Source: Lacticaseibacillus rhamnosus (GTDB lineage Bacteria > Bacillota > Bacilli > Lactobacillales > Lactobacillaceae). Taken from it: 64,000 nt of DNA. The DNA lies in contig NZ_LR134331.1 of NCBI RefSeq assembly GCF_900636965.1, positions 124,001 through 188,000 of the forward strand, written 5' to 3'. Positions within the stretch are counted from its first letter, which is position 1; every line of letters begins with the position of its first letter. The notes under the pieces were generated by a model. It saw nothing but the letters and a program-made list of their open reading frames with translations. It was not told the DNA's origin and did no database searches. This document shows positions 1 through 64,000 of the stretch, one piece after another. The translations under genes were made by a program, and so were the position numbers.

Positions 1-1
1 T

Positions 2-721
2 CCGGAAGCCCTGCGCACCCACCACGGCATCATCGCGAATCCGAACTGTTCGACGATTCAAATGGTGACCGCACTTGAGCCGATCCGCAAAGCATTCGGC
101 TTGAAACAAGTCGTTGTTTCAACCTATCAGGCAGTTTCCGGCGCCGGACAGTCAGCCATGAATGAACTGTTTGATGAAACCCAGGCTGCTTTGGACGATA
201 AACCCTTAGAGCCTAAAATTCTGCCAACTGCTAGCGACAAAAAGCACTATCCGATTGCTTTCAACGCCTTGCCTCAAATCGATGTCTTCGAACCAGACGG
301 CTATAGTCATGAAGAGTGGAAAATGATTCACGAAACCAAAAAGATTATGGCGGGCGACATGAACAGTGATGCGATCAAAGTCACCGCCACTTGTGTTCGG
401 ATTCCAGTACCAATTGCCCATTCCGAAGAAGTTTATTTTGAAATTGAAGACGCTAACGCCACCGCCGACGACATTCGCGCTGCATTAAACGATGCGCCTG
501 GCGTTGTGGTGCAAGATGATCCAAGTCAACAGCTCTATCCGCAAGCTATGAATGCAGTCGGCAGCAAAGAGGTCTTCGTTGGCCGTATTCGCCCGGATGC
601 TGAAAATTCTCGGTTCTTCCACATGTGGGATGTTTCCGACAACCTTCTTAAAGGAGCGGCATGGAACTCCATGCAAATTGCCGAAACGATGGATGCCATG
701 GGGTTAATTCAACCGAAATAA
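2..721 (+). CDS. asd: Aspartate-semialdehyde dehydrogenase, C-terminal part (gene starts upstream of window)
   Basis: Catalyses NADPH-dependent reduction of aspartyl phosphate to aspartate semialdehyde, the branch point to lysine/diaminopimelate, threonine and methionine. The reading frame is open from base 2, before the first ATG at 62, so the 5' end is cut by the window. The first residues contain the active-site segment NPNCST with the catalytic Cys. Further on come the family segments STYQAVSGAGQ and CVRIPVPIAHSE (substrate binding) and a C-terminal helix ending GLIQPK. About 240 residues are visible of a usual length near 350. A hairpin terminator follows. Assignment is firm; the promoter and operon partners lie outside the window. 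Confidence 0.95.
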   Translation, partial: PEALRTHHGIIANPNCSTIQMVTALEPIRKAFGLKQVVVSTYQAVSGAGQSAMNELFDETQAALDDKPLEPKILPTASDKKHYPIAFNALPQIDVFEPDGYSHEEWKMIHETKKIMAGDMNSDAIKVTATCVRIPVPIAHSEEVYFEIEDANATADDIRAALNDAPGVVVQDDPSQQLYPQAMNAVGSKEVFVGRIRPDAENSRFFHMWDVSDNLLKGAAWNSMQIAETMDAMGLIQPK

Positions 722-735
722 CGAATAAGTTTAAT

Positions 736-790
736 AAAGCCATTTGCGTAGTGCACGTCAAAACACTAGGCAAACGGCTTTTTGTTTTGC
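736..790 (+). terminator. Rho-independent terminator after asd
   Basis: Arms AAAGCC-atTTGC and GCAAAC-GGCTTT enclose a loop and are followed by a T-rich run. It lies 15 bases after the asd stop codon. Confidence 0.7.
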
Positions 791-879
791 AGCGGGGGGA
801 CAACAGACGTAACATGCCAGCGTCCTCTGTAAATAACGCCTCTAATTCTTGCTAGAAGCTTAAGATGCTGCCAAATTGA

Positions 880-907
880 TTGACGGATTTCTTAAAATAA
901 CTATACT
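880..907 (+). promoter_or_regulatory. Sigma-A type promoter of the small secreted protein gene
   Basis: TTGACG at 880-885 and TATACT at 902-907 are separated by 16 bases. The gene start at 937 has the ribosome site AGGAG before it. Confidence 0.5.
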
Positions 908-936
908 GATGAAAAACGAGTATAGGAGCATGTTAC

Positions 937-1314
937 ATGAAAAAGCATCGTTTCGTCATCGCATTGATCGGCTTATCACTTTTCGCAGTCAGCAGCACTG
1001 TTGCCGTCGATATGACGCAAGCCAATATCGATCAGCAGGTTGTCCAATACACGTTGAATGGCAAGGGGCTAGTCATCTTCAACCAGGCGCGCACCTATCG
1101 AACGAAAAGCACCGCCGCAGTTTATAAAGGCTCCTTCGCGGCAGACGCACCGACAGCAAGCTTCAAAAAGGTCGGCAACCTGACCAATCATAAAGATTAT
1201 CGAGTAACGCGTAAGATAACAGCCAAGGCTAAGTTGAAAGGATCGGCCACGCAGACTTTTTACTATGTGTCCGGGCACGGTTGGGTGAAAGGCAGCGACT
1301 TGACGCGATCGTGA
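937..1314 (+). CDS. Small secreted protein with SH3-like C-terminus, function unknown
   Basis: A 125-residue protein starting MKKHRF with a hydrophobic stretch at residues 6-24, consistent with a signal peptide. Only basic residues and a short tail surround it, and no lipobox Cys or LPXTG motif is visible. The mature part carries a pattern common in Lactobacillus extracellular repeats (aromatic YRTKS, a basic K-rich strand, then YYVSGHGWVKGSDL at the end), which resembles cell-wall-binding SH3/SLAP-like units. It has its own promoter and is followed by a terminator, so it is probably monocistronic. Ribosome site AGGAG supports the ATG at 937. I do not recognise a specific function; cell-envelope association is inference. 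Confidence 0.75.
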   Translation: MKKHRFVIALIGLSLFAVSSTVAVDMTQANIDQQVVQYTLNGKGLVIFNQARTYRTKSTAAVYKGSFAADAPTASFKKVGNLTNHKDYRVTRKITAKAKLKGSATQTFYYVSGHGWVKGSDLTRS

Positions 1315-1335
1315 ACTGTGTCTTCAAAATCAGGG

Positions 1336-1389
1336 AAATCCGTGTAGCAACGCAGCTAAGATTGCGTGAATCTGTACGGATTTTTCTTT
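1336..1389 (+). terminator. Terminator after the small secreted protein
   Basis: AAATCCGT at 1336-1343 pairs with ACGGATTT at 1376-1383. A weaker inner pairing (aacgca / tgcgt) and a T-rich tail support it. Confidence 0.6.
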
Positions 1390-1416
1390 TTGACTAGAAT
1401 TGGTATATAAAAATTG

Positions 1417-1445
1417 TTGACCTGCCTGACTGTGAACGATACAAT
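1417..1445 (+). promoter_or_regulatory. Promoter of the NUDIX-EamA gene pair
   Basis: TTGACC at 1417-1422 and TACAAT at 1440-1445 with a 17-base spacer; the coding start is 38 bases downstream with GAGGTG as ribosome site. Confidence 0.6.
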
Positions 1446-1482
1446 CAAACTCCGACTTTAAAAAATGAAGAGGTGATTTGAT

Positions 1483-1896
1483 ATGGTAAACGTTTACTTT
1501 GGCCCAATCCCGCAGAGACCAGACTCGGTGCTGGTGTTGCAGTTTTATCATGGCAGACTCATTTGGGTACATAATGTGAAACGGAAATGGGAGCTGACCG
1601 GTGGTAAATTGGAGCCAGGCGAGACGGTTATTCAGGCGGCGGTTCGTGAGTCTTACGAAGAATCCGGCGCAATCGTCGAACCCAGTGCGATTTCGTCGTT
1701 GGGCTACTATGTTTTGCCAACCGGCCATGTAACGGCAGTTGTACAAGCAGAGGTTTTACGTTTAGAGGCGATCCCGATGACTTCTGAAACCGATGATCGC
1801 CGTTTACTCTTTGCACCATTACCGGATGCGGAACAATCTTTTCATGATCATATTTATCGGCAAATTTTTCAGCACATTGGGTGGCCCCATGAGTAA
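1483..1896 (+). CDS. NUDIX hydrolase
   Basis: A 137-residue NUDIX fold protein. The NUDIX box is visible at about residues 41-63: G-K-L-E-P-G-E, then the REx2EExG helix as RESYEESG, which binds Mg2+ and carries the catalytic Glu residues. Members hydrolyse nucleoside diphosphates linked to another moiety; substrate cannot be told from sequence. The arrangement (WELTGGKLEPGE) resembles YtkD/MutT-like proteins. Ribosome site GAGGTG lies 9 bases before ATG. Its 3' end overlaps the next gene by 8 bases, so the two are co-translated. Confidence 0.88.
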   Translation: MVNVYFGPIPQRPDSVLVLQFYHGRLIWVHNVKRKWELTGGKLEPGETVIQAAVRESYEESGAIVEPSAISSLGYYVLPTGHVTAVVQAEVLRLEAIPMTSETDDRRLLFAPLPDAEQSFHDHIYRQIFQHIGWPHE

Positions 1897-2767
1897 GCGG
1901 CGCGTGGGCTTGTTACTTAATCTTTTGTCAGTGGCTGTGATGGCAGTGACACCGGTGATGAACAAATGGTCGATGAACACCCTGTCGCCGCTAGCTGCAA
2001 GTTTTTATAACGCGCTTGTTTCACTCGGTTTGACTTTTATCACGATTGGTGCAACCCATACAAAATTGATATGGGTGAAAAGTCCCGTTATTTGGGTATT
2101 GGGACTGACCAACTGTTTAGGCATTGTTTTGCAGTATTTGAGTCTTTTCTTTCTTGATCCGGTGAGTGTCGGATTGATCGGCCGCTTCTATATTGTTTTT
2201 GCGATTTTATTGTCTGTATTCTTGTTGCATGAGCGGTTTGATCGCCGAGAAATAGTGCCGATTGGGTTATGTATTGCCGGAACAGCGTTGGTATCCGATT
2301 TCTCCGGGCGTATGACTGACATGCTCGGACTGGTTTGTGCGTTTGGCTACACGTTTAGTTTTGCGTTAACCAACACGCTGGCGAAAAAAGCATTGGCGCG
2401 TGTCAATGAAAAAATTTTGCTTTTGTACAACCAAGCAACCGCAGTGATCATACTCGGCATTGTTGCAGCCGGCAGTGGCAAGTTAGCTTTTTCGCCCAAC
2501 GTGGGTATTGGTGCCGTTGCGGTTTCGGCGTTTTGCTCCGGGTTTCTGGGACTGCTGCTGTTTTACCGCGGACTTAAGTTCATCTCATTTCGCGATGCCA
2601 ATTTAATTCGCGCACTAAACCCAGTATTTGTTCTCGTATACTCATTACCTTTTTTCCGGATTCAAATGACGCCGGCGTTTATACTAGGCGGCGGGTTGAT
2701 TGTCCTGTCAATTGTCTGGATGTCTTTGCCGGTGAAAAAACGCCCAGCGATTGGGAAGGAAAATTGA
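1889..2767 (+). CDS. EamA/DMT-superfamily transporter
   Basis: A membrane protein of 292 residues with about ten hydrophobic helices in two EamA halves, typical of the drug/metabolite transporter superfamily. The first half contains the family segment of a TM with Pro-Val and Asn-Lys (VTPVMNKW) and LHERF after TM4; the second half ends with a basic tail KKRPAIGKEN. An upstream in-frame start at 1793 exists, but the ATG at 1889 (MSKRRVGLL) gives the normal N-terminus with a charged residue cluster before TM1 and overlaps the NUDIX stop, so I chose it. Substrate unknown. Confidence 0.85.
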   Translation: MSKRRVGLLLNLLSVAVMAVTPVMNKWSMNTLSPLAASFYNALVSLGLTFITIGATHTKLIWVKSPVIWVLGLTNCLGIVLQYLSLFFLDPVSVGLIGRFYIVFAILLSVFLLHERFDRREIVPIGLCIAGTALVSDFSGRMTDMLGLVCAFGYTFSFALTNTLAKKALARVNEKILLLYNQATAVIILGIVAAGSGKLAFSPNVGIGAVAVSAFCSGFLGLLLFYRGLKFISFRDANLIRALNPVFVLVYSLPFFRIQMTPAFILGGGLIVLSIVWMSLPVKKRPAIGKEN

Positions 2768-2797
2768 CAGTGAGACCGCTATTTTTGCTAGGCTTTT

Positions 2798-2986
2798 CTG
2801 AAAATCAACGTTAAATTGGAAAAACCCGACGTTTATTTGGACGATGCCACAACTTCATGGAATTATTTTACACTAGGGATAGTTAGGGAAAAAGGGTACC
2901 TAAAAAGCAGTTTAACAGAGCCAGCGGTTGTTGAACTGGCTAGTCATCTTGGAAGAAAAGACAGGCTCGATCTTGAAGAAGTTTAA
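2798..2986 (+). pseudogene. Unrecognised open segment, possible gene remnant
   Basis: A 62-codon open stretch reading KINVKLEKPDVYLDDATTSW and ending LGRKDRLDLEEV. It has no ATG/GTG/TTG with a ribosome site at its 5' end. It has protein-like composition and ends near a second decayed segment, so it may be part of a degraded gene. It could equally be chance. Confidence 0.3.
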
Positions 2987-3093
2987 GTTGGAAACAACAA
3001 AAATATATCTTTATTATTATGCTTGTCAGCAGGTAACTCGATCGGTCCGTCTCACAGTATGGTTGGGTTAGGTGTCACGTTTTTTGGAGATGA

Positions 3094-3288
3094 ATACTTA
3101 TCGTTGATTTAAGGGAAGACATCATCGCTACTTGCGTTTTTACGGTATTTCTATTTTGCGTTGATATAATCCTAAAGGCTCCGCTGCAGATTATTAGAAA
3201 TCTGTTCACGGGGCTGCTTTTCTTCGTGATTATGTTACTAGTTCAATATTTATGCCGTAAAAAACATGATGTTCATGAGGAGTCTTGA
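3094..3288 (+). pseudogene. C-terminal remnant of a small membrane protein
   Basis: A 64-residue open stretch preceded by an in-frame stop and lacking a start codon. It encodes two hydrophobic segments (around IIATCVFTVFLFCVDIIL and GLLFFVIMLLVQYL) and a charged tail RKKHDVHEES. The last 50 bases of this reading frame and the following 45 bases recur as a degenerate copy at 5834-5938 on the far side of the insertion sequence. It looks like the tail of a gene that was once present in two copies. Confidence 0.45.
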
Positions 3289-3332
3289 GGGATGACTGAA
3301 CGATGGTTTCAAAAATCACTTGTCTCACAACG
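3239..3332 (+). repeat. Imperfect direct repeat, left copy (paired with 5834-5938)
   Basis: Both copies share TAGTTCAATATTTA, then ACATGATGTTCATG, GACTGAACGATGGTTT and TCACAACG, with small insertions in the right copy. The left copy keeps the coding tail of a membrane protein; the right copy is interrupted by a stop. The right copy begins exactly at the right end of the insertion sequence. Confidence 0.75.
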
Positions 3333-4059
3333 AAGCGTTAACGTGAAATCTTACGTTGTCGGATACTAACCGTTGATAATATCTTTTGTTAGATTTAATA
3401 TCACCCCAAAGTTTAGCGTTGCTTTCATTGCTTAGATCAATGATTGAATAAGGCTGTTTTGAAAAGGGGATTGATTTAAAGAAAACCAAATAATGTTTAT
3501 ACGTGAAGGCCATGCTGTACGCAGCGGCCTTCTTTTTTCGAGGGTAGGAATGAACGTAACTGATTTTTGCGTTTGGGTATTTCTTTTTAAGTTTCCTCAA
3601 TTGCCTTTTTGTTGGTCTATGGGTAAGAACTAAATGACGTTGCGGTTTTAAAAAGGGGACTCTTAGACGGAGAATTTGAGGGAAATCTAGTTTAATTACT
3701 TTTTCGATATTGTATTGTGCCCGTAACTTTGCAAGCTTTTTAATTTTGGGAGAGGACAAAAAAAGAATTTGTCTAGACGAATAACCAGGACATCCATATA
3801 AAAATATTCCAAGAATGGTTAATACTGAGGCTGGTGAAAAGACAAATATAAGAAAGAATATAAAACTCAGAATAGTTGACAGTCTATCAAACATGTTTCC
3901 AGCAAACACTTCACCCAGTAACATTAAACTTGCGTAAACGCCTAGGGTGATTCTGATAATTAATATCATCCTTTTTTCGAAAGGAATTGTCATTAACAAA
4001 ACCATAGATTGGTGAATGATACCAATGTAATCTTTGAAAGAGATATTTGAGACAAACAA
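3325..4059 (-). CDS. Membrane protein of unknown function
   Basis: A 244-residue protein with a TTG start preceded by GGGGAG seven bases upstream. Residues 15-105 contain three hydrophobic helices; the C-terminal half (from about residue 105) is soluble, strongly basic, and rich in Lys/Arg clusters such as KRQLRKLKKKYPNAK and PRKKKAAA. Base composition is AT-richer than the neighbouring housekeeping genes. It sits between two copies of a membrane-gene tail repeat and next to an insertion sequence. I recognise no family. The domain layout (membrane anchor plus basic cytosolic domain) would fit an accessory or immunity-type protein, but that is speculation. Confidence 0.65.
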   Translation of the reverse strand: MFVSNISFKDYIGIIHQSMVLLMTIPFEKRMILIIRITLGVYASLMLLGEVFAGNMFDRLSTILSFIFFLIFVFSPASVLTILGIFLYGCPGYSSRQILFLSSPKIKKLAKLRAQYNIEKVIKLDFPQILRLRVPFLKPQRHLVLTHRPTKRQLRKLKKKYPNAKISYVHSYPRKKKAAAYSMAFTYKHYLVFFKSIPFSKQPYSIIDLSNESNAKLWGDIKSNKRYYQRLVSDNVRFHVNASL

Positions 4060-4275
4060 TACTAGCTCCCCTTTTTTAAGCAGAAATGATTCCGCTTATC
4101 GAATATATGACAATTTAGACTTAGCTCATTGATTAGTGGCATCTTCGGCTATTCAGATGATTTATCAGGAACACGCCGTCAAAGAGGCAAAGGGTAAAGT
4201 TAATGCAACTCGAGTTAAGTGAATTCTAACATGAAATCGTCATTTCAGTACATTCAAGAATGTACAGAGTAAGAC
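4060..4275. other. Non-coding gap left of the insertion sequence, with an 18-bp palindrome
   Basis: No credible gene is seen. The only marked structure is a perfect palindrome at 4248-4265 (GTACATTC-AA-GAATGTAC), ending 10 bases before the left terminal repeat of the insertion sequence. The promoter of the minus-strand membrane gene probably lies in 4065-4130. Confidence 0.5.
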
Positions 4276-5836
4276 CTAAAGAGTGAAAGTTGAATATCCG
4301 CAGAAAGTCCCGAGAAATCGGGACTTTTTGACACCAAAAAAGACGCAAAGCACTCCGCGTCGTATAATTAAGTTGACCAAAACCAACATACAACGGAGTC
4401 TTTACATCCATGTTTACTATACAACAATCAACCCATAATATTTAGCTCAAAACAAAACATTTCTTCAAATTGGTCCATCTTTCTGAGGCGCTTCGGCAAG
4501 CAAACGCGCAAAAACACAAAGGTATCAAGATTGCCAGCTTGTTTCAGTGGATTATCCTGTCCATCTTTCAACGTTACTCACTGCATCGAGCTGAAGCCAA
4601 TCCAAACTTTTCAAAACGGACAGCCCGTAATTGCTTGAATGATGCTCGAATCAATTGGCAGCGGCTGGTTCTACTGGTAGCGGTTCGTCTGATTCAATAT
4701 TTCCATCAATTTGCCGCAGCCGGTCGTGATCAAGCCTTCGTCATTGACGACTCACTATTTAAGCGCGAGTTCTCCAAGAAGACCGAATTACTCTCCAAAG
4801 TATTCGATCATGACCATGAACGGTACTATACCGGCCTTCGGGCTTTGACACTAGGTTGGAGTGATGGCAATACCTTTCTGCCGCTCAACTTTGCGCTGAT
4901 GGCCTCAAGCAAGACAAAGAACCAAGTTGGCCTGCAAAAGCCTTATGATGGTCGATCACTTGCGGCAAAGCATGCCAGCAAGCCCATCGCAAAATGAACC
5001 TAGTGGCACTTGAACTGGTTGATTAGGCGATTAAAGCAGGTGCCAAGGCACATTATGCTTTATTTGATAGCTGGTTTGCTTATCCCAAGATATTCCATGA
5101 ACTGCTTAAACGCGGGATCAATGGCATCGGCATGATCAAGCAGACGGAGAAAGTGTATTTTCGTTATCGTGGACGAGAAATGGATGTTAAGCGACTCTAC
5201 GCCACGTTAAAGCAGAGTAAACGGCCAACGCATCAGCATTATCTGTACAGTCCCATTGTGCAATACGATATGGACGGTACAAAGATGGTCATGAAGCTGG
5301 TTTTCGTGACTAAAAAAGGTGCCAAGGGTCGCTTCTTGGTTTTAGCAACCACAAAGACTAATTTGCGCCCCGAACGCATCATTCAGATGTACGGCAGACG
5401 CTGGCAAATCGAAGGCTACTTCAAGGTTGCTAAACAATATCTGCGCTTTGATGCGACACAAGTACGTGGCTATGACGGCCTTTGCGCACATATGGCAATG
5501 GTCATGATGAGCTATGATCTACCTGCCTTATGTCAACGTGAAGAAACTGACGAACGCACGCTGGGTGACTTGTTCTTCTACTATGGAAAAGCTCTACCTG
5601 ATATCGGCATTTCGCAAGCCTTGGATTGGCTCATGACACAATTAATTGGTATAGCGTCAACTTATCATGAAGCCCAAGTGGTCATTAATCAGATCATGAG
5701 TGAATTCATGCAAAAACTGCCGAAGAGTCTTGCAGATCTCTTCGGCAGCGCGGCATAGATAGAATTTGAATATGATTTTGTGGATACACTCTGACGCAGC
5801 GGCAGTCAGAGCCATTTTTGTGCTTTCACTCTTTAG
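4276..5836 (+). mobile_element. IS4-family insertion sequence, inactivated
   Basis: Ends are defined by a 14-bp perfect inverted repeat: CTAAAGAGTGAAAG at 4276-4289 and its complement at 5823-5836. Each end has a hairpin just inside it (AAAGTCCCGAGAAATCGGGACTTT on the left; CTCTGAC/GTCAGAG at about 5789-5812 on the right). The interior carries one transposase frame with several lesions. No target duplication is evident between the left flank (GAGTAAGAC) and right flank (TTCAATATT), suggesting decay or rearrangement after insertion. Confidence 0.8.
4410..5758 (+). pseudogene. IS4-family DDE transposase, broken by two stops and a frameshift
   Basis: Conceptually a protein of about 450 residues starting MFTIQQSTHN at 4410. 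Visible lesions are an in-frame TAG about eleven codons after the start (near 4443), a one-base frameshift near 4977-4993 that brings a stop at 4995, and a TAG at 5024-5026 in the downstream frame. The catalytic parts remain readable: first Asp in VIDDSLFKREF, second Asp in YALFDSWFAYPK, and the IS4 signature Y-x2-R-x3-E-x6-K as YGRRWQIEGYFKVAK. The element is unlikely to transpose by itself. Confidence 0.88.
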
Positions 5837-5938
5837 TTCAATATTTACACCGAAAGAGAACATGATGTTCATGGGGCATTTCGATTGATTGACTGAACGA
5901 TGGTTTAAAAAAAGATTGTATCACAACGGGAGAATTAG
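5834..5938 (+). repeat. Imperfect direct repeat, right copy (paired with 3239-3332)
   Basis: Degenerate copy of the tail of the membrane gene at 3094-3288. The matching frame reads LVQYLHRKRT and then stops, where the left copy reads LVQYLCRKKHDVHEES. The repeat abuts the right end of the insertion sequence and overlaps it by three bases. Confidence 0.75.
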
Positions 5939-5968
5939 CTTAAAATTCTGCCATTAACGGGCACTCAA

Positions 5969-6025
5969 AAAGCGGTGAATAATTTCGGTGTTCAGTCAAG
6001 GAATGCAAGAATTATTCGCCGCTTT
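5969..6025. terminator. Strong hairpin between the insertion sequence and the TetR gene
   Basis: A perfect 16-base stem: AAAGCGGTGAATAATT at 5969-5984 pairs with AATTATTCGCCGCTTT at 6010-6025. It lies downstream of the minus-strand TetR gene but lacks a long T run, so terminator function is likely rather than certain. Confidence 0.5.
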
Positions 6026-6093
6026 CGTCTGATATATGATTGATAGCGTGTGAACTGTGATCCGTCTTCCCTCGCTGAAAAAAGCGCGACGGC

Positions 6094-6735
6094 CTATTTT
6101 CCCCATCCAGTCAGGATTGCATGAATGCCCATCAAAAACTGCTCGTCGTCGGTAAACTTCTGATTTTCTATCGGTTGCATGAATGTTTGCAGTGTTTTTG
6201 AAGGGTGACGTGGTGTCACTTGTCCTTGCGATTCGGAATTATCTACAGTCTGAGGATTAACGGCTTCGGTCCAAACAAAGCCAACAGTATAGGCGGTGAG
6301 CGAATTAATCAGGAACACGGTAGTTGACTGAATCTTGAAGCCTTTTTTTGTCCAGGCTGTTAAAATTTTATCGACTAATGCGAACTCAGACCTAGTTGCT
6401 AACGGACGGCTTGAAATTAATGGCAGGACATGCGGATGCGCTAGCAAGGTTTGGCGTAAACGGGTCATTAAGTGAATGATTTGTTGCTGCCAAGGTTCAT
6501 CGGCAGTTGCGGGGTCAATGGTTAATACGCTTCGCCAAAGCATCTCTACCACGCCATCAAAAAGGGCTTCCTGATTAGGAAAATACCGATAAACGGCCAT
6601 TGGCGAAACGGCCATTTCCTGTCCTAATTTTCGCATGCTGAACTTTTGCAGGTCCTCGCGATCTAGCAACCCCAGTGCGACTTGCAGAATATAGGCATGA
6701 CTTAATGTCGGTTTGGTTGGTTTGACAGGTTTCAC
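6094..6735 (-). CDS. TetR-family transcriptional regulator
   Basis: About 213 residues. The N-terminal DNA-binding helices are visible (FSMRKLGQEMAVSPMAVYRYFPNQEALF, the classic TetR helix-turn-helix ending in YRYF), followed by a TetR_C-like ligand domain. A TTG seven codons upstream is possible, but GTG at 6735 is preceded by GAAGGA at good spacing and gives MKPVKPTKPTLSH, so I prefer it. It is on the same strand as, and 230 bases downstream of, the three-gene ABC operon, which suggests it controls that exporter. Confidence 0.85.
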   Translation of the reverse strand: MKPVKPTKPTLSHAYILQVALGLLDREDLQKFSMRKLGQEMAVSPMAVYRYFPNQEALFDGVVEMLWRSVLTIDPATADEPWQQQIIHLMTRLRQTLLAHPHVLPLISSRPLATRSEFALVDKILTAWTKKGFKIQSTTVFLINSLTAYTVGFVWTEAVNPQTVDNSESQGQVTPRHPSKTLQTFMQPIENQKFTDDEQFLMGIHAILTGWGK

Positions 6736-6788
6736 GGTTGATGTTCCTTCTTTCAATTTAAGACCCGATCAGTGAAAATATACCCAAT

Positions 6789-6867
6789 ATAACCCTGACA
6801 ATCAAGCAAGACTCGCGTTCACGTAGATGGTCGTGAAGCCAGAGCGTACGATGAGTGTCAGGGTTAT
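6789..6867. promoter_or_regulatory. 12-bp inverted repeat upstream of tetR, operator or terminator
   Basis: ATAACCCTGACA at 6789-6800 and TGTCAGGGTTAT at 6856-6867 form perfect arms 55 bases apart in the gap between the ABC operon and tetR. There is no T run, so two TetR half-operators or a looping site are more likely than a terminator. Confidence 0.4.
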
Positions 6868-6971
6868 TTGATGTAGCAGGTATATGTAACCAAACCACTT
6901 TCCTTTATTGGTGCTGGCGAGGTCAGCCGCAGAATCGATGTGATCGGAGATGGTATGGGTTGACCGTGCGC

Positions 6972-7928
6972 CTAGACAATACTGCGCTTTTTTTGGGCGA
7001 TCAAGGCCGTGAATACACAGATGATAGTAAAGATAGGGAGCATGATGAGCGCTGAACCAAGTGTGCGAGCGCCATCCAGATATTTTCCCAAAGTTGCAAT
7101 GTAATGCTGAGGGAAAAGGTATTGAAGGCGGGCCTGTAGCGTGGCTTTTTTAATTGAGAACAAGGCGCCTGATAACATGAATGAAAGGACGACTAGAATT
7201 GTTCCAATGCCCATAGCTCCTTGTTTGGTACGTGTCAGCGTCGCGATCATAATGCCAAATGTGGATGCGAAGATACAAACAAGGGGTATCGTTGCGAACA
7301 GTGTACCGGAGAGTTTAATACCAAATAGTGGCAATATAAGCGCCGTGATGGGTATGCTCAAGCAGATGAGAATGGCTGCATTAAAAATAATGTGCTGAAG
7401 TAAATAGCTTTGATGAGAAAGCCCGCTTAAATAGATGCGCTGGTCAATACCGGCACAGTCGTCAAAATAGAACTTATACAGAATTAGCGACAACATCATG
7501 ACAGTGATTCCCAACATACTCAGGAAGATCTTGAAATGATGAGTGCCTGAACCAGCAACTTTGGAATAGGTGCCGTTATTCAAATAGGCAGTTAGTTGTC
7601 GCTTCAAAGCTGAGCTGCGAACGGAGGTTACTGTGTAATGTCCCGCTTTTTTGGAAACATAGGCATCATATTTTCCCATAATTAGATTCTCGGTGATGTC
7701 GCTGGAATCAGTGACTTTCGTGAACACTAGCTGCCGTTTTTCAATTGGGGCCGCTTGCAGCAGTTCCGAGGCACTGGTAGATACGCCGACATCAACTTTG
7801 GGTGCTTTCATGGTCACTGCAAATGCCGTTGCGGCTGTCATCACAATGAGAACGAGAGCAGCTATGAACAAATATGCAGGTCCTTTCAGGAAACGCATGG
7901 TATTATTTTTGAAAATTAAAAGTTTCAT
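6972..7928 (-). CDS. ABC-2 type permease (second subunit)
   Basis: A 318-residue membrane protein with one N-terminal hydrophobic helix (about residues 15-38), an extracellular region to about residue 130, and then five hydrophobic helices, the layout of ABC-2/NatB-like exporter subunits. The ATG follows the stop codon of the preceding permease gene by two bases, with AGGGAT as ribosome site inside that gene's end. Products of this family export drugs, ions or peptides; substrate is unknown. Confidence 0.85.
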   Translation of the reverse strand: MKLLIFKNNTMRFLKGPAYLFIAALVLIVMTAATAFAVTMKAPKVDVGVSTSASELLQAAPIEKRQLVFTKVTDSSDITENLIMGKYDAYVSKKAGHYTVTSVRSSALKRQLTAYLNNGTYSKVAGSGTHHFKIFLSMLGITVMMLSLILYKFYFDDCAGIDQRIYLSGLSHQSYLLQHIIFNAAILICLSIPITALILPLFGIKLSGTLFATIPLVCIFASTFGIMIATLTRTKQGAMGIGTILVVLSFMLSGALFSIKKATLQARLQYLFPQHYIATLGKYLDGARTLGSALIMLPIFTIICVFTALIAQKKRSIV

Positions 7929-7930
7929 CT

Positions 7931-8671
7931 TTATCCCTCAAATTTTTCTGGCCGATACAGCATATGAATGATGATCAAAAAGACACACGAGCCGGCCACT
8001 AGAATTGCAAATGTCGTAATCGACTCCTGAAAGTTATGGTCGTAAATGATTGCAAAGAAGACGTCAGAAACTTTTGCAATCGGTGACATGTCGGCAATTG
8101 CTGCAATTTTTTTGCCGAATATTTTCATTGGAAAGAAGAGTCCGGAGACGATAGCAAATACGTTAATGACAAGGTTTAACAGATTCGTTGAGAGATCCTC
8201 GTTTCGCAAGATGACGCAGAATGCGCCGCCGAACGTAATTGCGAAAATAACAAACGCGAGATCCAGCAATAGCAACGGAAGAATCTGACTGCCGCCAAAA
8301 TTAACGAATCTGATAGCGTTGAACAGTAACATGTAAGCTGCCAATATGCCATAAGAAAAGCCGGTAGCAACTAGTAATTTAGAAAGATAAACTTTTGTTC
8401 GCGCAATGGGAGTATAAATGATACGATTGTTGGCGTTTTTTACACGACTACCGAATAGCATGTCTGGCAAAATGACAACCGTTGCCATGGATAGGTAAAT
8501 CATCATGGTGACACCATAATAATCATATGAGGTCAGCACATCATCGCCAAAGATGCTGTTAAAAACAAAACCTGTTACCCAGATTAGCAAAGGCGGGTAA
8601 AGTAAGAGATAGGTCATAATCGGTTTGTTTTTCAGAAGATGCAAGCAATCCAAACGCATAATTGTGAACAT
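7931..8671 (-). CDS. ABC-2 type permease (first subunit)
   Basis: A 246-residue protein with six hydrophobic helices and the conserved layout of short ABC-2 permeases; the loop after TM2 contains FGSRVKNANNRIIYTPIARTKVYLSK, a segment typical of the coupling region to the ATPase. It lies 13 bases after the ATPase gene and is preceded by GAGGTT. Together with the neighbouring permease it should form a heterodimeric channel. Confidence 0.85.
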   Translation of the reverse strand: MFTIMRLDCLHLLKNKPIMTYLLLYPPLLIWVTGFVFNSIFGDDVLTSYDYYGVTMMIYLSMATVVILPDMLFGSRVKNANNRIIYTPIARTKVYLSKLLVATGFSYGILAAYMLLFNAIRFVNFGGSQILPLLLLDLAFVIFAITFGGAFCVILRNEDLSTNLLNLVINVFAIVSGLFFPMKIFGKKIAAIADMSPIAKVSDVFFAIIYDHNFQESITTFAILVAGSCVFLIIIHMLYRPEKFEG

Positions 8672-8684
8672 GGCGAACCTCCTC

Positions 8685-9620
8685 TTAGTCGCGTAATTGT
8701 TTTCCAGTGAGATTTAAGAACACATTTTCAAGATTCTGTTCTTGTTTAGAAATATCGGTTAGCGCCAGTCCATGCTCGGCTAGAAAAGTGAGGGCTTGAT
8801 TAAGGGAACCGGTATTTGCCATGCTTAATAGCAGGCTGTTTTGGCCAACCGATACGGCTTTATTAATGCCGGCCATTTGCTCTAGTATCACCGCATCTTC
8901 TGCAGTTGGGTGTCCGGTTAGTGTGAGTTGATAGCTGTCATCACCGAATTTTTTTAAAATAGCGGTGAGTTGGTCATTAAGTAGAATCGTGCCACCATCC
9001 ATGATGATGACCCGATCACAGATTTGCTGGACTTCTTCCATGTAATGCGTGACGTAAATCACAGTGGCACCATGGTTTCGTAATGTTTTGATGGACTCAA
9101 GAATGTGGTTACGTGATTGTGGATCAATACCGACTGTTGGTTCATCGAAGATAATGAGTTGAGGTTCATGTGCAATAGCACAAGCAATATTTAAGCGTCG
9201 TTTCATTCCACCGGAGAAAGTGGCCGGCTTGTCAGCTTGTCTTTCCAAAAGACCGACTTTAGCTAATGCATTTTCGACCTTTTTACGCATCTCTTGGCGG
9301 TGGACGCCGTAAAGTGCAGCAAAGAATTTGACGTTTTCGTAGGCAGAGATATCCTCATAAAGCGCAATGTCTTGGGGGACGATGCCCAGTTTTTGCTTAA
9401 CCTCTTTACGCGGCATTTGTGGATTGTTGAAATATACAATCGTGCCTGAGTCCGCTTTGAGTAGCGTTGAAATAATGTTAATGGTTGTACTTTTACCAGC
9501 GCCGTTTGGTCCAAGAAAACCAAGAATTTCACCGTCTTGAACAGCGAAATTCAAGTCGACCAGTGCTTGTTTACCGGTTTTATAGGTTTTTGACAAATGC
9601 TCAACTTTTAAAATAGTCAT
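8685..9620 (-). CDS. ABC transporter ATP-binding protein (DrrA/CcmA-like)
   Basis: A 311-residue ATPase and first gene of the operon. Walker A GPNGAGKST at about 38-46, Q-loop in GIVPQD, signature FSGGMKRR (with Phe for Leu and Met for Gln as in drug exporters), Walker B LIIFDEPTVGID, H-loop YVTHY. The last 90 residues form the extra C-terminal domain seen in DrrA-type subunits. Ribosome site AAGGAG precedes the ATG. It energises the two ABC-2 permeases encoded next. Confidence 0.92.
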   Translation of the reverse strand: MTILKVEHLSKTYKTGKQALVDLNFAVQDGEILGFLGPNGAGKSTTINIISTLLKADSGTIVYFNNPQMPRKEVKQKLGIVPQDIALYEDISAYENVKFFAALYGVHRQEMRKKVENALAKVGLLERQADKPATFSGGMKRRLNIACAIAHEPQLIIFDEPTVGIDPQSRNHILESIKTLRNHGATVIYVTHYMEEVQQICDRVIIMDGGTILLNDQLTAILKKFGDDSYQLTLTGHPTAEDAVILEQMAGINKAVSVGQNSLLLSMANTGSLNQALTFLAEHGLALTDISKQEQNLENVFLNLTGKQLRD

Positions 9621-9943
9621 TGATCAAGTCTCCTTAATTTTGGGGGGAGTTAGCGATACATCATTGTTTACGTCGTATTCCGTGTTTACAGTGTAATCTT
9701 ATGTTTGAAAATTAGCTAGCTAAAGTTGGTAATAAATTGGTAAAAATTGCCTGTCACGAACGGATAAGTTCTCCTAAACCCTTTGAAAACGCGAAAAGCC
9801 AGCTATTAAAGCGTCAAGGCCCAAATGAATCAGTTCCTGCGTGCTCTTTTACTTCCTTGCTGCCAGAATCCGCTTGCACAGTATGGTAGAATAGCTAAAG
9901 AAATCCTTAAGTATCTGCGCGAAGTGAAAGCGAGTTTTTCTAT
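9621..9943. promoter_or_regulatory. Divergent control region between the ABC operon and gdpP
   Basis: A 323-base gap. On the exporter side it contains two TGTTTAC words at 9665-9671 and 9683-9689, 18 bases apart, which could be a tandem operator. On the gdpP side an extended -10 (TGGTAGAAT) at about 9885-9893 is visible without a convincing -35. No gene is seen. Confidence 0.4.
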
Positions 9944-11950
9944 ATGAAGAAATTGTTTGAACGGATCCGTATGCCTGAGTTTCTGGAAGACATGCGGATG
10001 CGGTATGCAGCGATTGCGATGGTTGTTTTGGCAGTCATCGGTATTTTAATTGGCGCGTTGATTCGGCCTTGGTTGGCTTTGTTGATGCTGCTGATTTTGA
10101 TCAGTCTGGTGGCAACGATTTTTTATGCCCTTGAGACGATTGCCAAGAATACGAATCAGTATATTTCAGATCTCAGTTATCGGATTAAGCGCGGGGAACA
10201 AGAAGCGCTGATTAAAATGCCGATTGGGATCATGATTTATGATGAAGACTTGAATATCGAGTGGACAAATCCGTTTCTGCAGAAGTATTTTGGCGATACG
10301 GATGTGCTTGGGCAGCCGCTGGAAAAAGTCGATGCTGAATTGGCGGAACTTATTCGCAGCCATGAAGACACCAACGAAACCAAGATGGTGACATGGGGCC
10401 AGCATCAATTCGAAATCATTGTCCAAAAGAGCATTGGCGTTGTTTATCTGATGGATATCACGCGTTATGCCGAGATTGAGGAACGGGCCGAAGACGAGAA
10501 GATCGCGATTGGCCAGATTTTCATTGATAACTATGATGAAATCACCCAGACGATGGATGATCAGGTTGTCACCAACTTGAATAGTTACGTGACGAATCAA
10601 CTGACAGATTGGGCCAATCAGTTTGGGATGTTCTTAAAGCGGATTGACAATGATCGCTTTTTCTTACTGGCTTATGCCAAATCGTTACGTGATGTTGAAC
10701 GCGATAAGTTTAAGATCTTGGACGTGATTCGGGAAGAAACCTCGAAGCAGAATTATCCATTGACGCTATCTGTCGGGATTGCGTATGGTGATGAAGATTT
10801 GGCACAATTGGCCGTCACATCGCAAAGCAACCTAGACTTGGCGCTGGGCCGCGGTGGTGATCAGGTCGTTGTGCGGGCAAAAGGACACGAGGCGCGCTTC
10901 TATGGTGGCAAGACCAACCCGATGGAGAAGCGGACGCGGGTACGTGCCCGGATGGTGGCGCAGGCCTTGCAAGAGCTGTTTAAGCAAACGGATAAAGTCT
11001 TCGTGGTTGGTCACAAACGGCCGGATATGGATGCGGTTGGAGCCGCCATGGGGATTCGTCGGATTGCCCAGATGAACGGCAAGGAGTGTTACATTGTCAT
11101 TGACCCGGATCACCTGCATTCCGATGTCGAACGCTTAATGGGTCAGGTTGGTCAGGATCCGGAAGTTGCTAACGCCATTGTGACGCCGGAAGCAGCATTG
11201 TCACAGGCTACCGATCAGAGTTTGTTGATTCTGGTTGATCATAGCAAGCCATCGATTTCAGCCGCGCCTGATTTGTACAAACGTCTGGCTGCCCGCACCG
11301 TGATTATCGATCATCATCGACGCGGTGAGGAATTTCCGGACAATCCAATGTTGGTTTACATCGAACCGTATGCAAGTTCGACTTGTGAGCTGATTGCGGA
11401 AATGTTTGAATATCAGCCAACCAATGTGCCGAGTCTGGATAAGCTTGAAGCGACAGCGATGTTGGCCGGGATTACGGTGGACACCAAGTCGTTTAGCTTA
11501 CGCACCGGAACCCGTACATTTGATGCTGCCAGTTATCTGCGCTCCATGGGGGCAGACGGGATGCTGGCTCAGAACCTGCTGAAAGAAAATATCGACAGCT
11601 TCATCCAGCGCAACCATTTGATTGATACAATTGAAATGATTGCCCCAAATATGGCACTATGTACTGGGGAAGAGGACAAGCGTTACGATCCGGTTATTGC
11701 GGCACAAGCGGCTGATACGATGCTGTCACTAAACGGTGTCGATGCCAGTTTTGTCATCACCAAACGGCCAAGCGGCGATGTCGGCATCTCCGCCCGCTCC
11801 ACTGGGGATGTCAATGTGCAGGTTATTATGGAAGCCATGGGCGGCGGCGGTCATTTAAGCAACGCCGCAACACAGATCAAAGGCAAAACCATCGCCGAAA
11901 CGCGGACCGAATTGCTTGCCCAGATTAAGAAAGCAGACGAAGACGCATAG
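9944..11950 (+). CDS. gdpP: Cyclic-di-AMP phosphodiesterase GdpP (DHH-DHHA1)
   Basis: A 668-residue membrane-bound enzyme that hydrolyses cyclic di-AMP to pApA and so sets osmolyte transport and wall stress responses. Domains in order: two N-terminal membrane helices (about 20-65), a PAS-like heme/ligand domain (about 85-160), a degenerate GGDEF domain (about 170-300), then DHH and DHHA1 domains. Metal-binding motifs are visible: VGHKRPDMDAVGA, LVDHSKPS, the signature DHH in IIDHHRRGEE, and the C-terminal glycine loop AMGGGGHLSNAA. It is followed after 16 bases by rplI, as usual in Firmicutes. Confidence 0.96.
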   Translation: MKKLFERIRMPEFLEDMRMRYAAIAMVVLAVIGILIGALIRPWLALLMLLILISLVATIFYALETIAKNTNQYISDLSYRIKRGEQEALIKMPIGIMIYDEDLNIEWTNPFLQKYFGDTDVLGQPLEKVDAELAELIRSHEDTNETKMVTWGQHQFEIIVQKSIGVVYLMDITRYAEIEERAEDEKIAIGQIFIDNYDEITQTMDDQVVTNLNSYVTNQLTDWANQFGMFLKRIDNDRFFLLAYAKSLRDVERDKFKILDVIREETSKQNYPLTLSVGIAYGDEDLAQLAVTSQSNLDLALGRGGDQVVVRAKGHEARFYGGKTNPMEKRTRVRARMVAQALQELFKQTDKVFVVGHKRPDMDAVGAAMGIRRIAQMNGKECYIVIDPDHLHSDVERLMGQVGQDPEVANAIVTPEAALSQATDQSLLILVDHSKPSISAAPDLYKRLAARTVIIDHHRRGEEFPDNPMLVYIEPYASSTCELIAEMFEYQPTNVPSLDKLEATAMLAGITVDTKSFSLRTGTRTFDAASYLRSMGADGMLAQNLLKENIDSFIQRNHLIDTIEMIAPNMALCTGEEDKRYDPVIAAQAADTMLSLNGVDASFVITKRPSGDVGISARSTGDVNVQVIMEAMGGGGHLSNAATQIKGKTIAETRTELLAQIKKADEDA

Positions 11951-11966
11951 AAAGCAGGGATTAGTG

Positions 11967-12422
11967 ATGAAAGTCATCTTTACACAAGACGTTCGTGGCA
12001 AAGGTAATCGCGGTCAGGTGAAAGAAGTGCCTGACGGGTATGCCGAGAACTTTTTGATTCGCAAGGGTTTAGCCAAGGCAGCGACTCCGCAAGCCATGAG
12101 CGCCTTGCGTGGCCAGCAACGGCTTGAAGAAAAGAAAGAAGCCGAGAAGAAGGCCGAAGCTGAAGCAATTAAAGCCAAGATCGAAGACGACAAGACAGTT
12201 GTTCAGATCCAAAGCAAGGCCGGTGAGGATTCCCGATTGTTCGGTTCCATTCCTAGTAAGCAAATCGCAACCGCTTTGGACAAGCAGTATCAGATCAAGG
12301 TCGATAAGCGCAAAATCGACTTGAAACAGCCAATTCGTTCGCTAGGATTCACCAATGTGATGGTCAACCTATTTCCCGGCATCGATGCGCGAATTCGCGT
12401 GCATGTGATTGAACAGAAATAA
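11967..12422 (+). CDS. rplI: 50S ribosomal protein L9
   Basis: A 151-residue protein with the L9 N-terminal signature (MKVIFTQDVRGKGNRGQVKEV then GYAENFLIRKGLA), a long charged connecting helix rich in Lys/Glu at about 45-75, and the C-terminal RNA-binding domain. ATG at 11967 is chosen because it starts the conserved N-terminus; upstream in-frame codons belong to the end of gdpP. It sits in the conserved gdpP-rplI-dnaB order, although here dnaB is displaced by a repeat array. Confidence 0.97.
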   Translation: MKVIFTQDVRGKGNRGQVKEVPDGYAENFLIRKGLAKAATPQAMSALRGQQRLEEKKEAEKKAEAEAIKAKIEDDKTVVQIQSKAGEDSRLFGSIPSKQIATALDKQYQIKVDKRKIDLKQPIRSLGFTNVMVNLFPGIDARIRVHVIEQK

Positions 12423-12427
12423 TTTGT

Positions 12428-12462
12428 AGCAAGAAAGGGACTGCTTCGGCGGTTCTTTTTTT
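12428..12462 (+). terminator. Terminator after rplI
   Basis: GGACTGC-TTCG-GCGGTTC with a stable TTCG loop is followed by a run of seven T. The 122-bp repeat array starts directly after it. Confidence 0.65.
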
Positions 12463-12871
12463 GTGAGCGCGAGCTGGCGCGGTTAGAAGTCGGAGTGTAA
12501 GTGGCCTCAGGCGTGATGGCCGGGCTTTGGCCATTGCGACTGAGGTTCTTACACGCAGACTTCTGCGCCAGGGAGCGCGTTATGGTGAGCGCGAGCCAGC
12601 CCGGTTAGAAGTCGGAGTGTAAGTGGCCTCAGGCGTGATGGCCGGGCTTTGGCCATTGCGACTGAGGTTCTTACACGCAGACTTCTGCGCCAGGGAGCGC
12701 GTTATGGTGAGCGCGAGCCAGCCCGGTTAGAAGTCGGAGTGTAAGTGGCCTGAGGCGTGATGGTCGGGTTTTGACCATTGCGACTGAGGTTCTTACACGC
12801 AGACTTCTGGGCTGGCGAACGCGTTATGGAGAAGCGTGAGCCGGCGCGGTTAGGGACCGGAGAACGCGTTA
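12463..12871 (+). repeat. Array of 122-bp hairpin repeats: three full copies and one deleted copy
   Basis: Full copies are at 12463-12584, 12585-12706 and 12707-12828; a shortened fourth (12829-12871) keeps only the two ends. Each begins GTGAGCGCGAG and ends GAGCGCGTTAT(G). Each folds into one long imperfect hairpin: GGTTAGAAGTC with GACTTCT, GTGTAAG with CTTACAC, CCTCAG with CTGAGG, and an inner GGCC-gggcttt-GGCC. In copy 3 the inner stem is GGTC/GACC and the basal stem GCCAGCCC/GGGCTGGC, both compensated. The same element recurs at 18.67, 28.68, 28.80 and 40.58 kb. Confidence 0.9.
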
Positions 12872-13005
12872 GATGACCGCTACCAATGTATCAACATATG
12901 ATGAGCGATACAGATGTGCAAACGCTTGTTTCGGTCAGCATTTTAACGTAGACTGTTAGGGATAAGCGGTTAAAAATGAGCCGATTAAATTGAAGGAGGA
13001 CGCGC

Positions 13006-14391
13006 ATGGATAACCAGTTAATTGAACAGCAGCCGCCGCATAGTGATGAAGCGGAACGTGCCGTCCTTGGCGGTATTTTTCTGAATGCCGACACATTGCC
13101 GGATGCCCAGGAATACGTGACGGCAGATGACTTCTACAAAAAGTCGCATCGGCTGTTGTTTCAGGCGATGACGGATTTGCAGGATAATGGTACCGCGATT
13201 GATACGGTCACGGTGACGGATTATCTGGACAATCACAATCAGTTGGATGACATTGGCGGAGCTGGCTACATTACCGACTTGGTGGCATCGACGCCGATTG
13301 CCAGCAACGTTGTGTATTATGCTAAAATCGTGCAGCAAAAAAGCACCTTGCGTAAGCTCATCAGCACCGCGCAAAGCATTGCCAGCCGCAGTTATACGGA
13401 ACAAGACGACGTTGAAGGGTTAGTTGAAGACGCCGAGCGCCAGATCATGGACGTCTCTGAGAATCGCAATCAGGCAGGGTTCAAGCAGATTAAAGATGTT
13501 TTGAATCAGGCGATGGCGCAGATCGATCAGCTCTATCAAAACGACCAAACCATCACAGGCTTGCCAACCGGTTTTCGCGACTTGGACAAGATTACAACCG
13601 GCCTGCATGAAGATGAAATGATTATTCTGGCGGCACGTCCAGCTGTCGGGAAAACTGCCTTTGCGTTAAATATTGCCCAAAATGTCGGGACGAAAACGGA
13701 CAAGAGTGTGGCCATTTTCAGTTTGGAAATGGGGGCTGAACAACTGGTCAACCGGATGTTGTGTTCGGAAGGCAGCATTGACGCCAATCATTTGCGAACC
13801 GGCCAATTGAATGAAGAAGAATGGCAGAACCTGATTATTGCAATGGGGAGCCTGAGCAAGGCTAAGATTTATATGGACGATACCCCGGGGATCCGGATGG
13901 CCGAGATTCGTGCTAAGTGTCGGCGACTAGCCCGGGAACAAGGCGACTTGGGACTCATCATCATTGACTATTTGCAGCTGATTGAAGGCTCCGGCCAAGA
14001 AAATCGTCAACAGGAAGTCAGCGCGGTGTCACGACAGCTTAAGAAACTGGCCAAAGAATTACATGTGCCCGTTATCGCTCTATCGCAGTTGAGTCGTGGC
14101 GTGGAACAGCGGCAAGACAAGCGCCCGGTTCTGAGCGATATTCGTGAATCCGGCTCCATCGAACAGGATGCCGATATTGTCGCGTTCCTATACCGTGACG
14201 ATTATTATCGTGATGCTGAAGGCGATGACGATGAAGATCAAGACAGCGGCGATGAGGGTGATGACAATGTTGGTGAAGTTGAAGTCATCATTGAGAAGAA
14301 CCGTTCTGGTCCGCGGGGGACGGTTAAACTGCTATTTGTGAAATCGTACAATAAATTCACAAATATCGCCTATAATGGCCCGGATCAGTAA
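13006..14391 (+). CDS. dnaB: Replicative DNA helicase DnaB (dnaC of Bacillus)
   Basis: A 461-residue hexameric helicase of the replication fork. The N-terminal primase-interacting domain spans about 8-110 (HSDEAERAVLGGIFL); the RecA-like ATPase has Walker A RPAVGKTAFALN at about 210-221, Walker B LIIIDYLQLI and the H4 loop region SRQLKKLAKELHVPVIALSQLSR. Near the C-terminus an acidic insert (DAEGDDDEDQDSGDEGDD) precedes the conserved VEVIIEKNRSGPRGTVKLLF. Ribosome site GGAGG is seven bases before the ATG. The gene is expected next to rplI; the repeat array separates them. Confidence 0.97.
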   Translation: MDNQLIEQQPPHSDEAERAVLGGIFLNADTLPDAQEYVTADDFYKKSHRLLFQAMTDLQDNGTAIDTVTVTDYLDNHNQLDDIGGAGYITDLVASTPIASNVVYYAKIVQQKSTLRKLISTAQSIASRSYTEQDDVEGLVEDAERQIMDVSENRNQAGFKQIKDVLNQAMAQIDQLYQNDQTITGLPTGFRDLDKITTGLHEDEMIILAARPAVGKTAFALNIAQNVGTKTDKSVAIFSLEMGAEQLVNRMLCSEGSIDANHLRTGQLNEEEWQNLIIAMGSLSKAKIYMDDTPGIRMAEIRAKCRRLAREQGDLGLIIIDYLQLIEGSGQENRQQEVSAVSRQLKKLAKELHVPVIALSQLSRGVEQRQDKRPVLSDIRESGSIEQDADIVAFLYRDDYYRDAEGDDDEDQDSGDEGDDNVGEVEVIIEKNRSGPRGTVKLLFVKSYNKFTNIAYNGPDQ

Positions 14392-14453
14392 ATTGTATTT
14401 AAAAGATTGGATAAATAACGACCATTGACGAACAAGAAAGTGAGGGATGCCGC

Positions 14454-15617
14454 ATGGATGCCATTTTAATGAGTTTAATGACAGCACTCAATGAACACCT
14501 GCTGATCAACGTTTACCAGCGTGATACCGATGATTTTTACACTGGATATGTGCAGGTACTGGGTCACGATGCGGTTGTTCTGGGAACTTATAACGATTCA
14601 GGGATTGCGGATGGCTGCGCTTTGATTGCCTTTTCAGCGATTGATCAGGTGGAATTTGCCGGGGATGATCTCGACAACATGAATTTTCGGATTGACTTAG
14701 CACAGTCGGAGCATTTTTTGACGCTTCAAGGGAAAGAAACGCCGTACAAGTTTGACGCCACCAAGAGTTTGATCTGGCAATTGGCGCAGCAGGCAAAAGC
14801 AAGCGGGCAGATGATCATGGTGGTTGTTGCTGACGATGACGCTTATCTCGAGGGCCGGGTCACCGCGGTGGCAGATGATCGCTTTAGTATGGCGATTTTC
14901 AACAAGTTTAACTATACGGATGTCCGTGCCTTGCAAGTCGACTTTTCCGATATTTTAGTGATGGAATTTCACGGCTTGGATTTGAAGCTGGAAACCGAGC
15001 TAGTCCGCAAGCGCGATCAACTACACCACGTCCCGACCAAGCTGTATCAAAACGACGGTCAACTTGAAGGGGTATTTCAGAATGCTTTGGCGGAGAATCG
15101 ATTGATTTCGGTGGTGCCAAAAGGGCCTGAGGATCAATTCTTCGTCGGGCGCGTCAAAGCGGTTAATGAGCATGTGGTTGTCCTCAGCCTCAAGGATATG
15201 GCGGGCCAGTTTGGCGGCTACATTCTGATGACCCTACCAAGTATTCAAAATGTGGCCACCGCATCGGATTATTTGCAGACGATCGGCTTTTACGAGCAGT
15301 GGGACCAAACCCATCATTTCAGCCAGCAGCCAGTGTTAAATGCTGATCGGGAATTCGACCCTAACGATAATCTGGTTAAGGCGATCATCTCCGAGGCAGC
15401 CGGGTTTGAACGGGTGGTACGCATCAAGGTTGCGGATAGTGATGAGCATTTTCTAGGCTATCCGGAACATGTTGACGAAACCGACTTCGACTTGAATCTG
15501 GTTGGCCCAGACAGCGGTGAAACGGTTCGCATTCGTTATGGACAGATTCGTGAGATTGCATTCGGACATATTTTTGCTTATCTGCAAGAGGCACAGTTGA
15601 AAAATGCTGACCGTTAA
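14454..15617 (+). CDS. Protein of unknown function built from four similar beta-barrel-like repeats
   Basis: 387 residues, no signal peptide and no membrane helix. Four related units of about 60 residues are visible, starting near residues 8, 105, 208 and 307. Each has a helix with LxxAL/A, then a strand ending in Val/Ile, an acidic turn before a hydrophobic-G step (DDFYTGYV, DAYLEGRV, DQFFVGRV, DEHFLGYP), a strand VxL, and a closing I-x2-I/V-x2-F. This pattern suggests repeated Sm/SH3-like barrels. It follows dnaB by 62 bases with its own GTGAGG ribosome site and ends before a terminator. Cytoplasmic; I do not recognise the family. Confidence 0.8.
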   Translation: MDAILMSLMTALNEHLLINVYQRDTDDFYTGYVQVLGHDAVVLGTYNDSGIADGCALIAFSAIDQVEFAGDDLDNMNFRIDLAQSEHFLTLQGKETPYKFDATKSLIWQLAQQAKASGQMIMVVVADDDAYLEGRVTAVADDRFSMAIFNKFNYTDVRALQVDFSDILVMEFHGLDLKLETELVRKRDQLHHVPTKLYQNDGQLEGVFQNALAENRLISVVPKGPEDQFFVGRVKAVNEHVVVLSLKDMAGQFGGYILMTLPSIQNVATASDYLQTIGFYEQWDQTHHFSQQPVLNADREFDPNDNLVKAIISEAAGFERVVRIKVADSDEHFLGYPEHVDETDFDLNLVGPDSGETVRIRYGQIREIAFGHIFAYLQEAQLKNADR

Positions 15618-15674
15618 TGGCAGTTTGTTAACGGCGCGGATGTTGGTGGTTTGAATATCAGCGTAGGGCAATTA

Positions 15675-15720
15675 AAAAAGCATGGTTTTCACGGTTAAAG
15701 TGAAAATCATGCTTTTTATT
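15675..15720. terminator. Bidirectional terminator between the four-repeat gene and the PTS gene
   Basis: AAAAGCATGgTTTTCAC pairs with GTGAAAAtCATGCTTTT, with A and T runs on either side, between convergent genes. Confidence 0.8.
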
Positions 15721-15738
15721 TTTCTACCGATTACACCA

Positions 15739-17730
15739 CTATTTGCTAGTAACGGCAAGAACATCATCGCCCGCTGTGATGTTGCGCGGGGCGAAGTCGG
15801 TTAGTGATGCGACGTGATCCATGTTGGTAATGATGGTCATCACCGTTGTCTTTTTGCCCGCGGCTTGAACGGCGGCTAAGTCCATGGTGGCGATTGGCTG
15901 ACCGGCTGTGACCGTGTCTTGATCCTTAACGCTGAAGGTGAACGGTGCGCCGTTGAGTTCAACGGTGTCTAGGCCCATGTGAACCAGAATTTCCAAGCCG
16001 GTTGCGGTTGTCATGGTCCACGCGTGCTTGGATGGCAGCACACTAACGATGGTGCCGGATACTGGGGCGACAATCGTCCCGGATGTCGGTTCAACTGCGA
16101 AGCCATCACCGACCATTTTTTGAGAAAAAACGTCATCTTCAACGGCGGAAAGGGCTTCTAATTGCCCAGTGGCCGGTGCGACAAATTCAGTGGTGCCAGG
16201 TTGAGTGGTAACAGGAGTTGCGGCTGGTTGGTTGACCGGTTCAGGTTGCGGGGTAGCTGTTTCGATGACCGTGCCGTCAGCTGTGGTTGCGACCATCGCA
16301 CTCTTAGGAACCCCGAAGAAGTAGGTGGCGATGAATCCGCCCACGTATGAAGCTAAAAGGCCAAAGACATAACCCAGCCACTGGTGGTTAGCGATCAACG
16401 GGATAAGCGCTGCTCCGGATGGCCCGATGGTGATCGCACCGACATTGCCAAACAGTCCGATGACCGCACCGCCAATGCCGCCGCCCACACAAGCGGTGAT
16501 AAATGGCCGTCCAAGTGGCAGACTGACCCCGTAAATAAGCGGTTCGCCAACGCCAAGAATTCCGACTGGCAAGGCACCTTTAATCAATCGGGTGAGTTGC
16601 TTATTTTTGCGGCATTTGACCCACAAGGCTAACGCAGCACCGACTTGGCCGCCGCCTGCCATTGCCAGAATCGGTAGCAAGGCGGTAAACCCGAGATTTT
16701 TGATCATTTCCAGATGGATTGGCGTGAGAATCTGGTGTAATCCCAGCATGACCATTGGCAAGAAGGCAAGGCCCAAAACAAATCCTGAGAACGGACCGCC
16801 GACTTGAAGAATCCAGTTGATCGAGCCGACCAGTGACGTTGAAAGCCAGCCGGCAAATGGCATAATCAGGAAAATCGTCAGCACCCCGATGGACAGCAGA
16901 CTCAGCATCGGCGTGAAAATAATATCGATGGCATCAGGAATGAAGCGATGCAGTTGCTTTTCAACCAGTGAAAGCAGCCAAACTGCGAAGATAACGCCGA
17001 TGATGCCGCCTTGGCCAGCTGCTAACGGTTGGTGAGTGAAGATGTTGGTGATGGTCACGGGCGCAACAACCCCTGGCAGGTAAATCAGTCCGCCGACAAT
17101 CCCGCCTAGTCCGGCTGTGGCACCAAATTCCGTTGCGGCATTAATCCCAACATAAATGTTTAGGAAAGTGAAAAGACCGCCGTTGATAACCTTTAATACC
17201 GTGATGAATTCGGTCCAGCTTTTCGGCAGATCACCAGCGGCCATCATGTTGACCAAAATACCGGCAACCCCGGAAATTAAGCCGGCGCCGACAAATGCCG
17301 GAATTAACGGGATGAAAATGGCGGAGATATGCTTCAAAGCGGCCCGCCACCACGTTTGTTTCAGTGCGGCTTTGTGAGCGGCATGAACTTCGGCGGCCTT
17401 GGCTTCAACCGCAGACTTGTTATCTTGATGGTCATTGCCAACCGAAGCACTTCCCGGGAAAGGATCACCTAAGCCAACGCCGACTTTTGCGACCATGGCC
17501 TGCGCGACTTTGTTAACGGTTCCCGGGCCGACAATGACTTGTAAGGTTTCTTCCTGAACGACACCAAGGACGCCCGGAACTTTTTTCAAGCCTGCGACAT
17601 TGACCTTGGCTTCGTCTTTAATGGTCATCCGAACTCGGGTCATGCAGTGGATTAATTTTGCGACGTTTTGTGGGCCACCCACCTGTGCGTAGATGCCGTC
17701 ACCCATTGCTTGATACTTATCTTGCCCCAT
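15739..17730 (-). CDS. murP: PTS N-acetylmuramic acid transporter, EIIBCA fusion
   Basis: A 663-residue phosphotransferase permease that takes up and phosphorylates MurNAc at C6. EIIB is at about 8-85 with the phosphorylated Cys29 in [14 protein letters not shown] with about ten membrane helices is at 120-470, including the family segments [16 protein letters not shown] and [18 protein letters not shown]; a Pro/Thr/Gln linker follows; EIIA of the glucose type is at about 525-655 with the active-site His in [10 protein letters not shown]. Carrying its own EIIA differs from E. coli MurP, which borrows EIIA-Glc. The start overlaps murQ by 14 bases. MurNAc rather than another sugar is inferred from murQ and mupG next to it. 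Confidence 0.88.
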
Positions 17731-18649
17731 CTTCTGTTTCCTCCTGACTTAACGCAACGGCTTTACTAATGAAGCCATTTGCTTGATTGAGTAATGTTTG
17801 AGCGGTGGTGCTAGGTTGATTCGTTAAGATCATGACGATGGCTAATTTGACATGGCGATTCGCCGCTTCAAAGGCTGTTTGTGCGGTTTTGGCATCGCAT
17901 CCGGTTGCCTGCTGAATAATGCGCTGACTGCGGACAACCAGTTTTTCGTTGGTGGGCTGAACATCGACCATAAGATTCTTATAGACTTTGCCGATGCCCA
18001 CCATCGCACCGGTTGACAGCATGTTCAAAACCAGTTTCTGCGCGGTGCCAGCTTTCAAGCGGGTGGAACCGGTTAAGACTTCCGGACCCGCTGGCACCTC
18101 GATGGCAATCTGAGCATGCTGGCTGATCGCGGCGTTATGGTTGCAGGCTAGGCTGACAGTAGCGGCGCCGATGGATTGTGCATAGTCTAGCCCGCCAATG
18201 ACATACGGCGTCCGGCCACTGGCGGCAATACCAACGACCGTATCATTTTGGGTCAAATGCCGCTCCTTTAAGTCGGACTGGCCAAGCGCAACCGAATCCT
18301 CCGCGCCTTCAACCGCAACAGTCATCGCCTTCATACCGCCAGCAATCAATCCTTGAACCATTTCTGGAGCGGTGCCAAAAGTCGGGACACATTCAGCCGC
18401 GTCCAATACTCCAAGACGTCCGCTAGTTCCGGCACCGATGTAAAAAAGGCGGCCACCGCGTTTGAAAGAAGTCGTGATCGTTTCAATTGCGGCTTCAATC
18501 GCAGGTAAAGCATGGCTAACACTCTGCGCAACGGTTTGATCTTCGGCATTCATGACCGTGACAAAATCATGAACACTCATGGTATCGAGTTGCATCGTCT
18601 TTTCATTACGGGTTTCAGTGGTCATTTGGTCTAAGTTAATAGTCGCCAT
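17717..18649 (-). CDS. murQ: N-acetylmuramic acid 6-phosphate etherase
   Basis: A 310-residue SIS-fold enzyme that removes the lactyl ether from MurNAc-6-P, giving GlcNAc-6-P and D-lactate. Diagnostic segments are [56 protein letters not shown] and [14 protein letters not shown] start at the ATG at 18649 ([12 protein letters not shown]) since AAAGAGGACC lies in front; in-frame codons further upstream run into a repeat fragment. It lies between mupG and the PTS gene and overlaps the latter. Confidence 0.95.
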
Positions 18650-18668
18650 GTTAAGGTCCTCTTTCTTT

Positions 18669-18702
18669 GTGAGCGCGTTATAGTGTGAGCGCGAGCCAGC
18701 GC
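18669..18702 (+). repeat. Collapsed fragment of the hairpin repeat family
   Basis: The sequence reads GAGCGCGTTAT (the right end of one unit) followed by GTGAGCGCGAGCCAGCGC (the left end of the next); both central parts are missing. It lies in the 56-base gap between mupG and murQ. Confidence 0.7.
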
Positions 18703-18705
18703 ACA

Positions 18706-19752
18706 TCATGATATTTTGAATCGAATCGCCTGATGCGGTCCGATTTGGTCAAGTAACGGTAAATTAGATGGTTCAATTTTGCCAATCACATTCACCCGCG
18801 GGTCGGCTGGCAAGTCGCAGCGTGTCAACTGAAGCTCGCCGGCATAGCGACCATACGCACTATTATCAAGTGTGATGCTGCCGCGGGGACGGGGATCGGT
18901 TTGTGCTGGTTGTGGCGTGGCGAAAATGTGTTCCAGCCGTGCCTCGGCCAAACGCACGACTTTTTGCGCGATGTCCGGGCGGCTGTGCCATGTTAGGTGG
19001 AGAAGGCGTTCATCGTCAGTCTGCACCTGGATTAAAAGTACCTGATCGTGAACATATGACTGAAACGCGGCAATACTGCGCGGGCTGAGTTGCGGATCAC
19101 CGACGTAAACATGATCGATCGCCAGTTGCCTGAGTTCCAGATAGGCAGCAAGCGGAAGTAAGCCACGGTGAGCTTCAAGTGTTGGTAAACCAGCGAATAA
19201 AGGTCCGCGTTGTTGCGCATCGCCGGAAATAAATGCCATGGTTTTAAACCCAAGTGCGTGCAGCCATTTATTTTTTTGCGCAAACCATGCCGGATCCAGT
19301 CCGGTTTCCGGTCGTGGATAAAAGTTGTGCCAAGCTTCGATATGGCAAAGATTGGCCTTAGCGTTGGCAAGCTGATCAATCATGCAAGCGGAAAGTGTGC
19401 TGGCATTGAGCGCAATTGCCATGGTGTGTGACAACGCGGCTACTGTGGTCATGTCGATGCCGTCATCAATGCGCAAACCGTCTAATCCCAACGCTTGAAT
19501 TGCTTTTCCGTCGTGCAGTGCGATTCCCAAACGTTGCAAACTTGCAGCAGAGACATCCGCCATAATTGTCAGTCCAAGCTGATGGCAATTGGCAACCAAT
19601 TGATCCAAACGCTGGCGGATGATTTCCGGTTTGGCTTCGGATAATTGCAATGAGGTAAAGACCCCAGTGAATCCGGCTTGCTGCATCTGTTTCAGATAAG
19701 CCGCTTGCTGTTCGGTTGCCGAATCATTTAAATAGCAGGAAAACCCGATCAT
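18706..19752 (-). CDS. mupG: 6-phospho-N-acetylmuramidase MupG (DUF871)
   Basis: A 348-residue protein of the DUF871/MupG family, which cleaves MurNAc-6-P-GlcNAc after PTS uptake in Gram-positive wall recycling. The N-terminal TIM-barrel segment starts [10 protein letters not shown], with family segments [34 protein letters not shown] and a C-terminal cyclophilin-like domain ([20 protein letters not shown]). First gene after murR in the minus direction, 56 bases before murQ. Length is usual for the family. Confidence 0.92.
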
Positions 19753-19828
19753 CCCAATTCCTCCATCAAGAAACGCCCGCAGAAGCTGTTAGTGGTTTGC
19801 GGGCAAGTGTCGATCAATAGCGAAAATC

Positions 19829-19842
19829 TGAAAGCCCTTTCG
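19829..19842. promoter_or_regulatory. cre-like site upstream of mupG
   Basis: TGAAAGCCCTTTCG matches the CcpA operator consensus TGAAAGCGCTTTCA at 12 of 14 positions, 77 bases before the mupG start. It would place MurNAc use under catabolite repression. Confidence 0.55.
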
Positions 19843-19893
19843 TGAACTTAGCGTACATGATCTTTGATGATATTTCAACATATTTCTAAATTA

Positions 19894-19912
19894 TTTGAAA
19901 TAAAGTTTCAAA
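19894..19912. promoter_or_regulatory. Perfect palindrome, probable MurR operator
   Basis: TTTGAAA-TAAAG-TTTCAAA is a 7-5-7 palindrome. RpiR/MurR-family regulators bind dyads containing GAAA/TTTC, and the site lies between murR and the mupG-murQ-PTS genes. Extra half sites (ATTTC, TTTC) occur at 19872-19887. Confidence 0.6.
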
Positions 19913-19958
19913 AGGGAGCAAAAAATAACGCACCGTTGGCCGGTACGTAAAGGCAGGA

Positions 19959-20828
19959 TCATTTGAAACCGTGCCGCATGAATTCTTTATACGCTGTGAC
20001 TGCCGCCTTGGAATCATCGGTTTGCTTCTTAGCGGCATCGTAGTAACGGCTAACGTAAGCGTAATATAAAATATCAATTAACATAAACTGGGCATGTAGG
20101 GATTGCGTCGCGGCAAAACGATTGGGCGCCTCCATCGGTTGTGACGTTTGAATCACGATATTGGCATAATGGGTGAGGGCGTTACTGCCAAGTTTGGTCG
20201 TGGCGACTACCGGTAAACCGGCTTTCTTAGCTAATTTGGCCCCTAAGACAGCCTCGGGTGATTCGCCGGAATTGGAGATGAACCACGTGAGCGTATGCTT
20301 CGGATCGGCAGTGGCCGCGACTGGCAGGAAAAGGTTTAAGTCATCGCTAAAGTGGCAAGCATAACCCAGCCGGCTCCATTTTTGAGCGATGTTTTGTACG
20401 GATAGATAAGAGGCACCAACGCCGAATAGCAGGATTTGGCGACTACGGTGAATCAAATCAATGATAGTTTGAACCGTGTTTTCGTTAATCTGATCAACTG
20501 TTTCGGCTAAAGAGCGGGTTGCATTGGTTTTCAACTTGGTTTTGATCGTTGTCAGGCTTTCATTTTTTTGGATTTCCTGATGATTGATTTCGCCGACTTC
20601 GCCATTCAAATCGGCGGCTAATTGCATTTTTAATTCGTTATAGCCGTTAAATTGCAAACGCTGGGCTGCCCGACTGACAGTGGCCGGGCTTGTTCCGGCG
20701 GCTTTGGCCAATTCATAAACACTCATGGTCAACACGTCTTGCGTATGGTTTAAAACATAGTCGACAATTTTCTTTTCCGCTTCCGAAAGTTCTCCGCGGG
20801 TACTTTGGTAGTTACCTTCAACACTCAT
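19959..20828 (-). CDS. murR: RpiR/MurR-family regulator of MurNAc use
   Basis: A 289-residue regulator with an N-terminal RpiR helix-turn-helix (SEAEKKIVDYVLNH then LAKAAGTSPATVSRAAQRLQFNGYNELK, about 10-80) and a C-terminal SIS sugar-phosphate sensor domain (ILLFGVGASYLSVQNIAQKW and WFISNSGESPEAVLGAKLAKKAGLPVVATTKLGSN). The ligand is expected to be MurNAc-6-P. It has GGAGG before the start and precedes mupG-murQ-PTS on the same strand, separated by a 206-base control region with a palindrome and a cre-like site. Confidence 0.88.
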   Translation of the reverse strand: MSVEGNYQSTRGELSEAEKKIVDYVLNHTQDVLTMSVYELAKAAGTSPATVSRAAQRLQFNGYNELKMQLAADLNGEVGEINHQEIQKNESLTTIKTKLKTNATRSLAETVDQINENTVQTIIDLIHRSRQILLFGVGASYLSVQNIAQKWSRLGYACHFSDDLNLFLPVAATADPKHTLTWFISNSGESPEAVLGAKLAKKAGLPVVATTKLGSNALTHYANIVIQTSQPMEAPNRFAATQSLHAQFMLIDILYYAYVSRYYDAAKKQTDDSKAAVTAYKEFMRHGFK

Positions 20829-20935
20829 GCTAGCCTCCTTGGATCATCGTAGTAATGTTGCCGATCAACTTAGGCCGGCAAACCATTATGGCATGAATAA
20901 ACGGTGCTGCCAATGGACGCGGCGTTAATGAACGG

Positions 20936-21541
20936 TTATTTTTCCAGCGCCAATAATTGGTACGGCGATAGAAAGCGGGTTTTCATCAAAATATCGACAA
21001 TCTCTGCTTCCGAGCGCGGGTTCGTTTCATTTAACCACAATTGGATGATATCGATGATGCCATACACGATGATCTGACTGACGTATGGGTCGGGGATGTC
21101 GTGGATAAAATGCGCTTCACCTTTCAATTCAGCGAGGTGACCGAGAATTTTATCCCGTAAAAGTTTGGCGATTCGGCCTAAAAAGCTTGGATCACCTGCT
21201 GGACTAAGCAGAAATTGGCACAGATCGCGCTGTTGGTTAATTAAATGCACCATGTTGACCATCAATGGAGATCGCTGGCCGGTAGCAAGGGTGCTGGGAT
21301 CCATCGAAGTGTCCATCCCGAAGTCCAGGCAATCGGTTAATTCCTTAAGCAACGCGGCTTCGGTTTTAGCCACCAGATCGTCTTTATCGAGATAGTGCAA
21401 ATAGAAAGTCCCACGACTGATTCCGCTTGCTCTAGTGAGATCGGCAACTGAAACCTTTGCTAACGTTTTTTTACGCCCTACAGCAATCAAAGAACGAACG
21501 AGGGCCTGTTTGGTTTGCGCAGTTTGTTCGGCTTTCTTCAT
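20936..21541 (-). CDS. TetR-family regulator of the adjacent FtsX-type exporter
   Basis: 201 residues. DNA-binding helices at about 20-60 (KVSVADLTRASGISRGTFYLHYLDKDDLV), followed by an all-helical ligand domain ending in the TetR_C pattern seen in regulators of FtsX-like efflux systems. It is divergent from the ABC genes at 21837 and 22552. The 295-base gap between them holds two identical operator-like sequences, one close to each start codon, which fits autoregulation plus control of the exporter. GGAGCG precedes the start. Confidence 0.88.
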   Translation of the reverse strand: MKKAEQTAQTKQALVRSLIAVGRKKTLAKVSVADLTRASGISRGTFYLHYLDKDDLVAKTEAALLKELTDCLDFGMDTSMDPSTLATGQRSPLMVNMVHLINQQRDLCQFLLSPAGDPSFLGRIAKLLRDKILGHLAELKGEAHFIHDIPDPYVSQIIVYGIIDIIQLWLNETNPRSEAEIVDILMKTRFLSPYQLLALEK

Positions 21542-21586
21542 GATCTCGCTCCTTTATACAACCGTTTAACATTCAAGTTGGTTTTA

Positions 21587-21609
21587 AAGATGATTAACAC
21601 GATGTTCAT
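21587..21609. promoter_or_regulatory. TetR operator candidate, copy next to tetR
   Basis: A 23-base sequence identical to 21790-21812. Its core TGATTAACA-cga-TGTTCATCA (21591-21611) is a near-perfect dyad (8 of 9 pairs). It lies 46 bases upstream of the tetR start. Confidence 0.75.
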
Positions 21610-21789
21610 CATAAACCATTTTGGTAGGGAATACAAAGATTATTGAGCGACTTCATTTTAAAATTGCCTATATGCTGGTTTATACGTGAATGAGTCGGTA
21701 TGTCAACGGCCTGCGTAGAAATATCACTGAACACATCTGAAAAAATTGCCTATAGTTTCCTGAGCCTGACGGGTTTAAGCTATTTTTGT

Positions 21790-21812
21790 AAGATGATTAA
21801 CACGATGTTCAT
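21790..21812. promoter_or_regulatory. TetR operator candidate, copy next to the ABC genes
   Basis: Exact duplicate of 21587-21609, with dyad core at 21794-21814, 22 bases before the ribosome site of the ATPase gene. Repressor bound here would block the exporter promoter or its early transcription. Confidence 0.75.
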
Positions 21813-21836
21813 AATTATTTTTTGGAGGTCATCGGC

Positions 21837-22541
21837 ATGGCAAAATTTATCACGGTAAAAGATGAAACCAGACAATATGGCTCAGGTGAAAGTACTGTTT
21901 ATGCCAATCATAATGTTTCGTTTGAAATCAATTCAGGTGAGATCACCGTCATTTTAGGGGCTTCAGGTGCAGGCAAATCAACTTTGCTGAATATTCTGGG
22001 CGGGATGGATAAAGCCACCAGTGGTCAGGTCACAGTGGCAGGTGAGAACATTTCTCAATATGATGCGCGGCAGTTGACAACATTTCGGCGCGAGCAGGTT
22101 GGGTTTGTCTTCCAATTCTACAACCTGGTACCGAACTTAACCGCACTGGAAAATGTTGAACTAGCCAGCGAAATTGCGCCGGACGCATTAGATCCGCAAA
22201 AGACGTTGGTGGACGTCGGGTTGGGCAAAAGAATGAATAACTTCCCAGCTCAGCTTTCTGGTGGGGAACAACAGCGGGTGGCGATTGCGCGGGCGATTGC
22301 CAAGAACCCGTCACTGTTATTGGCAGATGAGCCAACCGGGGCGCTGGATTATAAGACCGGGAAAAGCATTTTGAAACTTTTTGAAGACTTTTCCCACCAA
22401 ACTGATAAGAATGTCATTATTGTGACGCATAACTCGTTGATTAAGCCCATGGCCGATCACGTCATTGAGATTCATGATGGCGAGGTCAAAGATGACTATC
22501 ACAATGATCAGCCCACACCGGTCGAACAATTGAAATGGTAG
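21837..22541 (+). CDS. ABC transporter ATPase (LolD/MacB type)
   Basis: A 234-residue ATPase. Walker [13 protein letters not shown]-loop [19 protein letters not shown] (typical of the FtsX/MacB class), signature [12 protein letters not shown], Walker [13 protein letters not shown]-loop VTHN. GGAGG sits eight bases before the ATG at 21837; a TTG five codons upstream overlaps this site and is rejected. It partners with the FtsX-type permease encoded ten bases downstream. Confidence 0.95.
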
Positions 22542-22551
22542 GTGACACAGT

Positions 22552-25500
22552 TTGAGCAAAAAAATGCTTTGGAAGGATATACGCAAATCCTTTACAACGT
22601 CATGGGGCCGATTTTTCTCGATCTTGCTTTTGATGATGCTTGGGTCATTTGCCTTGGTCGGGTTATGGGTTGCCGGTCCGGATATGCGAGCAACAGGCGC
22701 AACCTATTTTAAACAATATAATTTGGCCGATTTAACCGTCATTGGTGAAGATGGTTTGGATAGCCACGATCAAAAGACGATTCGGGCGACAACTGGTGCA
22801 AAGCAGGTTGAATTCGGTTATCTTAAAGATGTCACGCTCAAAGGCACGCATTCTAGTTTTCGGATTATGTCAAAACCGGATAAGATCTCAAAATATAAGC
22901 TTGCTTCCGGACGCATGCCGACTAAGACGAATGAAATTGCAATCGATGCTAACTACAAAGGCAAATATAAGTTAGGTGACACGATTAAGTTTGTGCAACG
23001 AGCGGATCAAACCGGCAGCAAGGTGCTTAAGCGGACGCAATTCAGGATTGTCGGGTTTGTCTATTCGCCTGAAGTCCTGTCCGCCATTAACAAAGGCGAC
23101 AGTACTTCGGGTAGCGGTGATCTCAAAGGATACGGGGTCGTCACAGCGAATAACTTCGATAGCGACTTTTATATGATGGCGCGGATCACGTATCAAAATA
23201 CCCAGAAGCTGGATCCGTATTCCGATCAATATACCGATCGGATTCAAAGTCATAAAACGGCTTTGAACAAACGATTGAAAGATGCGCCGACAGATCGCTT
23301 GGCGGCTATCAAAAAGCAATACCAAAAGAAGATTGACGCGGGTCAAAAAAAGCTTGATGAAGCTAAGGCACAGTTAGACTCGGCTAAGGAACAGCTGACA
23401 ACCGGCCAGCAGCAATTAGCCAGTGCCAAGCAGCAAATTACGGCAAAGCAACAGGAACTTGATACGGCCGTTAAAAATGGCCAAGCACAAATTGCCAGCG
23501 GGGAAGCACAGTTACAACAAGCAGCGACTCAACTTTCACAAAGCGAGTCGCAACTAGCCAGTGCCAAACAACAACTTGAAGCCAGTCAGCAGCAACTGGA
23601 TGCCAAACAGCAAGATCTTGCCAGTGCCAAGCAACAATTGGATACTGCCAATCAGCAGCTTGCTAACAGTCAGGCGCAGTTGGCTGCCGCTAAACAAGAA
23701 ATTGAAGCAGCGCTGGCGAATAACCCGCAAATCGCTCAGCTGCCAGCATTCCAGCAGAAACAGGCGCAATATCAAAATGGTATCGCGCAGTATAACCAAG
23801 GCCTTGAACAATATCAAAATAATTTACAGGCCTATAACAATCAAGTTGCAGCCTGGAATACGGCCAATAACCAGCTTCAACAAAAGTACCAAGAATATAA
23901 TTCTGGCGCGAGTCAATTCCAACAAGGCCAGCAATCCTATGCGGCTAAGCAACAAGAATTAGAACAAGCTAAGCAGTCATTGGCGACTCAGCAGCAGTCG
24001 GGACAGCAACAAATTGAGGCAGCTAAGCAAGAAATGGCCTCAAACGAAGCAACGCTCAAAACCAAGCAGGCTGAATATGATCAGCAAGCACCAAACGCAG
24101 AAAAAGAAATCCAAAGTAACAGTCTTAAACTTGAGGATGCTAAAGAAGCGCTGAAAAATCTTAAAGCACCTACGTACACGGTTGACACTCGGCGTGAAAC
24201 TCCAAGTGGGCAAGGCTACATGGTTTATGACAACACTTCAAATATCATTGATTCGCTAGCCAATATTTTCCCATTCTTCATGTACTTTGTCGCAGCGTTG
24301 GTTACTTTTACCACTATGACGCGGTTCGTTGATGAAGAACGTATCAATTCCGGTACATTGGTTGCACTAGGGTATAGTCGGCATGATGTCATCAAAAAGT
24401 TTACAGTGTATGGTTTCCTGTCCAGCTTAATTGGTTCGATATTAGGGATCATCAATGGACATATCTTACTGCCATTGATTGTGTACAATGCCTACCATGG
24501 CGGGGTTAATGTTCCGCCAATCGAATTGCATTTCTATCCAGGCATTAGCATCGCGGCGTTGTTACTTGCGATGATCAGTGCGGTTCTGCCTGCATGGTGG
24601 GTTGCCCGGCGTGAACTGAAAGAACGGCCGGCTCAGCTGCTTTTACCAAAACCGCCTGCAAACGGCTCAAAGATTCTGCTTGAACGGGTCGGCTTTATCT
24701 GGAAGCGCATGAGCTTTACGCATAAAGTGACGGCGCGGAACATTTTCCGGTATAAGAAGCGCATGTTTATGACGATCTTCGGGGTTGCCGGATCAGTGAC
24801 CTTGCTGTTTTCCGGTTTAGCGGTTCAGCACAGCATCGGCGGGGTTAATGATCGGCAGTTCAACGATATTATCAAATACGATATGATCGTGGCACAAAAA
24901 GACAATATCACCAAGAATCAACAAACAAGTCTGGATAAGCTTTTTAACGAAAACGCGGTTAAGAAGACGAAATCAGTTCACTACGAAACCGTCACCAAAA
25001 ATGCCGGCGCCAATCATGATCGGCAAGATATCACCATGATTGTGCCGCAGTCAACGAAGAATTTTGACAGCTACATTCATTTAGCAACGCGCAAACGTCA
25101 AAATAAACTGACCCTTCAAGATAATGGCGGCATTATTTCCGAGCGGCTGGCGAAACTGTTAAATGTTGACGTTGGGGATACGATCACCGTTAAAGAGGCA
25201 GATGGTACCCGTCGCAAAGTCAAGATAACCGGCATTACCGAAATGTATATGGGTCACTTCTTATTCATGAACAAAACAGCTTACCAAAAGGCCTTTAATA
25301 CCAATTACAAGGTCAATGGGCATTTGGTTACCTTAAATGATCGGTCTATCAGTAATACCCGGGCCCATGCCGCGCAATTCATGAAAGAAGATGGCGTTAA
25401 AGGCGTGGTTCAGAATTCTTCTTTGAGGAATCAAATTACGACAGTTGTGAAATCGTTGAACAAGATTATGGGCGTTTTGATTGTGTTGGCAGCTGTTCTC

Positions 25501-25857
25501 GGCGTCGTGATCTTGTATAACCTGACGAACATTAACGTTGCTGAGCGGATGAGGGAACTTTCAACTATCAAGGTCCTAGGGTTTTATGATAAGGAAGTCA
25601 CGCTTTATATTTACCGTGAAACGATCCTGCTTTCGATTATTGGCATCTTCGTCGGCTGGGGCTTTGGTGAACTCTTGCATGAGTATATTATCACCGTCGT
25701 TCCGCCAAATAACGTCATGTTCAATCCCGCCCTTTCAGCGCCAACTTTCATTATTCCAACCATCGTGATCACCATTATCACCGTTGCACTTGGGTTCTTC
25801 GTCAATTACTCGTTGAAGAAAGTGAATATGTTAGAAGCGCTGCAATCAGTTGATTGA
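22552..25857 (+). CDS. Large FtsX-type ABC permease with long extracytoplasmic coiled coil
   Basis: 1101 residues. One membrane helix at about 15-40, a MacB-like periplasmic-side segment to about 240, then a Gln/Ala-rich coiled coil (about 255-540) composed of repeats such as QLASAKQQL and AKQELEQAKQ, then an FtsX domain with three helices (about 565-690) and a second FtsX domain (about 970-1095) after another extracellular region. The start is TTG at 22552 after GGTGAC; an ATG four codons on is the alternative. Function is probably mechanotransmission or export of an antimicrobial or lipid; substrate is unknown. Confidence 0.88.
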   Translation: MSKKMLWKDIRKSFTTSWGRFFSILLLMMLGSFALVGLWVAGPDMRATGATYFKQYNLADLTVIGEDGLDSHDQKTIRATTGAKQVEFGYLKDVTLKGTHSSFRIMSKPDKISKYKLASGRMPTKTNEIAIDANYKGKYKLGDTIKFVQRADQTGSKVLKRTQFRIVGFVYSPEVLSAINKGDSTSGSGDLKGYGVVTANNFDSDFYMMARITYQNTQKLDPYSDQYTDRIQSHKTALNKRLKDAPTDRLAAIKKQYQKKIDAGQKKLDEAKAQLDSAKEQLTTGQQQLASAKQQITAKQQELDTAVKNGQAQIASGEAQLQQAATQLSQSESQLASAKQQLEASQQQLDAKQQDLASAKQQLDTANQQLANSQAQLAAAKQEIEAALANNPQIAQLPAFQQKQAQYQNGIAQYNQGLEQYQNNLQAYNNQVAAWNTANNQLQQKYQEYNSGASQFQQGQQSYAAKQQELEQAKQSLATQQQSGQQQIEAAKQEMASNEATLKTKQAEYDQQAPNAEKEIQSNSLKLEDAKEALKNLKAPTYTVDTRRETPSGQGYMVYDNTSNIIDSLANIFPFFMYFVAALVTFTTMTRFVDEERINSGTLVALGYSRHDVIKKFTVYGFLSSLIGSILGIINGHILLPLIVYNAYHGGVNVPPIELHFYPGISIAALLLAMISAVLPAWWVARRELKERPAQLLLPKPPANGSKILLERVGFIWKRMSFTHKVTARNIFRYKKRMFMTIFGVAGSVTLLFSGLAVQHSIGGVNDRQFNDIIKYDMIVAQKDNITKNQQTSLDKLFNENAVKKTKSVHYETVTKNAGANHDRQDITMIVPQSTKNFDSYIHLATRKRQNKLTLQDNGGIISERLAKLLNVDVGDTITVKEADGTRRKVKITGITEMYMGHFLFMNKTAYQKAFNTNYKVNGHLVTLNDRSISNTRAHAAQFMKEDGVKGVVQNSSLRNQITTVVKSLNKIMGVLIVLAAVLGVVILYNLTNINVAERMRELSTIKVLGFYDKEVTLYIYRETILLSIIGIFVGWGFGELLHEYIITVVPPNNVMFNPALSAPTFIIPTIVITIITVALGFFVNYSLKKVNMLEALQSVD

Positions 25858-26048
25858 TGTGGCTTGAGGTCTTTCCCCAAGTGTTCTAAAAAGAAACAGG
25901 TGGCTTAAGTTGGAAAAAGACCATTGATTTCGCTATCGCATCGGAAACGGTGTCGAGCAGTCTCCTCGCAGTGCCTGCGTTGAGGTTGCTCGATTTTCGT
26001 GATCGTCAATGGAAAAAGAACAGATAAACTAAAGGAGATACGAACAAC

Positions 26049-27104
26049 ATGGATGGCACAATTGATTTTCACACACACTTTTTACCGAAAAAATACGCAC
26101 AGGCACTTAAAAAGCACATTCCCGGTGATCCGGACGGCTGGCCGACGCCGGGATGGGATGAACACCTGACACTTGGGTTCATGCGCAAGAACCACATTAG
26201 TTATTCAATTCTGTCGTTGTCTTCCCCGCATTTCAATTTTGGGGATAAGGACGAAACCGTTGAGATTGCCAGGGATGCTAACGAGACCGGTTCGCAAGTC
26301 ACTCAACGGCACCGCGATAAATTAGGTTACTTTGCCTCTTTGCCATTGCCATATCTCAATGAAACGCTTGAGGAGATTGACTTTGCCTTAGACCATGATG
26401 CGCTGGGCTTCACCGTGCCAACCAATACGCGGGGTCTTTATTTCGGCACGCCGATTTTTGACCCAATTTATGCACGCCTTAATCAAAAGAAAGCAATTGT
26501 CCTCATGCACCCGAACCGGCCATCGCAAGGACCGTTGAACGTCAACATTGACATGCCCACACCGCTGATGGGTTTCTTCATGGATACCACCATGACATTT
26601 ATGAACCTTATCCGGTATCACTTCTTTGATCGCTATCCGGATATTAAACTGATTGTACCGCATGCAGGGGCTTTTCTCAGTATTTTGGCTGATCGTGATG
26701 CTGCCTTTGTGAAGCAGCAATACAACGCCGATATGTATGCAATTTTGCGCCATGTTTATTTCGACACTGCTGGCGCGGTTTTCCCACGTCAGTTACCGAT
26801 GTTGCTGACACTGGCGGATGAGTCCCATGTGCTATATGGCAGTGATATTCCGTACACAGCTCCGATGATCGCCGCACAAATGTTGAAACTGTTTGAGCCT
26901 GAGACATACCGCGCCAAAATGGCAAACCGGATTACCAAATTAAAACACTTTGATCCGGTTATGACGCATTTTAAAAAGTTCCGTGCACTACCAACCGTGC
27001 TGAACATGTCGAGTAAAATGCTGACCGGTGCGGAAATTTTGTCACCGGAAATGGCGCAGGATATTTTGGTCAATAACGGGCAACGGCTGCTCGGTAAAAT
27101 TTGA
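26049..27104 (+). CDS. Amidohydrolase-2 family protein (ACMSD-like decarboxylase fold)
   Basis: A 351-residue metal-dependent TIM-barrel protein. Metal ligands are visible in the N-terminal HTHF motif (residues 8-11), VLMHPNRPSQG in the middle, and LIVPHAGAF; the end has the VLYGSDIPYT segment with the catalytic Asp. This set is typical of ACMSD/gamma-resorcylate-type decarboxylases and related hydrolases. AAGGAG precedes the ATG. The neighbouring genes do not suggest a pathway, so the substrate is left open. Confidence 0.85.
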   Translation: MDGTIDFHTHFLPKKYAQALKKHIPGDPDGWPTPGWDEHLTLGFMRKNHISYSILSLSSPHFNFGDKDETVEIARDANETGSQVTQRHRDKLGYFASLPLPYLNETLEEIDFALDHDALGFTVPTNTRGLYFGTPIFDPIYARLNQKKAIVLMHPNRPSQGPLNVNIDMPTPLMGFFMDTTMTFMNLIRYHFFDRYPDIKLIVPHAGAFLSILADRDAAFVKQQYNADMYAILRHVYFDTAGAVFPRQLPMLLTLADESHVLYGSDIPYTAPMIAAQMLKLFEPETYRAKMANRITKLKHFDPVMTHFKKFRALPTVLNMSSKMLTGAEILSPEMAQDILVNNGQRLLGKI

Positions 27105-27182
27105 CCGGGTTAAAGCGTAATATGCCTTATGCGGTGGCGGGATCATTCGTTTCGAGCCGCTGAATTTAAAAATATAAATAAT

Positions 27183-27236
27183 TTCGTTCGGATTTTTCGC
27201 GAATAGTGGTTTTATCCATTATTAAAGTTCGTATTT
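27183..27236. promoter_or_regulatory. Two PurR-box-like sequences upstream of purA
   Basis: GTTCGG within TTCGTTCGGATTT (27183-27195) and GTTCG within AAAGTTCGTATTT (27224-27236) resemble the complement of the lactic-acid-bacterial PurBox (AWWWCCGAACWWT). Their GTTCG cores are 41 bases apart. A similar box lies before the purine permease at 58.6 kb. Confidence 0.45.
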
Positions 27237-27318
27237 TGCTTGTCATCACCTTGCGATCCTGTTAGACTACCAATTGGCGGGCAAAATCCCGCACTAATTC
27301 GTGAGGAGCGATTAATTA

Positions 27319-28611
27319 ATGGGAACTGTAGTTATTGTCGGCACACAATGGGGCGACGAAGGTAAAGGAAAGATTACTGATTTCTTGAGCCAAGGCGCCA
27401 AGGTGGTTAGCCGTTATCAAGGCGGTGACAATGCAGGCCATACCATTCATGCCAATGGTCAAGTCTATAAATTACGCTTGATTCCGTCTGGTGTTCTTTA
27501 TCCGCATCAGTTATCCGTCATCGGTAATGGCGTTGTGGTCAACCCTAAGAGCTTAGTCGGCGAACTGGCTCGACTTGCCGAACAAGGGGTAACTGGTGAA
27601 AATCTACGAATCTCAGATCGCGCCCACGTTATTTTGCCTTACCACATTAAACTCGATAAATTACAAGAAGAAGCAAAAGGTGCCGATAAGATCGGGACGA
27701 CGAATCGCGGCATCGGTCCGGCCTATATGGACAAAGCTGCCCGGGTCGGCATTCGAATGGCGGACCTTTTGGATAAGGATATCTTCGCAGAACGGCTGAA
27801 GGCAAACCTGAAAGCTAAGAACGAAGAATTCGTCAAGGTCTATAACAGCACGCCAATGACGTTTGATGAAATTTTTGAAGAATATTACAACTACGGCCAA
27901 CAGTTGAAACAATATGTCTGCGATACCTCGATTGTGTTAAATGACGCGATTGATCAAGGTGAGCATGTGTTGTTTGAAGGCGCTCAAGGGATCATGCTGG
28001 ACATTGATCAAGGAACGTATCCGTTTGTCACCTCATCGAACCCAGCTGGCGGTGTCACGGTCGGTGCTGGCGTTGGGGCCTCCAAGATTGATCGCGTGGT
28101 CGGCGTTGCCAAGGCATACACGTCGCGTGTTGGCGATGGCCCATTCCCGACAGAATTGCTTGATAAAACCGGCGACTTCATCCGGAATGCTGGGCATGAA
28201 TTTGGGACCGTTACCGGCCGGCCGCGGCGAATCGGTTGGTTTGACGCGGTGGTTGTGCGCCATTCACGCCGCGTTGCCGGGATTACCGACTTGTGCCTCA
28301 ACTCAATTGACGTGCTAACCGGTTTGGACACTGTTAAGATCTGCGTCGCTTATGAGCGTGACGGTGAACGGATTGAAAATTATCCGGCATCGCTGAAGTT
28401 CCTGAGTGAATGCAAGCCGGTTTACGAAGAATTGCCGGGCTGGAAGGAAGACATCACCCATGCCAAGACACTAGCCGATTTGCCAGAAAACGCACGGCAT
28501 TATGTTGAGCGCATCACCGAGCTGCTCGGAGTGGATCTTTTGACCTTCTCTGTTGGTCCGGATCGTGATCAAACCAACGTAATTGCGAACGTGTGGGATA
28601 AAGTGAAGTAA
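27319..28611 (+). CDS. purA: Adenylosuccinate synthetase
   Basis: 430 residues, the usual length. It condenses IMP and aspartate with GTP to adenylosuccinate, the first committed AMP step. The GTP-binding N-terminus [15 protein letters not shown], the catalytic Asp/His pair (GDEGKGK and [10 protein letters not shown]), [41 protein letters not shown] and the C-terminal SVGPDRDQT are all present. GAGGAG lies ten bases before the ATG. Monocistronic, followed by a terminator. Confidence 0.98.
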
Positions 28612-28636
28612 CCGATTTAATTAACTAAAATTTTAA

Positions 28637-28679
28637 AGAAGCTGTCAGGTGAGTTTTCTCGCGCTGATGGCTTTTTTTG
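28637..28679 (+). terminator. Terminator after purA
   Basis: AAGC-TGTCAG pairs with CTGAtGGCTT, followed by seven T. A hairpin repeat unit begins directly after. Confidence 0.65.
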
Positions 28680-28680
28680 C

Positions 28681-28924
28681 TGAGCGCGAGCCGCCGCGGT
28701 TAGAAGTCGGAGTGTAAGCGGCCTCAGGCGTGATGGCCGGGCTTTGGCCATTGTGCCTGAGGTCCTTACACGCAGTCTTCTGCGACGGGGAGCGCGTTAT
28801 GATGTGAGCGTGACCTGGTGCGGTTAGGGACCGGAGTGTAAGTGGCCTTGGGCGTGATGGCCGGACTTTGGCCATTGCGACCAAGGTCCTTACATGCAGG
28901 TCCCTGCGCCAAGGAGCGCGTTAT
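28681..28924 (+). repeat. Two hairpin repeat units of the 122-bp family
   Basis: Units at 28681-28800 and 28804-28924. The first keeps the AGAAGTC/(AGTCTTCT) stem. The second has AGGGACC paired with GGTCCCT and CCTTGG paired with CCAAGG in the same positions, so both arms changed together compared with the 12.5-kb copies. They separate purA from the metal ATPase promoter. Confidence 0.88.
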
Positions 28925-28971
28925 CGAAAGTGAGCGCAAATGCTTTGCCACATTTAAAAAAGCATTTTTAA

Positions 28972-29029
28972 TTGACTTCCGAACCCAAACCCGGTATATT
29001 CAAGTTGTTATATGAACACATGCTCATAT
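28972..29029 (+). promoter_or_regulatory. Promoter and metal-repressor operator of the P-type ATPase gene
   Basis: TTGACT (28972-28977) and TATATT (28995-29000) with a 17-base spacer. Just downstream, ATATGA-acacatgc-TCATAT (29010-29029) is an inverted repeat of the kind bound by SmtB/CadC/CzrA repressors; an ArsR-family gene follows the ATPase. Confidence 0.7.
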
Positions 29030-29055
29030 GAACATTAAATATAAGGGCGGGATTA

Positions 29056-30957
29056 TTGATGATAACAAACAAACCAATTGGCTTTTATTTGTTAGGTGTG
29101 GCTGCTTTTATCGGCGGCTTATTCATCACCCAACCGTTGGCACGCGCAGGGCTCTTGATTGCTGCTGCAGTCGCTGCCGGCTATCACGTGATTGCAGAAG
29201 GCGTGATTGAAACGATTCAGGACTCCAAAAAGCAACATCGATTTGCGCCGAACATTCATATTCTAATGGCATTGGCAGCAGTCGGCGCGATTGCGATTGG
29301 CAGTTATGAAGAAGCGGCCATGTTGATTCTGATTTTTGCTGGCGCGGACTTTCTTGAAGACTATGTCGAGAATAAGAGTCGCAAAGAGATTACCGCACTT
29401 TTGGCAATGGCACCACTTGAGGCCCGACGCTATGGGCATGATGGCGAGTTTGAAGTTGTGCCAGTTGCCGCATTGAAGATCGGCGACCGCCTGCAGATTC
29501 TCAATGGTGCTCAGGTGCCGACAGATGGCGTGATTATTGCCGGGACTGCCAGCCTTGACGAGTCGGCGATCAGCGGGGAGAGTATCCCACGGGAAAAGCA
29601 GGTCGGCGATGAAGTCTTCGGTGGGACGCTTAACGGCCAGTCAACCTTTGATATGCGGGTGACCAAGGCCAGTGACGAAACGGTTTTTGCCAAGATCATT
29701 CAAATGGTTCAAACAGCACAAGCGACACCGACTAAAATGGCCAGCGTGATTCAGCGCTTTGAACCACTTTACGTCAAAGTCGTCTTGGCAGCATTACCCC
29801 TGGTGTTTCTGGCGGGACCGTTATTACTCCATTGGCCATGGATGACGAGTGTGTATCGCACCATTGTTTTTCTGGTGGCGGTTTCGCCTTGTGCCTTGGC
29901 AGCCAGTGCCGTGCCTGCAACCTTGGCGGGGATTTCGAATCTGGCGCGGCATGGCGTGCTTTTCAAAGGCGGCCGGTACTTGGCAAACCTGACGCAATTA
30001 AAGGCGATTGCGTTTGATAAAACCGGCACCCTGACAAAAGGGACGCCAACTGTGACTGATAGTGAATTTGCTGCCGATGTTGATCAAGCAGCGGTGATGG
30101 CAGTTGTCACGGCGATGGAAAAGCAAAGTAACCATCCGTTAGCCAATGCGATCGTGACTCATTATCCGGCGACTGATGTGGTGATCGACACCGTTCACAA
30201 CGAAATCGGCAAAGGGTTAACTGCCGATTATCAAGGCCATACCTATACAGTGGGTAAACCGCAACGTTTTACGCATGCGCCTGCGCTTTTCCGGCAGCGC
30301 GCCATGGCGTTGGGGCAGCAAGGGAAAACCGTGATTTTTGTGGCAGTCGATCAAACGGTGGTGGGCCTAATCGCGTTGATGGATGAAGCCAAAAGCAGTG
30401 CTAAAGCGGCCATTGCTTACTTGAAACATCATGATATTCAACCGGTTATGATTACCGGCGATGCGAAACAAACCGGTGAGGCTGTTGCCGCCGATTTAGG
30501 CATCAAACAGGTTGTGACCAACGTGCTGCCAGATCAAAAAGTAGCGGTGGTTAAGCAATTGCAGGAAACAATGCGGCCAATAGCGATGGTGGGTGATGGC
30601 GTGAATGATGCGCCGGCTTTGGCAAACGCAGAAGTCGGCATTGCAATGGGTTCAGGAACCGATGTCGCCATTGACGTTGCCGATGTGGTGTTGATCAAAA
30701 ACGATCTCTCCCGACTTGCATTTGCCCATCAGGTTTCAACCAAAATGAACCGTATTGTCGTTGAAAATCTTGTCTTTTCAATGGCCGTGGTGTTGCTCTT
30801 AGTCACGCTAAATGTGCTGCAGTTAACCAACATTGCCTGGGGCGTCTTTCTTCACGAAGGCAGCACGCTCATGGTGATTCTCAACGGTTTGCGGCTTTTG
30901 CTAACGGAAGAAGGAACACATTCACAAACACCGCATGTGCAACCACAGCTAGGGTAA
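29056..30957 (+). CDS. P1B-type heavy-metal-translocating ATPase
   Basis: A 633-residue metal efflux ATPase. The actuator motif is SGES (in AISGESIPREKQ), the ion-binding helix reads SPCALAASAVPATL, phosphorylation site DKTGTLTKG, hinge MVGDGVNDAPALANA, and the last helices contain HEGSTLMVILNGLRLL. No N-terminal HMA or CXXC domain is present. SPC plus HEGST are marks of the P1B-4 subgroup (Co2+, also Zn/Cd/Fe reported). The ArsR-family gene downstream and the operator upstream suggest metal-induced expression. Which metal cannot be settled here. Confidence 0.92.
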   Translation: MMITNKPIGFYLLGVAAFIGGLFITQPLARAGLLIAAAVAAGYHVIAEGVIETIQDSKKQHRFAPNIHILMALAAVGAIAIGSYEEAAMLILIFAGADFLEDYVENKSRKEITALLAMAPLEARRYGHDGEFEVVPVAALKIGDRLQILNGAQVPTDGVIIAGTASLDESAISGESIPREKQVGDEVFGGTLNGQSTFDMRVTKASDETVFAKIIQMVQTAQATPTKMASVIQRFEPLYVKVVLAALPLVFLAGPLLLHWPWMTSVYRTIVFLVAVSPCALAASAVPATLAGISNLARHGVLFKGGRYLANLTQLKAIAFDKTGTLTKGTPTVTDSEFAADVDQAAVMAVVTAMEKQSNHPLANAIVTHYPATDVVIDTVHNEIGKGLTADYQGHTYTVGKPQRFTHAPALFRQRAMALGQQGKTVIFVAVDQTVVGLIALMDEAKSSAKAAIAYLKHHDIQPVMITGDAKQTGEAVAADLGIKQVVTNVLPDQKVAVVKQLQETMRPIAMVGDGVNDAPALANAEVGIAMGSGTDVAIDVADVVLIKNDLSRLAFAHQVSTKMNRIVVENLVFSMAVVLLLVTLNVLQLTNIAWGVFLHEGSTLMVILNGLRLLLTEEGTHSQTPHVQPQLG

Positions 30958-31052
30958 CGGGTTCGGCTCGGTGAATCGTTGCATAACAAACTGCGCTTTT
31001 AATACCAAAGTCTGCTAAAATGAGGCTTAAGTATCATAAGGAGCGCATTGCG

Positions 31053-31397
31053 ATGACAACGAATGATGTTCATGCGGTAGCTGCCAATAACAGTGAAATT
31101 CCGGATGACGCCGATTTACGAGATGTTCTTGATGTATTCAAAACCATGAGCGATCCCACGCGAATGCGAATTATTCTCGCTATTGCACAAGGACCCATTA
31201 CCGTTAACGATCTTGCAGCCATGCTGGATCTTGGCCAGTCGACAGTGTCGCATCAGTTACGGTTATTAAAGCAGGCTCGATTAGTCGCCGGTGAGCGATC
31301 CGGCAAGCAGATTTATTATCATTTAGTCGATGACCATGTGTTGGAGATTTATGCGTTGACCAAGGCGCATATTGAAGAAAAGCAGCATGGGCAGTGA
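31053..31397 (+). CDS. ArsR/SmtB-family metal-sensing repressor
   Basis: 114 residues with the winged helix (FKTMSDPTRMRIILAIAQG, then LAAMLDLGQSTVSHQLRLLKQARLV). The alpha-3 ELCVCD metal site is absent. The C-terminal helix carries Asp-x-His-x10-His-x2-Glu (DDHVLEIYALTKAHIEE), the same spacing as the SmtB/CzrA alpha-5 zinc site. ATG at 31053 is chosen because AAGGAG precedes it at proper distance; a start 11 codons upstream lacks a ribosome site. It follows the P1B ATPase by 95 bases and very probably represses it. Confidence 0.9.
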   Translation: MTTNDVHAVAANNSEIPDDADLRDVLDVFKTMSDPTRMRIILAIAQGPITVNDLAAMLDLGQSTVSHQLRLLKQARLVAGERSGKQIYYHLVDDHVLEIYALTKAHIEEKQHGQ

Positions 31398-31749
31398 TGA
31401 GGTGCGATAACAGGCGGCGCCAACGTGCAGCCTGGCATTATCTTTTGTAAAGGCAAGTGTCTTTCCGGCTATCAGGAAGGCACCTGTCTTTTTGCGTTTA
31501 TTGCCGTTTATCTTAGCAGAAGAAGGGGCTGCGTCTAAAAGCTGATATTTACATTATTAGAAGCAAATGATACCATCATTAAATCCCTGCGCTCGGGCAG
31601 TTTGCTAAATGGTAGCACTCATGACAGCTAATACGTCCGACTTAAGCATTGGCGAGCCAGCGTCTCTTTTCATTTGTAGACTAGGGATTTGACCGAACGA
31701 AATTTAAAATGAAAGCGTTCGAAACTTAAAGGTGTTATGGAGGTGTTAT
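31398..31749. other. Intergenic region before the MFS gene
   Basis: About 350 bases without a credible gene. It contains a weak hairpin (CTTTCC/GGAAGG, 31461-31482) followed by CTTTTTG, perhaps a terminator, and TGAAAGCGTTCGAA at 31710-31723, which matches the left ten positions of a cre site. GGAGG at 31740-31744 serves the next gene. Confidence 0.4.
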
Positions 31750-32964
31750 ATGTTTGGGCGGCCCATAAGTAATAGATATAAGTACTATTGGTATACAGTC
31801 TTCACGCAACTTAGATTTACCAGAATCATCAATATCATCTTTGTTGTCCAATTTCTAAAATTCAATTTAGTACAATTCGGACTTTTGCAGTCGGTATTTT
31901 TGTTATCGCAGTTTGCATCGGAATTGCCGAGTGGTGTTTTAGGCGATCTTTTTCGAAAAAAAGCGGTTATTATTTGGGGCTTGGTTTTACTGACAATTTC
32001 GCCTATGGTCATGATATCGGCCAGTTTGGTAGGTCACAATTTTATGTTTACGACCTTGTTAGGTGCTTTTTTATTGGAAGGCGTGGGTAACGCTTTGCTT
32101 AGTGGGGCGGATGAGGCGCTTTTCTTTGAAGCCATTCGCAGAGACGGTCTGGCCAAACAGTACGCAAAGATTCGTGGTGAGGCACAGTTTATCGGGGCCA
32201 TTGTTGTAGGCGCGGCAACTTTTTTAGGCGGCGTTTTATATGCAATTAATCGCGTGTTACCGTATTTTTTTCAGTCGTTAATGGTGGCAGTTGCGGGTCT
32301 GGTTATCTTTTCTGTGCGGGAAGATAAACGTGTCACTGCAACAATTGAAAAAGTTAAGGAACCTAGTCAAGTTAAGAATATCCTCACCGTTTTTGCGGAA
32401 ATTAAAGCATCGACCAATGTTCTGTCCTTATTTATCTTTACGGCTTTGATATCTGCAATGGTAAATGCCATTTTTGCGATGTTGCCGGCGTATTTTTCCA
32501 AACTCGGCTTTTCTTCCTCTGCAAATGGACTGATATTTATGCTCTTTAGTTTTGTGGGCGGATTGGTGGCAGCTCAGGCTTATCGGCTTACCAAGGTCAG
32601 TTCTAAAACATTGGCGCTTATCGTAGCCGGTATTTTAGGGCTGGGGGTGATCCTTCAGATGCAAGCAAGTATTTATTTCTTCTCTGCAGGTGTTTGCTTG
32701 TTGTACATAACAGTGGATATTCTAGATCCGATTGTTCTGGAAATGTTGAATCTGTGGGTGAAAGACTCTGCGCGGGCAACTTTAATCTCAGGCCTTTCAT
32801 TTGCTACTAGTTTGGTGACGATGCTGCTCAATCCGTTAATCGGTATGTTGATTCAAGTATATGGAACCATTCCGATGCTAGTGATGGTTTCAATGTTCGC
32901 GATTGTCATGATCCTTTTTTTCGTTCATTTTAGTCTAAAATCAAAACCGCAAGAAAGCGAATAA
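31750..32964 (+). CDS. MFS transporter
   Basis: 404 residues, about twelve hydrophobic helices. The loop between TM2 and TM3 reads ELPSGVLGDLFRKKAVIIWG, matching the MFS signature G-x3-D-x2-(R/K)-(R/K). The N-terminus (YTVFTQLRFTRIINIIFVVQFL) resembles lactobacillal drug or unassigned MFS proteins. ATG at 31750 follows GGAGG by six bases; the ATG at 31732 has no site. Monocistronic, followed by a very strong terminator. Substrate unknown. Confidence 0.85.
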   Translation: MFGRPISNRYKYYWYTVFTQLRFTRIINIIFVVQFLKFNLVQFGLLQSVFLLSQFASELPSGVLGDLFRKKAVIIWGLVLLTISPMVMISASLVGHNFMFTTLLGAFLLEGVGNALLSGADEALFFEAIRRDGLAKQYAKIRGEAQFIGAIVVGAATFLGGVLYAINRVLPYFFQSLMVAVAGLVIFSVREDKRVTATIEKVKEPSQVKNILTVFAEIKASTNVLSLFIFTALISAMVNAIFAMLPAYFSKLGFSSSANGLIFMLFSFVGGLVAAQAYRLTKVSSKTLALIVAGILGLGVILQMQASIYFFSAGVCLLYITVDILDPIVLEMLNLWVKDSARATLISGLSFATSLVTMLLNPLIGMLIQVYGTIPMLVMVSMFAIVMILFFVHFSLKSKPQESE

Positions 32965-33007
32965 AATGTTGTGGACAGTTCACCCTTTGTCGCGCCAGGA
33001 AATGAGT

Positions 33008-33059
33008 AAATGACTTTGTATATATGCGTTACATTAACGCTTATATACAAAGTCATTTT
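33008..33059. terminator. Long-stem terminator after the MFS gene
   Basis: AAATGACTTTGTATATA pairs with TATATACAAAGTCATTT, with an inner GCGTTA/TAACGC extension and a T run on the right and an A run on the left. Confidence 0.85.
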
Positions 33060-33193
33060 TGCGCATAAACAAGATATTGAGAATCATTGTATCGCAGCAG
33101 TTGATTTTGATACCCGTAAGTTTACCCAAGCTCGATATACATAACCCAATGCGACCATTACAATTATTATAGAAACAGAAAAGAGGAAGCCGA

Positions 33194-34315
33194 ATGGAAA
33201 TTAATGTCGGTGCTGTCATCAGTGCCTTTCGGAAGCAAAAGGGCGTGACACAAGAGGCGTTGGCTGATTTTGTCGGGGTCTCCAAAGCCTCGGTATCAAA
33301 GTGGGAGACTGGCCAAAGTTACCCTGACATTACGCTGCTGCCAATTCTTGCTGCTTATTTTGATGTTAGCATCGATCAATTGATGGCATATGATGCTCAA
33401 TTGCAGCCAAGTGAAATCAGGCGTATTTATACGTCACTGAAGCAGGCATTTGAAACTCAGCCGCCTGCTCGGGTGTTGACGTCCATTCGTAATTTAATTC
33501 GTCGTTATTATTCGTGTTATCCGTTCCTTTTGCAAATGGGGCTGCTGCTGTTGAATAACTATGACTTGTTACCTGGTGAATCACAAACAGCCAAAATGAA
33601 AACTTATGTGACTGAAGCACAGCAATTATTCGTCCGTGTGCACCAAAACAGTGGCGATCTGCGGTTGACTGCTAAAGCCGTTGAGTTGGAAGGTTATAGC
33701 CTGCTATTACTCAAACGGCCTGATGAGGTATTGGCGTTGTTGGGCGAATATGTCCCTGAACAATTACCGGCAGATAGTTTAATTGCCGGAGCGTTTCAAC
33801 AAAAAGGCGATTTGAAACGGGCCATTGCGACGAGTCAGAGTGGGTTGATGCAGGACTTGAGTATCATGATGAGTCAGCTGACGAATTATATGACGTTGCT
33901 TGGTGACGATCCCCAGAGGTTGAAGAAAACGTATCAGCGCGGCCAAGCCATTGCCGCGGCGTTTGATTTGGTGCACCTGAATACGGCGGTTTGGGCGAAC
34001 TTTCAGCTGGCTGCGTTAACGAGCTTTGCCCAGCAAGTGCAAGCAGACAATGCCGAAGCAGTATTACGCCGCTTTGTGCGGGCTCTGATGACAGGCGAGT
34101 TAACCTGGACACTGCATGGCGATGCGTATTTTGATGCTATTGACCCCTGGCTGAATCAGTTGGACTTAGGCCCGCAAATGCCGCGAGCTACGAGTCATGC
34201 TAAGCAACAAGTGATTACTTTTATCTTGGAAAGTCCAACACTGGCAGCTTTACGACAGCGGCCTGGGATTCGACCTTTGCTACGGGAATTAGAACAACTT
34301 AAGACACAAAAATAA
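33194..34315 (+). CDS. XRE-family regulator with helical (TPR-like) sensor domain
   Basis: 373 residues. XRE helix-turn-helix at about 6-60 (VISAFRKQKGVTQEALADFVGVSKASVSKWETGQSYPDITLLPILAAYF), followed by about 290 residues of helices with TPR-like pairs. It starts the group XRE, PLDc_N protein, ABC ATPase, ABC permease, all on the same strand with short gaps, a group I recall from other lactobacilli. AGGAAG precedes the ATG. The sensed ligand is unknown; a peptide or a cell-envelope signal is possible. Confidence 0.85.
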   Translation: MEINVGAVISAFRKQKGVTQEALADFVGVSKASVSKWETGQSYPDITLLPILAAYFDVSIDQLMAYDAQLQPSEIRRIYTSLKQAFETQPPARVLTSIRNLIRRYYSCYPFLLQMGLLLLNNYDLLPGESQTAKMKTYVTEAQQLFVRVHQNSGDLRLTAKAVELEGYSLLLLKRPDEVLALLGEYVPEQLPADSLIAGAFQQKGDLKRAIATSQSGLMQDLSIMMSQLTNYMTLLGDDPQRLKKTYQRGQAIAAAFDLVHLNTAVWANFQLAALTSFAQQVQADNAEAVLRRFVRALMTGELTWTLHGDAYFDAIDPWLNQLDLGPQMPRATSHAKQQVITFILESPTLAALRQRPGIRPLLRELEQLKTQK

Positions 34316-34363
34316 CGCGTTTATCGAAGCCATTTTCGGTGGACACATCATGGAGGATTTAGA

Positions 34364-34579
34364 ATGCAAACAAATTGGGCGTTTTTTGGTACGTATTGGC
34401 CGTTTTTAGTCCCGTTAATCATTTTGGAGTTTGGCTTAATGATTACGGCCGTGGTTCATGTGTTGAGACATCCGCATTATCGGATCGGCAACCGTACACT
34501 ATGGCTGGTGATTGTGATCTTCATTCAGATCATTGGGCCCATTGCTTATTTTGTCTTTGGACGGGAGGATCAGTCGTGA
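34364..34579 (+). CDS. Small PLDc_N-domain membrane protein
   Basis: 71 residues with two membrane helices and the PLDc_N signature near the end (IIGPIAYFVFGR). GGAGG precedes the ATG. The last codons overlap the ATPase start (GTGA). In other operons such proteins accompany ABC-2 exporters, possibly as an accessory or immunity subunit; its role is unproved. Confidence 0.85.
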   Translation: MQTNWAFFGTYWPFLVPLIILEFGLMITAVVHVLRHPHYRIGNRTLWLVIVIFIQIIGPIAYFVFGREDQS

Positions 34580-35505
34580 CCATTTTGACATTGCAGCATG
34601 TTAGCAAGCGTTTCGGAAGCAAACAGGTGCTTAAGGATCTTAATCTAACCTTACCGACTGGGTCTATTTACGGCTTTGTCGGTGAAAATGGTGCAGGCAA
34701 AACGACCACGATGAAGCTCATTTTAGGCTTGGTGCGCGCGGATCAGGGGAAGATTGAAGTCGCAGGCAAACCAGTTCGTTTTGGTGACACGACAACCAAT
34801 AGCGTCACTGGTTATTTACCGGATGTGCCCGCATTTTATCCTTATATGACGGCGCCGGAGTATTTACGCTTATGCGGTGAACTGACCGGGTTGCGCGGGG
34901 CGGTGTTAACTAAGCGTGTGTCTTCGATGTTGGATCGGGTAAGTTTGGCGGGTGTTAAGCAGCGGGTTGGCGGTTTTTCACGGGGGATGCGGCAGCGGCT
35001 GGGTATTGCGCAGGCGCTGCTCAATACACCACAGTTGCTGATTTGTGATGAGCCGACTAGCGCCCTTGATCCGCAAGGGCGCACGGAATTTCTAGCGCTA
35101 CTGGCAAGTTTGCGCGGACAGACAACGATCTTATTTTCCACGCATATTTTAAGCGATGTGGAACGTATTTGTGATCACGTCGGCATTTTGCATCAAGGGC
35201 GGCTACAAGTGAGTGCCTCGCTGGCCGACTTAAAAAAACAATACGCCAAACCTCAATTGCAGTTAACGTTTGAAACGCCATCGCGAGCACAACAAGCAGC
35301 GGCTTTGTTAGCATCGCAGCAACATGACGGTTACGTAAAACAGGTGAGGACAAGTGGATCTGAGGTAACAGTTGCTTACTCGGAAAGTTACGCTGCAACG
35401 GCTGATCGGGTTTTGACGGCGTTGTTGACCGCGCAACTAGTACCCAGCAGCTTTAGACGGCGGGAAGCGAATCTTGAGCAGGTTTTCATGGAGGTGATCA
35501 AATGA
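34576..35505 (+). CDS. ABC transporter ATP-binding protein
   Basis: 309 residues. Walker A GENGAGKTT, signature FSRGMRQRLGIAQ (Arg in place of Gly, a known variant), Walker B LLICDEPTSALD, H-loop FSTH, plus a C-terminal 90-residue extension like bacteriocin/lantibiotic exporters (BcrA type). GTG at 34576 is preceded by GGGAGG and overlaps the stop of the PLDc_N gene. Its stop overlaps the permease start by four bases (ATGA). Confidence 0.93.
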   Translation: MTILTLQHVSKRFGSKQVLKDLNLTLPTGSIYGFVGENGAGKTTTMKLILGLVRADQGKIEVAGKPVRFGDTTTNSVTGYLPDVPAFYPYMTAPEYLRLCGELTGLRGAVLTKRVSSMLDRVSLAGVKQRVGGFSRGMRQRLGIAQALLNTPQLLICDEPTSALDPQGRTEFLALLASLRGQTTILFSTHILSDVERICDHVGILHQGRLQVSASLADLKKQYAKPQLQLTFETPSRAQQAAALLASQQHDGYVKQVRTSGSEVTVAYSESYAATADRVLTALLTAQLVPSSFRRREANLEQVFMEVIK

Positions 35506-36263
35506 CTGCCGCGATGGTTTTTACCAAGAAGGAACTGATCGAAAGTTGGCGCACGCACCGCTTTTTGATTTTGACGGTTGTCTTTCTGATTTTCGGCATT
35601 CTAAGCCCGTTGATGGCAAAATTGTTGCCGGAGTTATTAAAAAGTGGACTAGGTGGCGTGAAGGTGACCGTACCGACGCCGACTTCCTTAGATTCCTGGA
35701 CCCAGTATTATAAGAACCTCACGCAGATGGGCATTTATGTCTTTGCACTGATGCTGGGCGGCTGTGTCAGTCAGGAGATTCAACAAGGGACGCTTATCAA
35801 TCTGGTGACAAAAGGATTGCCCCGCTGGTCGGTGATTGTTGCCAAATCCGTGGTTGGCCTATTGCAGTGGCTTTGGTGTATCGGCCTTGCATTTGCGGTG
35901 ACCTGGGCTTATACCGCTTATTATTTCCCCGATACACACAGCCCCCATGTGTTATTAGCAGTACTGCCACTGGTAATCTTCGGGTTTTTCTTTTTGAGTC
36001 TCATTGTGTTCGGTTCGACGCTGGCAACTAATCAGTACGGTGGCCTGTTGTTCACGGTGATCATCGTGGCGTTGCTGTACGTGGCCCAGATGATTAAAAA
36101 AGGACACAATCTGAATCCGATCAGTTTGATCAGCGACAACATGAAAATTCTGGTAGATGCAGCTGATTTTGCTAAACTCTGGCCTGCAATGGTGGTGGCC
36201 TTGGTGATCGGCGGTGGCTTATTTTTCGCCGCAATCAAGGTCTTGAATCTAAAGCGACTTTAA
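35502..36263 (+). CDS. ABC-2 type permease
   Basis: 253 residues with six membrane helices; the extracellular loop after TM1 contains a Gly/Val/Thr stretch and DSWTQYYKNLTQMG, then QEIQQGTLINLVTKGLPRWSVIVAKSVVG, the typical coupling segment. It pairs with the ATPase by ATGA overlap and ends the operon before a terminator. Export or immunity against a peptide is the usual role in this family. Confidence 0.88.
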   Translation: MTAAMVFTKKELIESWRTHRFLILTVVFLIFGILSPLMAKLLPELLKSGLGGVKVTVPTPTSLDSWTQYYKNLTQMGIYVFALMLGGCVSQEIQQGTLINLVTKGLPRWSVIVAKSVVGLLQWLWCIGLAFAVTWAYTAYYFPDTHSPHVLLAVLPLVIFGFFFLSLIVFGSTLATNQYGGLLFTVIIVALLYVAQMIKKGHNLNPISLISDNMKILVDAADFAKLWPAMVVALVIGGGLFFAAIKVLNLKRL

Positions 36264-36272
36264 AAAAGGACA

Positions 36273-36316
36273 AGCTGCTTAGTGAAGAAGTGTTTTCTCG
36301 GTAAGCAGCTATTTTT
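36273..36316 (+). terminator. Terminator after the ABC operon
   Basis: AGCTGCTTA (36273-36281) pairs with TAAGCAGCT (36302-36310), followed by ATTTTT. Confidence 0.7.
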
Positions 36317-36416
36317 ATGGCTAAGGAATGAATGGCTAACATGCGCGGAGGTTATAACTCGCTGCTAAAATGGTGTTATTTTAAAAACAAATCGCAAACA
36401 ATCAAATGATGTAAAA

Positions 36417-36462
36417 CCACTATATAGTGTATGCTTATTTTAACAAACCACAAAATTTGGTA
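36417..36462 (+). promoter_or_regulatory. Pair of NrdR boxes upstream of nrdD
   Basis: Box 1 (36417-36430, CCACTATATAGTGT) contains the perfect palindrome CACTATATAGTG, matching the NrdR consensus ACACWATATATWGTGT. Box 2 (about 36448-36462, CCACAAAATTTGGTA) is a degenerate partner. Centres are 32 bases apart, about three helical turns, as in known NrdR sites. Confidence 0.7.
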
Positions 36463-36547
36463 GATATTCCGTTACTTTTGCTTCTGAATCTTGTATACTA
36501 AATACATTGTTACAAGTTTTGCAAGTAAGGGTACAGGAGGACTAGCC

Positions 36548-38731
36548 ATGATCGAATTTTATACACAAATCAAGAAACGGGATGGGCGGATCGTTGATTT
36601 TGATGCGACCAAGATCAGCACCGCGATAACCAAAGCGGCAGAAAGTGTGGCGAAACTGTCACCGCGCGATGTGTTAACCATTGACCACTTGACGGATACG
36701 GTTACGGCTAAGATTCGCGATCGGTATCATGATGATGTTGAGATTGCCGAAATTCAAACGGTTGTCGAGCAGACACTCATTGCCGCCGAAAAGTACGACT
36801 GGGCAGAAGCCTACACGCAATATCGGCTGAAGCGTGATTTAGCGCGCAAACAGAAGCAAGACGTTAATTACAATGTTGCGCGACTGGTCAATCGCGATAA
36901 GAGCGTCGTCAACGAGAATGCTAACAAGGATAGTCGGGTGTTCTCGACCCAACGTGATTTGACAGCCGGTGCGGTGGCTAAAGCGATTGGCTTGAAAATG
37001 TTGCCGCCAGCCGTTGCCAATGCGCATTTGCGTGGCGACATTCATTGGCATGATCTTGACTATACCCCGTTCATGGCGGAAACCAACTGTTGCCTGATTG
37101 ATTTTGACTATATGTTGAATCACGGCTTCTCCATTGGGAACGCCGAGGTTGAGCCGGCCCACTCGATTCAGGTGGCGGTGACCCAGATGACACAAATCAT
37201 TGCCAACGTGGCCTCCAGTCAATATGGTGGCTGTTCCAGTGACCGGACAGATCAGGTGCTAGCGCCGTTTGCCGAGAAAAATTACCAGAAGCATTTGCGT
37301 GAATTCGGCGATGTGATTGATGATCCCACCACCCTCAAAGCGTTGGCAGTGAAGCAGACTAAGAAGGATATTTATGATGCCTTGCAAACGCTGGAATATC
37401 AGGTTAACACCCTTTATTCAACGCAAGGACAGACCCCGTTTGTGACCGTGGGCTTTGGTCTTGGCACTAGCTGGATTGAACGTGAAATTCAAAAGGATAT
37501 TTTGAAAATCCGAATTCTGGGTCTGGGCAAGGAACGCCGGACAGCGATTTTCCCGAAACTTGTCTTCACGTTAAAACGCGGCTTGAACCTTAATTCGGAA
37601 GACCCGAACTACGACATCAAACAGTTGGCGATTGAGTGCGCCACCAAGCGGATGTATCCTGATGTGGTTTCCTATGACACAATCAAGCGGCTGACTGGCT
37701 CTTTCAAAGCGCCGATGGGTTGTCGCAGTTTCCTGCAAGGCTGGACTGATCCGAAAACAGGTAAGGAAGTCAATGCCGGGCGCATGAATCTCGGCGTTAT
37801 TACGGTTAACCTACCGCGGATTGCTATGGAGTCCAAAGGCGATAAAGATAAGTTTTGGAAGATTTTTGAAGAACGGATGCGCATCTGCAAGGAAGGTTTG
37901 CTTTACAAGATTGAACGAACCAAACAAGCCACGCCGGAAAGTGCCCCGATTCTTTACAAGTATGGTGCATTTGGCCACCGCTTAGCCGATACCGATAGCA
38001 TTGACGATCTTTTCAAAAATGGTCGCGCCACCGTATCACTTGGCTACATCGGTCTGTATGAGGTCGGAACGGTTTTCTATGGCTCCGCATGGGAGAAGAA
38101 TCCTGATGCCAAGGCCTTTTCCGTTTCGATTGTGAAGGCGCTGGATGATCATTGCAAGGCCTGGGAGAAACAATACGGCTATCACTTCTCGGTTTACGGC
38201 ACTCCAAGCGAATCACTGACTGACACCTTCTGCCGCGAAGACACTAAGAAGTTCGGCATCGTCAAGGACATCACCGACAAGGAATACTACACCAACAGTT
38301 TCCACTATGACGTCCGCAAGTCACCCACACCATTTGAAAAGCTCGACTTTGAAAAGGACTATCCGCAATACAGTGCCGGTGGCTTCATCCACTATTGCGA
38401 ATACCCGAACCTGAAGCAAAATCCTAAGGCACTGGAAGCGGTGTGGGACTATGCATACGATAAAATCGGTTATCTTGGCACCAACACCCCGATTGATCAA
38501 TGCTTCAAATGCGGTTTTAAAGGCGAGTTCACAGCGACAGCCAAGGGATATGAATGCCCGGAATGCGGCAACCACGACCCGGCTACCTGCGATGTCGTCA
38601 AGCGGCTCTGCGGTTACCTTGGAAATCCCAACAAGCGGCCAATGGTCCACGGACGGCAGGAAGAAATCATCCACCGCAAGAAACATATTACGTTCAGCCT
38701 GAATCAGGTGGCCAATCGCCGCGATAAGTAG
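36548..38731 (+). CDS. nrdD: Anaerobic (class III) ribonucleoside-triphosphate reductase
   Basis: 727 residues; makes dNTPs from NTPs under anaerobic conditions using a glycyl radical. An ATP-cone regulatory domain occupies the N-terminus (KKRDGRIVDFDATKISTAITKA, about 7-95). Near the C-terminus lies the zinc site CFKCGFKGEF...YECPECG and the glycyl-radical loop RLCGYLG. GGAGG lies before ATG 36548; an upstream ATG at 36491 lacks a site. NrdR boxes precede it. The activase gene nrdG, often adjacent, is not in the next several kb. Confidence 0.96.
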   Translation: MIEFYTQIKKRDGRIVDFDATKISTAITKAAESVAKLSPRDVLTIDHLTDTVTAKIRDRYHDDVEIAEIQTVVEQTLIAAEKYDWAEAYTQYRLKRDLARKQKQDVNYNVARLVNRDKSVVNENANKDSRVFSTQRDLTAGAVAKAIGLKMLPPAVANAHLRGDIHWHDLDYTPFMAETNCCLIDFDYMLNHGFSIGNAEVEPAHSIQVAVTQMTQIIANVASSQYGGCSSDRTDQVLAPFAEKNYQKHLREFGDVIDDPTTLKALAVKQTKKDIYDALQTLEYQVNTLYSTQGQTPFVTVGFGLGTSWIEREIQKDILKIRILGLGKERRTAIFPKLVFTLKRGLNLNSEDPNYDIKQLAIECATKRMYPDVVSYDTIKRLTGSFKAPMGCRSFLQGWTDPKTGKEVNAGRMNLGVITVNLPRIAMESKGDKDKFWKIFEERMRICKEGLLYKIERTKQATPESAPILYKYGAFGHRLADTDSIDDLFKNGRATVSLGYIGLYEVGTVFYGSAWEKNPDAKAFSVSIVKALDDHCKAWEKQYGYHFSVYGTPSESLTDTFCREDTKKFGIVKDITDKEYYTNSFHYDVRKSPTPFEKLDFEKDYPQYSAGGFIHYCEYPNLKQNPKALEAVWDYAYDKIGYLGTNTPIDQCFKCGFKGEFTATAKGYECPECGNHDPATCDVVKRLCGYLGNPNKRPMVHGRQEEIIHRKKHITFSLNQVANRRDK

Positions 38732-38766
38732 GGTTGATCAAAGTGGCATGGAAAAAGATAATAGGA

Positions 38767-38797
38767 GCGATCGTCTGGAGATCAGACGGTCGTTTTT
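38767..38797 (+). terminator. Terminator after nrdD
   Basis: GCGATCGTCTG-gagat-CAGACGGTCGT followed by TTTT; it closes nrdD as a single-gene unit. Confidence 0.75.
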
Positions 38798-38913
38798 GTT
38801 TTCTAGAGACTGAATATAAATAGTAATCGGAGACTTTTCATTCCGCCCATTCGCGTGTAGAATCCAAGGCAAGTTCTTGCTGACGGTTAGGCTAGCGTGA
38901 TTGGAGGTGTGCC

Positions 38914-39610
38914 ATGATAGCTGGTGTATTTACTGTTAAACAATGGCAAACAGCGGAGCAATGGAATAACGGGTGGCTGATTGTTGCGATTATTGTCATT
39001 TTATTCATTATCTTCTGCCTCCTACTCGTTTCTTTTTATGTACCCAATCCCTGGAAGCGGCGGATTATCGTACCTGCTATCCTTATTTGCATGAGTTTGA
39101 CGGTTTACAGCTGGTTGCGAAAGGGACAATGCGGCTAATTACCAATTTAATCAATGGGCCGCAAAAATCACACCGCAGATCCGCACTAAGAAAGCGGCTC
39201 TATTTACTTATGTCTCCGTCCCGGAAAGTGAAGTTAAAGGGTATCGGGCATTAAATGATTACCCGGCGCTTACAAGCTTACCCATGTATACGCGTCACCG
39301 AGTTATAGCATCAGTGGTCTATCTTGGGCGTGATGACAATGCGCGCTACTTTAAGTTAGACGGCTTAGTTTATCGTTATTCCGGACCAATACAGATCGGC
39401 GAACAGGCGGCTTTAAGCGGTTATCGTTTTCGGTTAAAGGATCGCGGCTATACTCAAATGGGATTCATAAATCCATCCAAGAATTTTACAGCCGCTCTAG
39501 TGATCCCGCGAAATCGGATTGAGCAGCATTACCATCCGTCTAAGGAGGTCGTCGTGACACTCGAGAAGATGGATGGTGAATGGACGACGGAAAAGGTCTA
39601 CCGAAAGTGA
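38914..39610 (+). pseudogene. Frameshifted gene for a membrane-anchored protein of unknown function
   Basis: The first part (from ATG 38914, after GGAGG) encodes 74 residues with two membrane helices and ends at a TAA near 39138. The other frame is open from about 39110 to 39610 and continues with DNAANYQFNQWAAKITPQ through VVYLGRDDNARYFKLDGLVY to EKVYRK. Joining them at the AAAGGGACAA run near 39117-39126 gives one protein of about 231 residues. A one-base change in that run is the simplest explanation, either a real mutation or a sequencing error. Family not recognised; the C-terminal part looks like an extracytoplasmic beta-rich domain. Confidence 0.75.
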
Positions 39611-39623
39611 AAAGTTTGCGCAG

Positions 39624-40232
39624 TCATTTTGCAGGCTGGCGTTTTGGCCAGATGGGCTTTGTTAGGATAAGCAAGCCTGCGCCGGCGATGATGATCAAGA
39701 TTAATTGAAGGTCTATGCCGTTAAACCAGACGAGGACGAGTCCTGTTAGTAAATTGAGCAATCCTAGTGCAGAGAAACCGACACCCATGAAACGGCGACT
39801 TCTAACAGACCAGTCGGCAAAAATATCCACCGATTTTGGCGTTATCGCATAGCTGAAACTAAATTGGACAGCAACGAATACCCACCATATGAGCTCTGCA
39901 AGCCATCGCGGGAAAAAGCCAAACATAGTCGTTGCCGCCATACCAGCCATCATGGCATCAGCAGTTGTCAAAACAGCCATAACGAGCTGATGTCGGCTCA
40001 CTTTACTATCCTTAATAAGTTTTTCGTTTAACTCAGAATCGTCGAGGATCAGGGTATCAAGCGACACCGAAAAGATCCGGGCAATTTGAGTCACTGTTTC
40101 TAAGTCCGGTAAGTTGCGTTCATTTTCCCAGTTAGATACCGTGTGCCGCGAAACGTGTAATTGTTGTGCCAAGTCAGCTTGCGTCATGCTGTGTGCGATG
40201 CGAATCTGCTGAAGCTGTTTTGAAAAGTTCAA
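39624..40232 (-). CDS. XRE-family regulator with C-terminal membrane domain
   Basis: 202 residues. N-terminal XRE helix-turn-helix (LQQIRIAHSMTQADLAQQLHVSRHTVSNWENERNLPDLETV), a short linker, then four hydrophobic helices at about 85-195, a combination seen in membrane-bound XRE regulators of Firmicutes. I start at TTG 40232 since GAGGTGG lies six bases ahead; the frame stays open 93 codons further upstream, but that stretch has no site and does not resemble a protein domain. The neighbouring gene on the other strand is the frameshifted membrane protein. Confidence 0.82.
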   Translation of the reverse strand: MNFSKQLQQIRIAHSMTQADLAQQLHVSRHTVSNWENERNLPDLETVTQIARIFSVSLDTLILDDSELNEKLIKDSKVSRHQLVMAVLTTADAMMAGMAATTMFGFFPRWLAELIWWVFVAVQFSFSYAITPKSVDIFADWSVRSRRFMGVGFSALGLLNLLTGLVLVWFNGIDLQLILIIIAGAGLLILTKPIWPKRQPAK

Positions 40233-40574
40233 GATAACCACCTCGCTTGGTTTGATTGTGGCAGAGGAGGTCAGAAACAGCAAGGCAAGGAGAAGATCCG
40301 CAGCGCGCGTTATTCGAGACAGGACTATTACCCGGGGAATTTTGCATTCGGTGGCTGGTGAAAACCGATGACCAAAGCAAAAAATTAAAATAAATGGCGA
40401 TTTGTTAGCAGTTTCTGTTCTTGCACTAATCACCATAATGTTTGACAAGTAAATCATCATGCTTGTGATCACCGCACATTTCATGCTATACTCCATTCGG
40501 TGCCAAACCACGGTGAGTTCGTAACGATCGGCGCGTATGCGTTCAGAAGGTCGAAGCGGCTCGCCATTTTTTTA
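40233..40574. other. Non-coding stretch upstream of the XRE gene
   Basis: About 340 bases holding the promoter side of the minus-strand XRE gene; no clear -35/-10 pair and no gene seen. It runs into a hairpin repeat. Confidence 0.4.
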
Positions 40575-40693
40575 TGAGCGCGAGCCGGCGCGGTTAGAAG
40601 TCGGAGTGTAAGGACCTCAGGCGTGATGGCCGGGCTTTGGCAATTGCGCCTGAGGTCCTTACACGCAGACTTCTGCGCCGGGGAGCGCGTTAT
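40575..40693 (+). repeat. Single hairpin repeat unit of the 122-bp family
   Basis: A full unit from TGAGCGCGAG to GAGCGCGTTAT. Basal stem CCGGCGC/GCGCCGG, then AGAAGTC/GACTTCT, GTGTAAG/CTTACAC, and GGACCTCAGGC/GCCTGAGGTCC, so the upper stem is longer and better paired here than at 12.5 kb. Confidence 0.88.
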
Positions 40694-40766
40694 AGAACGC
40701 AAAGGCAAACAAAGCTCCCAAATAGAACGCATTCCAGTCTCCACCCACAATGTCACAACACCAAAA

Positions 40767-40797
40767 AACCGCAGCCATCTCAAAAACGGCTGCGGTT
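40767..40797. terminator. Terminator downstream of the PAP2 gene
   Basis: AACCGCAGCC pairs with GGCTGCGGTT across an 11-base loop; the A run on its left serves as a T run for the minus-strand PAP2 gene. Confidence 0.7.
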
Positions 40798-40842
40798 AAA
40801 CATATCACTAAGTTTCACCCACCGACGCTGATAAAGTAAACT

Positions 40843-41823
40843 TCAAGCGGCCGGCTCTGTATCAAGCTTCTTTGATTTTGAACGCATTGTCAACGCTTCC
40901 CAGTCAACCAATGGCAATTGCGCCACCGCACCCAGAATCAAGATCATTGACCAGGTGAGAATCAGACTCATGGTCACATCACCGGTGAAATGCGCGAGAA
41001 TCCGGACCCGCGTATAAGCCATCAAAGCACCGTAAGCGAAAGTGAGCCAGAAGACTAACCGTTGACGCTTCGGCTGGTCACGATCAACGAACCAAGTCAA
41101 CGTGAGGATGGTCGCCGCGGTTTGGGTATGGCCGGACGGAAAACTCATGTGACCGTTAGCACCATTTGGCTGGAACCAGCTGGTGAAGTGAGCCGGGTTA
41201 CCATTTAATTCGTAAGGGCGGAAACGACCCCAGAAGGTTTTCATGGCGTTCACAATTTGGTCGGACATGATGCAAACCAAAGTGGCAACTACCGCCACTT
41301 TTAATAAGTAATGAAGCTGTTCGTCGCTTTTACGTGAAAGCCAGTATTGACTGCCAGCAAACACAGCAACGTAGAGCACTAGGAACAAGATGACGCTTAG
41401 CCCACCCGGAAGAGCCAGCTTGCTGCCATCAGAATTGGCCATTCCCATTGGCTTGCCGGCGTTGATGTCGTTGATTGAAGTGATCACCATCGTCATCGCG
41501 TATTTCAGATAACCAGCCCACAGTTCCCAGCCGGCATAGATGACACTACCGATCACCATCAAGCCGCGAATGTACCATGCGAGTTGCGATGATCGCAGCG
41601 CATAGTGACAAACAACATTACAACTCAACATAATAATCAGTGGCGCAGTCCAGAGGCCAACGTCTTGAAAAAGGGTGGCAAACGGATCGTTCATGTTACC
41701 GATCGTTTGAGAAATCTGCCAATCAAAGCCAGCAGCTGCAGCCAACAATAAAAGTAAGATACCAGCAACAATCAGAAAAATATGTTTGCGGATCGGAGCG
41801 TTTAATTTTTGCGTTTGGTCCAT
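40843..41823 (-). CDS. PAP2-family membrane phosphatase
   Basis: 326 residues with several membrane helices. The three PAP2 phosphatase motifs are present: K-x6-RP as KTFWGRFRP, PSGH in SFPSGHTQTAA, and R-x5-H-x3-D as RVRILAHFTGD. Likely substrates are lipid pyrophosphates such as undecaprenyl-PP or phosphatidic acid, on the outer face of the membrane. ATG 41823 follows GGGAGGG by seven bases. Monocistronic. Confidence 0.9.
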   Translation of the reverse strand: MDQTQKLNAPIRKHIFLIVAGILLLLLAAAAGFDWQISQTIGNMNDPFATLFQDVGLWTAPLIIMLSCNVVCHYALRSSQLAWYIRGLMVIGSVIYAGWELWAGYLKYAMTMVITSINDINAGKPMGMANSDGSKLALPGGLSVILFLVLYVAVFAGSQYWLSRKSDEQLHYLLKVAVVATLVCIMSDQIVNAMKTFWGRFRPYELNGNPAHFTSWFQPNGANGHMSFPSGHTQTAATILTLTWFVDRDQPKRQRLVFWLTFAYGALMAYTRVRILAHFTGDVTMSLILTWSMILILGAVAQLPLVDWEALTMRSKSKKLDTEPAA

Positions 41824-41923
41824 ATCTTTTCCCTCCCATGTACTTTGAAAATAGCACATAGTTTACAGAAAATGGCCGGATTTACGGTACCTGTACGTAA
41901 CATTTAAGCTGCCGATACGAAAT

Positions 41924-43000
41924 TTACAGAGGGTTGCTAAAGTAAGGCTCGTCAACGGTTAGCTGGCGGTGATCAAAGTCGATGGTTGCCTGCAAACCAT
42001 ATGGCAAAAGGGTGCGGGGATAAGCGTGGCCGAAGTTTAAGTTGTAGAGAATGGGCGTTTGATAAGGTTGCGTGACATCCAAGAGCACCTGCTGATAATC
42101 CGCAAAATAGGTTTCGTTTTGAGGCTTACCCACTAAGATGGCCTTCACTTGTTGCAAGACACCGTGATCAGCCAGATGCCCTAGGTACTCACGATAGGTG
42201 GCAGGTGAAATTTTATCTTCTGAAGTCTCGATGAAGAGAATCTTGTCAGTCCAATCTTGCGGGAAGAGGTGATACTTTTTGGCAACTTGCGGCTCATCGT
42301 CGTAACGCACCGGGTAGAGCAAGTCGTGAAGGCTATCCAAACAGCCGCCTAGCAATGTTCCGGTAACCTGACCATGCCCACGCAGCGCTAAATAGCCATG
42401 CTGCTCCGGATGCGCTTTCCGCGGCACCCCTAATTGATCCGCGGAAAAGTCGATCCGCTCTTCGTACCAAGTTGGACTGGAAGTGATGGCAGTCGTTGCC
42501 GGATTCTCGAAATAGTGCCGGAAGCTGGCAGCAGTATATGGCAATAAGTGCGTATCCAGCTCAGCCAAGTCGTTCAAGAAGTTCGGTCCGTAAAAAGTGG
42601 TCATGCCTAGCTGATAAAACATGAGATGGTCAATGGTGGTGTCGGAAAAGCCGGTAAAAATTTTAGGCTGGGTTTGAACAGACTTGATAAATGTCGGATC
42701 GTCAAGTAGGTAAGGAACAATGCGGTAAGTATCATCGCCACCGATGGCACAAATGATGCCCTTAATGTCGGGATCGGTCATCGCTGTTTTTAAATCTGCG
42801 GCTCTGGCTTCCGGGTGTGCGTTTAAATAATCGCGTCCGCGTAAAGCATTTGGCATAAACCGAGGTGTCAGCCCCATATCCTCCAAACGCTTAATGCCAA
42901 GTTTTCGTTGATGGGCAGCAAACGCCTCGCCAAGTGTGCCGGCACTGAGACTGACAATAGCGACTTGATCATGCGGTTTTAAAGTCTGTGGTTTTTTCAA
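41924..43000 (-). CDS. S66-family peptidase (LD-carboxypeptidase/MccF-like)
   Basis: 358 residues. The S66 segments are visible: KPHDQVAIVSLSAG at the N-terminus, a middle IICAIGGDDTYRIVPYL, the nucleophile Ser in GFSDTTIDHLMFYQLG, and a Glu in LFIETSEDK. S66 enzymes trim D-Ala from muropeptide tetrapeptides or cleave microcin-like nucleotide peptides. Wall recycling is plausible given the MurNAc locus in the same window, but there is no operon link. AGGGAT lies upstream of the start. Confidence 0.88.
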   Translation of the reverse strand: MKKPQTLKPHDQVAIVSLSAGTLGEAFAAHQRKLGIKRLEDMGLTPRFMPNALRGRDYLNAHPEARAADLKTAMTDPDIKGIICAIGGDDTYRIVPYLLDDPTFIKSVQTQPKIFTGFSDTTIDHLMFYQLGMTTFYGPNFLNDLAELDTHLLPYTAASFRHYFENPATTAITSSPTWYEERIDFSADQLGVPRKAHPEQHGYLALRGHGQVTGTLLGGCLDSLHDLLYPVRYDDEPQVAKKYHLFPQDWTDKILFIETSEDKISPATYREYLGHLADHGVLQQVKAILVGKPQNETYFADYQQVLLDVTQPYQTPILYNLNFGHAYPRTLLPYGLQATIDFDHRQLTVDEPYFSNPL

Positions 43001-43257
43001 GGGTATCCCTACTTTCTAGTGTGAAAAATTGATTTTCGTGGATAGCTTTCTTTTTAGTGTATCGTTTAAACTAACCTTTGTCTTGTATCATTTTTTGAAA
43101 GCTTGCCGTGCTTCTGACCGATGCCGATATTCAAACTGTGAACCAGTTGCTTGTTTTCCAAGCCGGTAAGCTGGTACGATCGAATAGAGGATTGAATGAA
43201 CTGATTTTAAAAAAGTAAATTGACCATTTTTGCCAGGATTTAATGGAGGATTGAGCC

Positions 43258-43509
43258 ATGTACACCATTCAAACTGCTGCAACCATTGCCGGCCGCGGTA
43301 CTGTAATTACGATTGCTCCGCCGATTGAGCGCATTCGAGCCGGTGATCCCGTTCGGCTGAATGGCGCAACAGTCGGCAAGGTGTGTGCGCTTGAAAAGGC
43401 CCGCCATCCGCATCATAGTAACAATCAGCCGTGCCTGAGCCTACTGATTACGGAACCGGTGGAGGTCGGCGATACCATTGAGTTCCCTAAGTCACAATGT
43501 TGGCATTAG
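43258..43509 (+). CDS. Small protein resembling a translation-factor beta-barrel, function unknown
   Basis: 83 residues, start ATG 43258 after GGAGG. The pattern RGTVITIAPPIERIRAGDPVRLNGATVGKVCALE, ending EPVEVGDTIEF, resembles domain 2 of EF-Tu-like proteins, alone as a free-standing barrel. Contains a His-rich loop (RHPHHSNNQ) and three Cys. Followed by a terminator shared with ddl. No known function. Confidence 0.75.
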   Translation: MYTIQTAATIAGRGTVITIAPPIERIRAGDPVRLNGATVGKVCALEKARHPHHSNNQPCLSLLITEPVEVGDTIEFPKSQCWH

Positions 43510-43578
43510 GCATCATATTTCTTTTATGTGGGTAACGGATCTTCGTGCCATAACCGCCCTGACCACACACCTACATAG

Positions 43579-43628
43579 AAAAAGCGTTGCAATTGTCAGA
43601 TGAAAGCTGACAGTCGCAACGCTTTTCG
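43579..43628. terminator. Bidirectional terminator between the small barrel gene and ddl
   Basis: AAAAGCGTTGC and GCAACGCTTTT enclose an inner GTCAG/CTGAC stem; A and T runs on both sides, between convergent genes. Confidence 0.8.
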
Positions 43629-43638
43629 TTTACTTGTT

Positions 43639-44721
43639 CTAGTGATTGGCTGTGGTCATAATGCCGGCTTCCGTCATGCCTTCTGCGTAAAGTTTCAGTT
43701 TACCGTTGATAATGTCCATAACGAGATCGCCATATTCTACGCCATCTGCTTCGGCTTCCTGTGGTAAGAGCGAAAGTGGTGTCATGCCAGGCAGGTTGTT
43801 GGCTTCGATCACCCAGACGCCCTTATCGTTGGCAAAGAAGTCAATCCGCCCATAGTTTTGCAATCCCAAAACGTCCATGGTTTGTAACGAGACATCCTTC
43901 ATTGCTTGATGAACTGATTCATCCAGATTCTTAGGCGGCGTGATGAAGTCGGTGTAGCCCGCTTGGAATTTGTGCTTGAAGTCGTACCAACCGGAATGCA
44001 CTTTAATCTCAATGGCAGAAAACGCCCGGCCATTGACAACGCCTAAAGAAAATTCGCGGCCAGGGGTGAATTCTTCGACAATCGCGCTGTTATCGAACCG
44101 GAAAACATCTGCAATGCCATTTTCCAGTTCCTCTTGATTGTGCGCAATGTGCGTGCCAACACTAGAGCCGCCTGATGTAGGCTTAACGACAACCGGAAAG
44201 TCAAACGGTACCGTATGTTTACCATTTTGATTGCGTTTGAATTCTTTGAACGCCGCAGTCTGGATGCCGTGGTATAACATAACTTCTTTGCTGAAGACCT
44301 TGTTCATGGTAATGCCGGAAGCCAGCGGACCGGAACCGGTATATTTGACGTTGTTCAGATCCAACGTTGCCTGAACCTTACCATTTTCGCCATCACCACC
44401 ATGCAGTGCCAAGAACACAATATCTGCAGCCTTGCAGATCGCCAAAACGTTAGGACCAAACAGTTGCGTGCTGCCGTCTGTCCGTAACTTGTTGATGTCG
44501 GCGTCAGTCAGAATGGCATCTGAAATTTTCAGATCCTTACTGGTGTTGGCATCGTCAAACACTTGGTCAACCGTTTTTCCCTCAAGGTCGTAGCCAAGAA
44601 ACAGGTCAATGAAGGTGGCCTGTTGCCCTTTTTGTCGCAAGGCGTTCGTGATCCGGTAGCCGCTGGAAATCGACACATTGCGTTCCGTGCTCCGGCCGCC
44701 TGCTAAAACGACAATTTTCAT
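43639..44721 (-). CDS. ddl: D-alanine--D-lactate/D-alanine ligase
   Basis: 360 residues, ATP-grasp enzyme making the terminal dipeptide or depsipeptide of peptidoglycan precursors. Conserved [42 protein letters not shown] and [15 protein letters not shown] are present. In the omega loop the residue that is Tyr in D-Ala-D-Ala ligases (Tyr216 of E. coli DdlB) is Phe252 here, in DFKHKF. Phe at this site marks D-Ala-D-Lac ligases of intrinsically vancomycin-resistant lactobacilli and Leuconostoc. AGGTAC precedes the start. Confidence 0.95.
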
Positions 44722-45004
44722 GTGATAGTACCTCCGCGTATTATCCGAGTTTGATAGAAACTAAAGTGTAGCACAATCAAGGCGCAACCGCTATCAGGAC
44801 GCGTTGAATTGTAGCAAAAATTAACATCCGTGGCTAATACGGTTAGGCGCTGATATTTACCAAATTTGAGCGAGTCGGACCAGCTGCCATCCAAAGTTTC
44901 AAATTAACATCATAGCAACATTTCATTAGCAACTTATAAACAATGGCTTGGCATATTTAGTGATAACCAATGAGAAATGGAGGTGAACGACTATCGCCAC
45001 TGGA

Positions 45005-45277
45005 TTGAATATGATGATCGGGATTGTAGGGGGGATTGTTGTCGCAATAGTCGCTAATCGCATTAACAGGCCAGCGACGAAAACCCGCGGCATCGTCACG
45101 AACACGCTTGGCATCACTTTTGGCGCTTTAGGTGCTCAGGCTGCTGATCAGTTGCTGTATGAAGGTCCGCAGTTGTTTGGTAGCCAAATTGTACCGGCAA
45201 TTGTTGGGGGTATTGTGCTTGCGTTTGTTGTGATTTATGCAGGCAAGAAATGGTTTCGTCTAGGTTCCACCAATTAA
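45005..45277 (+). CDS. Small GlsB/YeaQ-like membrane protein
   Basis: About 90 residues with three hydrophobic stretches rich in Gly, including IGIVGGIVVAIVANRI and IVPAIVGGIVLAFVVIYAGK, the layout of GlsB/YeaQ/YmgE transglycosylase-associated proteins. The start is uncertain: the good ribosome site GGAGGTGA (44979-44986) is too far from TTG 45005 and ATG 45011 and fits best an ATC codon at 44993. The next two genes encode still shorter membrane peptides and a terminator follows them, so the three probably form one transcript. Confidence 0.7.
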   Translation: MNMMIGIVGGIVVAIVANRINRPATKTRGIVTNTLGITFGALGAQAADQLLYEGPQLFGSQIVPAIVGGIVLAFVVIYAGKKWFRLGSTN

Positions 45278-45291
45278 GGGAGACATTCAGA

Positions 45292-45411
45292 ATGAAGCAA
45301 AGAAGACGCGTGGTCACGATGCTGTTGACGGGACTTTTTACCATAATAGCCGCCGTGATCTTCGAAGCTGGCATGTGGGTTTCAATGTATTGGTGTATGA
45401 AGTTGTTCTAA
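45292..45411 (+). CDS. Small membrane peptide, 39 residues
   Basis: Start ATG 45292 preceded by GGGAGA. A basic N-terminus MKQRRRVV, one hydrophobic helix (TMLLTGLFTIIAAVIF), and a tail MWVSMYWCMKLF with aromatic residues. Fourteen bases after the GlsB-like gene. No recognised family; single-span peptides of this size can be toxins, regulators or holin-like. Confidence 0.6.
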   Translation: MKQRRRVVTMLLTGLFTIIAAVIFEAGMWVSMYWCMKLF

Positions 45412-45477
45412 ATACTTAATAATCCCGGCAGATCGTTGGGTAGTTGTCGCCGTTTGAGATAGAAAGAGGTTTTTGTT

Positions 45478-45582
45478 GTGAAAAAAAGAGCGAATAGTCT
45501 TCAGTCTAAACACATTGTTGGTGGGCTAGTTGCGTTAGGTAGTCTGCTTGTAGCAATCCTATTTCCTGCTTTCAAGAGATAA
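45478..45582 (+). CDS. Small membrane peptide, 34 residues
   Basis: GTG start at 45478 after AAAGAGG. Basic N-terminus MKKRANSLQSK, one hydrophobic helix (IVGGLVALGSLLVAILF) and a PAFKR tail. Third member of the small-protein cluster, before a terminator. Function unknown. Confidence 0.55.
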   Translation: MKKRANSLQSKHIVGGLVALGSLLVAILFPAFKR

Positions 45583-45616
45583 ACTGCAACCCTGAACCAA
45601 ACAAATAACCAAACTA

Positions 45617-45661
45617 AAACAGGTATTGGCGATGCATTGCGCAACCGTCAATACCTGTTTA
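45617..45661 (+). terminator. Terminator after the small-peptide cluster
   Basis: AACAGGTATTG (45617-45627) pairs with CAATACCTGTT (45648-45658), followed by TATTT. Confidence 0.75.
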
Positions 45662-45706
45662 TTTGTATGCTTTACGGTTAAGTGATACCCAGCATGATTG
45701 TGATAA

Positions 45707-46351
45707 TCAATCATGCGTTTGATCAGTGAATCTGGTACTGATCAATGCTCCCAAACCGATCAAAACCAGTAAGCTGCCAACGCCCATTCCGAAAATGCCG
45801 GTTACCTGATTCGCCATTTCCTGTTGAGCTGACAACAACGCATATTGCGTCAAGACAATGGCCATGGCGCCATCTGCCAGATTAAATGTTTTTAGGAAAA
45901 ATAACGCGCCATGGTGAAGCCGCCGGACTCGTAAGAAGCCGATGATTGCCATGGTAAGCTTGTAAAAGCCAATGGTTGCAACTGTAATGGCGGTTATTTT
46001 ACCAAACCGTGCCTGATAGCCATCGTGATACATGATGAATGCACAGATCGTAAAGGCCAGTCCTAAAACAACATAAGCGAGGCCAGCGGTTTGAACAAAT
46101 ACCTTGGTTTCAGGTAGCTCATCATATTGACGAGATCGCGAATAGTGGTGTAGAAAACTTGAGCGAGCAAGCGATAAGATGAGGTAATAGCCGCCAAACA
46201 ATAATAGCCATAAAGAACCGGTGACCAGACCCAATCCCAACTTGACGAGTGCAAGAATAAAATTAATACCCGCAGCCAAAGTTCCCATGAGTGCGGTTCG
46301 ATCCGCCGGGGTACTGGCATGACGATGAAACAACCGGCGTAATCGCTGCAT
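45707..46351 (-). CDS. Membrane protein with CDF-like N-terminus, function unknown
   Basis: 214 residues, about six hydrophobic helices. The start of the first helix pair (INFILALVKLGLGLVTGSLWLL) resembles cation diffusion facilitators, but the metal-binding HxxxD/DxxxD residues in TM2 and TM5 and the cytosolic C-terminal domain are absent, so transport of zinc is doubtful. GGAGGG precedes the ATG. It is 17 bases downstream of the DHA2 pump gene and may be co-transcribed with it. Confidence 0.75.
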   Translation of the reverse strand: MQRLRRLFHRHASTPADRTALMGTLAAGINFILALVKLGLGLVTGSLWLLLFGGYYLILSLARSSFLHHYSRSRQYDELPETKVFVQTAGLAYVVLGLAFTICAFIMYHDGYQARFGKITAITVATIGFYKLTMAIIGFLRVRRLHHGALFFLKTFNLADGAMAIVLTQYALLSAQQEMANQVTGIFGMGVGSLLVLIGLGALISTRFTDQTHD

Positions 46352-46368
46352 GGTAACCCTCCAATTAA

Positions 46369-47790
46369 CTAATGTTTTTGGTCTTCAGCGACAACCACTT
46401 CTGGCGTTTTAGAAGATTTAACACTTTTTAGAATGATGATCAGCATCAAGACGACGATGATCGACATACTAATAAAAGTAGCATTCACGCCACCAACCGA
46501 TGCCACCACAGTTTGCTGTGCTGCACCGCGATTGGCGATAAACGACATTAACGCTACGCTAACCGATGTCCCGACTGCTCCAGCAACGGTTCGTAAGGTG
46601 GTCAAAACGGCAGATGCCGAGGCAATAGCTTTGCCGGTTAGCTGGGTGACACTCCAGGTGACCAGTGGCATCATTAAGCAGGATAAGCCGATACTTCGCA
46701 TGGCCCATACAACGGTCAGATAGATGATTGAAGTTGAAGTCGTCAAAAAGCTGGTGCCGAGACTGCTAATTAGGACTAGCAGAACGCCGATAATTGCAAG
46801 CGGGCGGATGCCGTAACGATCGTATAATCGGCCGGTGATCGGGCTCATAATTGCCATGGCAAGCGAACCGGGCATCATGATCAGGCCAGACATGGTGGCG
46901 GAGAGGTGATGGACGGTTTGTGCGTAGATGGGAAAAACTGTGGAAACCGCCATGAGAACGGCATACATTAACGCGCTTAGAATCACTGCAGTCCGGAAGA
47001 CCGGATCTTTAAAGACGTGTAAATCAAGTAATGGTTGATCAACATGCAAGGCACGGTAGATAAATGCCATCCCGGCCACAACTGCTATCGCTAGCGGCGC
47101 GGCAATTGCCAAACTCAGAAACGGTGCGGTACCAAGATTACCGAAGCCAACGGTAATACCGGTAAAGGCGATACTGATGAGCAAGAAAGACTGCCAGTCA
47201 AATTGCAGCTTTTCGGTCGGCAAGACATCTTTGATAACGATTAAAGCAAAAATAATATCCGCTACGGCAACGATGACGCCGACCCAGAATATGACCCGCC
47301 AGCTCATGTAATCGATTAAGAGGCCGGTAATCGTCGGCGCAATAATCGGGGCGGCACTGGCAGCCAAGCCGTAAATGCCCATAATGCCACCTTGTTTCGA
47401 AACGGGGAAAATAGTTAAAATGACGACTTGCGTTAACGACAGCAGGATACCGGTTCCGAGTGATTGAATAATTCGGCCTGCCAATAAAATGGCAAAAGTT
47501 GGTGCAAGTGCAGCCAGCAGTGAACCGCCAGCAAACAAGAGCATGCTGGCGATGAACAAGGCCTTGGTCGGAATTCTTTTGATCAGAAATGCCGTTGCAG
47601 GAATCATAATCCCCATGGCCAAGGAAAAGCCGCTGGTGAGCCACTGGCCGGCGTTAGCAGTTACGCCGAAAGTCTTGATGATATCGGGTAATGCGGTTGT
47701 CAGCGCAGTTTGCAGTAAAGACGAAATCAGGGTACCTGTCAATAATACAGCAAAAATCAAATTTCGGTTCTTGGGTGCAGATTGTTTCAT
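46369..47790 (-). CDS. DHA2-family multidrug MFS transporter (EmrB/QacA-like)
   Basis: 473 residues, about fourteen hydrophobic helices. Signatures include LQTALTTALPDI in TM1, the motif-C-like GILLSLTQVVILTIFPVSKQGGIMGIYGLAASAAPIIAPTITGLLIDYMSWRVIFWVG around TM5, and the late TM13/14 region. This matches drug:H+ antiporters of the DHA2 group. GAGG lies ahead of the ATG. It shares direction and close spacing with the CDF-like gene after it. Substrates unknown. Confidence 0.9.
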   Translation of the reverse strand: MKQSAPKNRNLIFAVLLTGTLISSLLQTALTTALPDIIKTFGVTANAGQWLTSGFSLAMGIMIPATAFLIKRIPTKALFIASMLLFAGGSLLAALAPTFAILLAGRIIQSLGTGILLSLTQVVILTIFPVSKQGGIMGIYGLAASAAPIIAPTITGLLIDYMSWRVIFWVGVIVAVADIIFALIVIKDVLPTEKLQFDWQSFLLISIAFTGITVGFGNLGTAPFLSLAIAAPLAIAVVAGMAFIYRALHVDQPLLDLHVFKDPVFRTAVILSALMYAVLMAVSTVFPIYAQTVHHLSATMSGLIMMPGSLAMAIMSPITGRLYDRYGIRPLAIIGVLLVLISSLGTSFLTTSTSIIYLTVVWAMRSIGLSCLMMPLVTWSVTQLTGKAIASASAVLTTLRTVAGAVGTSVSVALMSFIANRGAAQQTVVASVGGVNATFISMSIIVVLMLIIILKSVKSSKTPEVVVAEDQKH

Positions 47791-47853
47791 TCTTTTTAGC
47801 CTCTAATCTGAATATTAGTGTGACGATCAAAAAGGAATCTGGAGGGCGCATTA

Positions 47854-48360
47854 TTAGTTCAGCAGTAAAAAAGCGGCCTTGCTTGTCTCGGCAATGGCAT
47901 CAAATTGTTGATCAATCAGAGGATCAATTCTTGCCGAACGGCGGGCCTGCCACCAGCGGTAAGCAAAATAGGCACTTCCCCAGGCAAGAAAACCGGGAAT
48001 AGCTAACATAACCGATAGCAAAATCAATGCGGCCTCCCAGGCAAAAACCGAGCCAGCCATGAATACTGTGCCAACGATGCCGATCAACAGGCTCAGTGAG
48101 GTTGCACTTGATTGTTTCGATTTTTCCAAGCGCACAACATGAGCCATTTGTTGTTCAAATTGCTTCTGTAGCCGATTAAGTTCGCTTTTGTGGGTAATGG
48201 AGCGATCGCGCTTGAATGCTAAAGTGACACCGTGCAGTCCTTCTTTTGACTCCTGTAATTGCCAGCCGAAGTTTGCATAACCGTCTACATAGGTGGCTTG
48301 CATACTGGGAGAAACCGTCTGGGTCAAATATTCATAGGCGATAAAACTGTTTTTTTGCAT
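47854..48360 (-). CDS. Membrane protein of unknown function (DUF2812-like N-terminus)
   Basis: 168 residues. The first 75 residues are soluble and contain YANFGWQLQESKEGLHGVTLAFKRDRS, similar to the start of DUF2812 proteins, followed by a coiled charged region and two membrane helices (about 92-140). GGAGGG precedes the ATG. It lies between the efflux pump and the two-component system; no clear partner. Confidence 0.7.
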   Translation of the reverse strand: MQKNSFIAYEYLTQTVSPSMQATYVDGYANFGWQLQESKEGLHGVTLAFKRDRSITHKSELNRLQKQFEQQMAHVVRLEKSKQSSATSLSLLIGIVGTVFMAGSVFAWEAALILLSVMLAIPGFLAWGSAYFAYRWWQARRSARIDPLIDQQFDAIAETSKAAFLLLN

Positions 48361-48486
48361 AAAGAGAAACCCTCCATATCTTGTTATAGGCGTTTGCCAA
48401 GCCGATTTCGGGTGGCTAACGACTGCTCATGGTTTAAGCATACGGAGGGCGTGTTTTTGAATTATTCATGAAATGTTGCTGAATTG

Positions 48487-49554
48487 TTAATTTTCACTTT
48501 GCGGAAGAGATACGGTGAAGGTAGTACCTTGGTGAGGGTTACTTTGGACACTGATTTTTGCATTAAGCAAGCGAATAACCTGCGCCACAATGGCGAGCCC
48601 AAGGCCATTTCCTGCACTTGCATGTGATGTATCGCCTTGGTAAAACTTGTCGAAAATATGTGCCTGCGTATTTTCGTCAATTCCCTGACCATCGTCGTGA
48701 ATATGGACACGTAGCGTGGTATCGTCAGCTTTTGCGAGAATCGACAGGTGACCACGTGGCGGTGCGAATTTAATTGCATTGCCGATGAGATTGTGCCAAA
48801 CGATCTCGAGGAGTTGGGGATTACTGATAATTGGCAGTGAGTCGGGTAAATCAATTGTTAGATGTAACTGTTTAGCATCAATCGCATTGGCATCATCCAG
48901 TAAGCAGCGCGTCAGTTGCGCACTGAGATCGAATTTTTGGTAATCAGGTGCCGTGACTTGGGTTTGTAGTTTGTTAAGCTTTAGAATATTCGTGACAAGC
49001 GTTGCTAAATGGGCGACCGAGTCACTAATGGTGGTCAAATAAAGTTGCTGTGTTTTCCGGTCAAGCCCTGACTGTTGTAATGCTTGGGCATAACCTTGAA
49101 TATTTGCCAACGGTCGTTTGAACTCATGTGACACATTGGCAACAAAGTCACTACGCAGGGTTTCGGTGGAGCCCAGTTCGGCGACCATAATATTGAAGTT
49201 AGCAAACATCGCGTCTAGGTAGTCGTAATTCTGGGGTGCATGAACCGGTTGTAAATAAACATCAAAGTTACCATTTGCTACTTGTTCAGCGGCATCGCTC
49301 AAAGCTTTAAGTGGCTTGTCAAAAGCGCGGTATTTCTGCCAGGCGGTGAATGCGGAGAAGCCGGCAGCGACCAACGCCCAGTAAAGCAGATACCAGCCTA
49401 ATAACGGGGTCAACACTAGATGCCAATTATTACCATAAAGTATTCCCGGTAAGGCTGCTAGAATGCTCAAGGTAAAGAAGGAGCCAAAGAATTGAAACCA
49501 TGAAAAGTGTTGCTTTACTTGTGGTTGAACGGCTTGCTCATTTACTGATTTCAT
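48487..49554 (-). CDS. Sensor histidine kinase
   Basis: 355 residues. Two membrane helices at about 20-70 with a very short extracytoplasmic loop, HAMP-like linker (ALSDAAEQVANGNFDVYLQP), dimerisation/H-box SDFVANVSHEFKRPLANIQGYAQ with the phosphorylated His, N-box LVWHNLIGNAIKFAPP-like segment (IVWHNLIGNAIKFAP), G-box HDDGQGIDENTQAHIFDKFYQGD and GNGLGLAIV. Short-loop kinases often sense cell-envelope stress. Its start overlaps the response regulator stop (ATGA). Confidence 0.93.
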   Translation of the reverse strand: MKSVNEQAVQPQVKQHFSWFQFFGSFFTLSILAALPGILYGNNWHLVLTPLLGWYLLYWALVAAGFSAFTAWQKYRAFDKPLKALSDAAEQVANGNFDVYLQPVHAPQNYDYLDAMFANFNIMVAELGSTETLRSDFVANVSHEFKRPLANIQGYAQALQQSGLDRKTQQLYLTTISDSVAHLATLVTNILKLNKLQTQVTAPDYQKFDLSAQLTRCLLDDANAIDAKQLHLTIDLPDSLPIISNPQLLEIVWHNLIGNAIKFAPPRGHLSILAKADDTTLRVHIHDDGQGIDENTQAHIFDKFYQGDTSHASAGNGLGLAIVAQVIRLLNAKISVQSNPHQGTTFTVSLPQSEN

Positions 49555-50225
49555 AAGGTTAACACCGCCTTGTAACCTAATCCATGAATGGTCTTGATCG
49601 TAAAGCCATCTGCTGCTTTGAATTTCTCGCGTAGTTTTGTAATGTATACATCTACCGCGCGCATGCTGGTATCACTGGCAAGGTCCCAGAACTCGTTGAT
49701 AAGTTCGGCTCGGGAAAAAGCGTGATCAGGATATGAAAGCAATTTATAAAGGATCTGGAATTCCCGAACTGTGACATCAACCGTTTGATGATTGACTTGT
49801 GCAGTAATCGCCTCGTTGTTGAGAGTGAGATTGCCAACGATCAACAAGTTGTCGGCCGTAATTTTTGCGCGGCGTAACAAAGCTTTGATTCGTAATAGCA
49901 ATTCATTGAAGTTAATCGGCTTAACCATATAATCATCAATGCCGCTATTAAAACCCTTTTCTTTGGACGCAATATCATCTCGCGCCGTTATGAAGAGGAT
50001 GGGGATGCTTGGATCGGTTCGGCGCAGTTCTTGTGCAAATTGATAACCGTCTACCTGAGGCATCATGATGTCTGATAAGACGAGATCGAATTGTTCGGAT
50101 TGCAGTAAATCATAGGCTGCCGGTGGATTTTCGGCACCTTGAACAGTGTAACCATTCTGCCGTAAGATGGTTGCAATCAGGTCGTTAAAGTTGCGGTCAT
50201 CTTCAACCACTAGGATTTTGACCAA
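49551..50225 (-). CDS. OmpR-family response regulator
   Basis: 224 residues. Receiver domain with the acidic pair in KILVVEDDRNF, phospho-acceptor Asp in LVLSDIMMPQVDGYQF, Thr/Lys sites in FITARDD and DDYMVKPI; winged-helix C-terminal domain with VTVREFQILYKLLSYPDHAFSRAELINEFWD and the recognition region MRAVDVYITKLREKF. Start is TTG 50225 after AAGGAGAG; upstream in-frame codons give no receiver sequence. Partner kinase overlaps downstream. Confidence 0.94.
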   Translation of the reverse strand: MVKILVVEDDRNFNDLIATILRQNGYTVQGAENPPAAYDLLQSEQFDLVLSDIMMPQVDGYQFAQELRRTDPSIPILFITARDDIASKEKGFNSGIDDYMVKPINFNELLLRIKALLRRAKITADNLLIVGNLTLNNEAITAQVNHQTVDVTVREFQILYKLLSYPDHAFSRAELINEFWDLASDTSMRAVDVYITKLREKFKAADGFTIKTIHGLGYKAVLTL

Positions 50226-50428
50226 AGTAAGTCTCTCCTTTTTGGTACGTGTAAGTCGGGTTTTACGCTGCGGGTCGATGGGTCGTTGTTTGCTGAACAG
50301 TATACTGATCCCAGACATATTTGTCATGGCTTAGCGATTAGGTGGATAGGCTGGCATCACTGATAGCAACGAGATTCGCGATAATATTTTTTCTGAGTGG
50401 GCGATTTTTTAGTGGAAAGGATTTTTCT

Positions 50429-50920
50429 ATGCAATATACATGGCTAAACATGCCTGAGCACAATTACTTGATTGTGGTCGATCAAGGTAAGCTTGCTTTT
50501 GTCGGATCGCCGGATGCCAAACTAAGCGAAGCAACGCGTTATATCAAAGGGCCACTGGTATTTGATCGCGAGGAGATGTTGCCTTTTCGCAATGCAATTT
50601 ATGATTATTTAAGCGGTGACAGTCGAGAGATCGCGGTGCCGTTAGTCTTTCATGGCACAAAACTGCAAGTGGCGGTATGGCGTTATTTGATGACAATTCC
50701 ATATGGTGAAACCCGAACTTACAAACAAGTTGCCGTAGCAGTTGATCGGCCACGTGCTTTTCAGGCAATCGGCAATGCGGTCGGGCGGAATCCATTAATG
50801 ATGGCGATTCCCTGTCACCGCGTATTACGCACAGATGGCGGACTAGGCGGGTTTCGCGGTGGCTTAACGTTGAAACGCAAATTGTTAGCTTTGGAACAAG
50901 GGCAGCATCCAACCTTTTAA
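50429..50920 (+). CDS. ogt: Methylated-DNA--protein-cysteine methyltransferase
   Basis: 163 residues. DNA repair protein that removes O6-alkyl groups from guanine. The active site IPCHRVLRTDGGLGGFRGG with the acceptor Cys, the helix-turn-helix region IPYGETRTYKQVAVAVDRPRAFQAIGNAVGRNP, and a short N-terminal domain are present. ATG 50429 follows GGAAAGGA; an upstream ATG at 50342 lacks a ribosome site. Divergent from the two-component system. Confidence 0.93.
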   Translation: MQYTWLNMPEHNYLIVVDQGKLAFVGSPDAKLSEATRYIKGPLVFDREEMLPFRNAIYDYLSGDSREIAVPLVFHGTKLQVAVWRYLMTIPYGETRTYKQVAVAVDRPRAFQAIGNAVGRNPLMMAIPCHRVLRTDGGLGGFRGGLTLKRKLLALEQGQHPTF

Positions 50921-51025
50921 TCAGCAGTAAGTTTTTCAAAAGGTAGCGGTTAAACGTTCTATTTTACGAGCATAATCTTGTATACTGATGAATGGACAAA
51001 TCGAAATCAAGGAGATATTGAGAAT

Positions 51026-52027
51026 ATGAAGATTATTGCATATGGTGCACGCGTGGATGAGATCCAATATTTCAAACAGTGGGCTAAGGAAACCGGCAAC
51101 ACGCTGGAATATCATACGGAATTTCTTGATGAGCATACCGTTGAATGGGCAAAGGGATTTGACGGCATTAACTCACTACAAACGACGCCATACGCAGCTG
51201 GTGTGTTTGAAAAAATGCACGAATATGGCATCAAGTTTCTCACCATCCGCAATGTCGGAACCGACAATATCGATATGACGGCGATGAAAAAATACGGCAT
51301 TCGCTTAAGTAATGTTCCGGCGTATTCACCGGCTGCCATTGCTGAATTTGCGCTAACCGATACGTTATATCTACTTCGCAACATGGGAAAGGTTCAAGCA
51401 CAGCTACATGCAGGCGACTACGAAAAAGCCAGCACCTTCATCGGCAAAGAACTTGGTCAGCAAACAGTCGGCGTGATGGGGACCGGACACATTGGCCGCG
51501 TTGCCATCAAGCTCTTCAAAGGTTTTGGTGCCAAAGTGATTGCTTACGATCCATATCCGATGAAAGGCGATCATCCGGACTTTGAATATGTCAGCTTGGA
51601 AGAACTATTCAAACAAAGTGACATCATTGATCTTCACGTTCCGGGCATTAAACAAAATACCCACATTATCAACGAGGCCGCGTTTGATCTTATGAAGCCA
51701 GGCGCGATCGTAATTAACACCGCGCGGCCGAACCTGATTGATACCCAGGCGATGCTCAGCAACCTGAAGTCCGGTAAACTGGCCGGCGTCGGAATCGATA
51801 CGTACGAATACGAAACCGAAGATCTGTTGAACCTCGCCAAACACGGTAGCTTCAAGGATCCGTTATGGGATGAACTGCTCGCGATGCCAAATGTTGTTCT
51901 CAGCCCGCATATTGCGTACTACACAGAAACCGCCGTGCACAACATGGTTTACTTCTCACTGCAGAATTTAGTCGACTTTTTGACAAAGGGAGAGACGAAT
52001 ACTGAAGTGACAGCACCGGCGAAATAA
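51026..52027 (+). CDS. hicD: D-2-hydroxyacid dehydrogenase (D-2-hydroxyisocaproate type)
   Basis: 333 residues, NAD-dependent reduction of 2-oxo acids such as 2-oxoisocaproate. From memory the sequence is close to the characterised L. casei enzyme, with scattered substitutions. NAD-binding GTGHIG, NTARPNLID, the catalytic His in LSPHIAYYTE, and Arg/Glu positions are visible. AAGGAG precedes ATG 51026. Monocistronic with a terminator. D-lactate dehydrogenase activity is a close alternative within the family. Confidence 0.93.
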   Translation: MKIIAYGARVDEIQYFKQWAKETGNTLEYHTEFLDEHTVEWAKGFDGINSLQTTPYAAGVFEKMHEYGIKFLTIRNVGTDNIDMTAMKKYGIRLSNVPAYSPAAIAEFALTDTLYLLRNMGKVQAQLHAGDYEKASTFIGKELGQQTVGVMGTGHIGRVAIKLFKGFGAKVIAYDPYPMKGDHPDFEYVSLEELFKQSDIIDLHVPGIKQNTHIINEAAFDLMKPGAIVINTARPNLIDTQAMLSNLKSGKLAGVGIDTYEYETEDLLNLAKHGSFKDPLWDELLAMPNVVLSPHIAYYTETAVHNMVYFSLQNLVDFLTKGETNTEVTAPAK

Positions 52028-52045
52028 TTTAATCTGCAAAAATAA

Positions 52046-52082
52046 GTAGCAGGCGCTCTGTTTTTCGGGGCGCTTTTTTTAT
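52046..52082 (+). terminator. Terminator after hicD
   Basis: AGGCGC...GGGCGCT stem followed by eight T, 20 bases past the stop. Confidence 0.65.
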
Positions 52083-52167
52083 GTGCAAAAATTCATTCTA
52101 TGACTAACTTGTCCTAAATTTACGTAGGATCTTAGCGTGGCGCTAAGAGGGGAAAATCAATTTACAA

Positions 52168-52238
52168 AGAAACCGTTTACAACATCTGGATAATCTGCTA
52201 ATATAAAGTCGTTCGAATGAATAGTCGTTCGAATGAAT
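52168..52238 (+). promoter_or_regulatory. Promoter, cre site and tandem operator of the beta-glucoside PTS operon
   Basis: TTTACA (52176-52181), 17-base spacer, TAATAT (52199-52204). AGAAACCGTTTACA (52168-52181) is a cre site overlapping the -35, so CcpA binding would block polymerase. A 16-base sequence AGTCGTTCGAATGAAT is repeated head to tail at 52207-52222 and 52223-52238, just at the expected transcript start; another ATTCGAA lies near 52278. The GntR protein encoded at the operon end is the natural candidate to bind it. Confidence 0.7.
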
Positions 52239-52308
52239 ATTTAATCTGACGCGCGTCTACAGTTGGAATGTAACCCTTTATTCGAAATGCAAAGTGAGGT
52301 AATTTTTT

Positions 52309-52623
52309 ATGGCTAAGAAGACAATCATGCTTGTTTGTGCTGCTGGTATGTCAACCAGTATGTTAGTTAAAAAGATGGAGGATGCGGCTGCCAAAGAAGG
52401 TGTTGACGCAAAAATTTTCGCAACGTCAACAGCTGATGCCCACGACAAATTAGATTCCGAAAATCCGGATGTGTTAATGCTCGGTCCACAAGTGCGGTAT
52501 TTAGAGGGCGAGTTCAAGAAGGACCTGAGTATTCCGGTCGAAGTTATTAACATGCAGGATTACGGGTTGATGAAGGGTGATAAAGTCCTTAAAGCGGCGC
52601 TCGATTTAATCGACAAAAAGTAG
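52309..52623 (+). CDS. PTS lactose/cellobiose-family EIIB
   Basis: 104 residues; transfers phosphate from EIIA to the incoming sugar. Phosphorylated Cys in MLVCAAGMSTSMLVKKM near residue 10. Followed after 9 bases by EIIA. Expected sugar: cellobiose or another beta-glucoside, judged from the GH1 enzyme. Confidence 0.93.
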   Translation: MAKKTIMLVCAAGMSTSMLVKKMEDAAAKEGVDAKIFATSTADAHDKLDSENPDVLMLGPQVRYLEGEFKKDLSIPVEVINMQDYGLMKGDKVLKAALDLIDKK

Positions 52624-52632
52624 GAGGCTCTC

Positions 52633-52956
52633 ATGGACGAAAAACAACAGTTGATGGTGATGCAACTGATCATGGCTGGCGGTAATGTAAAGGGATCGGC
52701 ATTTGAGGCAATTAAAGCCGCAAAAGTTGGTGACTTTAAGACAGCGGACACCAAACTAAAAGAAGCAGACAAATTCTTGGCCGATGCGCACAATGCACAA
52801 ACCGGGATGTTGACAGATGAGGCACAAGGCCATCATCAACCCGTTTCGTTACTAATGGTACACGGGCAAGACCATGTGATGAATGCCATCACTTTTCGCG
52901 ATTTGGCAGGCGAAGTCGTTGATCTTTACCGGAAGATTTCACAGGAGTCGAATTAA
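52633..52956 (+). CDS. PTS lactose/cellobiose-family EIIA
   Basis: 107 residues, an all-helical trimeric EIIA. LIMAGGNVKGSAFEAIKAAK at the N-terminus and the active-site His region HHQPVSLLMVHGQDHVMNA near residue 75 are typical. Lies between EIIB and an extra membrane gene. Confidence 0.93.
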   Translation: MDEKQQLMVMQLIMAGGNVKGSAFEAIKAAKVGDFKTADTKLKEADKFLADAHNAQTGMLTDEAQGHHQPVSLLMVHGQDHVMNAITFRDLAGEVVDLYRKISQESN

Positions 52957-52975
52957 TTAAGGGAGTGTGAAAGTC

Positions 52976-53470
52976 GTGCCAAAACCGAGCGAGTCGAAGT
53001 ATGACAAAGGCCGCCAAGAGCTGAGTCTAACCAGTATGTTTTTTAATCGCTATCTATTGATTCGATATACGACCGCGGCTTTCTTTTTTGCTAATTTATA
53101 CTGGTTCTTTTTGAGCTTTAGTGCTGTAGGACTTGCAAAGTGGTGGCCTTTCACTTTGATCCTCACGACCGCAGCGGTTGCAGTTGAACAAGTTAGTAAA
53201 TACTGGCGCCGGGATAATAAGCTACCGGTAACTAAAGTCGGATATGCAGGACAACTTCTGAGTAACTTTTTGGCACTGGTTGTCATTGTGACCGGTCATG
53301 GGGCAAGCATTTTCCCGTTTTTCGGGCAAAAAGGAATTTCGCTGATCACCACAGTTTTATTAATTGGTCTGGGTATTTGTTTTTATATTTTGGCTCGGGT
53401 TCATTTAATCGAAACAAATCGTGATCGCTATTTAAAGCGAATACGTCAATTTGCCCAAAGTCTTCAATAA
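52976..53470 (+). CDS. Membrane protein of unknown function inside the PTS operon
   Basis: 164 residues with about four membrane helices (from about residues 28-145), basic ends, and no PTS domain. GTG at 52976 is chosen because GGGAG lies at proper spacing; GTG 52967 is too close to it. It has tight gaps to EIIA (19 bases) and EIIC (22 bases), so it is co-transcribed. I do not recognise the family. A role in sugar uptake, regulation or EIIC assembly would be inference. Confidence 0.8.
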   Translation: MPKPSESKYDKGRQELSLTSMFFNRYLLIRYTTAAFFFANLYWFFLSFSAVGLAKWWPFTLILTTAAVAVEQVSKYWRRDNKLPVTKVGYAGQLLSNFLALVVIVTGHGASIFPFFGQKGISLITTVLLIGLGICFYILARVHLIETNRDRYLKRIRQFAQSLQ

Positions 53471-53492
53471 GTTGAAACGAGGAGATTAAATT

Positions 53493-54857
53493 ATGGATTC
53501 GAGTAATAACAAACTATTTAAGTTTATGAACGCTCACCTGATGGGGCCAATGGGGAAGCTGGCCTCGTTTAGAATTGTGCGTGGCGTGATGGCAGCAGGG
53601 ATGGCATCCATTCCGTTTACGATTGTCGGTTCTATGTTCTTGATTATTAATGTGTTACCACAGAGTTTTCCAATATTGACAGGGCTGTGGAAGAACTCAT
53701 TTGACAAGATTTCAAACCTCTACATGTTAGCAAACGGCGCAACGATGGGAATCTTGTCCCTTTACTTTTGTTTAGTATTTGGCTATGAGTATACGCGGAT
53801 TCAAGCACAGGAAGAGAAGATTGATGTGAATCCGCTTAATGGCGCTCTGCTTTCGATGATGGCATTCTTCATGTGCGTTCCGGAATTGGTCTTCAAGGGT
53901 GGGACGGCAACTTTAATCACCGAGATAACTAAGGACAGCAAGATTGTTGACGGATATGCCATTGCCGGTGGCGTCACACGTCTAGGAACTACTGGTATCT
54001 TTACAGCCATCATTATGTCCATTATTGCGGTAAAACTATACGCATGGTTTGTTAAAAAGAATATTGTTGTCAAGATGCCAGACACCGTACCAGCAGGAGT
54101 TTCTCGATCATTTACGGCATTGATTCCAACTGCAGCAATTGCACTAACTGTCATTGTAATCAACGGTATCTTGATGATCTTCAATACCGACATTTACAAA
54201 ATTGTGGCGATCCCATTTGGCTTTGTGACTAATCTGACGAGCACGTGGCTAGGATTACTTGTTGTGTACTTTATCATGCATGCTTTATGGATTGTCGGCA
54301 TTCACGGGGCAACGATTGTGACCTCCTTCTTAACGCCGATTGTACTTTCCAACATGCAACTGAATCAAAAGGGCGCCAATATTCCATTTGCTGGTGAATT
54401 CAATAACTGTTTTGTCACAATTGGTGGTTCCGGTGCCACATTAGGCATGGTTATCTTCATTGCATTCTTTGCAAAATCTGCTCAGCTTGGTGCTCTGGGT
54501 AAAGCTTCTATCGTACCTGCTTTCTTTAATATTAATGAACCGATTTTATTCGGGATGCCGATTGTTTACAACCCATACACTGCCATCCCATTCTTCTTAG
54601 CACCAATGGCTTCGATGACCATTGCATATTTTGCCATTGACTTACACATGGTGAAACCGATGATTGCACAGCCCGCGTGGCCAACACCACTTGGTTTGTC
54701 TGGTTTTATTGGCACGGCGGGAGACTGGCGGGCAATCGTTCTAGCCTTTGTTTGCGCATTCGTTGCCTTCTTGATCTGGTTCCCATTTATTAAGTTTTAC
54801 GATGGCAAGCTGTATCAAGATGAGCAAACCAAAGGCGCACAAGAAGCGGCTGCCTAA
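53493..54857 (+). CDS. PTS lactose/cellobiose-family EIIC permease
   Basis: 454 residues, about ten membrane helices. Conserved EIIC features: GGSGATLGMVIF, the substrate loop NINEPILFGMPIVYNP with the Glu required for sugar phosphorylation, and the WIVGIHGA segment. GAGGAG precedes the ATG. Works with the EIIB and EIIA upstream. Confidence 0.94.
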   Translation: MDSSNNKLFKFMNAHLMGPMGKLASFRIVRGVMAAGMASIPFTIVGSMFLIINVLPQSFPILTGLWKNSFDKISNLYMLANGATMGILSLYFCLVFGYEYTRIQAQEEKIDVNPLNGALLSMMAFFMCVPELVFKGGTATLITEITKDSKIVDGYAIAGGVTRLGTTGIFTAIIMSIIAVKLYAWFVKKNIVVKMPDTVPAGVSRSFTALIPTAAIALTVIVINGILMIFNTDIYKIVAIPFGFVTNLTSTWLGLLVVYFIMHALWIVGIHGATIVTSFLTPIVLSNMQLNQKGANIPFAGEFNNCFVTIGGSGATLGMVIFIAFFAKSAQLGALGKASIVPAFFNINEPILFGMPIVYNPYTAIPFFLAPMASMTIAYFAIDLHMVKPMIAQPAWPTPLGLSGFIGTAGDWRAIVLAFVCAFVAFLIWFPFIKFYDGKLYQDEQTKGAQEAAA

Positions 54858-56339
<1,482 letters not shown>

Positions 56340-56383
56340 ACTTGTCTAGATAAACAGTGATACTGATCCACGTTTAAGCTAAA

Positions 56384-56424
56384 AAGAAGCCCAAGAGAAT
56401 TTTTTACTCTTGCGGCTTTTTTAT
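56384..56424 (+). terminator. Terminator after the GH1 gene
   Basis: AGCC-CAAGAG pairs with CTCTTG-c-GGCT, followed by TTTTTT. Confidence 0.75.
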
Positions 56425-56531
56425 TGCTACTTTGAGGTGATTGTCTTTTAATATGACATGCTACTAAATGGATTGACTAGTTCATCTATTGAAATGGGGT
56501 TATAATTCAGGCTAAGACTTTACGAACGAGT

Positions 56532-57299
56532 GTGAGTGACGAATATAGAGGACTGGAAAAGTTGTCACAACGGGAAAGCAGTTACAGCACAAAGGAACTT
56601 GTGAATCAGCTGCTGAAAGATATTCAACAAGGCATGATCCAAGGCGCAGATGGACAACTTCCAACTGAGCCGGAGTTGATGAAACAGTATCAGGTTACGC
56701 GGTATACGTTACGGCAAGCATTGAAGAATCTTGCCAACCTGGGTTATATCTATCAAGCTCATGGCAGTGGTACTTTTGCGCGCCCGCATCATGTGGAAGG
56801 CGCAATTTCACTTCAAAACAATGTTGGACTGACGGCAGAAATGGCAAGGCAAGGCAAAATTGTTAAGACAACCGGCATTAGTCAACAAATTGTGCCATTA
56901 TCAAAGGCAGCTTTTGTACCTGAGAGCCAGAAGTTGGCGCAAGATACTGAACTCATTTCAGTTATTCGCCAGCGAACATTGGACGATGAACCTTTTTTAG
57001 TGGAACATTCTTATTACTTGAAATCAATGGTAGGCGAAATTCCAGATAGCGCACTAAAAGGTTCGTTATTTGCTTTTATTGATCAAAAACCTGGACTAAA
57101 AGTAGGTTTCATTGATTCTGTCATTGAATGTGAAATGATAACCGGCACACCGGCGCAGTTTTTTAACCTAGCAGATGGCAGCCCGAGTTTAGTGGTTCGT
57201 GATGATTCGTATCTTAGTTCTGGAAAATTATTTGCGTTTTCAAAAATATTTTATGATTTCCGAAAAACTAAATTCTTTATGCTTAAGAAGATGCACTAG
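56532..57299 (+). CDS. GntR-family regulator with UTRA domain
   Basis: 255 residues from GTG 56532; TTG 56562 (after AGAGGA) is an alternative start. The winged helix spans about 20-90 (LLKDIQQGMIQGADGQLPTEPELMKQYQVTRYTLRQALKNLANLGYIYQAHGSGTFA), then a UTRA ligand domain to the C-terminus. Such regulators of PTS operons sense the phosphorylated sugar. Own transcript after a terminator; the promoter of the PTS operon carries a tandem repeat suited as its target. Confidence 0.9.
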   Translation: MSDEYRGLEKLSQRESSYSTKELVNQLLKDIQQGMIQGADGQLPTEPELMKQYQVTRYTLRQALKNLANLGYIYQAHGSGTFARPHHVEGAISLQNNVGLTAEMARQGKIVKTTGISQQIVPLSKAAFVPESQKLAQDTELISVIRQRTLDDEPFLVEHSYYLKSMVGEIPDSALKGSLFAFIDQKPGLKVGFIDSVIECEMITGTPAQFFNLADGSPSLVVRDDSYLSSGKLFAFSKIFYDFRKTKFFMLKKMH

Positions 57300-57324
57300 T
57301 TTTTTATCTAACCCTGAAAATTAA

Positions 57325-57363
57325 AAACGAGACGCGCTCAAATTGACGAGGCGTCTCGTTTTG
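57325..57363. terminator. Bidirectional terminator between the GntR gene and the next gene
   Basis: AAACGAGACGC (57325-57335) pairs with GCGTCTCGTTT (57351-57361), between convergent genes. Confidence 0.8.
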
Positions 57364-57372
57364 ATGTTTACT

Positions 57373-57675
57373 TTAAAAAATCGAATTACCCAGCAGCGCC
57401 ATGACATAAATGAATAATGCCGCAGCGTTGACCAGCATGGATACTACGATGATCGTGAAGCGGACCGTGTATGGCCGCGTTCCGGTTGACGCATCAAAAA
57501 AGCGGGAGTGTCGTTGACCACGATAAGCGAAAGTGAAACCGATTAAAAGAACAACGATGACACTCTCCACAATCGAAAGCAGTAAGAAGATCGGTGGGTT
57601 TGGGTTGGCGGTCACGAGAAAATAACCACCAAATGCAATCAAATCAAGGAGCAAAGAAATCAGAACCATCAGCAT
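57373..57675 (-). CDS. Small membrane protein of unknown function
   Basis: 100 residues with three hydrophobic helices (about 2-22, 28-48, 68-95) and a polar loop YRGQRHSRFFDASTGTRPY. GGAGG-like site (ACGGAGG) precedes the ATG. The group of three small membrane genes on this strand is closely spaced. Not a family I recognise. Confidence 0.75.
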   Translation of the reverse strand: MLMVLISLLLDLIAFGGYFLVTANPNPPIFLLLSIVESVIVVLLIGFTFAYRGQRHSRFFDASTGTRPYTVRFTIIVVSMLVNAAALFIYVMALLGNSIF

Positions 57676-57714
57676 ACCTCCGTTGTCAATGGTGAGTGGC
57701 GTCGGTAAGTATCA

Positions 57715-58083
57715 TTATTCGGGAAAGAAGAGCGTCAAGCAAGTAAAAGCGCCGGGAATAGCCTGAACAAAGTAAATTTTCTTACTCATCGTTGCACCGC
57801 CGTATAAGCCGACAATGGCCACAAAGCCGGTTAGTAAACGAAGCGTGATCAGTTGATTCGGGCCATTTAACAGCAAAAGACTTAGTGGCATGATAACAGC
57901 CAGCGCACCATTGTAAATGCCCTGATTCTTCAACAGCATTTGTGCATGCGGTTGTTTAACAAAGTCAAGCGGTAATGCCAGATTTTGCGCCTGACTCGTT
58001 GGTTTGCCGAACATTTCTAAAGCCATGATGGTGAGATGCAGCAGACTGAGCAAGCCAACAAGCAGGAAACTGATACGTGACAT
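57715..58083 (-). CDS. DUF1304 membrane protein
   Basis: 122 residues, four hydrophobic helices, with the DUF1304 pattern (LTIMALEMFGKP near the N-terminus, then NQGIYNGALA and IVGLYGGATMSKKIYFVQAIPGAF). Function of the family is unknown. Second in the minus-strand trio of membrane genes. AAGGAT precedes the ATG. Confidence 0.85.
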   Translation of the reverse strand: MSRISFLLVGLLSLLHLTIMALEMFGKPTSQAQNLALPLDFVKQPHAQMLLKNQGIYNGALAVIMPLSLLLLNGPNQLITLRLLTGFVAIVGLYGGATMSKKIYFVQAIPGAFTCLTLFFPE

Positions 58084-58124
58084 CGGGAAAATCCTTTCTT
58101 GGGATCTATTAGCTCAGAGCGACA

Positions 58125-58475
58125 TTAAATAAACGGTCGAAATTGTGCTAGTGCAAAGCCGACAACCGTGACGAGCACGAACGCTGCAATGGCACTCCAG
58201 ATGATGATTTTACTCAGATGCTGCTGCTTTTTGTCGGCAAACGCCATTTCGAGCAAACCGATCAAGCCAATGGCAATCAGAATCTTGATGACCGTTAACA
58301 TGGGATTGCGGTTGAAAGAAAACCGCATTAAGACCACGCCGCTGATGATGGAGACGAGGTAACAAACTCGCGCAATCATCGTCCACATGACAAATTGACG
58401 AGTACGACTAAAAAGCGCAATGCCGGCAGCAACTGCCAAGACGGCCCATGAAATCAGATGTAACCACAGCCACAT
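58125..58475 (-). CDS. YisL-family (DUF1516) membrane protein
   Basis: 116 residues with four hydrophobic helices and the DUF1516/YisL order: WLWLHLISWAVLAVAAGIAL, then MIARVCYLVSIISGVVL, KILIAIGLIGLLEMAFADKK and a last helix. ATG 58475 is chosen since GGGGGT lies seven bases ahead. First gene of the trio. Function unknown. Confidence 0.85.
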   Translation of the reverse strand: MWLWLHLISWAVLAVAAGIALFSRTRQFVMWTMIARVCYLVSIISGVVLMRFSFNRNPMLTVIKILIAIGLIGLLEMAFADKKQQHLSKIIIWSAIAAFVLVTVVGFALAQFRPFI

Positions 58476-58563
58476 AAAAATACCCCCTTTTTCTGAAATC
58501 AAAAGTACTAGTCCCACTATACCGCTTTCCGAAAAGACGTGCGATAGCCAGTGAAAATTAGCA

Positions 58564-58576
58564 AAACACGAACATT
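58564..58576. promoter_or_regulatory. PurR-box-like sequence upstream of the purine permease
   Basis: AAACACGAACATT differs little from the PurBox AWWWCCGAACWWT and closely resembles the purA box read on the other strand (AAATACGAACTTT). It lies about 90 bases before the permease start. Confidence 0.5.
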
Positions 58577-58668
58577 AAACACGACTGTTTGAAAAATAAA
58601 CGTATTTTCTATTGCAAGTTGCGACATTCTTCGGTAAACTTTTCATATTCAAGTTAGGGGAGCGTGTC

Positions 58669-60126
58669 ATGGAAAACTTTTTTCATTTAAAGCAGAATAA
58701 GACCACGCCGATGACAGAAGTCATGGCGGGGCTTACAACTTTTTTTGCAATGTCATATATTTTATTCGTTAACCCGCAAGTTTTGTCACAAACCGGCATG
58801 CCGGCTCAGGCGGTGTTCTTAGCAACGATCATTGCCAGTGCGGTCGGTACTTTGGTTATGGGGTTGTTTGCTAACGTGCCGTATGCTTTGGCACCGGGCA
58901 TGGGCCTCAATGCTTTCTTCACTTACACAGTTGTCTTCGCGCTTGGTTTTAGCTGGCAAGAAGCGTTGGCACTGGTGTTCATCTGTGGTGTCATTAACAT
59001 TTTGATTACGGTCACCAAGATTCGGAAATTGATTATCGTTGCGATTCCGGAAGCCATTCAACACGCGATTGGCGGCGGGATCGGTGTTTTCGTTGCTTAT
59101 ATCGGGATCAAGAACGCTGGCTTTTTACAGTTCACATCCGAAGCATCTAGCATTAATACCATCAACGGCCAGCCGCTTAAGGAAGGTGCATTGACCCTCA
59201 AGCACGGGATTGAATCCGTGGTTTCAAACGGCGGCATTGTTCCGGCGCTGGTTAACTTCACCCAAGCCGGTGCCGTGTTAGCCTTGATTGGTTTGGTCAT
59301 CATGGTGATCTTGAACGTTAAAAAGGTGCCTGGTGCTATTTTGATCGGGATCCTATTAACCACGATTATCGGGATTCCGATGGGCGTGACAGATTTACAT
59401 CTCAGTGCCGCCAACTCGTTTGGAAGCACATTTGCCTCACTACAGACAACTTTTGGCGCTGCTTTTTCTGCTAAAGGGATGGGGTCATTGTTCGCCAATC
59501 CGGATAAAATCGTGCTTTCAATTATGACGATTTTTGCCTTTAGTTTCTCGGATATTTTTGACACGTTGGGTACCTTTATCGGAACCGGCCGGCGCACGGG
59601 TATTTTCTCGGACGCTGACGAACAGGCGCTGGAACAAGGATCAGGTTTCTCATCCAAAATGGATCGGGCGTTGTTTGCTGATTCCATCGCGACTGGGGTT
59701 GGTTCTATCTTCGGTACCAGTAACGTCACCACTTATGTTGAAAGTGCCGCTGGGATCGGTGCTGGTGGCCGAACCGGTTTGACTTCCGTTGTCGTTGCCG
59801 GCATGTTCCTGCTCAGTTCTGTCTTTGCGCCATTCATCGCTATTGTGCCGACCCAAGCACTGGCACCAGCTTTGATCTTAGTCGGTATCATGATGATGAG
59901 TACCTTTAAGGAAATTGAATGGGATGACTTGTCACAAGCGATCCCGGCCTTCATGGCATCAATTGTGATGGGCTTTGTTTACAACATCTCATATGGGATC
60001 GCCGCGGGCTTCATCTTCTACTGCCTGATCAAGCTGATCACTGGCAAGGTGAAGGAAATCCATCCGGTGTTGGCCATTGTGACAATTGGCTTCATCTTGA
60101 ACTTTGTCATCTTGGCATCACTTTAA
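58669..60126 (+). CDS. Purine permease, AzgA/PbuG-like (NCS2-type)
   Basis: 485 residues with about twelve to fourteen membrane helices. Strong AzgA-type landmarks: TEVMAGLTTFFAMSYILFVNPQVLSQTGMP, MGLNAFFTYTVVF, IGGGIGVFVAYIGIKNAG, SDIFDTLGTFIGTGRRTG, GTSNVTTYVESAAGIGAGGRTGLTS. Substrates of relatives are guanine, hypoxanthine and adenine. ATG 58669 follows GGGGAG; an in-frame upstream start lacks a site. A PurR-like box in the promoter fits purine control. Single-gene unit. Confidence 0.94.
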   Translation: MENFFHLKQNKTTPMTEVMAGLTTFFAMSYILFVNPQVLSQTGMPAQAVFLATIIASAVGTLVMGLFANVPYALAPGMGLNAFFTYTVVFALGFSWQEALALVFICGVINILITVTKIRKLIIVAIPEAIQHAIGGGIGVFVAYIGIKNAGFLQFTSEASSINTINGQPLKEGALTLKHGIESVVSNGGIVPALVNFTQAGAVLALIGLVIMVILNVKKVPGAILIGILLTTIIGIPMGVTDLHLSAANSFGSTFASLQTTFGAAFSAKGMGSLFANPDKIVLSIMTIFAFSFSDIFDTLGTFIGTGRRTGIFSDADEQALEQGSGFSSKMDRALFADSIATGVGSIFGTSNVTTYVESAAGIGAGGRTGLTSVVVAGMFLLSSVFAPFIAIVPTQALAPALILVGIMMMSTFKEIEWDDLSQAIPAFMASIVMGFVYNISYGIAAGFIFYCLIKLITGKVKEIHPVLAIVTIGFILNFVILASL

Positions 60127-60149
60127 TTCGAAGCTTAGATAGACTTTTA

Positions 60150-60219
60150 AAAGAAGCTGAAACAGCCACCGTTACTTACTAAGTGAATAAGTAGGGCGGG
60201 CTGCTTCAGCTTCTTTTTT
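60150..60219 (+). terminator. Terminator after the purine permease
   Basis: AAGAAGCTGAA-aCAGCC pairs with GGCTG-cTTCAGCTTCTT, followed by T residues. Confidence 0.8.
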
Positions 60220-60261
60220 AGTTGGGTGACTTGTAGTATCCTCATGCTGAGGTGATAGACA

Positions 60262-60585
60262 ATGGCATTAAAAACAATTTTTCATTTGGACACAACCCAA
60301 CGCTGGGCGCATTTGGCTTCAAATCTCAACAATTATCTAGGCGCTGAACCCGACGCTGACATCGAAGTACTGGTGAATGGCGATGGGATCACCGTTTATT
60401 TCGATCCGCAAGTGACTGAATTCATCGCCGCCCATCCACAGGTTAAATTCTTCGCCTGCCACAACTCATTACAGCAGCGCCACTTAGATGAAAAGCAGTT
60501 GCCAGCAACGGTCAAAGTGGTTCCAGTCGGGGTCGTTAAGATTGCTCAGGCTGAAGCAGATGGGTATGGGTATATCAAACCGTAA
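60262..60585 (+). CDS. DsrE-like protein
   Basis: 107 residues, single-domain Rossmann-like protein with VLVNGDGITVYF, VKFFACHNSL (a conserved Cys of the family) and the C-terminal GVVKIAQAEADGYGYIKP. Similar to DsrE/YdaQ-type proteins of unassigned function, often linked to sulfur relay. No sulfur genes lie nearby. GAGGTG precedes the ATG. Confidence 0.85.
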   Translation: MALKTIFHLDTTQRWAHLASNLNNYLGAEPDADIEVLVNGDGITVYFDPQVTEFIAAHPQVKFFACHNSLQQRHLDEKQLPATVKVVPVGVVKIAQAEADGYGYIKP

Positions 60586-60586
60586 A

Positions 60587-60616
60587 AAAACAGACCCGTT
60601 CGATTGAACAGGTCTG
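60587..60616 (-). terminator. Terminator of the minus-strand VOC gene
   Basis: On the minus strand CAGACC and GGTCTG enclose a 14-base loop and are followed by seven T. Confidence 0.7.
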
Positions 60617-60660
60617 GTCAATGAAATGGCAGCAGCAGCACCAACAACAGCAGTTTCACG

Positions 60661-61638
60661 TTATTTTGCCTTTTCTGCTGTCTGCGGTTCTGTATTAAAC
60701 GGAACCAATTGCCGCTCGATTGCTTCACGCTGGTCTTCCAAGAATGGTGGCAGTTCCAAATGCACGCCGGCTTCTTCGTAAGTCTCGTCAAGCAGGAAGC
60801 CAGGACCATCCGTGGCGATTTCAAAAAGGATGTCGGGAATTGGCCGGAAGTACTCTGAAGCAAAGTAGAAGCGATCCACAAAGCCAGAAGAATTCAAACC
60901 AGCATTCCCGATTTTCTCAATCCAGTATTGCAGGCTATCACGGTCGTCAGTGCGGAAGGCAAGGTGGTGGACGCCACCAAAGCCTTGATAAGCTGCGGGT
61001 ATCAACCGCTGATAATCGATGATGACTTGCGCACCGTGGCCGCCGTTGTTCAGTTCAAGCAAGGTGTATTGACCGTCCTTGGCGATTTGTTTAAAGCCGA
61101 GCAGATCGGTCATGACGCTGATTAACTCATCATAGTGATCAGTCGTGATGTACTCAGGACCAAGACCGCCGATTGCAAATTGTGGGTCAACCGTCGAATG
61201 TCGCCAAGGGGTTCCCGCTGGCACGCCTTCATTGTGTTCGTCACTGATCAGCTGATATTGCTGGCCATCAAAATCATGAAAACGGAGAATCTTGGCGCCA
61301 AATAGTTCGTCAATCGCATCATGGCGCACGCGGTGATCATCAAATCGTTTGATCCAATACGTTAATGCAGCATCAGAAGGAACCCGAAAACTAGTGCGGG
61401 CGATTTCGTTGTTGCCGTGTTGTGCTTTTTGAATGCCGGGAAAATCAAAGAAAGTAATATCCGTTCCCGCAGTTCCCATGTCATCGGTGAAATAAAGGTG
61501 ATAGGTACGAACATCGTCTTGATTGACGGTTTTTTTAATCAGGTGCAAGCCTAAAATACCACTCATGAACCGAAAAATCCGTGGTGAGCTTGATGTAATT
61601 GCGGTTAGATGATGAAGACCGGTGAGTTGATTAGCCAT
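60661..61638 (-). CDS. VOC-family ring-cleaving dioxygenase-like protein (MhqO type)
   Basis: 325 residues made of two vicinal-oxygen-chelate modules. Metal ligands are expected in LTGLHHLTAIT at the start, in GGVHHLAFRTDD of the second module, and the late Glu in DETYEEAGVHLELPPF. Related Bacillus proteins (MhqO, MhqA, MhqE) are induced by quinones and degrade hydroquinones. GAGGGATACG precedes the ATG. No MhqR-like regulator is adjacent. Confidence 0.9.
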   Translation of the reverse strand: MANQLTGLHHLTAITSSSPRIFRFMSGILGLHLIKKTVNQDDVRTYHLYFTDDMGTAGTDITFFDFPGIQKAQHGNNEIARTSFRVPSDAALTYWIKRFDDHRVRHDAIDELFGAKILRFHDFDGQQYQLISDEHNEGVPAGTPWRHSTVDPQFAIGGLGPEYITTDHYDELISVMTDLLGFKQIAKDGQYTLLELNNGGHGAQVIIDYQRLIPAAYQGFGGVHHLAFRTDDRDSLQYWIEKIGNAGLNSSGFVDRFYFASEYFRPIPDILFEIATDGPGFLLDETYEEAGVHLELPPFLEDQREAIERQLVPFNTEPQTAEKAK

Positions 61639-61828
61639 TTCGTATCCCTCTTTTGCTTACATTTAGTAAGTAAAAGATAACATGGCTCACCTTGAAAAAC
61701 AAGCTTTGCGTTTTGGTTAAAATCATTAAGGTCTTATCAAAATGCCCGTTTTCGGCCAAGTTGCTGGGCGATCGCGTGATATGCTCATTTCAATCATACA
61801 AGTGGATGGCAAAAAGGAGCGCATGACG

Positions 61829-62125
61829 ATGTTCAATTTTCAGGATAATCCGGATGAGTATAAACGGTTAATGCAACTTGAAGTTTTGATTGCGGTTGTG
61901 GCCATCGCGGCGAGCATCGTGATGTTCAATTTTGGGGTCATGACCGGCGCTTTGTTTGCGGCAATTGCCGGGGCCTTTTTCCTTATGGATGCAATTGTTG
62001 AGGGCCTTCGTTTGCTAGGAGCATCGCGCGGTTTTAGCCGGTTCATTGGCACGGCAATCGCGATTCCTGCTTTGGCTGGTTATCTGATCATGATGTTCAA
62101 TCGATTCCCGGTGCAAGTGGCTTAA
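61829..62125 (+). CDS. Small membrane protein of unknown function
   Basis: 98 residues with three hydrophobic helices (about 17-40, 43-62, 70-90). ATG 61829 has AAAGGAG at good distance; ATG 61823 is two codons upstream and too near that site. The charged start MFNFQDNPDEYKRLMQLE precedes TM1. No family recognised; followed by a terminator. Confidence 0.7.
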   Translation: MFNFQDNPDEYKRLMQLEVLIAVVAIAASIVMFNFGVMTGALFAAIAGAFFLMDAIVEGLRLLGASRGFSRFIGTAIAIPALAGYLIMMFNRFPVQVA

Positions 62126-62203
62126 TCAAAGTTACTTGGCTACCACGCTGTCAGTTAGCGGGTCCGGTAACACCGAAACCATGACGTATTTTAATCGCAT
62201 TTA

Positions 62204-62258
62204 AAAATAGGCTCCTGAGATAACACGGTTAAGCTGTGTTTTCTCAGGGCCTATTTTG
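62204..62258 (+). terminator. Strong terminator after the small membrane protein
   Basis: AAAATAGGCTCCTGAG-a-TAACAC and its complement GTGTT-TTCTCAGGGCCTATTTT form a long stem with T run. Confidence 0.85.
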
Positions 62259-62296
62259 TTTGGGTATGAGTAGGGGTCACCTATAAGTCGGCCGGT

Positions 62297-62872
62297 CTAA
62301 AAATGGAAGTCTTCCTTATCCGCAACATCTTCGGCGGTCAATTCATAGCGAACCAGTGGAACTTTGCTGCCGTCTGGTAAGGTCCGGTCATGATGATAAT
62401 CGCCGACTTTGGTAAAGAAGTTGGTGGTCAATAACTTGGCGCCGCGTTCATTGGTCGCAGGCAAGATGACATAAACCCGCTTCAACCCAAGCTCAAAAAA
62501 GGCAAAGCCCAGCATCCGTTTGATCACTTCACTCATAATGCCTTCGCCTTGATGGCTGGCAAGGGTCTCAAAGCGTACTTGCGCCACGGTTTTCTTTTGG
62601 CTGAAATTCCAGATACAGAAACTGCCGAGGAATTCGTGGCTGGCGCGATCCATGATGCCATAAAGTAAGGCGTTGTTGCTCATTACCAGCCGCATCGAAC
62701 GGTTAATGTAGCGGGCAGTGTCTGTAATTTTTTGATCAAATTCGCGTCCGGATTCGGCAGCAACTTGGCGATCGGCGCGCAACTGGAAAATGTCTTTGAT
62801 CTTAAAGGTTGTCAGCCAATCCATGGTGTAATGGACGGACATAATCGGATGGTATTTTTCAAAGCTTTGCAT
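62297..62872 (-). CDS. GNAT-family N-acetyltransferase (RimJ/RimL-like)
   Basis: 191 residues. An N-terminal segment naming substrate contacts is followed by the acetyl-CoA fold: LYGIMDRASHEFLGSFCIWNF, then ASHQGEGIMSEVIKRMLGFAFFELGLKRVYVILPATNERGAKLLTTNFF, matching motif A (Q-x2-G-x-G). ATG 62872 has GGAGG eight bases ahead. Could acetylate a protein terminus or a small molecule; substrate unknown. Confidence 0.88.
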   Translation of the reverse strand: MQSFEKYHPIMSVHYTMDWLTTFKIKDIFQLRADRQVAAESGREFDQKITDTARYINRSMRLVMSNNALLYGIMDRASHEFLGSFCIWNFSQKKTVAQVRFETLASHQGEGIMSEVIKRMLGFAFFELGLKRVYVILPATNERGAKLLTTNFFTKVGDYHHDRTLPDGSKVPLVRYELTAEDVADKEDFHF

Positions 62873-63332
62873 GATAGGAGCCTCCGTAAACATGATGTTA
62901 AGTATGCGTCAGCCCAATTTAAAGCAGGCGTGTGAGTTGCAACTTCCAGTATCGTGACGCATCTAGGTCATGGTACTCATCGTTTCCTGCTTAGGCGTTT
63001 GGGACTGAGAACACTTGCTGGAGTTAGCTTAACATAAAAACCGCCAATACACTGATTTGAAAACCATTCGCAATTTGGTACGGACCAAAAGGCTAAAGTC
63101 AAGTCCCGATCTTAATTAAAAAACACTTGAGCAGACGTATGTTATCAAGATGTGGTAGCGAAAACTTGGAGATTTTCAAATAATAGCGGGCTTTCTTGGC
63201 CTGTATGGACGCGGTTTGTTTACCGTCTTAAAAAGGATTTTTTTATTTTTTTAGCAGGCAAATAAAAACTGAAAATGACAACATATAGTTTTAGCTTATA
63301 TAATCAATAACATCGCAAAGGGGGTGAGTAAT
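62873..63332 (+). promoter_or_regulatory. Long upstream region of the adhesin gene with promoter
   Basis: About 460 bases without a gene. ATGACA at 63275-63280 and TATAAT at 63299-63304 with an 18-base spacer form a likely promoter; AAGGGGGTGAG at 63318-63328 is the ribosome site before TTG 63333. The earlier part has no structure I can name apart from poly-T runs around 63239-63251. Confidence 0.55.
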
Positions 63333-64000
63333 TTGAAACAGCTTTTTTTTGGCTCATGTCGGGGTTAATGCTGTTACAACCGGTTGGGTTAAACGTGGGG
63401 CAACAAGTTGAATCGGCGCTGGCGAGTCAACCGACAACATCTGGTCAGCCGTCAGTTGCAACCAGCTCGTCATCGGTAGCTAGTCACGAAAGTTTACAAA
63501 CACCGAGCGCGGCATCGGCTGCAAGTGAATCAGCGGCAACGCAGGCATCGGTGCCAGCAGTGGTCGGCGAGAAACCGCAACAAACCAGTACCACAACGCC
63601 GGCAGAATCAACCACGCTGAAACGATCCAAACGGGCCGCTTCATCGAATTCAAGCAGCCAACCGCAACCGTGCTTGGTCCAAACCGCCAAAGCATTGGCC
63701 GAAGCGGTACGGCGAGGTGAAACCTATATCCGCTTGACTGCTGACATTAACATCGGTCGCGCGGCGATTCCGGTCAAGCATTCACTCGTGATTGATGGTG
63801 ATCACAAATACACTTATATGTACAACGGTGGCGAAAACTGGCATGTCGGTTTGTACTTTGCCGCCAGTAATATCAGTATCACGTTCAAGAATCTGAAAAT
63901 CGGTGATCCGCGCGTCAAGAACTCTGCCAACAATTATTACGGCATTGCACCAGCGGAGAACCTCATTAAGAACAGCAAGATTATTGTTGAAAATGTTGAT
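63333..64000 (+). pseudogene. Cell-surface adhesin-like protein, 5' part, out of frame at a T8 tract (runs off window)
   Basis: TTG 63333 is well placed after GGGGGTGAG and begins MKQLFF, but the frame then stops at TAA 63366-63368. The long frame (positions with remainder 2, open at least to 64000) begins WLMSGLMLLQPVGLNVG and continues as a mature surface protein: a Ser/Thr/Ala-rich stretch, KRSKRA, then VQTAKALAEAVRRGETYIRLTADI and a beta-helix-like region as in pectate-lyase-like adhesive domains. One more T (T9) or two fewer (T6) would join the two. The C-terminus with any anchor lies outside. The gene may be phase-OFF rather than dead. Confidence 0.78.

Follow-up and report, generated by a model that had tools for sequence, protein, structure and literature searches.

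Intergenic spacers of Lacticaseibacillus rhamnosus, a member of a genus of food and probiotic use, harbour a hairpin family that is probably a non-coding, non-autonomous mobile element found in Lacticaseibacillus and in at least one further genus of the Lactobacillaceae, spreading by the insertion scheme proposed here. Its copies are dispersed over the genome, covary strongly in their paired arms, dock with one end at gene signals and form polar arrays; they are present in one species and absent from another at the same sites, and none of the four cleanest empty sites shows a duplicated target. The family is of a known general kind; the one-ended docking rule and the polar arrays are unusual. 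A search of the literature (open-licence PMC papers) retrieved no description of the hairpin family in Lacticaseibacillus.

The window analysed, 64,000 nt in length, corresponds to bases 124001–188000 of the L. rhamnosus genome, a single contig of 2,988,387 bases. In the spacer between rplI and dnaB, the terminator hairpin of rplI is followed by TTTTTTTG (the T-run plus G of this intrinsic terminator, 12456..12463, + strand), and an array on the same strand begins at the very next base, with full units at 12464..12583 (the array leader, 139.2 bits in the model search), 12586..12705 (125.7 bits) and 12708..12827 (127.6 bits) and a collapsed fourth unit at 12831..12872 (22.8 bits), whose left end is fused to its right end as in the deletion states found on plasmids. 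Another T-run precedes a two-unit array on the + strand (leader at 28681..28800, 128.4 bits; second unit at 28805..28924, 127.6 bits), and a solitary full unit, likewise on the + strand, stands immediately after a T-run at 40575..40693 (129.0 bits). All full units listed in the original prediction were hence recovered on the + strand, at 125.7–139.2 bits. It had also named collapsed copies near 12829 and 18669; the former was found by the model, and the latter, TGAGCGCGTTAT (~18670–18681) with a second left-end fragment (~18686–18702), together 18670..18702 on the + strand and upstream of a minus-strand start, was read by eye and was not among the matches up to E 1 in the model search of the window. 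In the window the model thus accounts for six full units and a collapsed one, to which reading by eye adds another collapsed unit.

The full units in the window are 119–120 nt each, start with TGAGCG[C/T]GA and end with CGCGTTAT. As predicted, each of the six folds into one long hairpin (z from -5.7 to -10.2), and none of 200 shuffles of any unit was equally stable, so that chance hairpins can be rejected. The prediction that arm differences between copies are compensated was borne out for all the pairs quoted, i.e. inner GGCC/GGCC versus GGTC/GACC in the third tandem copy and, at 28.80 kb, AGAAGTC/GACTTCT versus AGGGACC/GGTCCCT and CCTCAG/CTGAGG versus CCTTGG/CCAAGG and, at the base, CTGGCGC/GCGCCAG versus a second type, but it does not extend to every difference: the second tandem copy has outer arms of two types, a GCCAGCCC left arm being joined to a GCGCCAG right arm, and the third has CCTGAG opposite CTGAGG.

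The question whether the copies are confined to this locus was settled by a DNA search, a covariance model and a profile, all of which found copies genome-wide; a family local to the rplI–dnaB spacer is accordingly rejected. The DNA search listed 45 places in the L. rhamnosus genome. A covariance model (R1) built from 61 L. rhamnosus units that align without gaps matched all 150 scored candidates at 112–143 bits, which gives at least 150 copies, and the profile search found 277 copies, 201 of them full, in 747 kb of the 2.99-Mb genome, this DNA having been partly chosen round matches. The first 448 kb, which were searched completely, hold 34 copies (26 full); the loci beyond were chosen for holding strong copies. 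The 201 full copies amount to ~24 kb, or 0.8% of the genome, as a lower bound, three quarters of the genome being unread. The GC content of gapless units is 60.9%, compared with 46.4% for the first 448 kb. There is a slight orientation bias with respect to replication, 90 of the 150 copies pointing one way and 60 the other, although members of an array are not independent and the two halves were split at 1.494 Mb by assumption. A shorter unit type was seen to the right of full units (for example near genome positions 1264578, 1264643, 1796071, 1796153, 2630110 and 2630312), mostly ~100 nt where its length is readable (53–103) and usually with a GGGCGTAAA-like start replacing the normal first ~36 bases.

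Relatives of the hairpin occur in 25 of 30 Lacticaseibacillus genomes (L. rhamnosus included), the sequence version differing species by species, and five genomes have at least 120 matches each, namely L. rhamnosus, L. zeae (G010), L. chiayiensis (G028) and the genomes G005 and G023. A broader survey revealed matches in 26 of 60 genomes (again including L. rhamnosus) but in only two of 25 genera, with 47 matches in G031, from another genus of the family. Among 72,556 plasmid records 15 match (nine from Pediococcus and six from Lacticaseibacillus), and none of 50,697 phage records does so at E 1e-5, on which ground a phage origin is rejected.

The fold is well supported by covariation, as the original prediction had proposed. 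In the alignment of 61 L. rhamnosus units (out of 68, two spurious regular-expression matches and five units of other length having been dropped), 18 of 44 pairs are changed on both sides, in 215 cells versus 68.3 in shuffles, none of 500 shuffles being as high; sliding one side by a single column lowers the pairing from 97.5% to 35.0–38.5%. Further pair types (42) in the same units are not in excess over shuffles (366/500). A structure-blind alignment of 31 chosen sequences from different species yielded a consensus hairpin of 41 pairs, 36 of which are changed on both sides. The cross-species count went from 79 to 65 sequences with the removal of 14 antisense, weak or cut ones, among which L322 571–691 may be a true copy, and then to 56 with the removal of nine duplicates. 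Pair covariation of the kind that marks a structured RNA is therefore present. No Rfam family matched in the window, and all eight Rfam matches up to E 1 in seven loci lie under their own gathering scores; a known Rfam family is thus rejected for this DNA.

Conservation is not restricted to canonical pairs. Among the gapless 120-nt units (163 of the 277 copies), to which the counts of broken and G-U pairs are confined, three internal G-U pairs remain G-U in 151–157 units and the six bases of a GGA/GCA internal loop are kept at 96–99%. Judging from their conservation, the unpaired positions 8–9 with 110–111 and 29–31 with 92–94 could form G-A pairs. All pair counts omit the loop-closing pair 59–65, and the G-U counts also omit the three pairs with a G-U consensus. 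On this basis, the leading units of L. rhamnosus arrays (84) have on average 0.25 broken pairs of 43 and a G-U:A-C ratio of 45:12 (binomial p 1.3e-5), compared with 1.46 broken pairs and 61:58 in later units (57); the difference in ratio is significant (Fisher p 0.0005), and setting leading plus solitary units against later ones gives p 7.0e-5. Solitary units (22) show 1.14 broken pairs and 27:15, so units flush with a signal are not all intact. In G005, L. zeae and L. chiayiensis combined, a count that leaves out G023, the ratio is 39:4 in leading or solitary units (32) and 16:1 in later ones (10), and the contrast in broken pairs is weak (0.59 versus 2.4, p 0.07); the preference for G-U is thus repeated in these species and the loss of the bias in later units is not. 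Tolerance of G-U over A-C suggests a folded plus strand, and single-stranded DNA would serve as well as RNA.

The most peculiar property of the family is its position relative to genes. We considered 124 L. rhamnosus clusters, each with at least one full unit, and assigned the left flank to a terminator class when a T-run of at least five lay within 4 nt of its end, to an SD class when it held the reverse complement of a Shine–Dalgarno (SD) sequence and a start, i.e. a gene pointing away, and to a promoter class when it held a promoter-like pair pointing away with a score of at least 7 (weights set by hand). The SD class is defined by pattern; genes were called by an open-reading-frame script, which gave some left genes a wrong direction. 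By these definitions, 39 left ends belong to the terminator class, 42 to the SD class and 43 to neither, and 23 of these 43 have a promoter pointing away, compared with 4.25 in shuffles; left promoter counts in the terminator and SD classes stay at the shuffle level (3 versus 3.1 of 39 and 4 versus 5.05 of 42). The mirrored right flank of the 124 clusters has one terminator, one SD and nine promoters pointing away (4, 3 and 2 by group), and random positions in right-hand spacers gave 1.6% and 5.9% (n 4480). Restricting the count to the completely searched first 448 kb puts the left flank in the terminator or SD class for 14 of 17 clusters and the right flank for one of 17. The gap from the T-run to the unit is 1–4 nt, and that from the SD core 0–16 nt (median 9). 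At SD sites the plus strand is antisense to the gene, and at promoter sites it lies on the upstream side of the promoter. For the SD class, a promoter on the right that reads into the element was rejected (4/42 versus 4.2 shuffled).

The same asymmetry holds for 91 clusters of G005, L. zeae and L. chiayiensis, with 75 signals on the left (27 terminators, 40 SD and 8 promoters) and 10 on the right (0, 3 and 7), so that docking at signal edges is one-ended and in one orientation in four of the five species sampled; G023 follows the rule only partly, its 24 clusters having a T-run, an SD or a promoter on the left in 6, 2 and 5 cases and on the right in 2, 6 and 1. Docking might come about through target choice, selection against insertions nearer to the signal, or loss of spacer DNA. 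If it is target choice, the element would read boundaries of transcription and translation and be moved by a recombination system of a new kind; under selection alone, the copies would map the smallest space that each kind of gene signal needs. The passages of papers on related repeats that we drew upon hold no description of docking at such boundaries.

The arrays are polar. In the 94 arrays of the L. rhamnosus genome the leftmost unit is full in 93 cases and the rightmost in 48, and the leftmost outscores the rightmost in 84 (Wilcoxon p 2.9e-13). The mean identity of adjacent full units is 85.1% (n 51), hardly above that of copies from different loci (84.3%), which is why we reject the notion that the arrays are mainly local tandem duplications. 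Local duplication also occurs, as indicated by seven of the 51 neighbouring pairs being at least 95% alike and by the 89.5% average identity of next-but-one units (n 11). The polar arrays may record the order of insertion, a possibility testable by comparing strains.

Comparison of related genomes, which the original prediction had called for in the form of presence and absence among strains, revealed that the sites differ between species. By DnaB, which is 98% identical in amino acids over the best segment, L. chiayiensis and L. zeae are the closest named relatives (about 85% DNA identity in gdpP–rplI); the rplI–dnaB array is missing at that place in both. Their rplI–dnaB spacer (L070 3590–3750, L071 3650–3760) contains instead a sequence with GGAGCAATCGTAGGCC and GGCCGGAGATTGCGGAG arms that may belong to another repeat family. 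Of the L. rhamnosus clusters that could be mapped to G005, 3/15 sites are occupied and 12/15 empty, and to G023 3/13 and 10/13, respectively; reverse mapping adds two shared sites (164575 and 16398 in L. rhamnosus). With one exception, units at shared sites are no more alike than random pairs from the two species. The exception is the unit directly after the putative 3' end of 23S rRNA in G005 and G023 (0.88 versus a mean of 0.67), located at C1:214811 and C1:261825, respectively; the L. rhamnosus sequence at this place is shorter.

The four cleanest empty sites (G005 138576, 141197 and 58198; L. zeae 317575) show no target-site duplication. At G005 138576, compared with L. rhamnosus and G023, the unit was inserted without duplication or loss, its right end carrying three additional bases; insertion at G005 141197 was likewise free of both, with some right-hand bases diverged. 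About five bases are replaced at G005 58198, between gdpP and rplI, relative to L. zeae, and a few at L. zeae 317575, behind a terminator, relative to G005. At other empty sites bases are replaced or lost, and these sites are too diverged to judge. The two sites with no spacer loss favour target choice or selection over spacer loss as the origin of docking. G005 and L. zeae are 94.3% identical over 169 kb (aligned pieces above 2 kb), and 28 mapped clusters differ between them by more than 30 bases, 12 of these by 110–127 bases, approximately one unit; the clusters were counted from both sides, some events therefore twice. Two L. paracasei plasmids with flanks 98.1% and 98.4% identical have units at one and the same position in a sugar-transport operon that are only 78.7% identical to each other; an L. 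plantarum plasmid has a right-end remnant only at this position. At a second plasmid site the flank is followed by a short remnant only in two records, and in another two full units lie between flank and remnant, an arrangement compatible with insertion at the left as well as with deletion. Several of the differences seen in close pairs and on plasmids may indeed be accounted for by deletion between short direct repeats as well as by insertion. In plasmid p2 of L. paracasei L1 (L390) a unit has an internal deletion between short repeats, and an L. rhamnosus plasmid (L380) is full at that place.

None of the four mover families searched for accompanies the hairpin consistently. The REP-associated Y1 transposase, which the original prediction had proposed to look for elsewhere in the genome, was not found, as PF01797 (RAYT/TnpA) has no match in L. 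rhamnosus, the control having matched in 5/14 genomes. Likewise without a match in this genome are the IS110 DEDD domain (PF01548), Y2/IS91 (PF04986; 0/14 control genomes, but a match in G023) and reverse transcriptase (PF00078), which leads us to reject IS91, IS110 and retroelement passengers for L. rhamnosus. Y1 does match in 13/30 genomes of the genus, including L. zeae and L. chiayiensis, but not in the copy-rich L. rhamnosus, G005, G023 and G003 (85% complete), and none of Y1, Y2, IS110 and reverse transcriptase is present in all five genomes with at least 120 matches. A pair of left and right half-elements around a gene was not encountered in 747 kb of L. rhamnosus or in 400 kb each of G005 and G023, and an autonomous long version is thus rejected for this sampled DNA.

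Taken together, the data support mobility and a folded plus strand, and from them we infer the insertion mechanism and the cause of docking. The active form would be the folded plus strand, as RNA or single-stranded DNA, inserted left end first by a putative enzyme. Newcomers would land between the signal and the resident units, so that older units come to lie further right, where they may lose the fold and collapse through deletion between short repeats; selection for the fold would act chiefly on copies that can still move. It is conceivable, albeit tentatively, that the hairpin represents a new class of mobile elements: one whose folded plus strand, perhaps RNA, is itself the moving form, inserted left-first by a putative enzyme without target duplication at the edges of terminators, ribosome-binding sites and promoters, with arrays growing at the signal and decaying outwards.

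The alternative to which we would give some, if limited, weight is an element acting in place, the leading unit being kept to shield the adjoining signal (terminator, promoter or SD) from transcription nearby, or being processed as double-stranded RNA. Docking at signals and the near-perfect fold of the leading L. rhamnosus units, with G-U tolerated, would fit such a regulatory or insulating role. It sits poorly with the placement of the plus strand, antisense to the gene at SD sites and upstream of the promoter at promoter sites, with the empty counterparts of L. rhamnosus clusters (12/15 sites in G005, 10/13 in G023), with shared-site units as alike as random pairs bar the one at 0.88 after 23S rRNA, and with different units at one site of 98%-identical plasmids. 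Palindromes are prone to template switching, and the covariation might in principle be mutational, one arm being copied onto the other with no selection for a fold. Paired differences often come in blocks, as would then be expected, but we regard this origin as improbable given the three internal G-U pairs kept in 151–157 of 163 units, the 96–99% conservation of the GGA/GCA loop bases, and an excess of G-U over A-C in L. rhamnosus that is seen in leading units (45:12) and absent in later ones (61:58).

The original prediction was right in seeing a dispersed family, independent of the genes around it, whose fold is maintained, but the REP/BIME reading fails the search for Y1 and a classical MITE gained no support. 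Its third suggestion, a structured RNA, may hold in a narrow sense, as the leading L. rhamnosus units behave like a plus strand that folds. It is rather unlikely that a DDE transposase resident in the genome moves the hairpin as a classical MITE: the element is small, palindromic, highly base-paired, dispersed and non-coding, as a MITE should be, but it lacks target-site duplications at the four cleanest empty sites and half-element pairs around a gene in the sampled DNA of L. rhamnosus, G005 and G023, and it is GC-rich (60.9% versus 46.4%), MITEs being described as AT-rich in the passages used here (PMC3049150). We see very little chance that these are REP/BIME elements moved by a since-lost Y1 (RAYT) transposase. 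High copy number, palindromy and tandem composites in intergenic arrays are shared with REP/BIME and REPINs, and Y1 does occur in the 13 of 30 genomes of the genus; on the other hand, Y1 has no match in L. rhamnosus, G005, G023 and G003, all rich in copies, the unit measures 120 nt compared with 20–40 bp given for REPs in the part of the source available (PMC3733652), and the GTAG/CGTC tags that the title of that source ascribes to REPs are absent, the 61 aligned units starting with TGAGCG or AGAGCG (few variants) and ending in CGCGTTAT-like sequences.

Other small repeats resemble the hairpin in part. BOX and RUP of Streptococcus pneumoniae, small interspersed repeats with tight RNA folds, resemble it in these respects, but they are reported in the excerpts consulted to cause target-site duplications (PMC3049150), which the hairpin lacks at the four cleanest sites. 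The repeats bcr1–bcr18 of the Bacillus cereus group, of which bcr1–3 are MITE-like and often found in UTRs or operon gaps, are alike in their group-specific intergenic nature, a comparison made by description only; docking, polar arrays and the lack of target duplication are features of the hairpin absent from the available part of the bcr description (PMC3446304). Integron attC arrays consist of structure-conserved hairpins of similar length with the newest unit nearest the insertion point; in the hairpin arrays, by contrast, genes do not separate the units, and insertion is not tied to one fixed site. In enterobacteria, ERIC/IRU is an alternative name of RU-1. According to the excerpted text, RU-1 is a MITE-like intergenic unit of 127 bp (PMC2759123), and it thus resembles the hairpin in size and character, as far as descriptions can be compared; tandem polar arrays and one-ended docking are the hairpin's.

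Two further repeats were noted in the window. Positions 23405–23664 contain three direct repeats of 59 nt, the other two being 73% and 61% like the first, and 44901–44942 together with 48452–48493 form a 42-nt inverted repeat, 76% complementary and 3.5 kb apart, which perhaps marks the ends of a mobile element.
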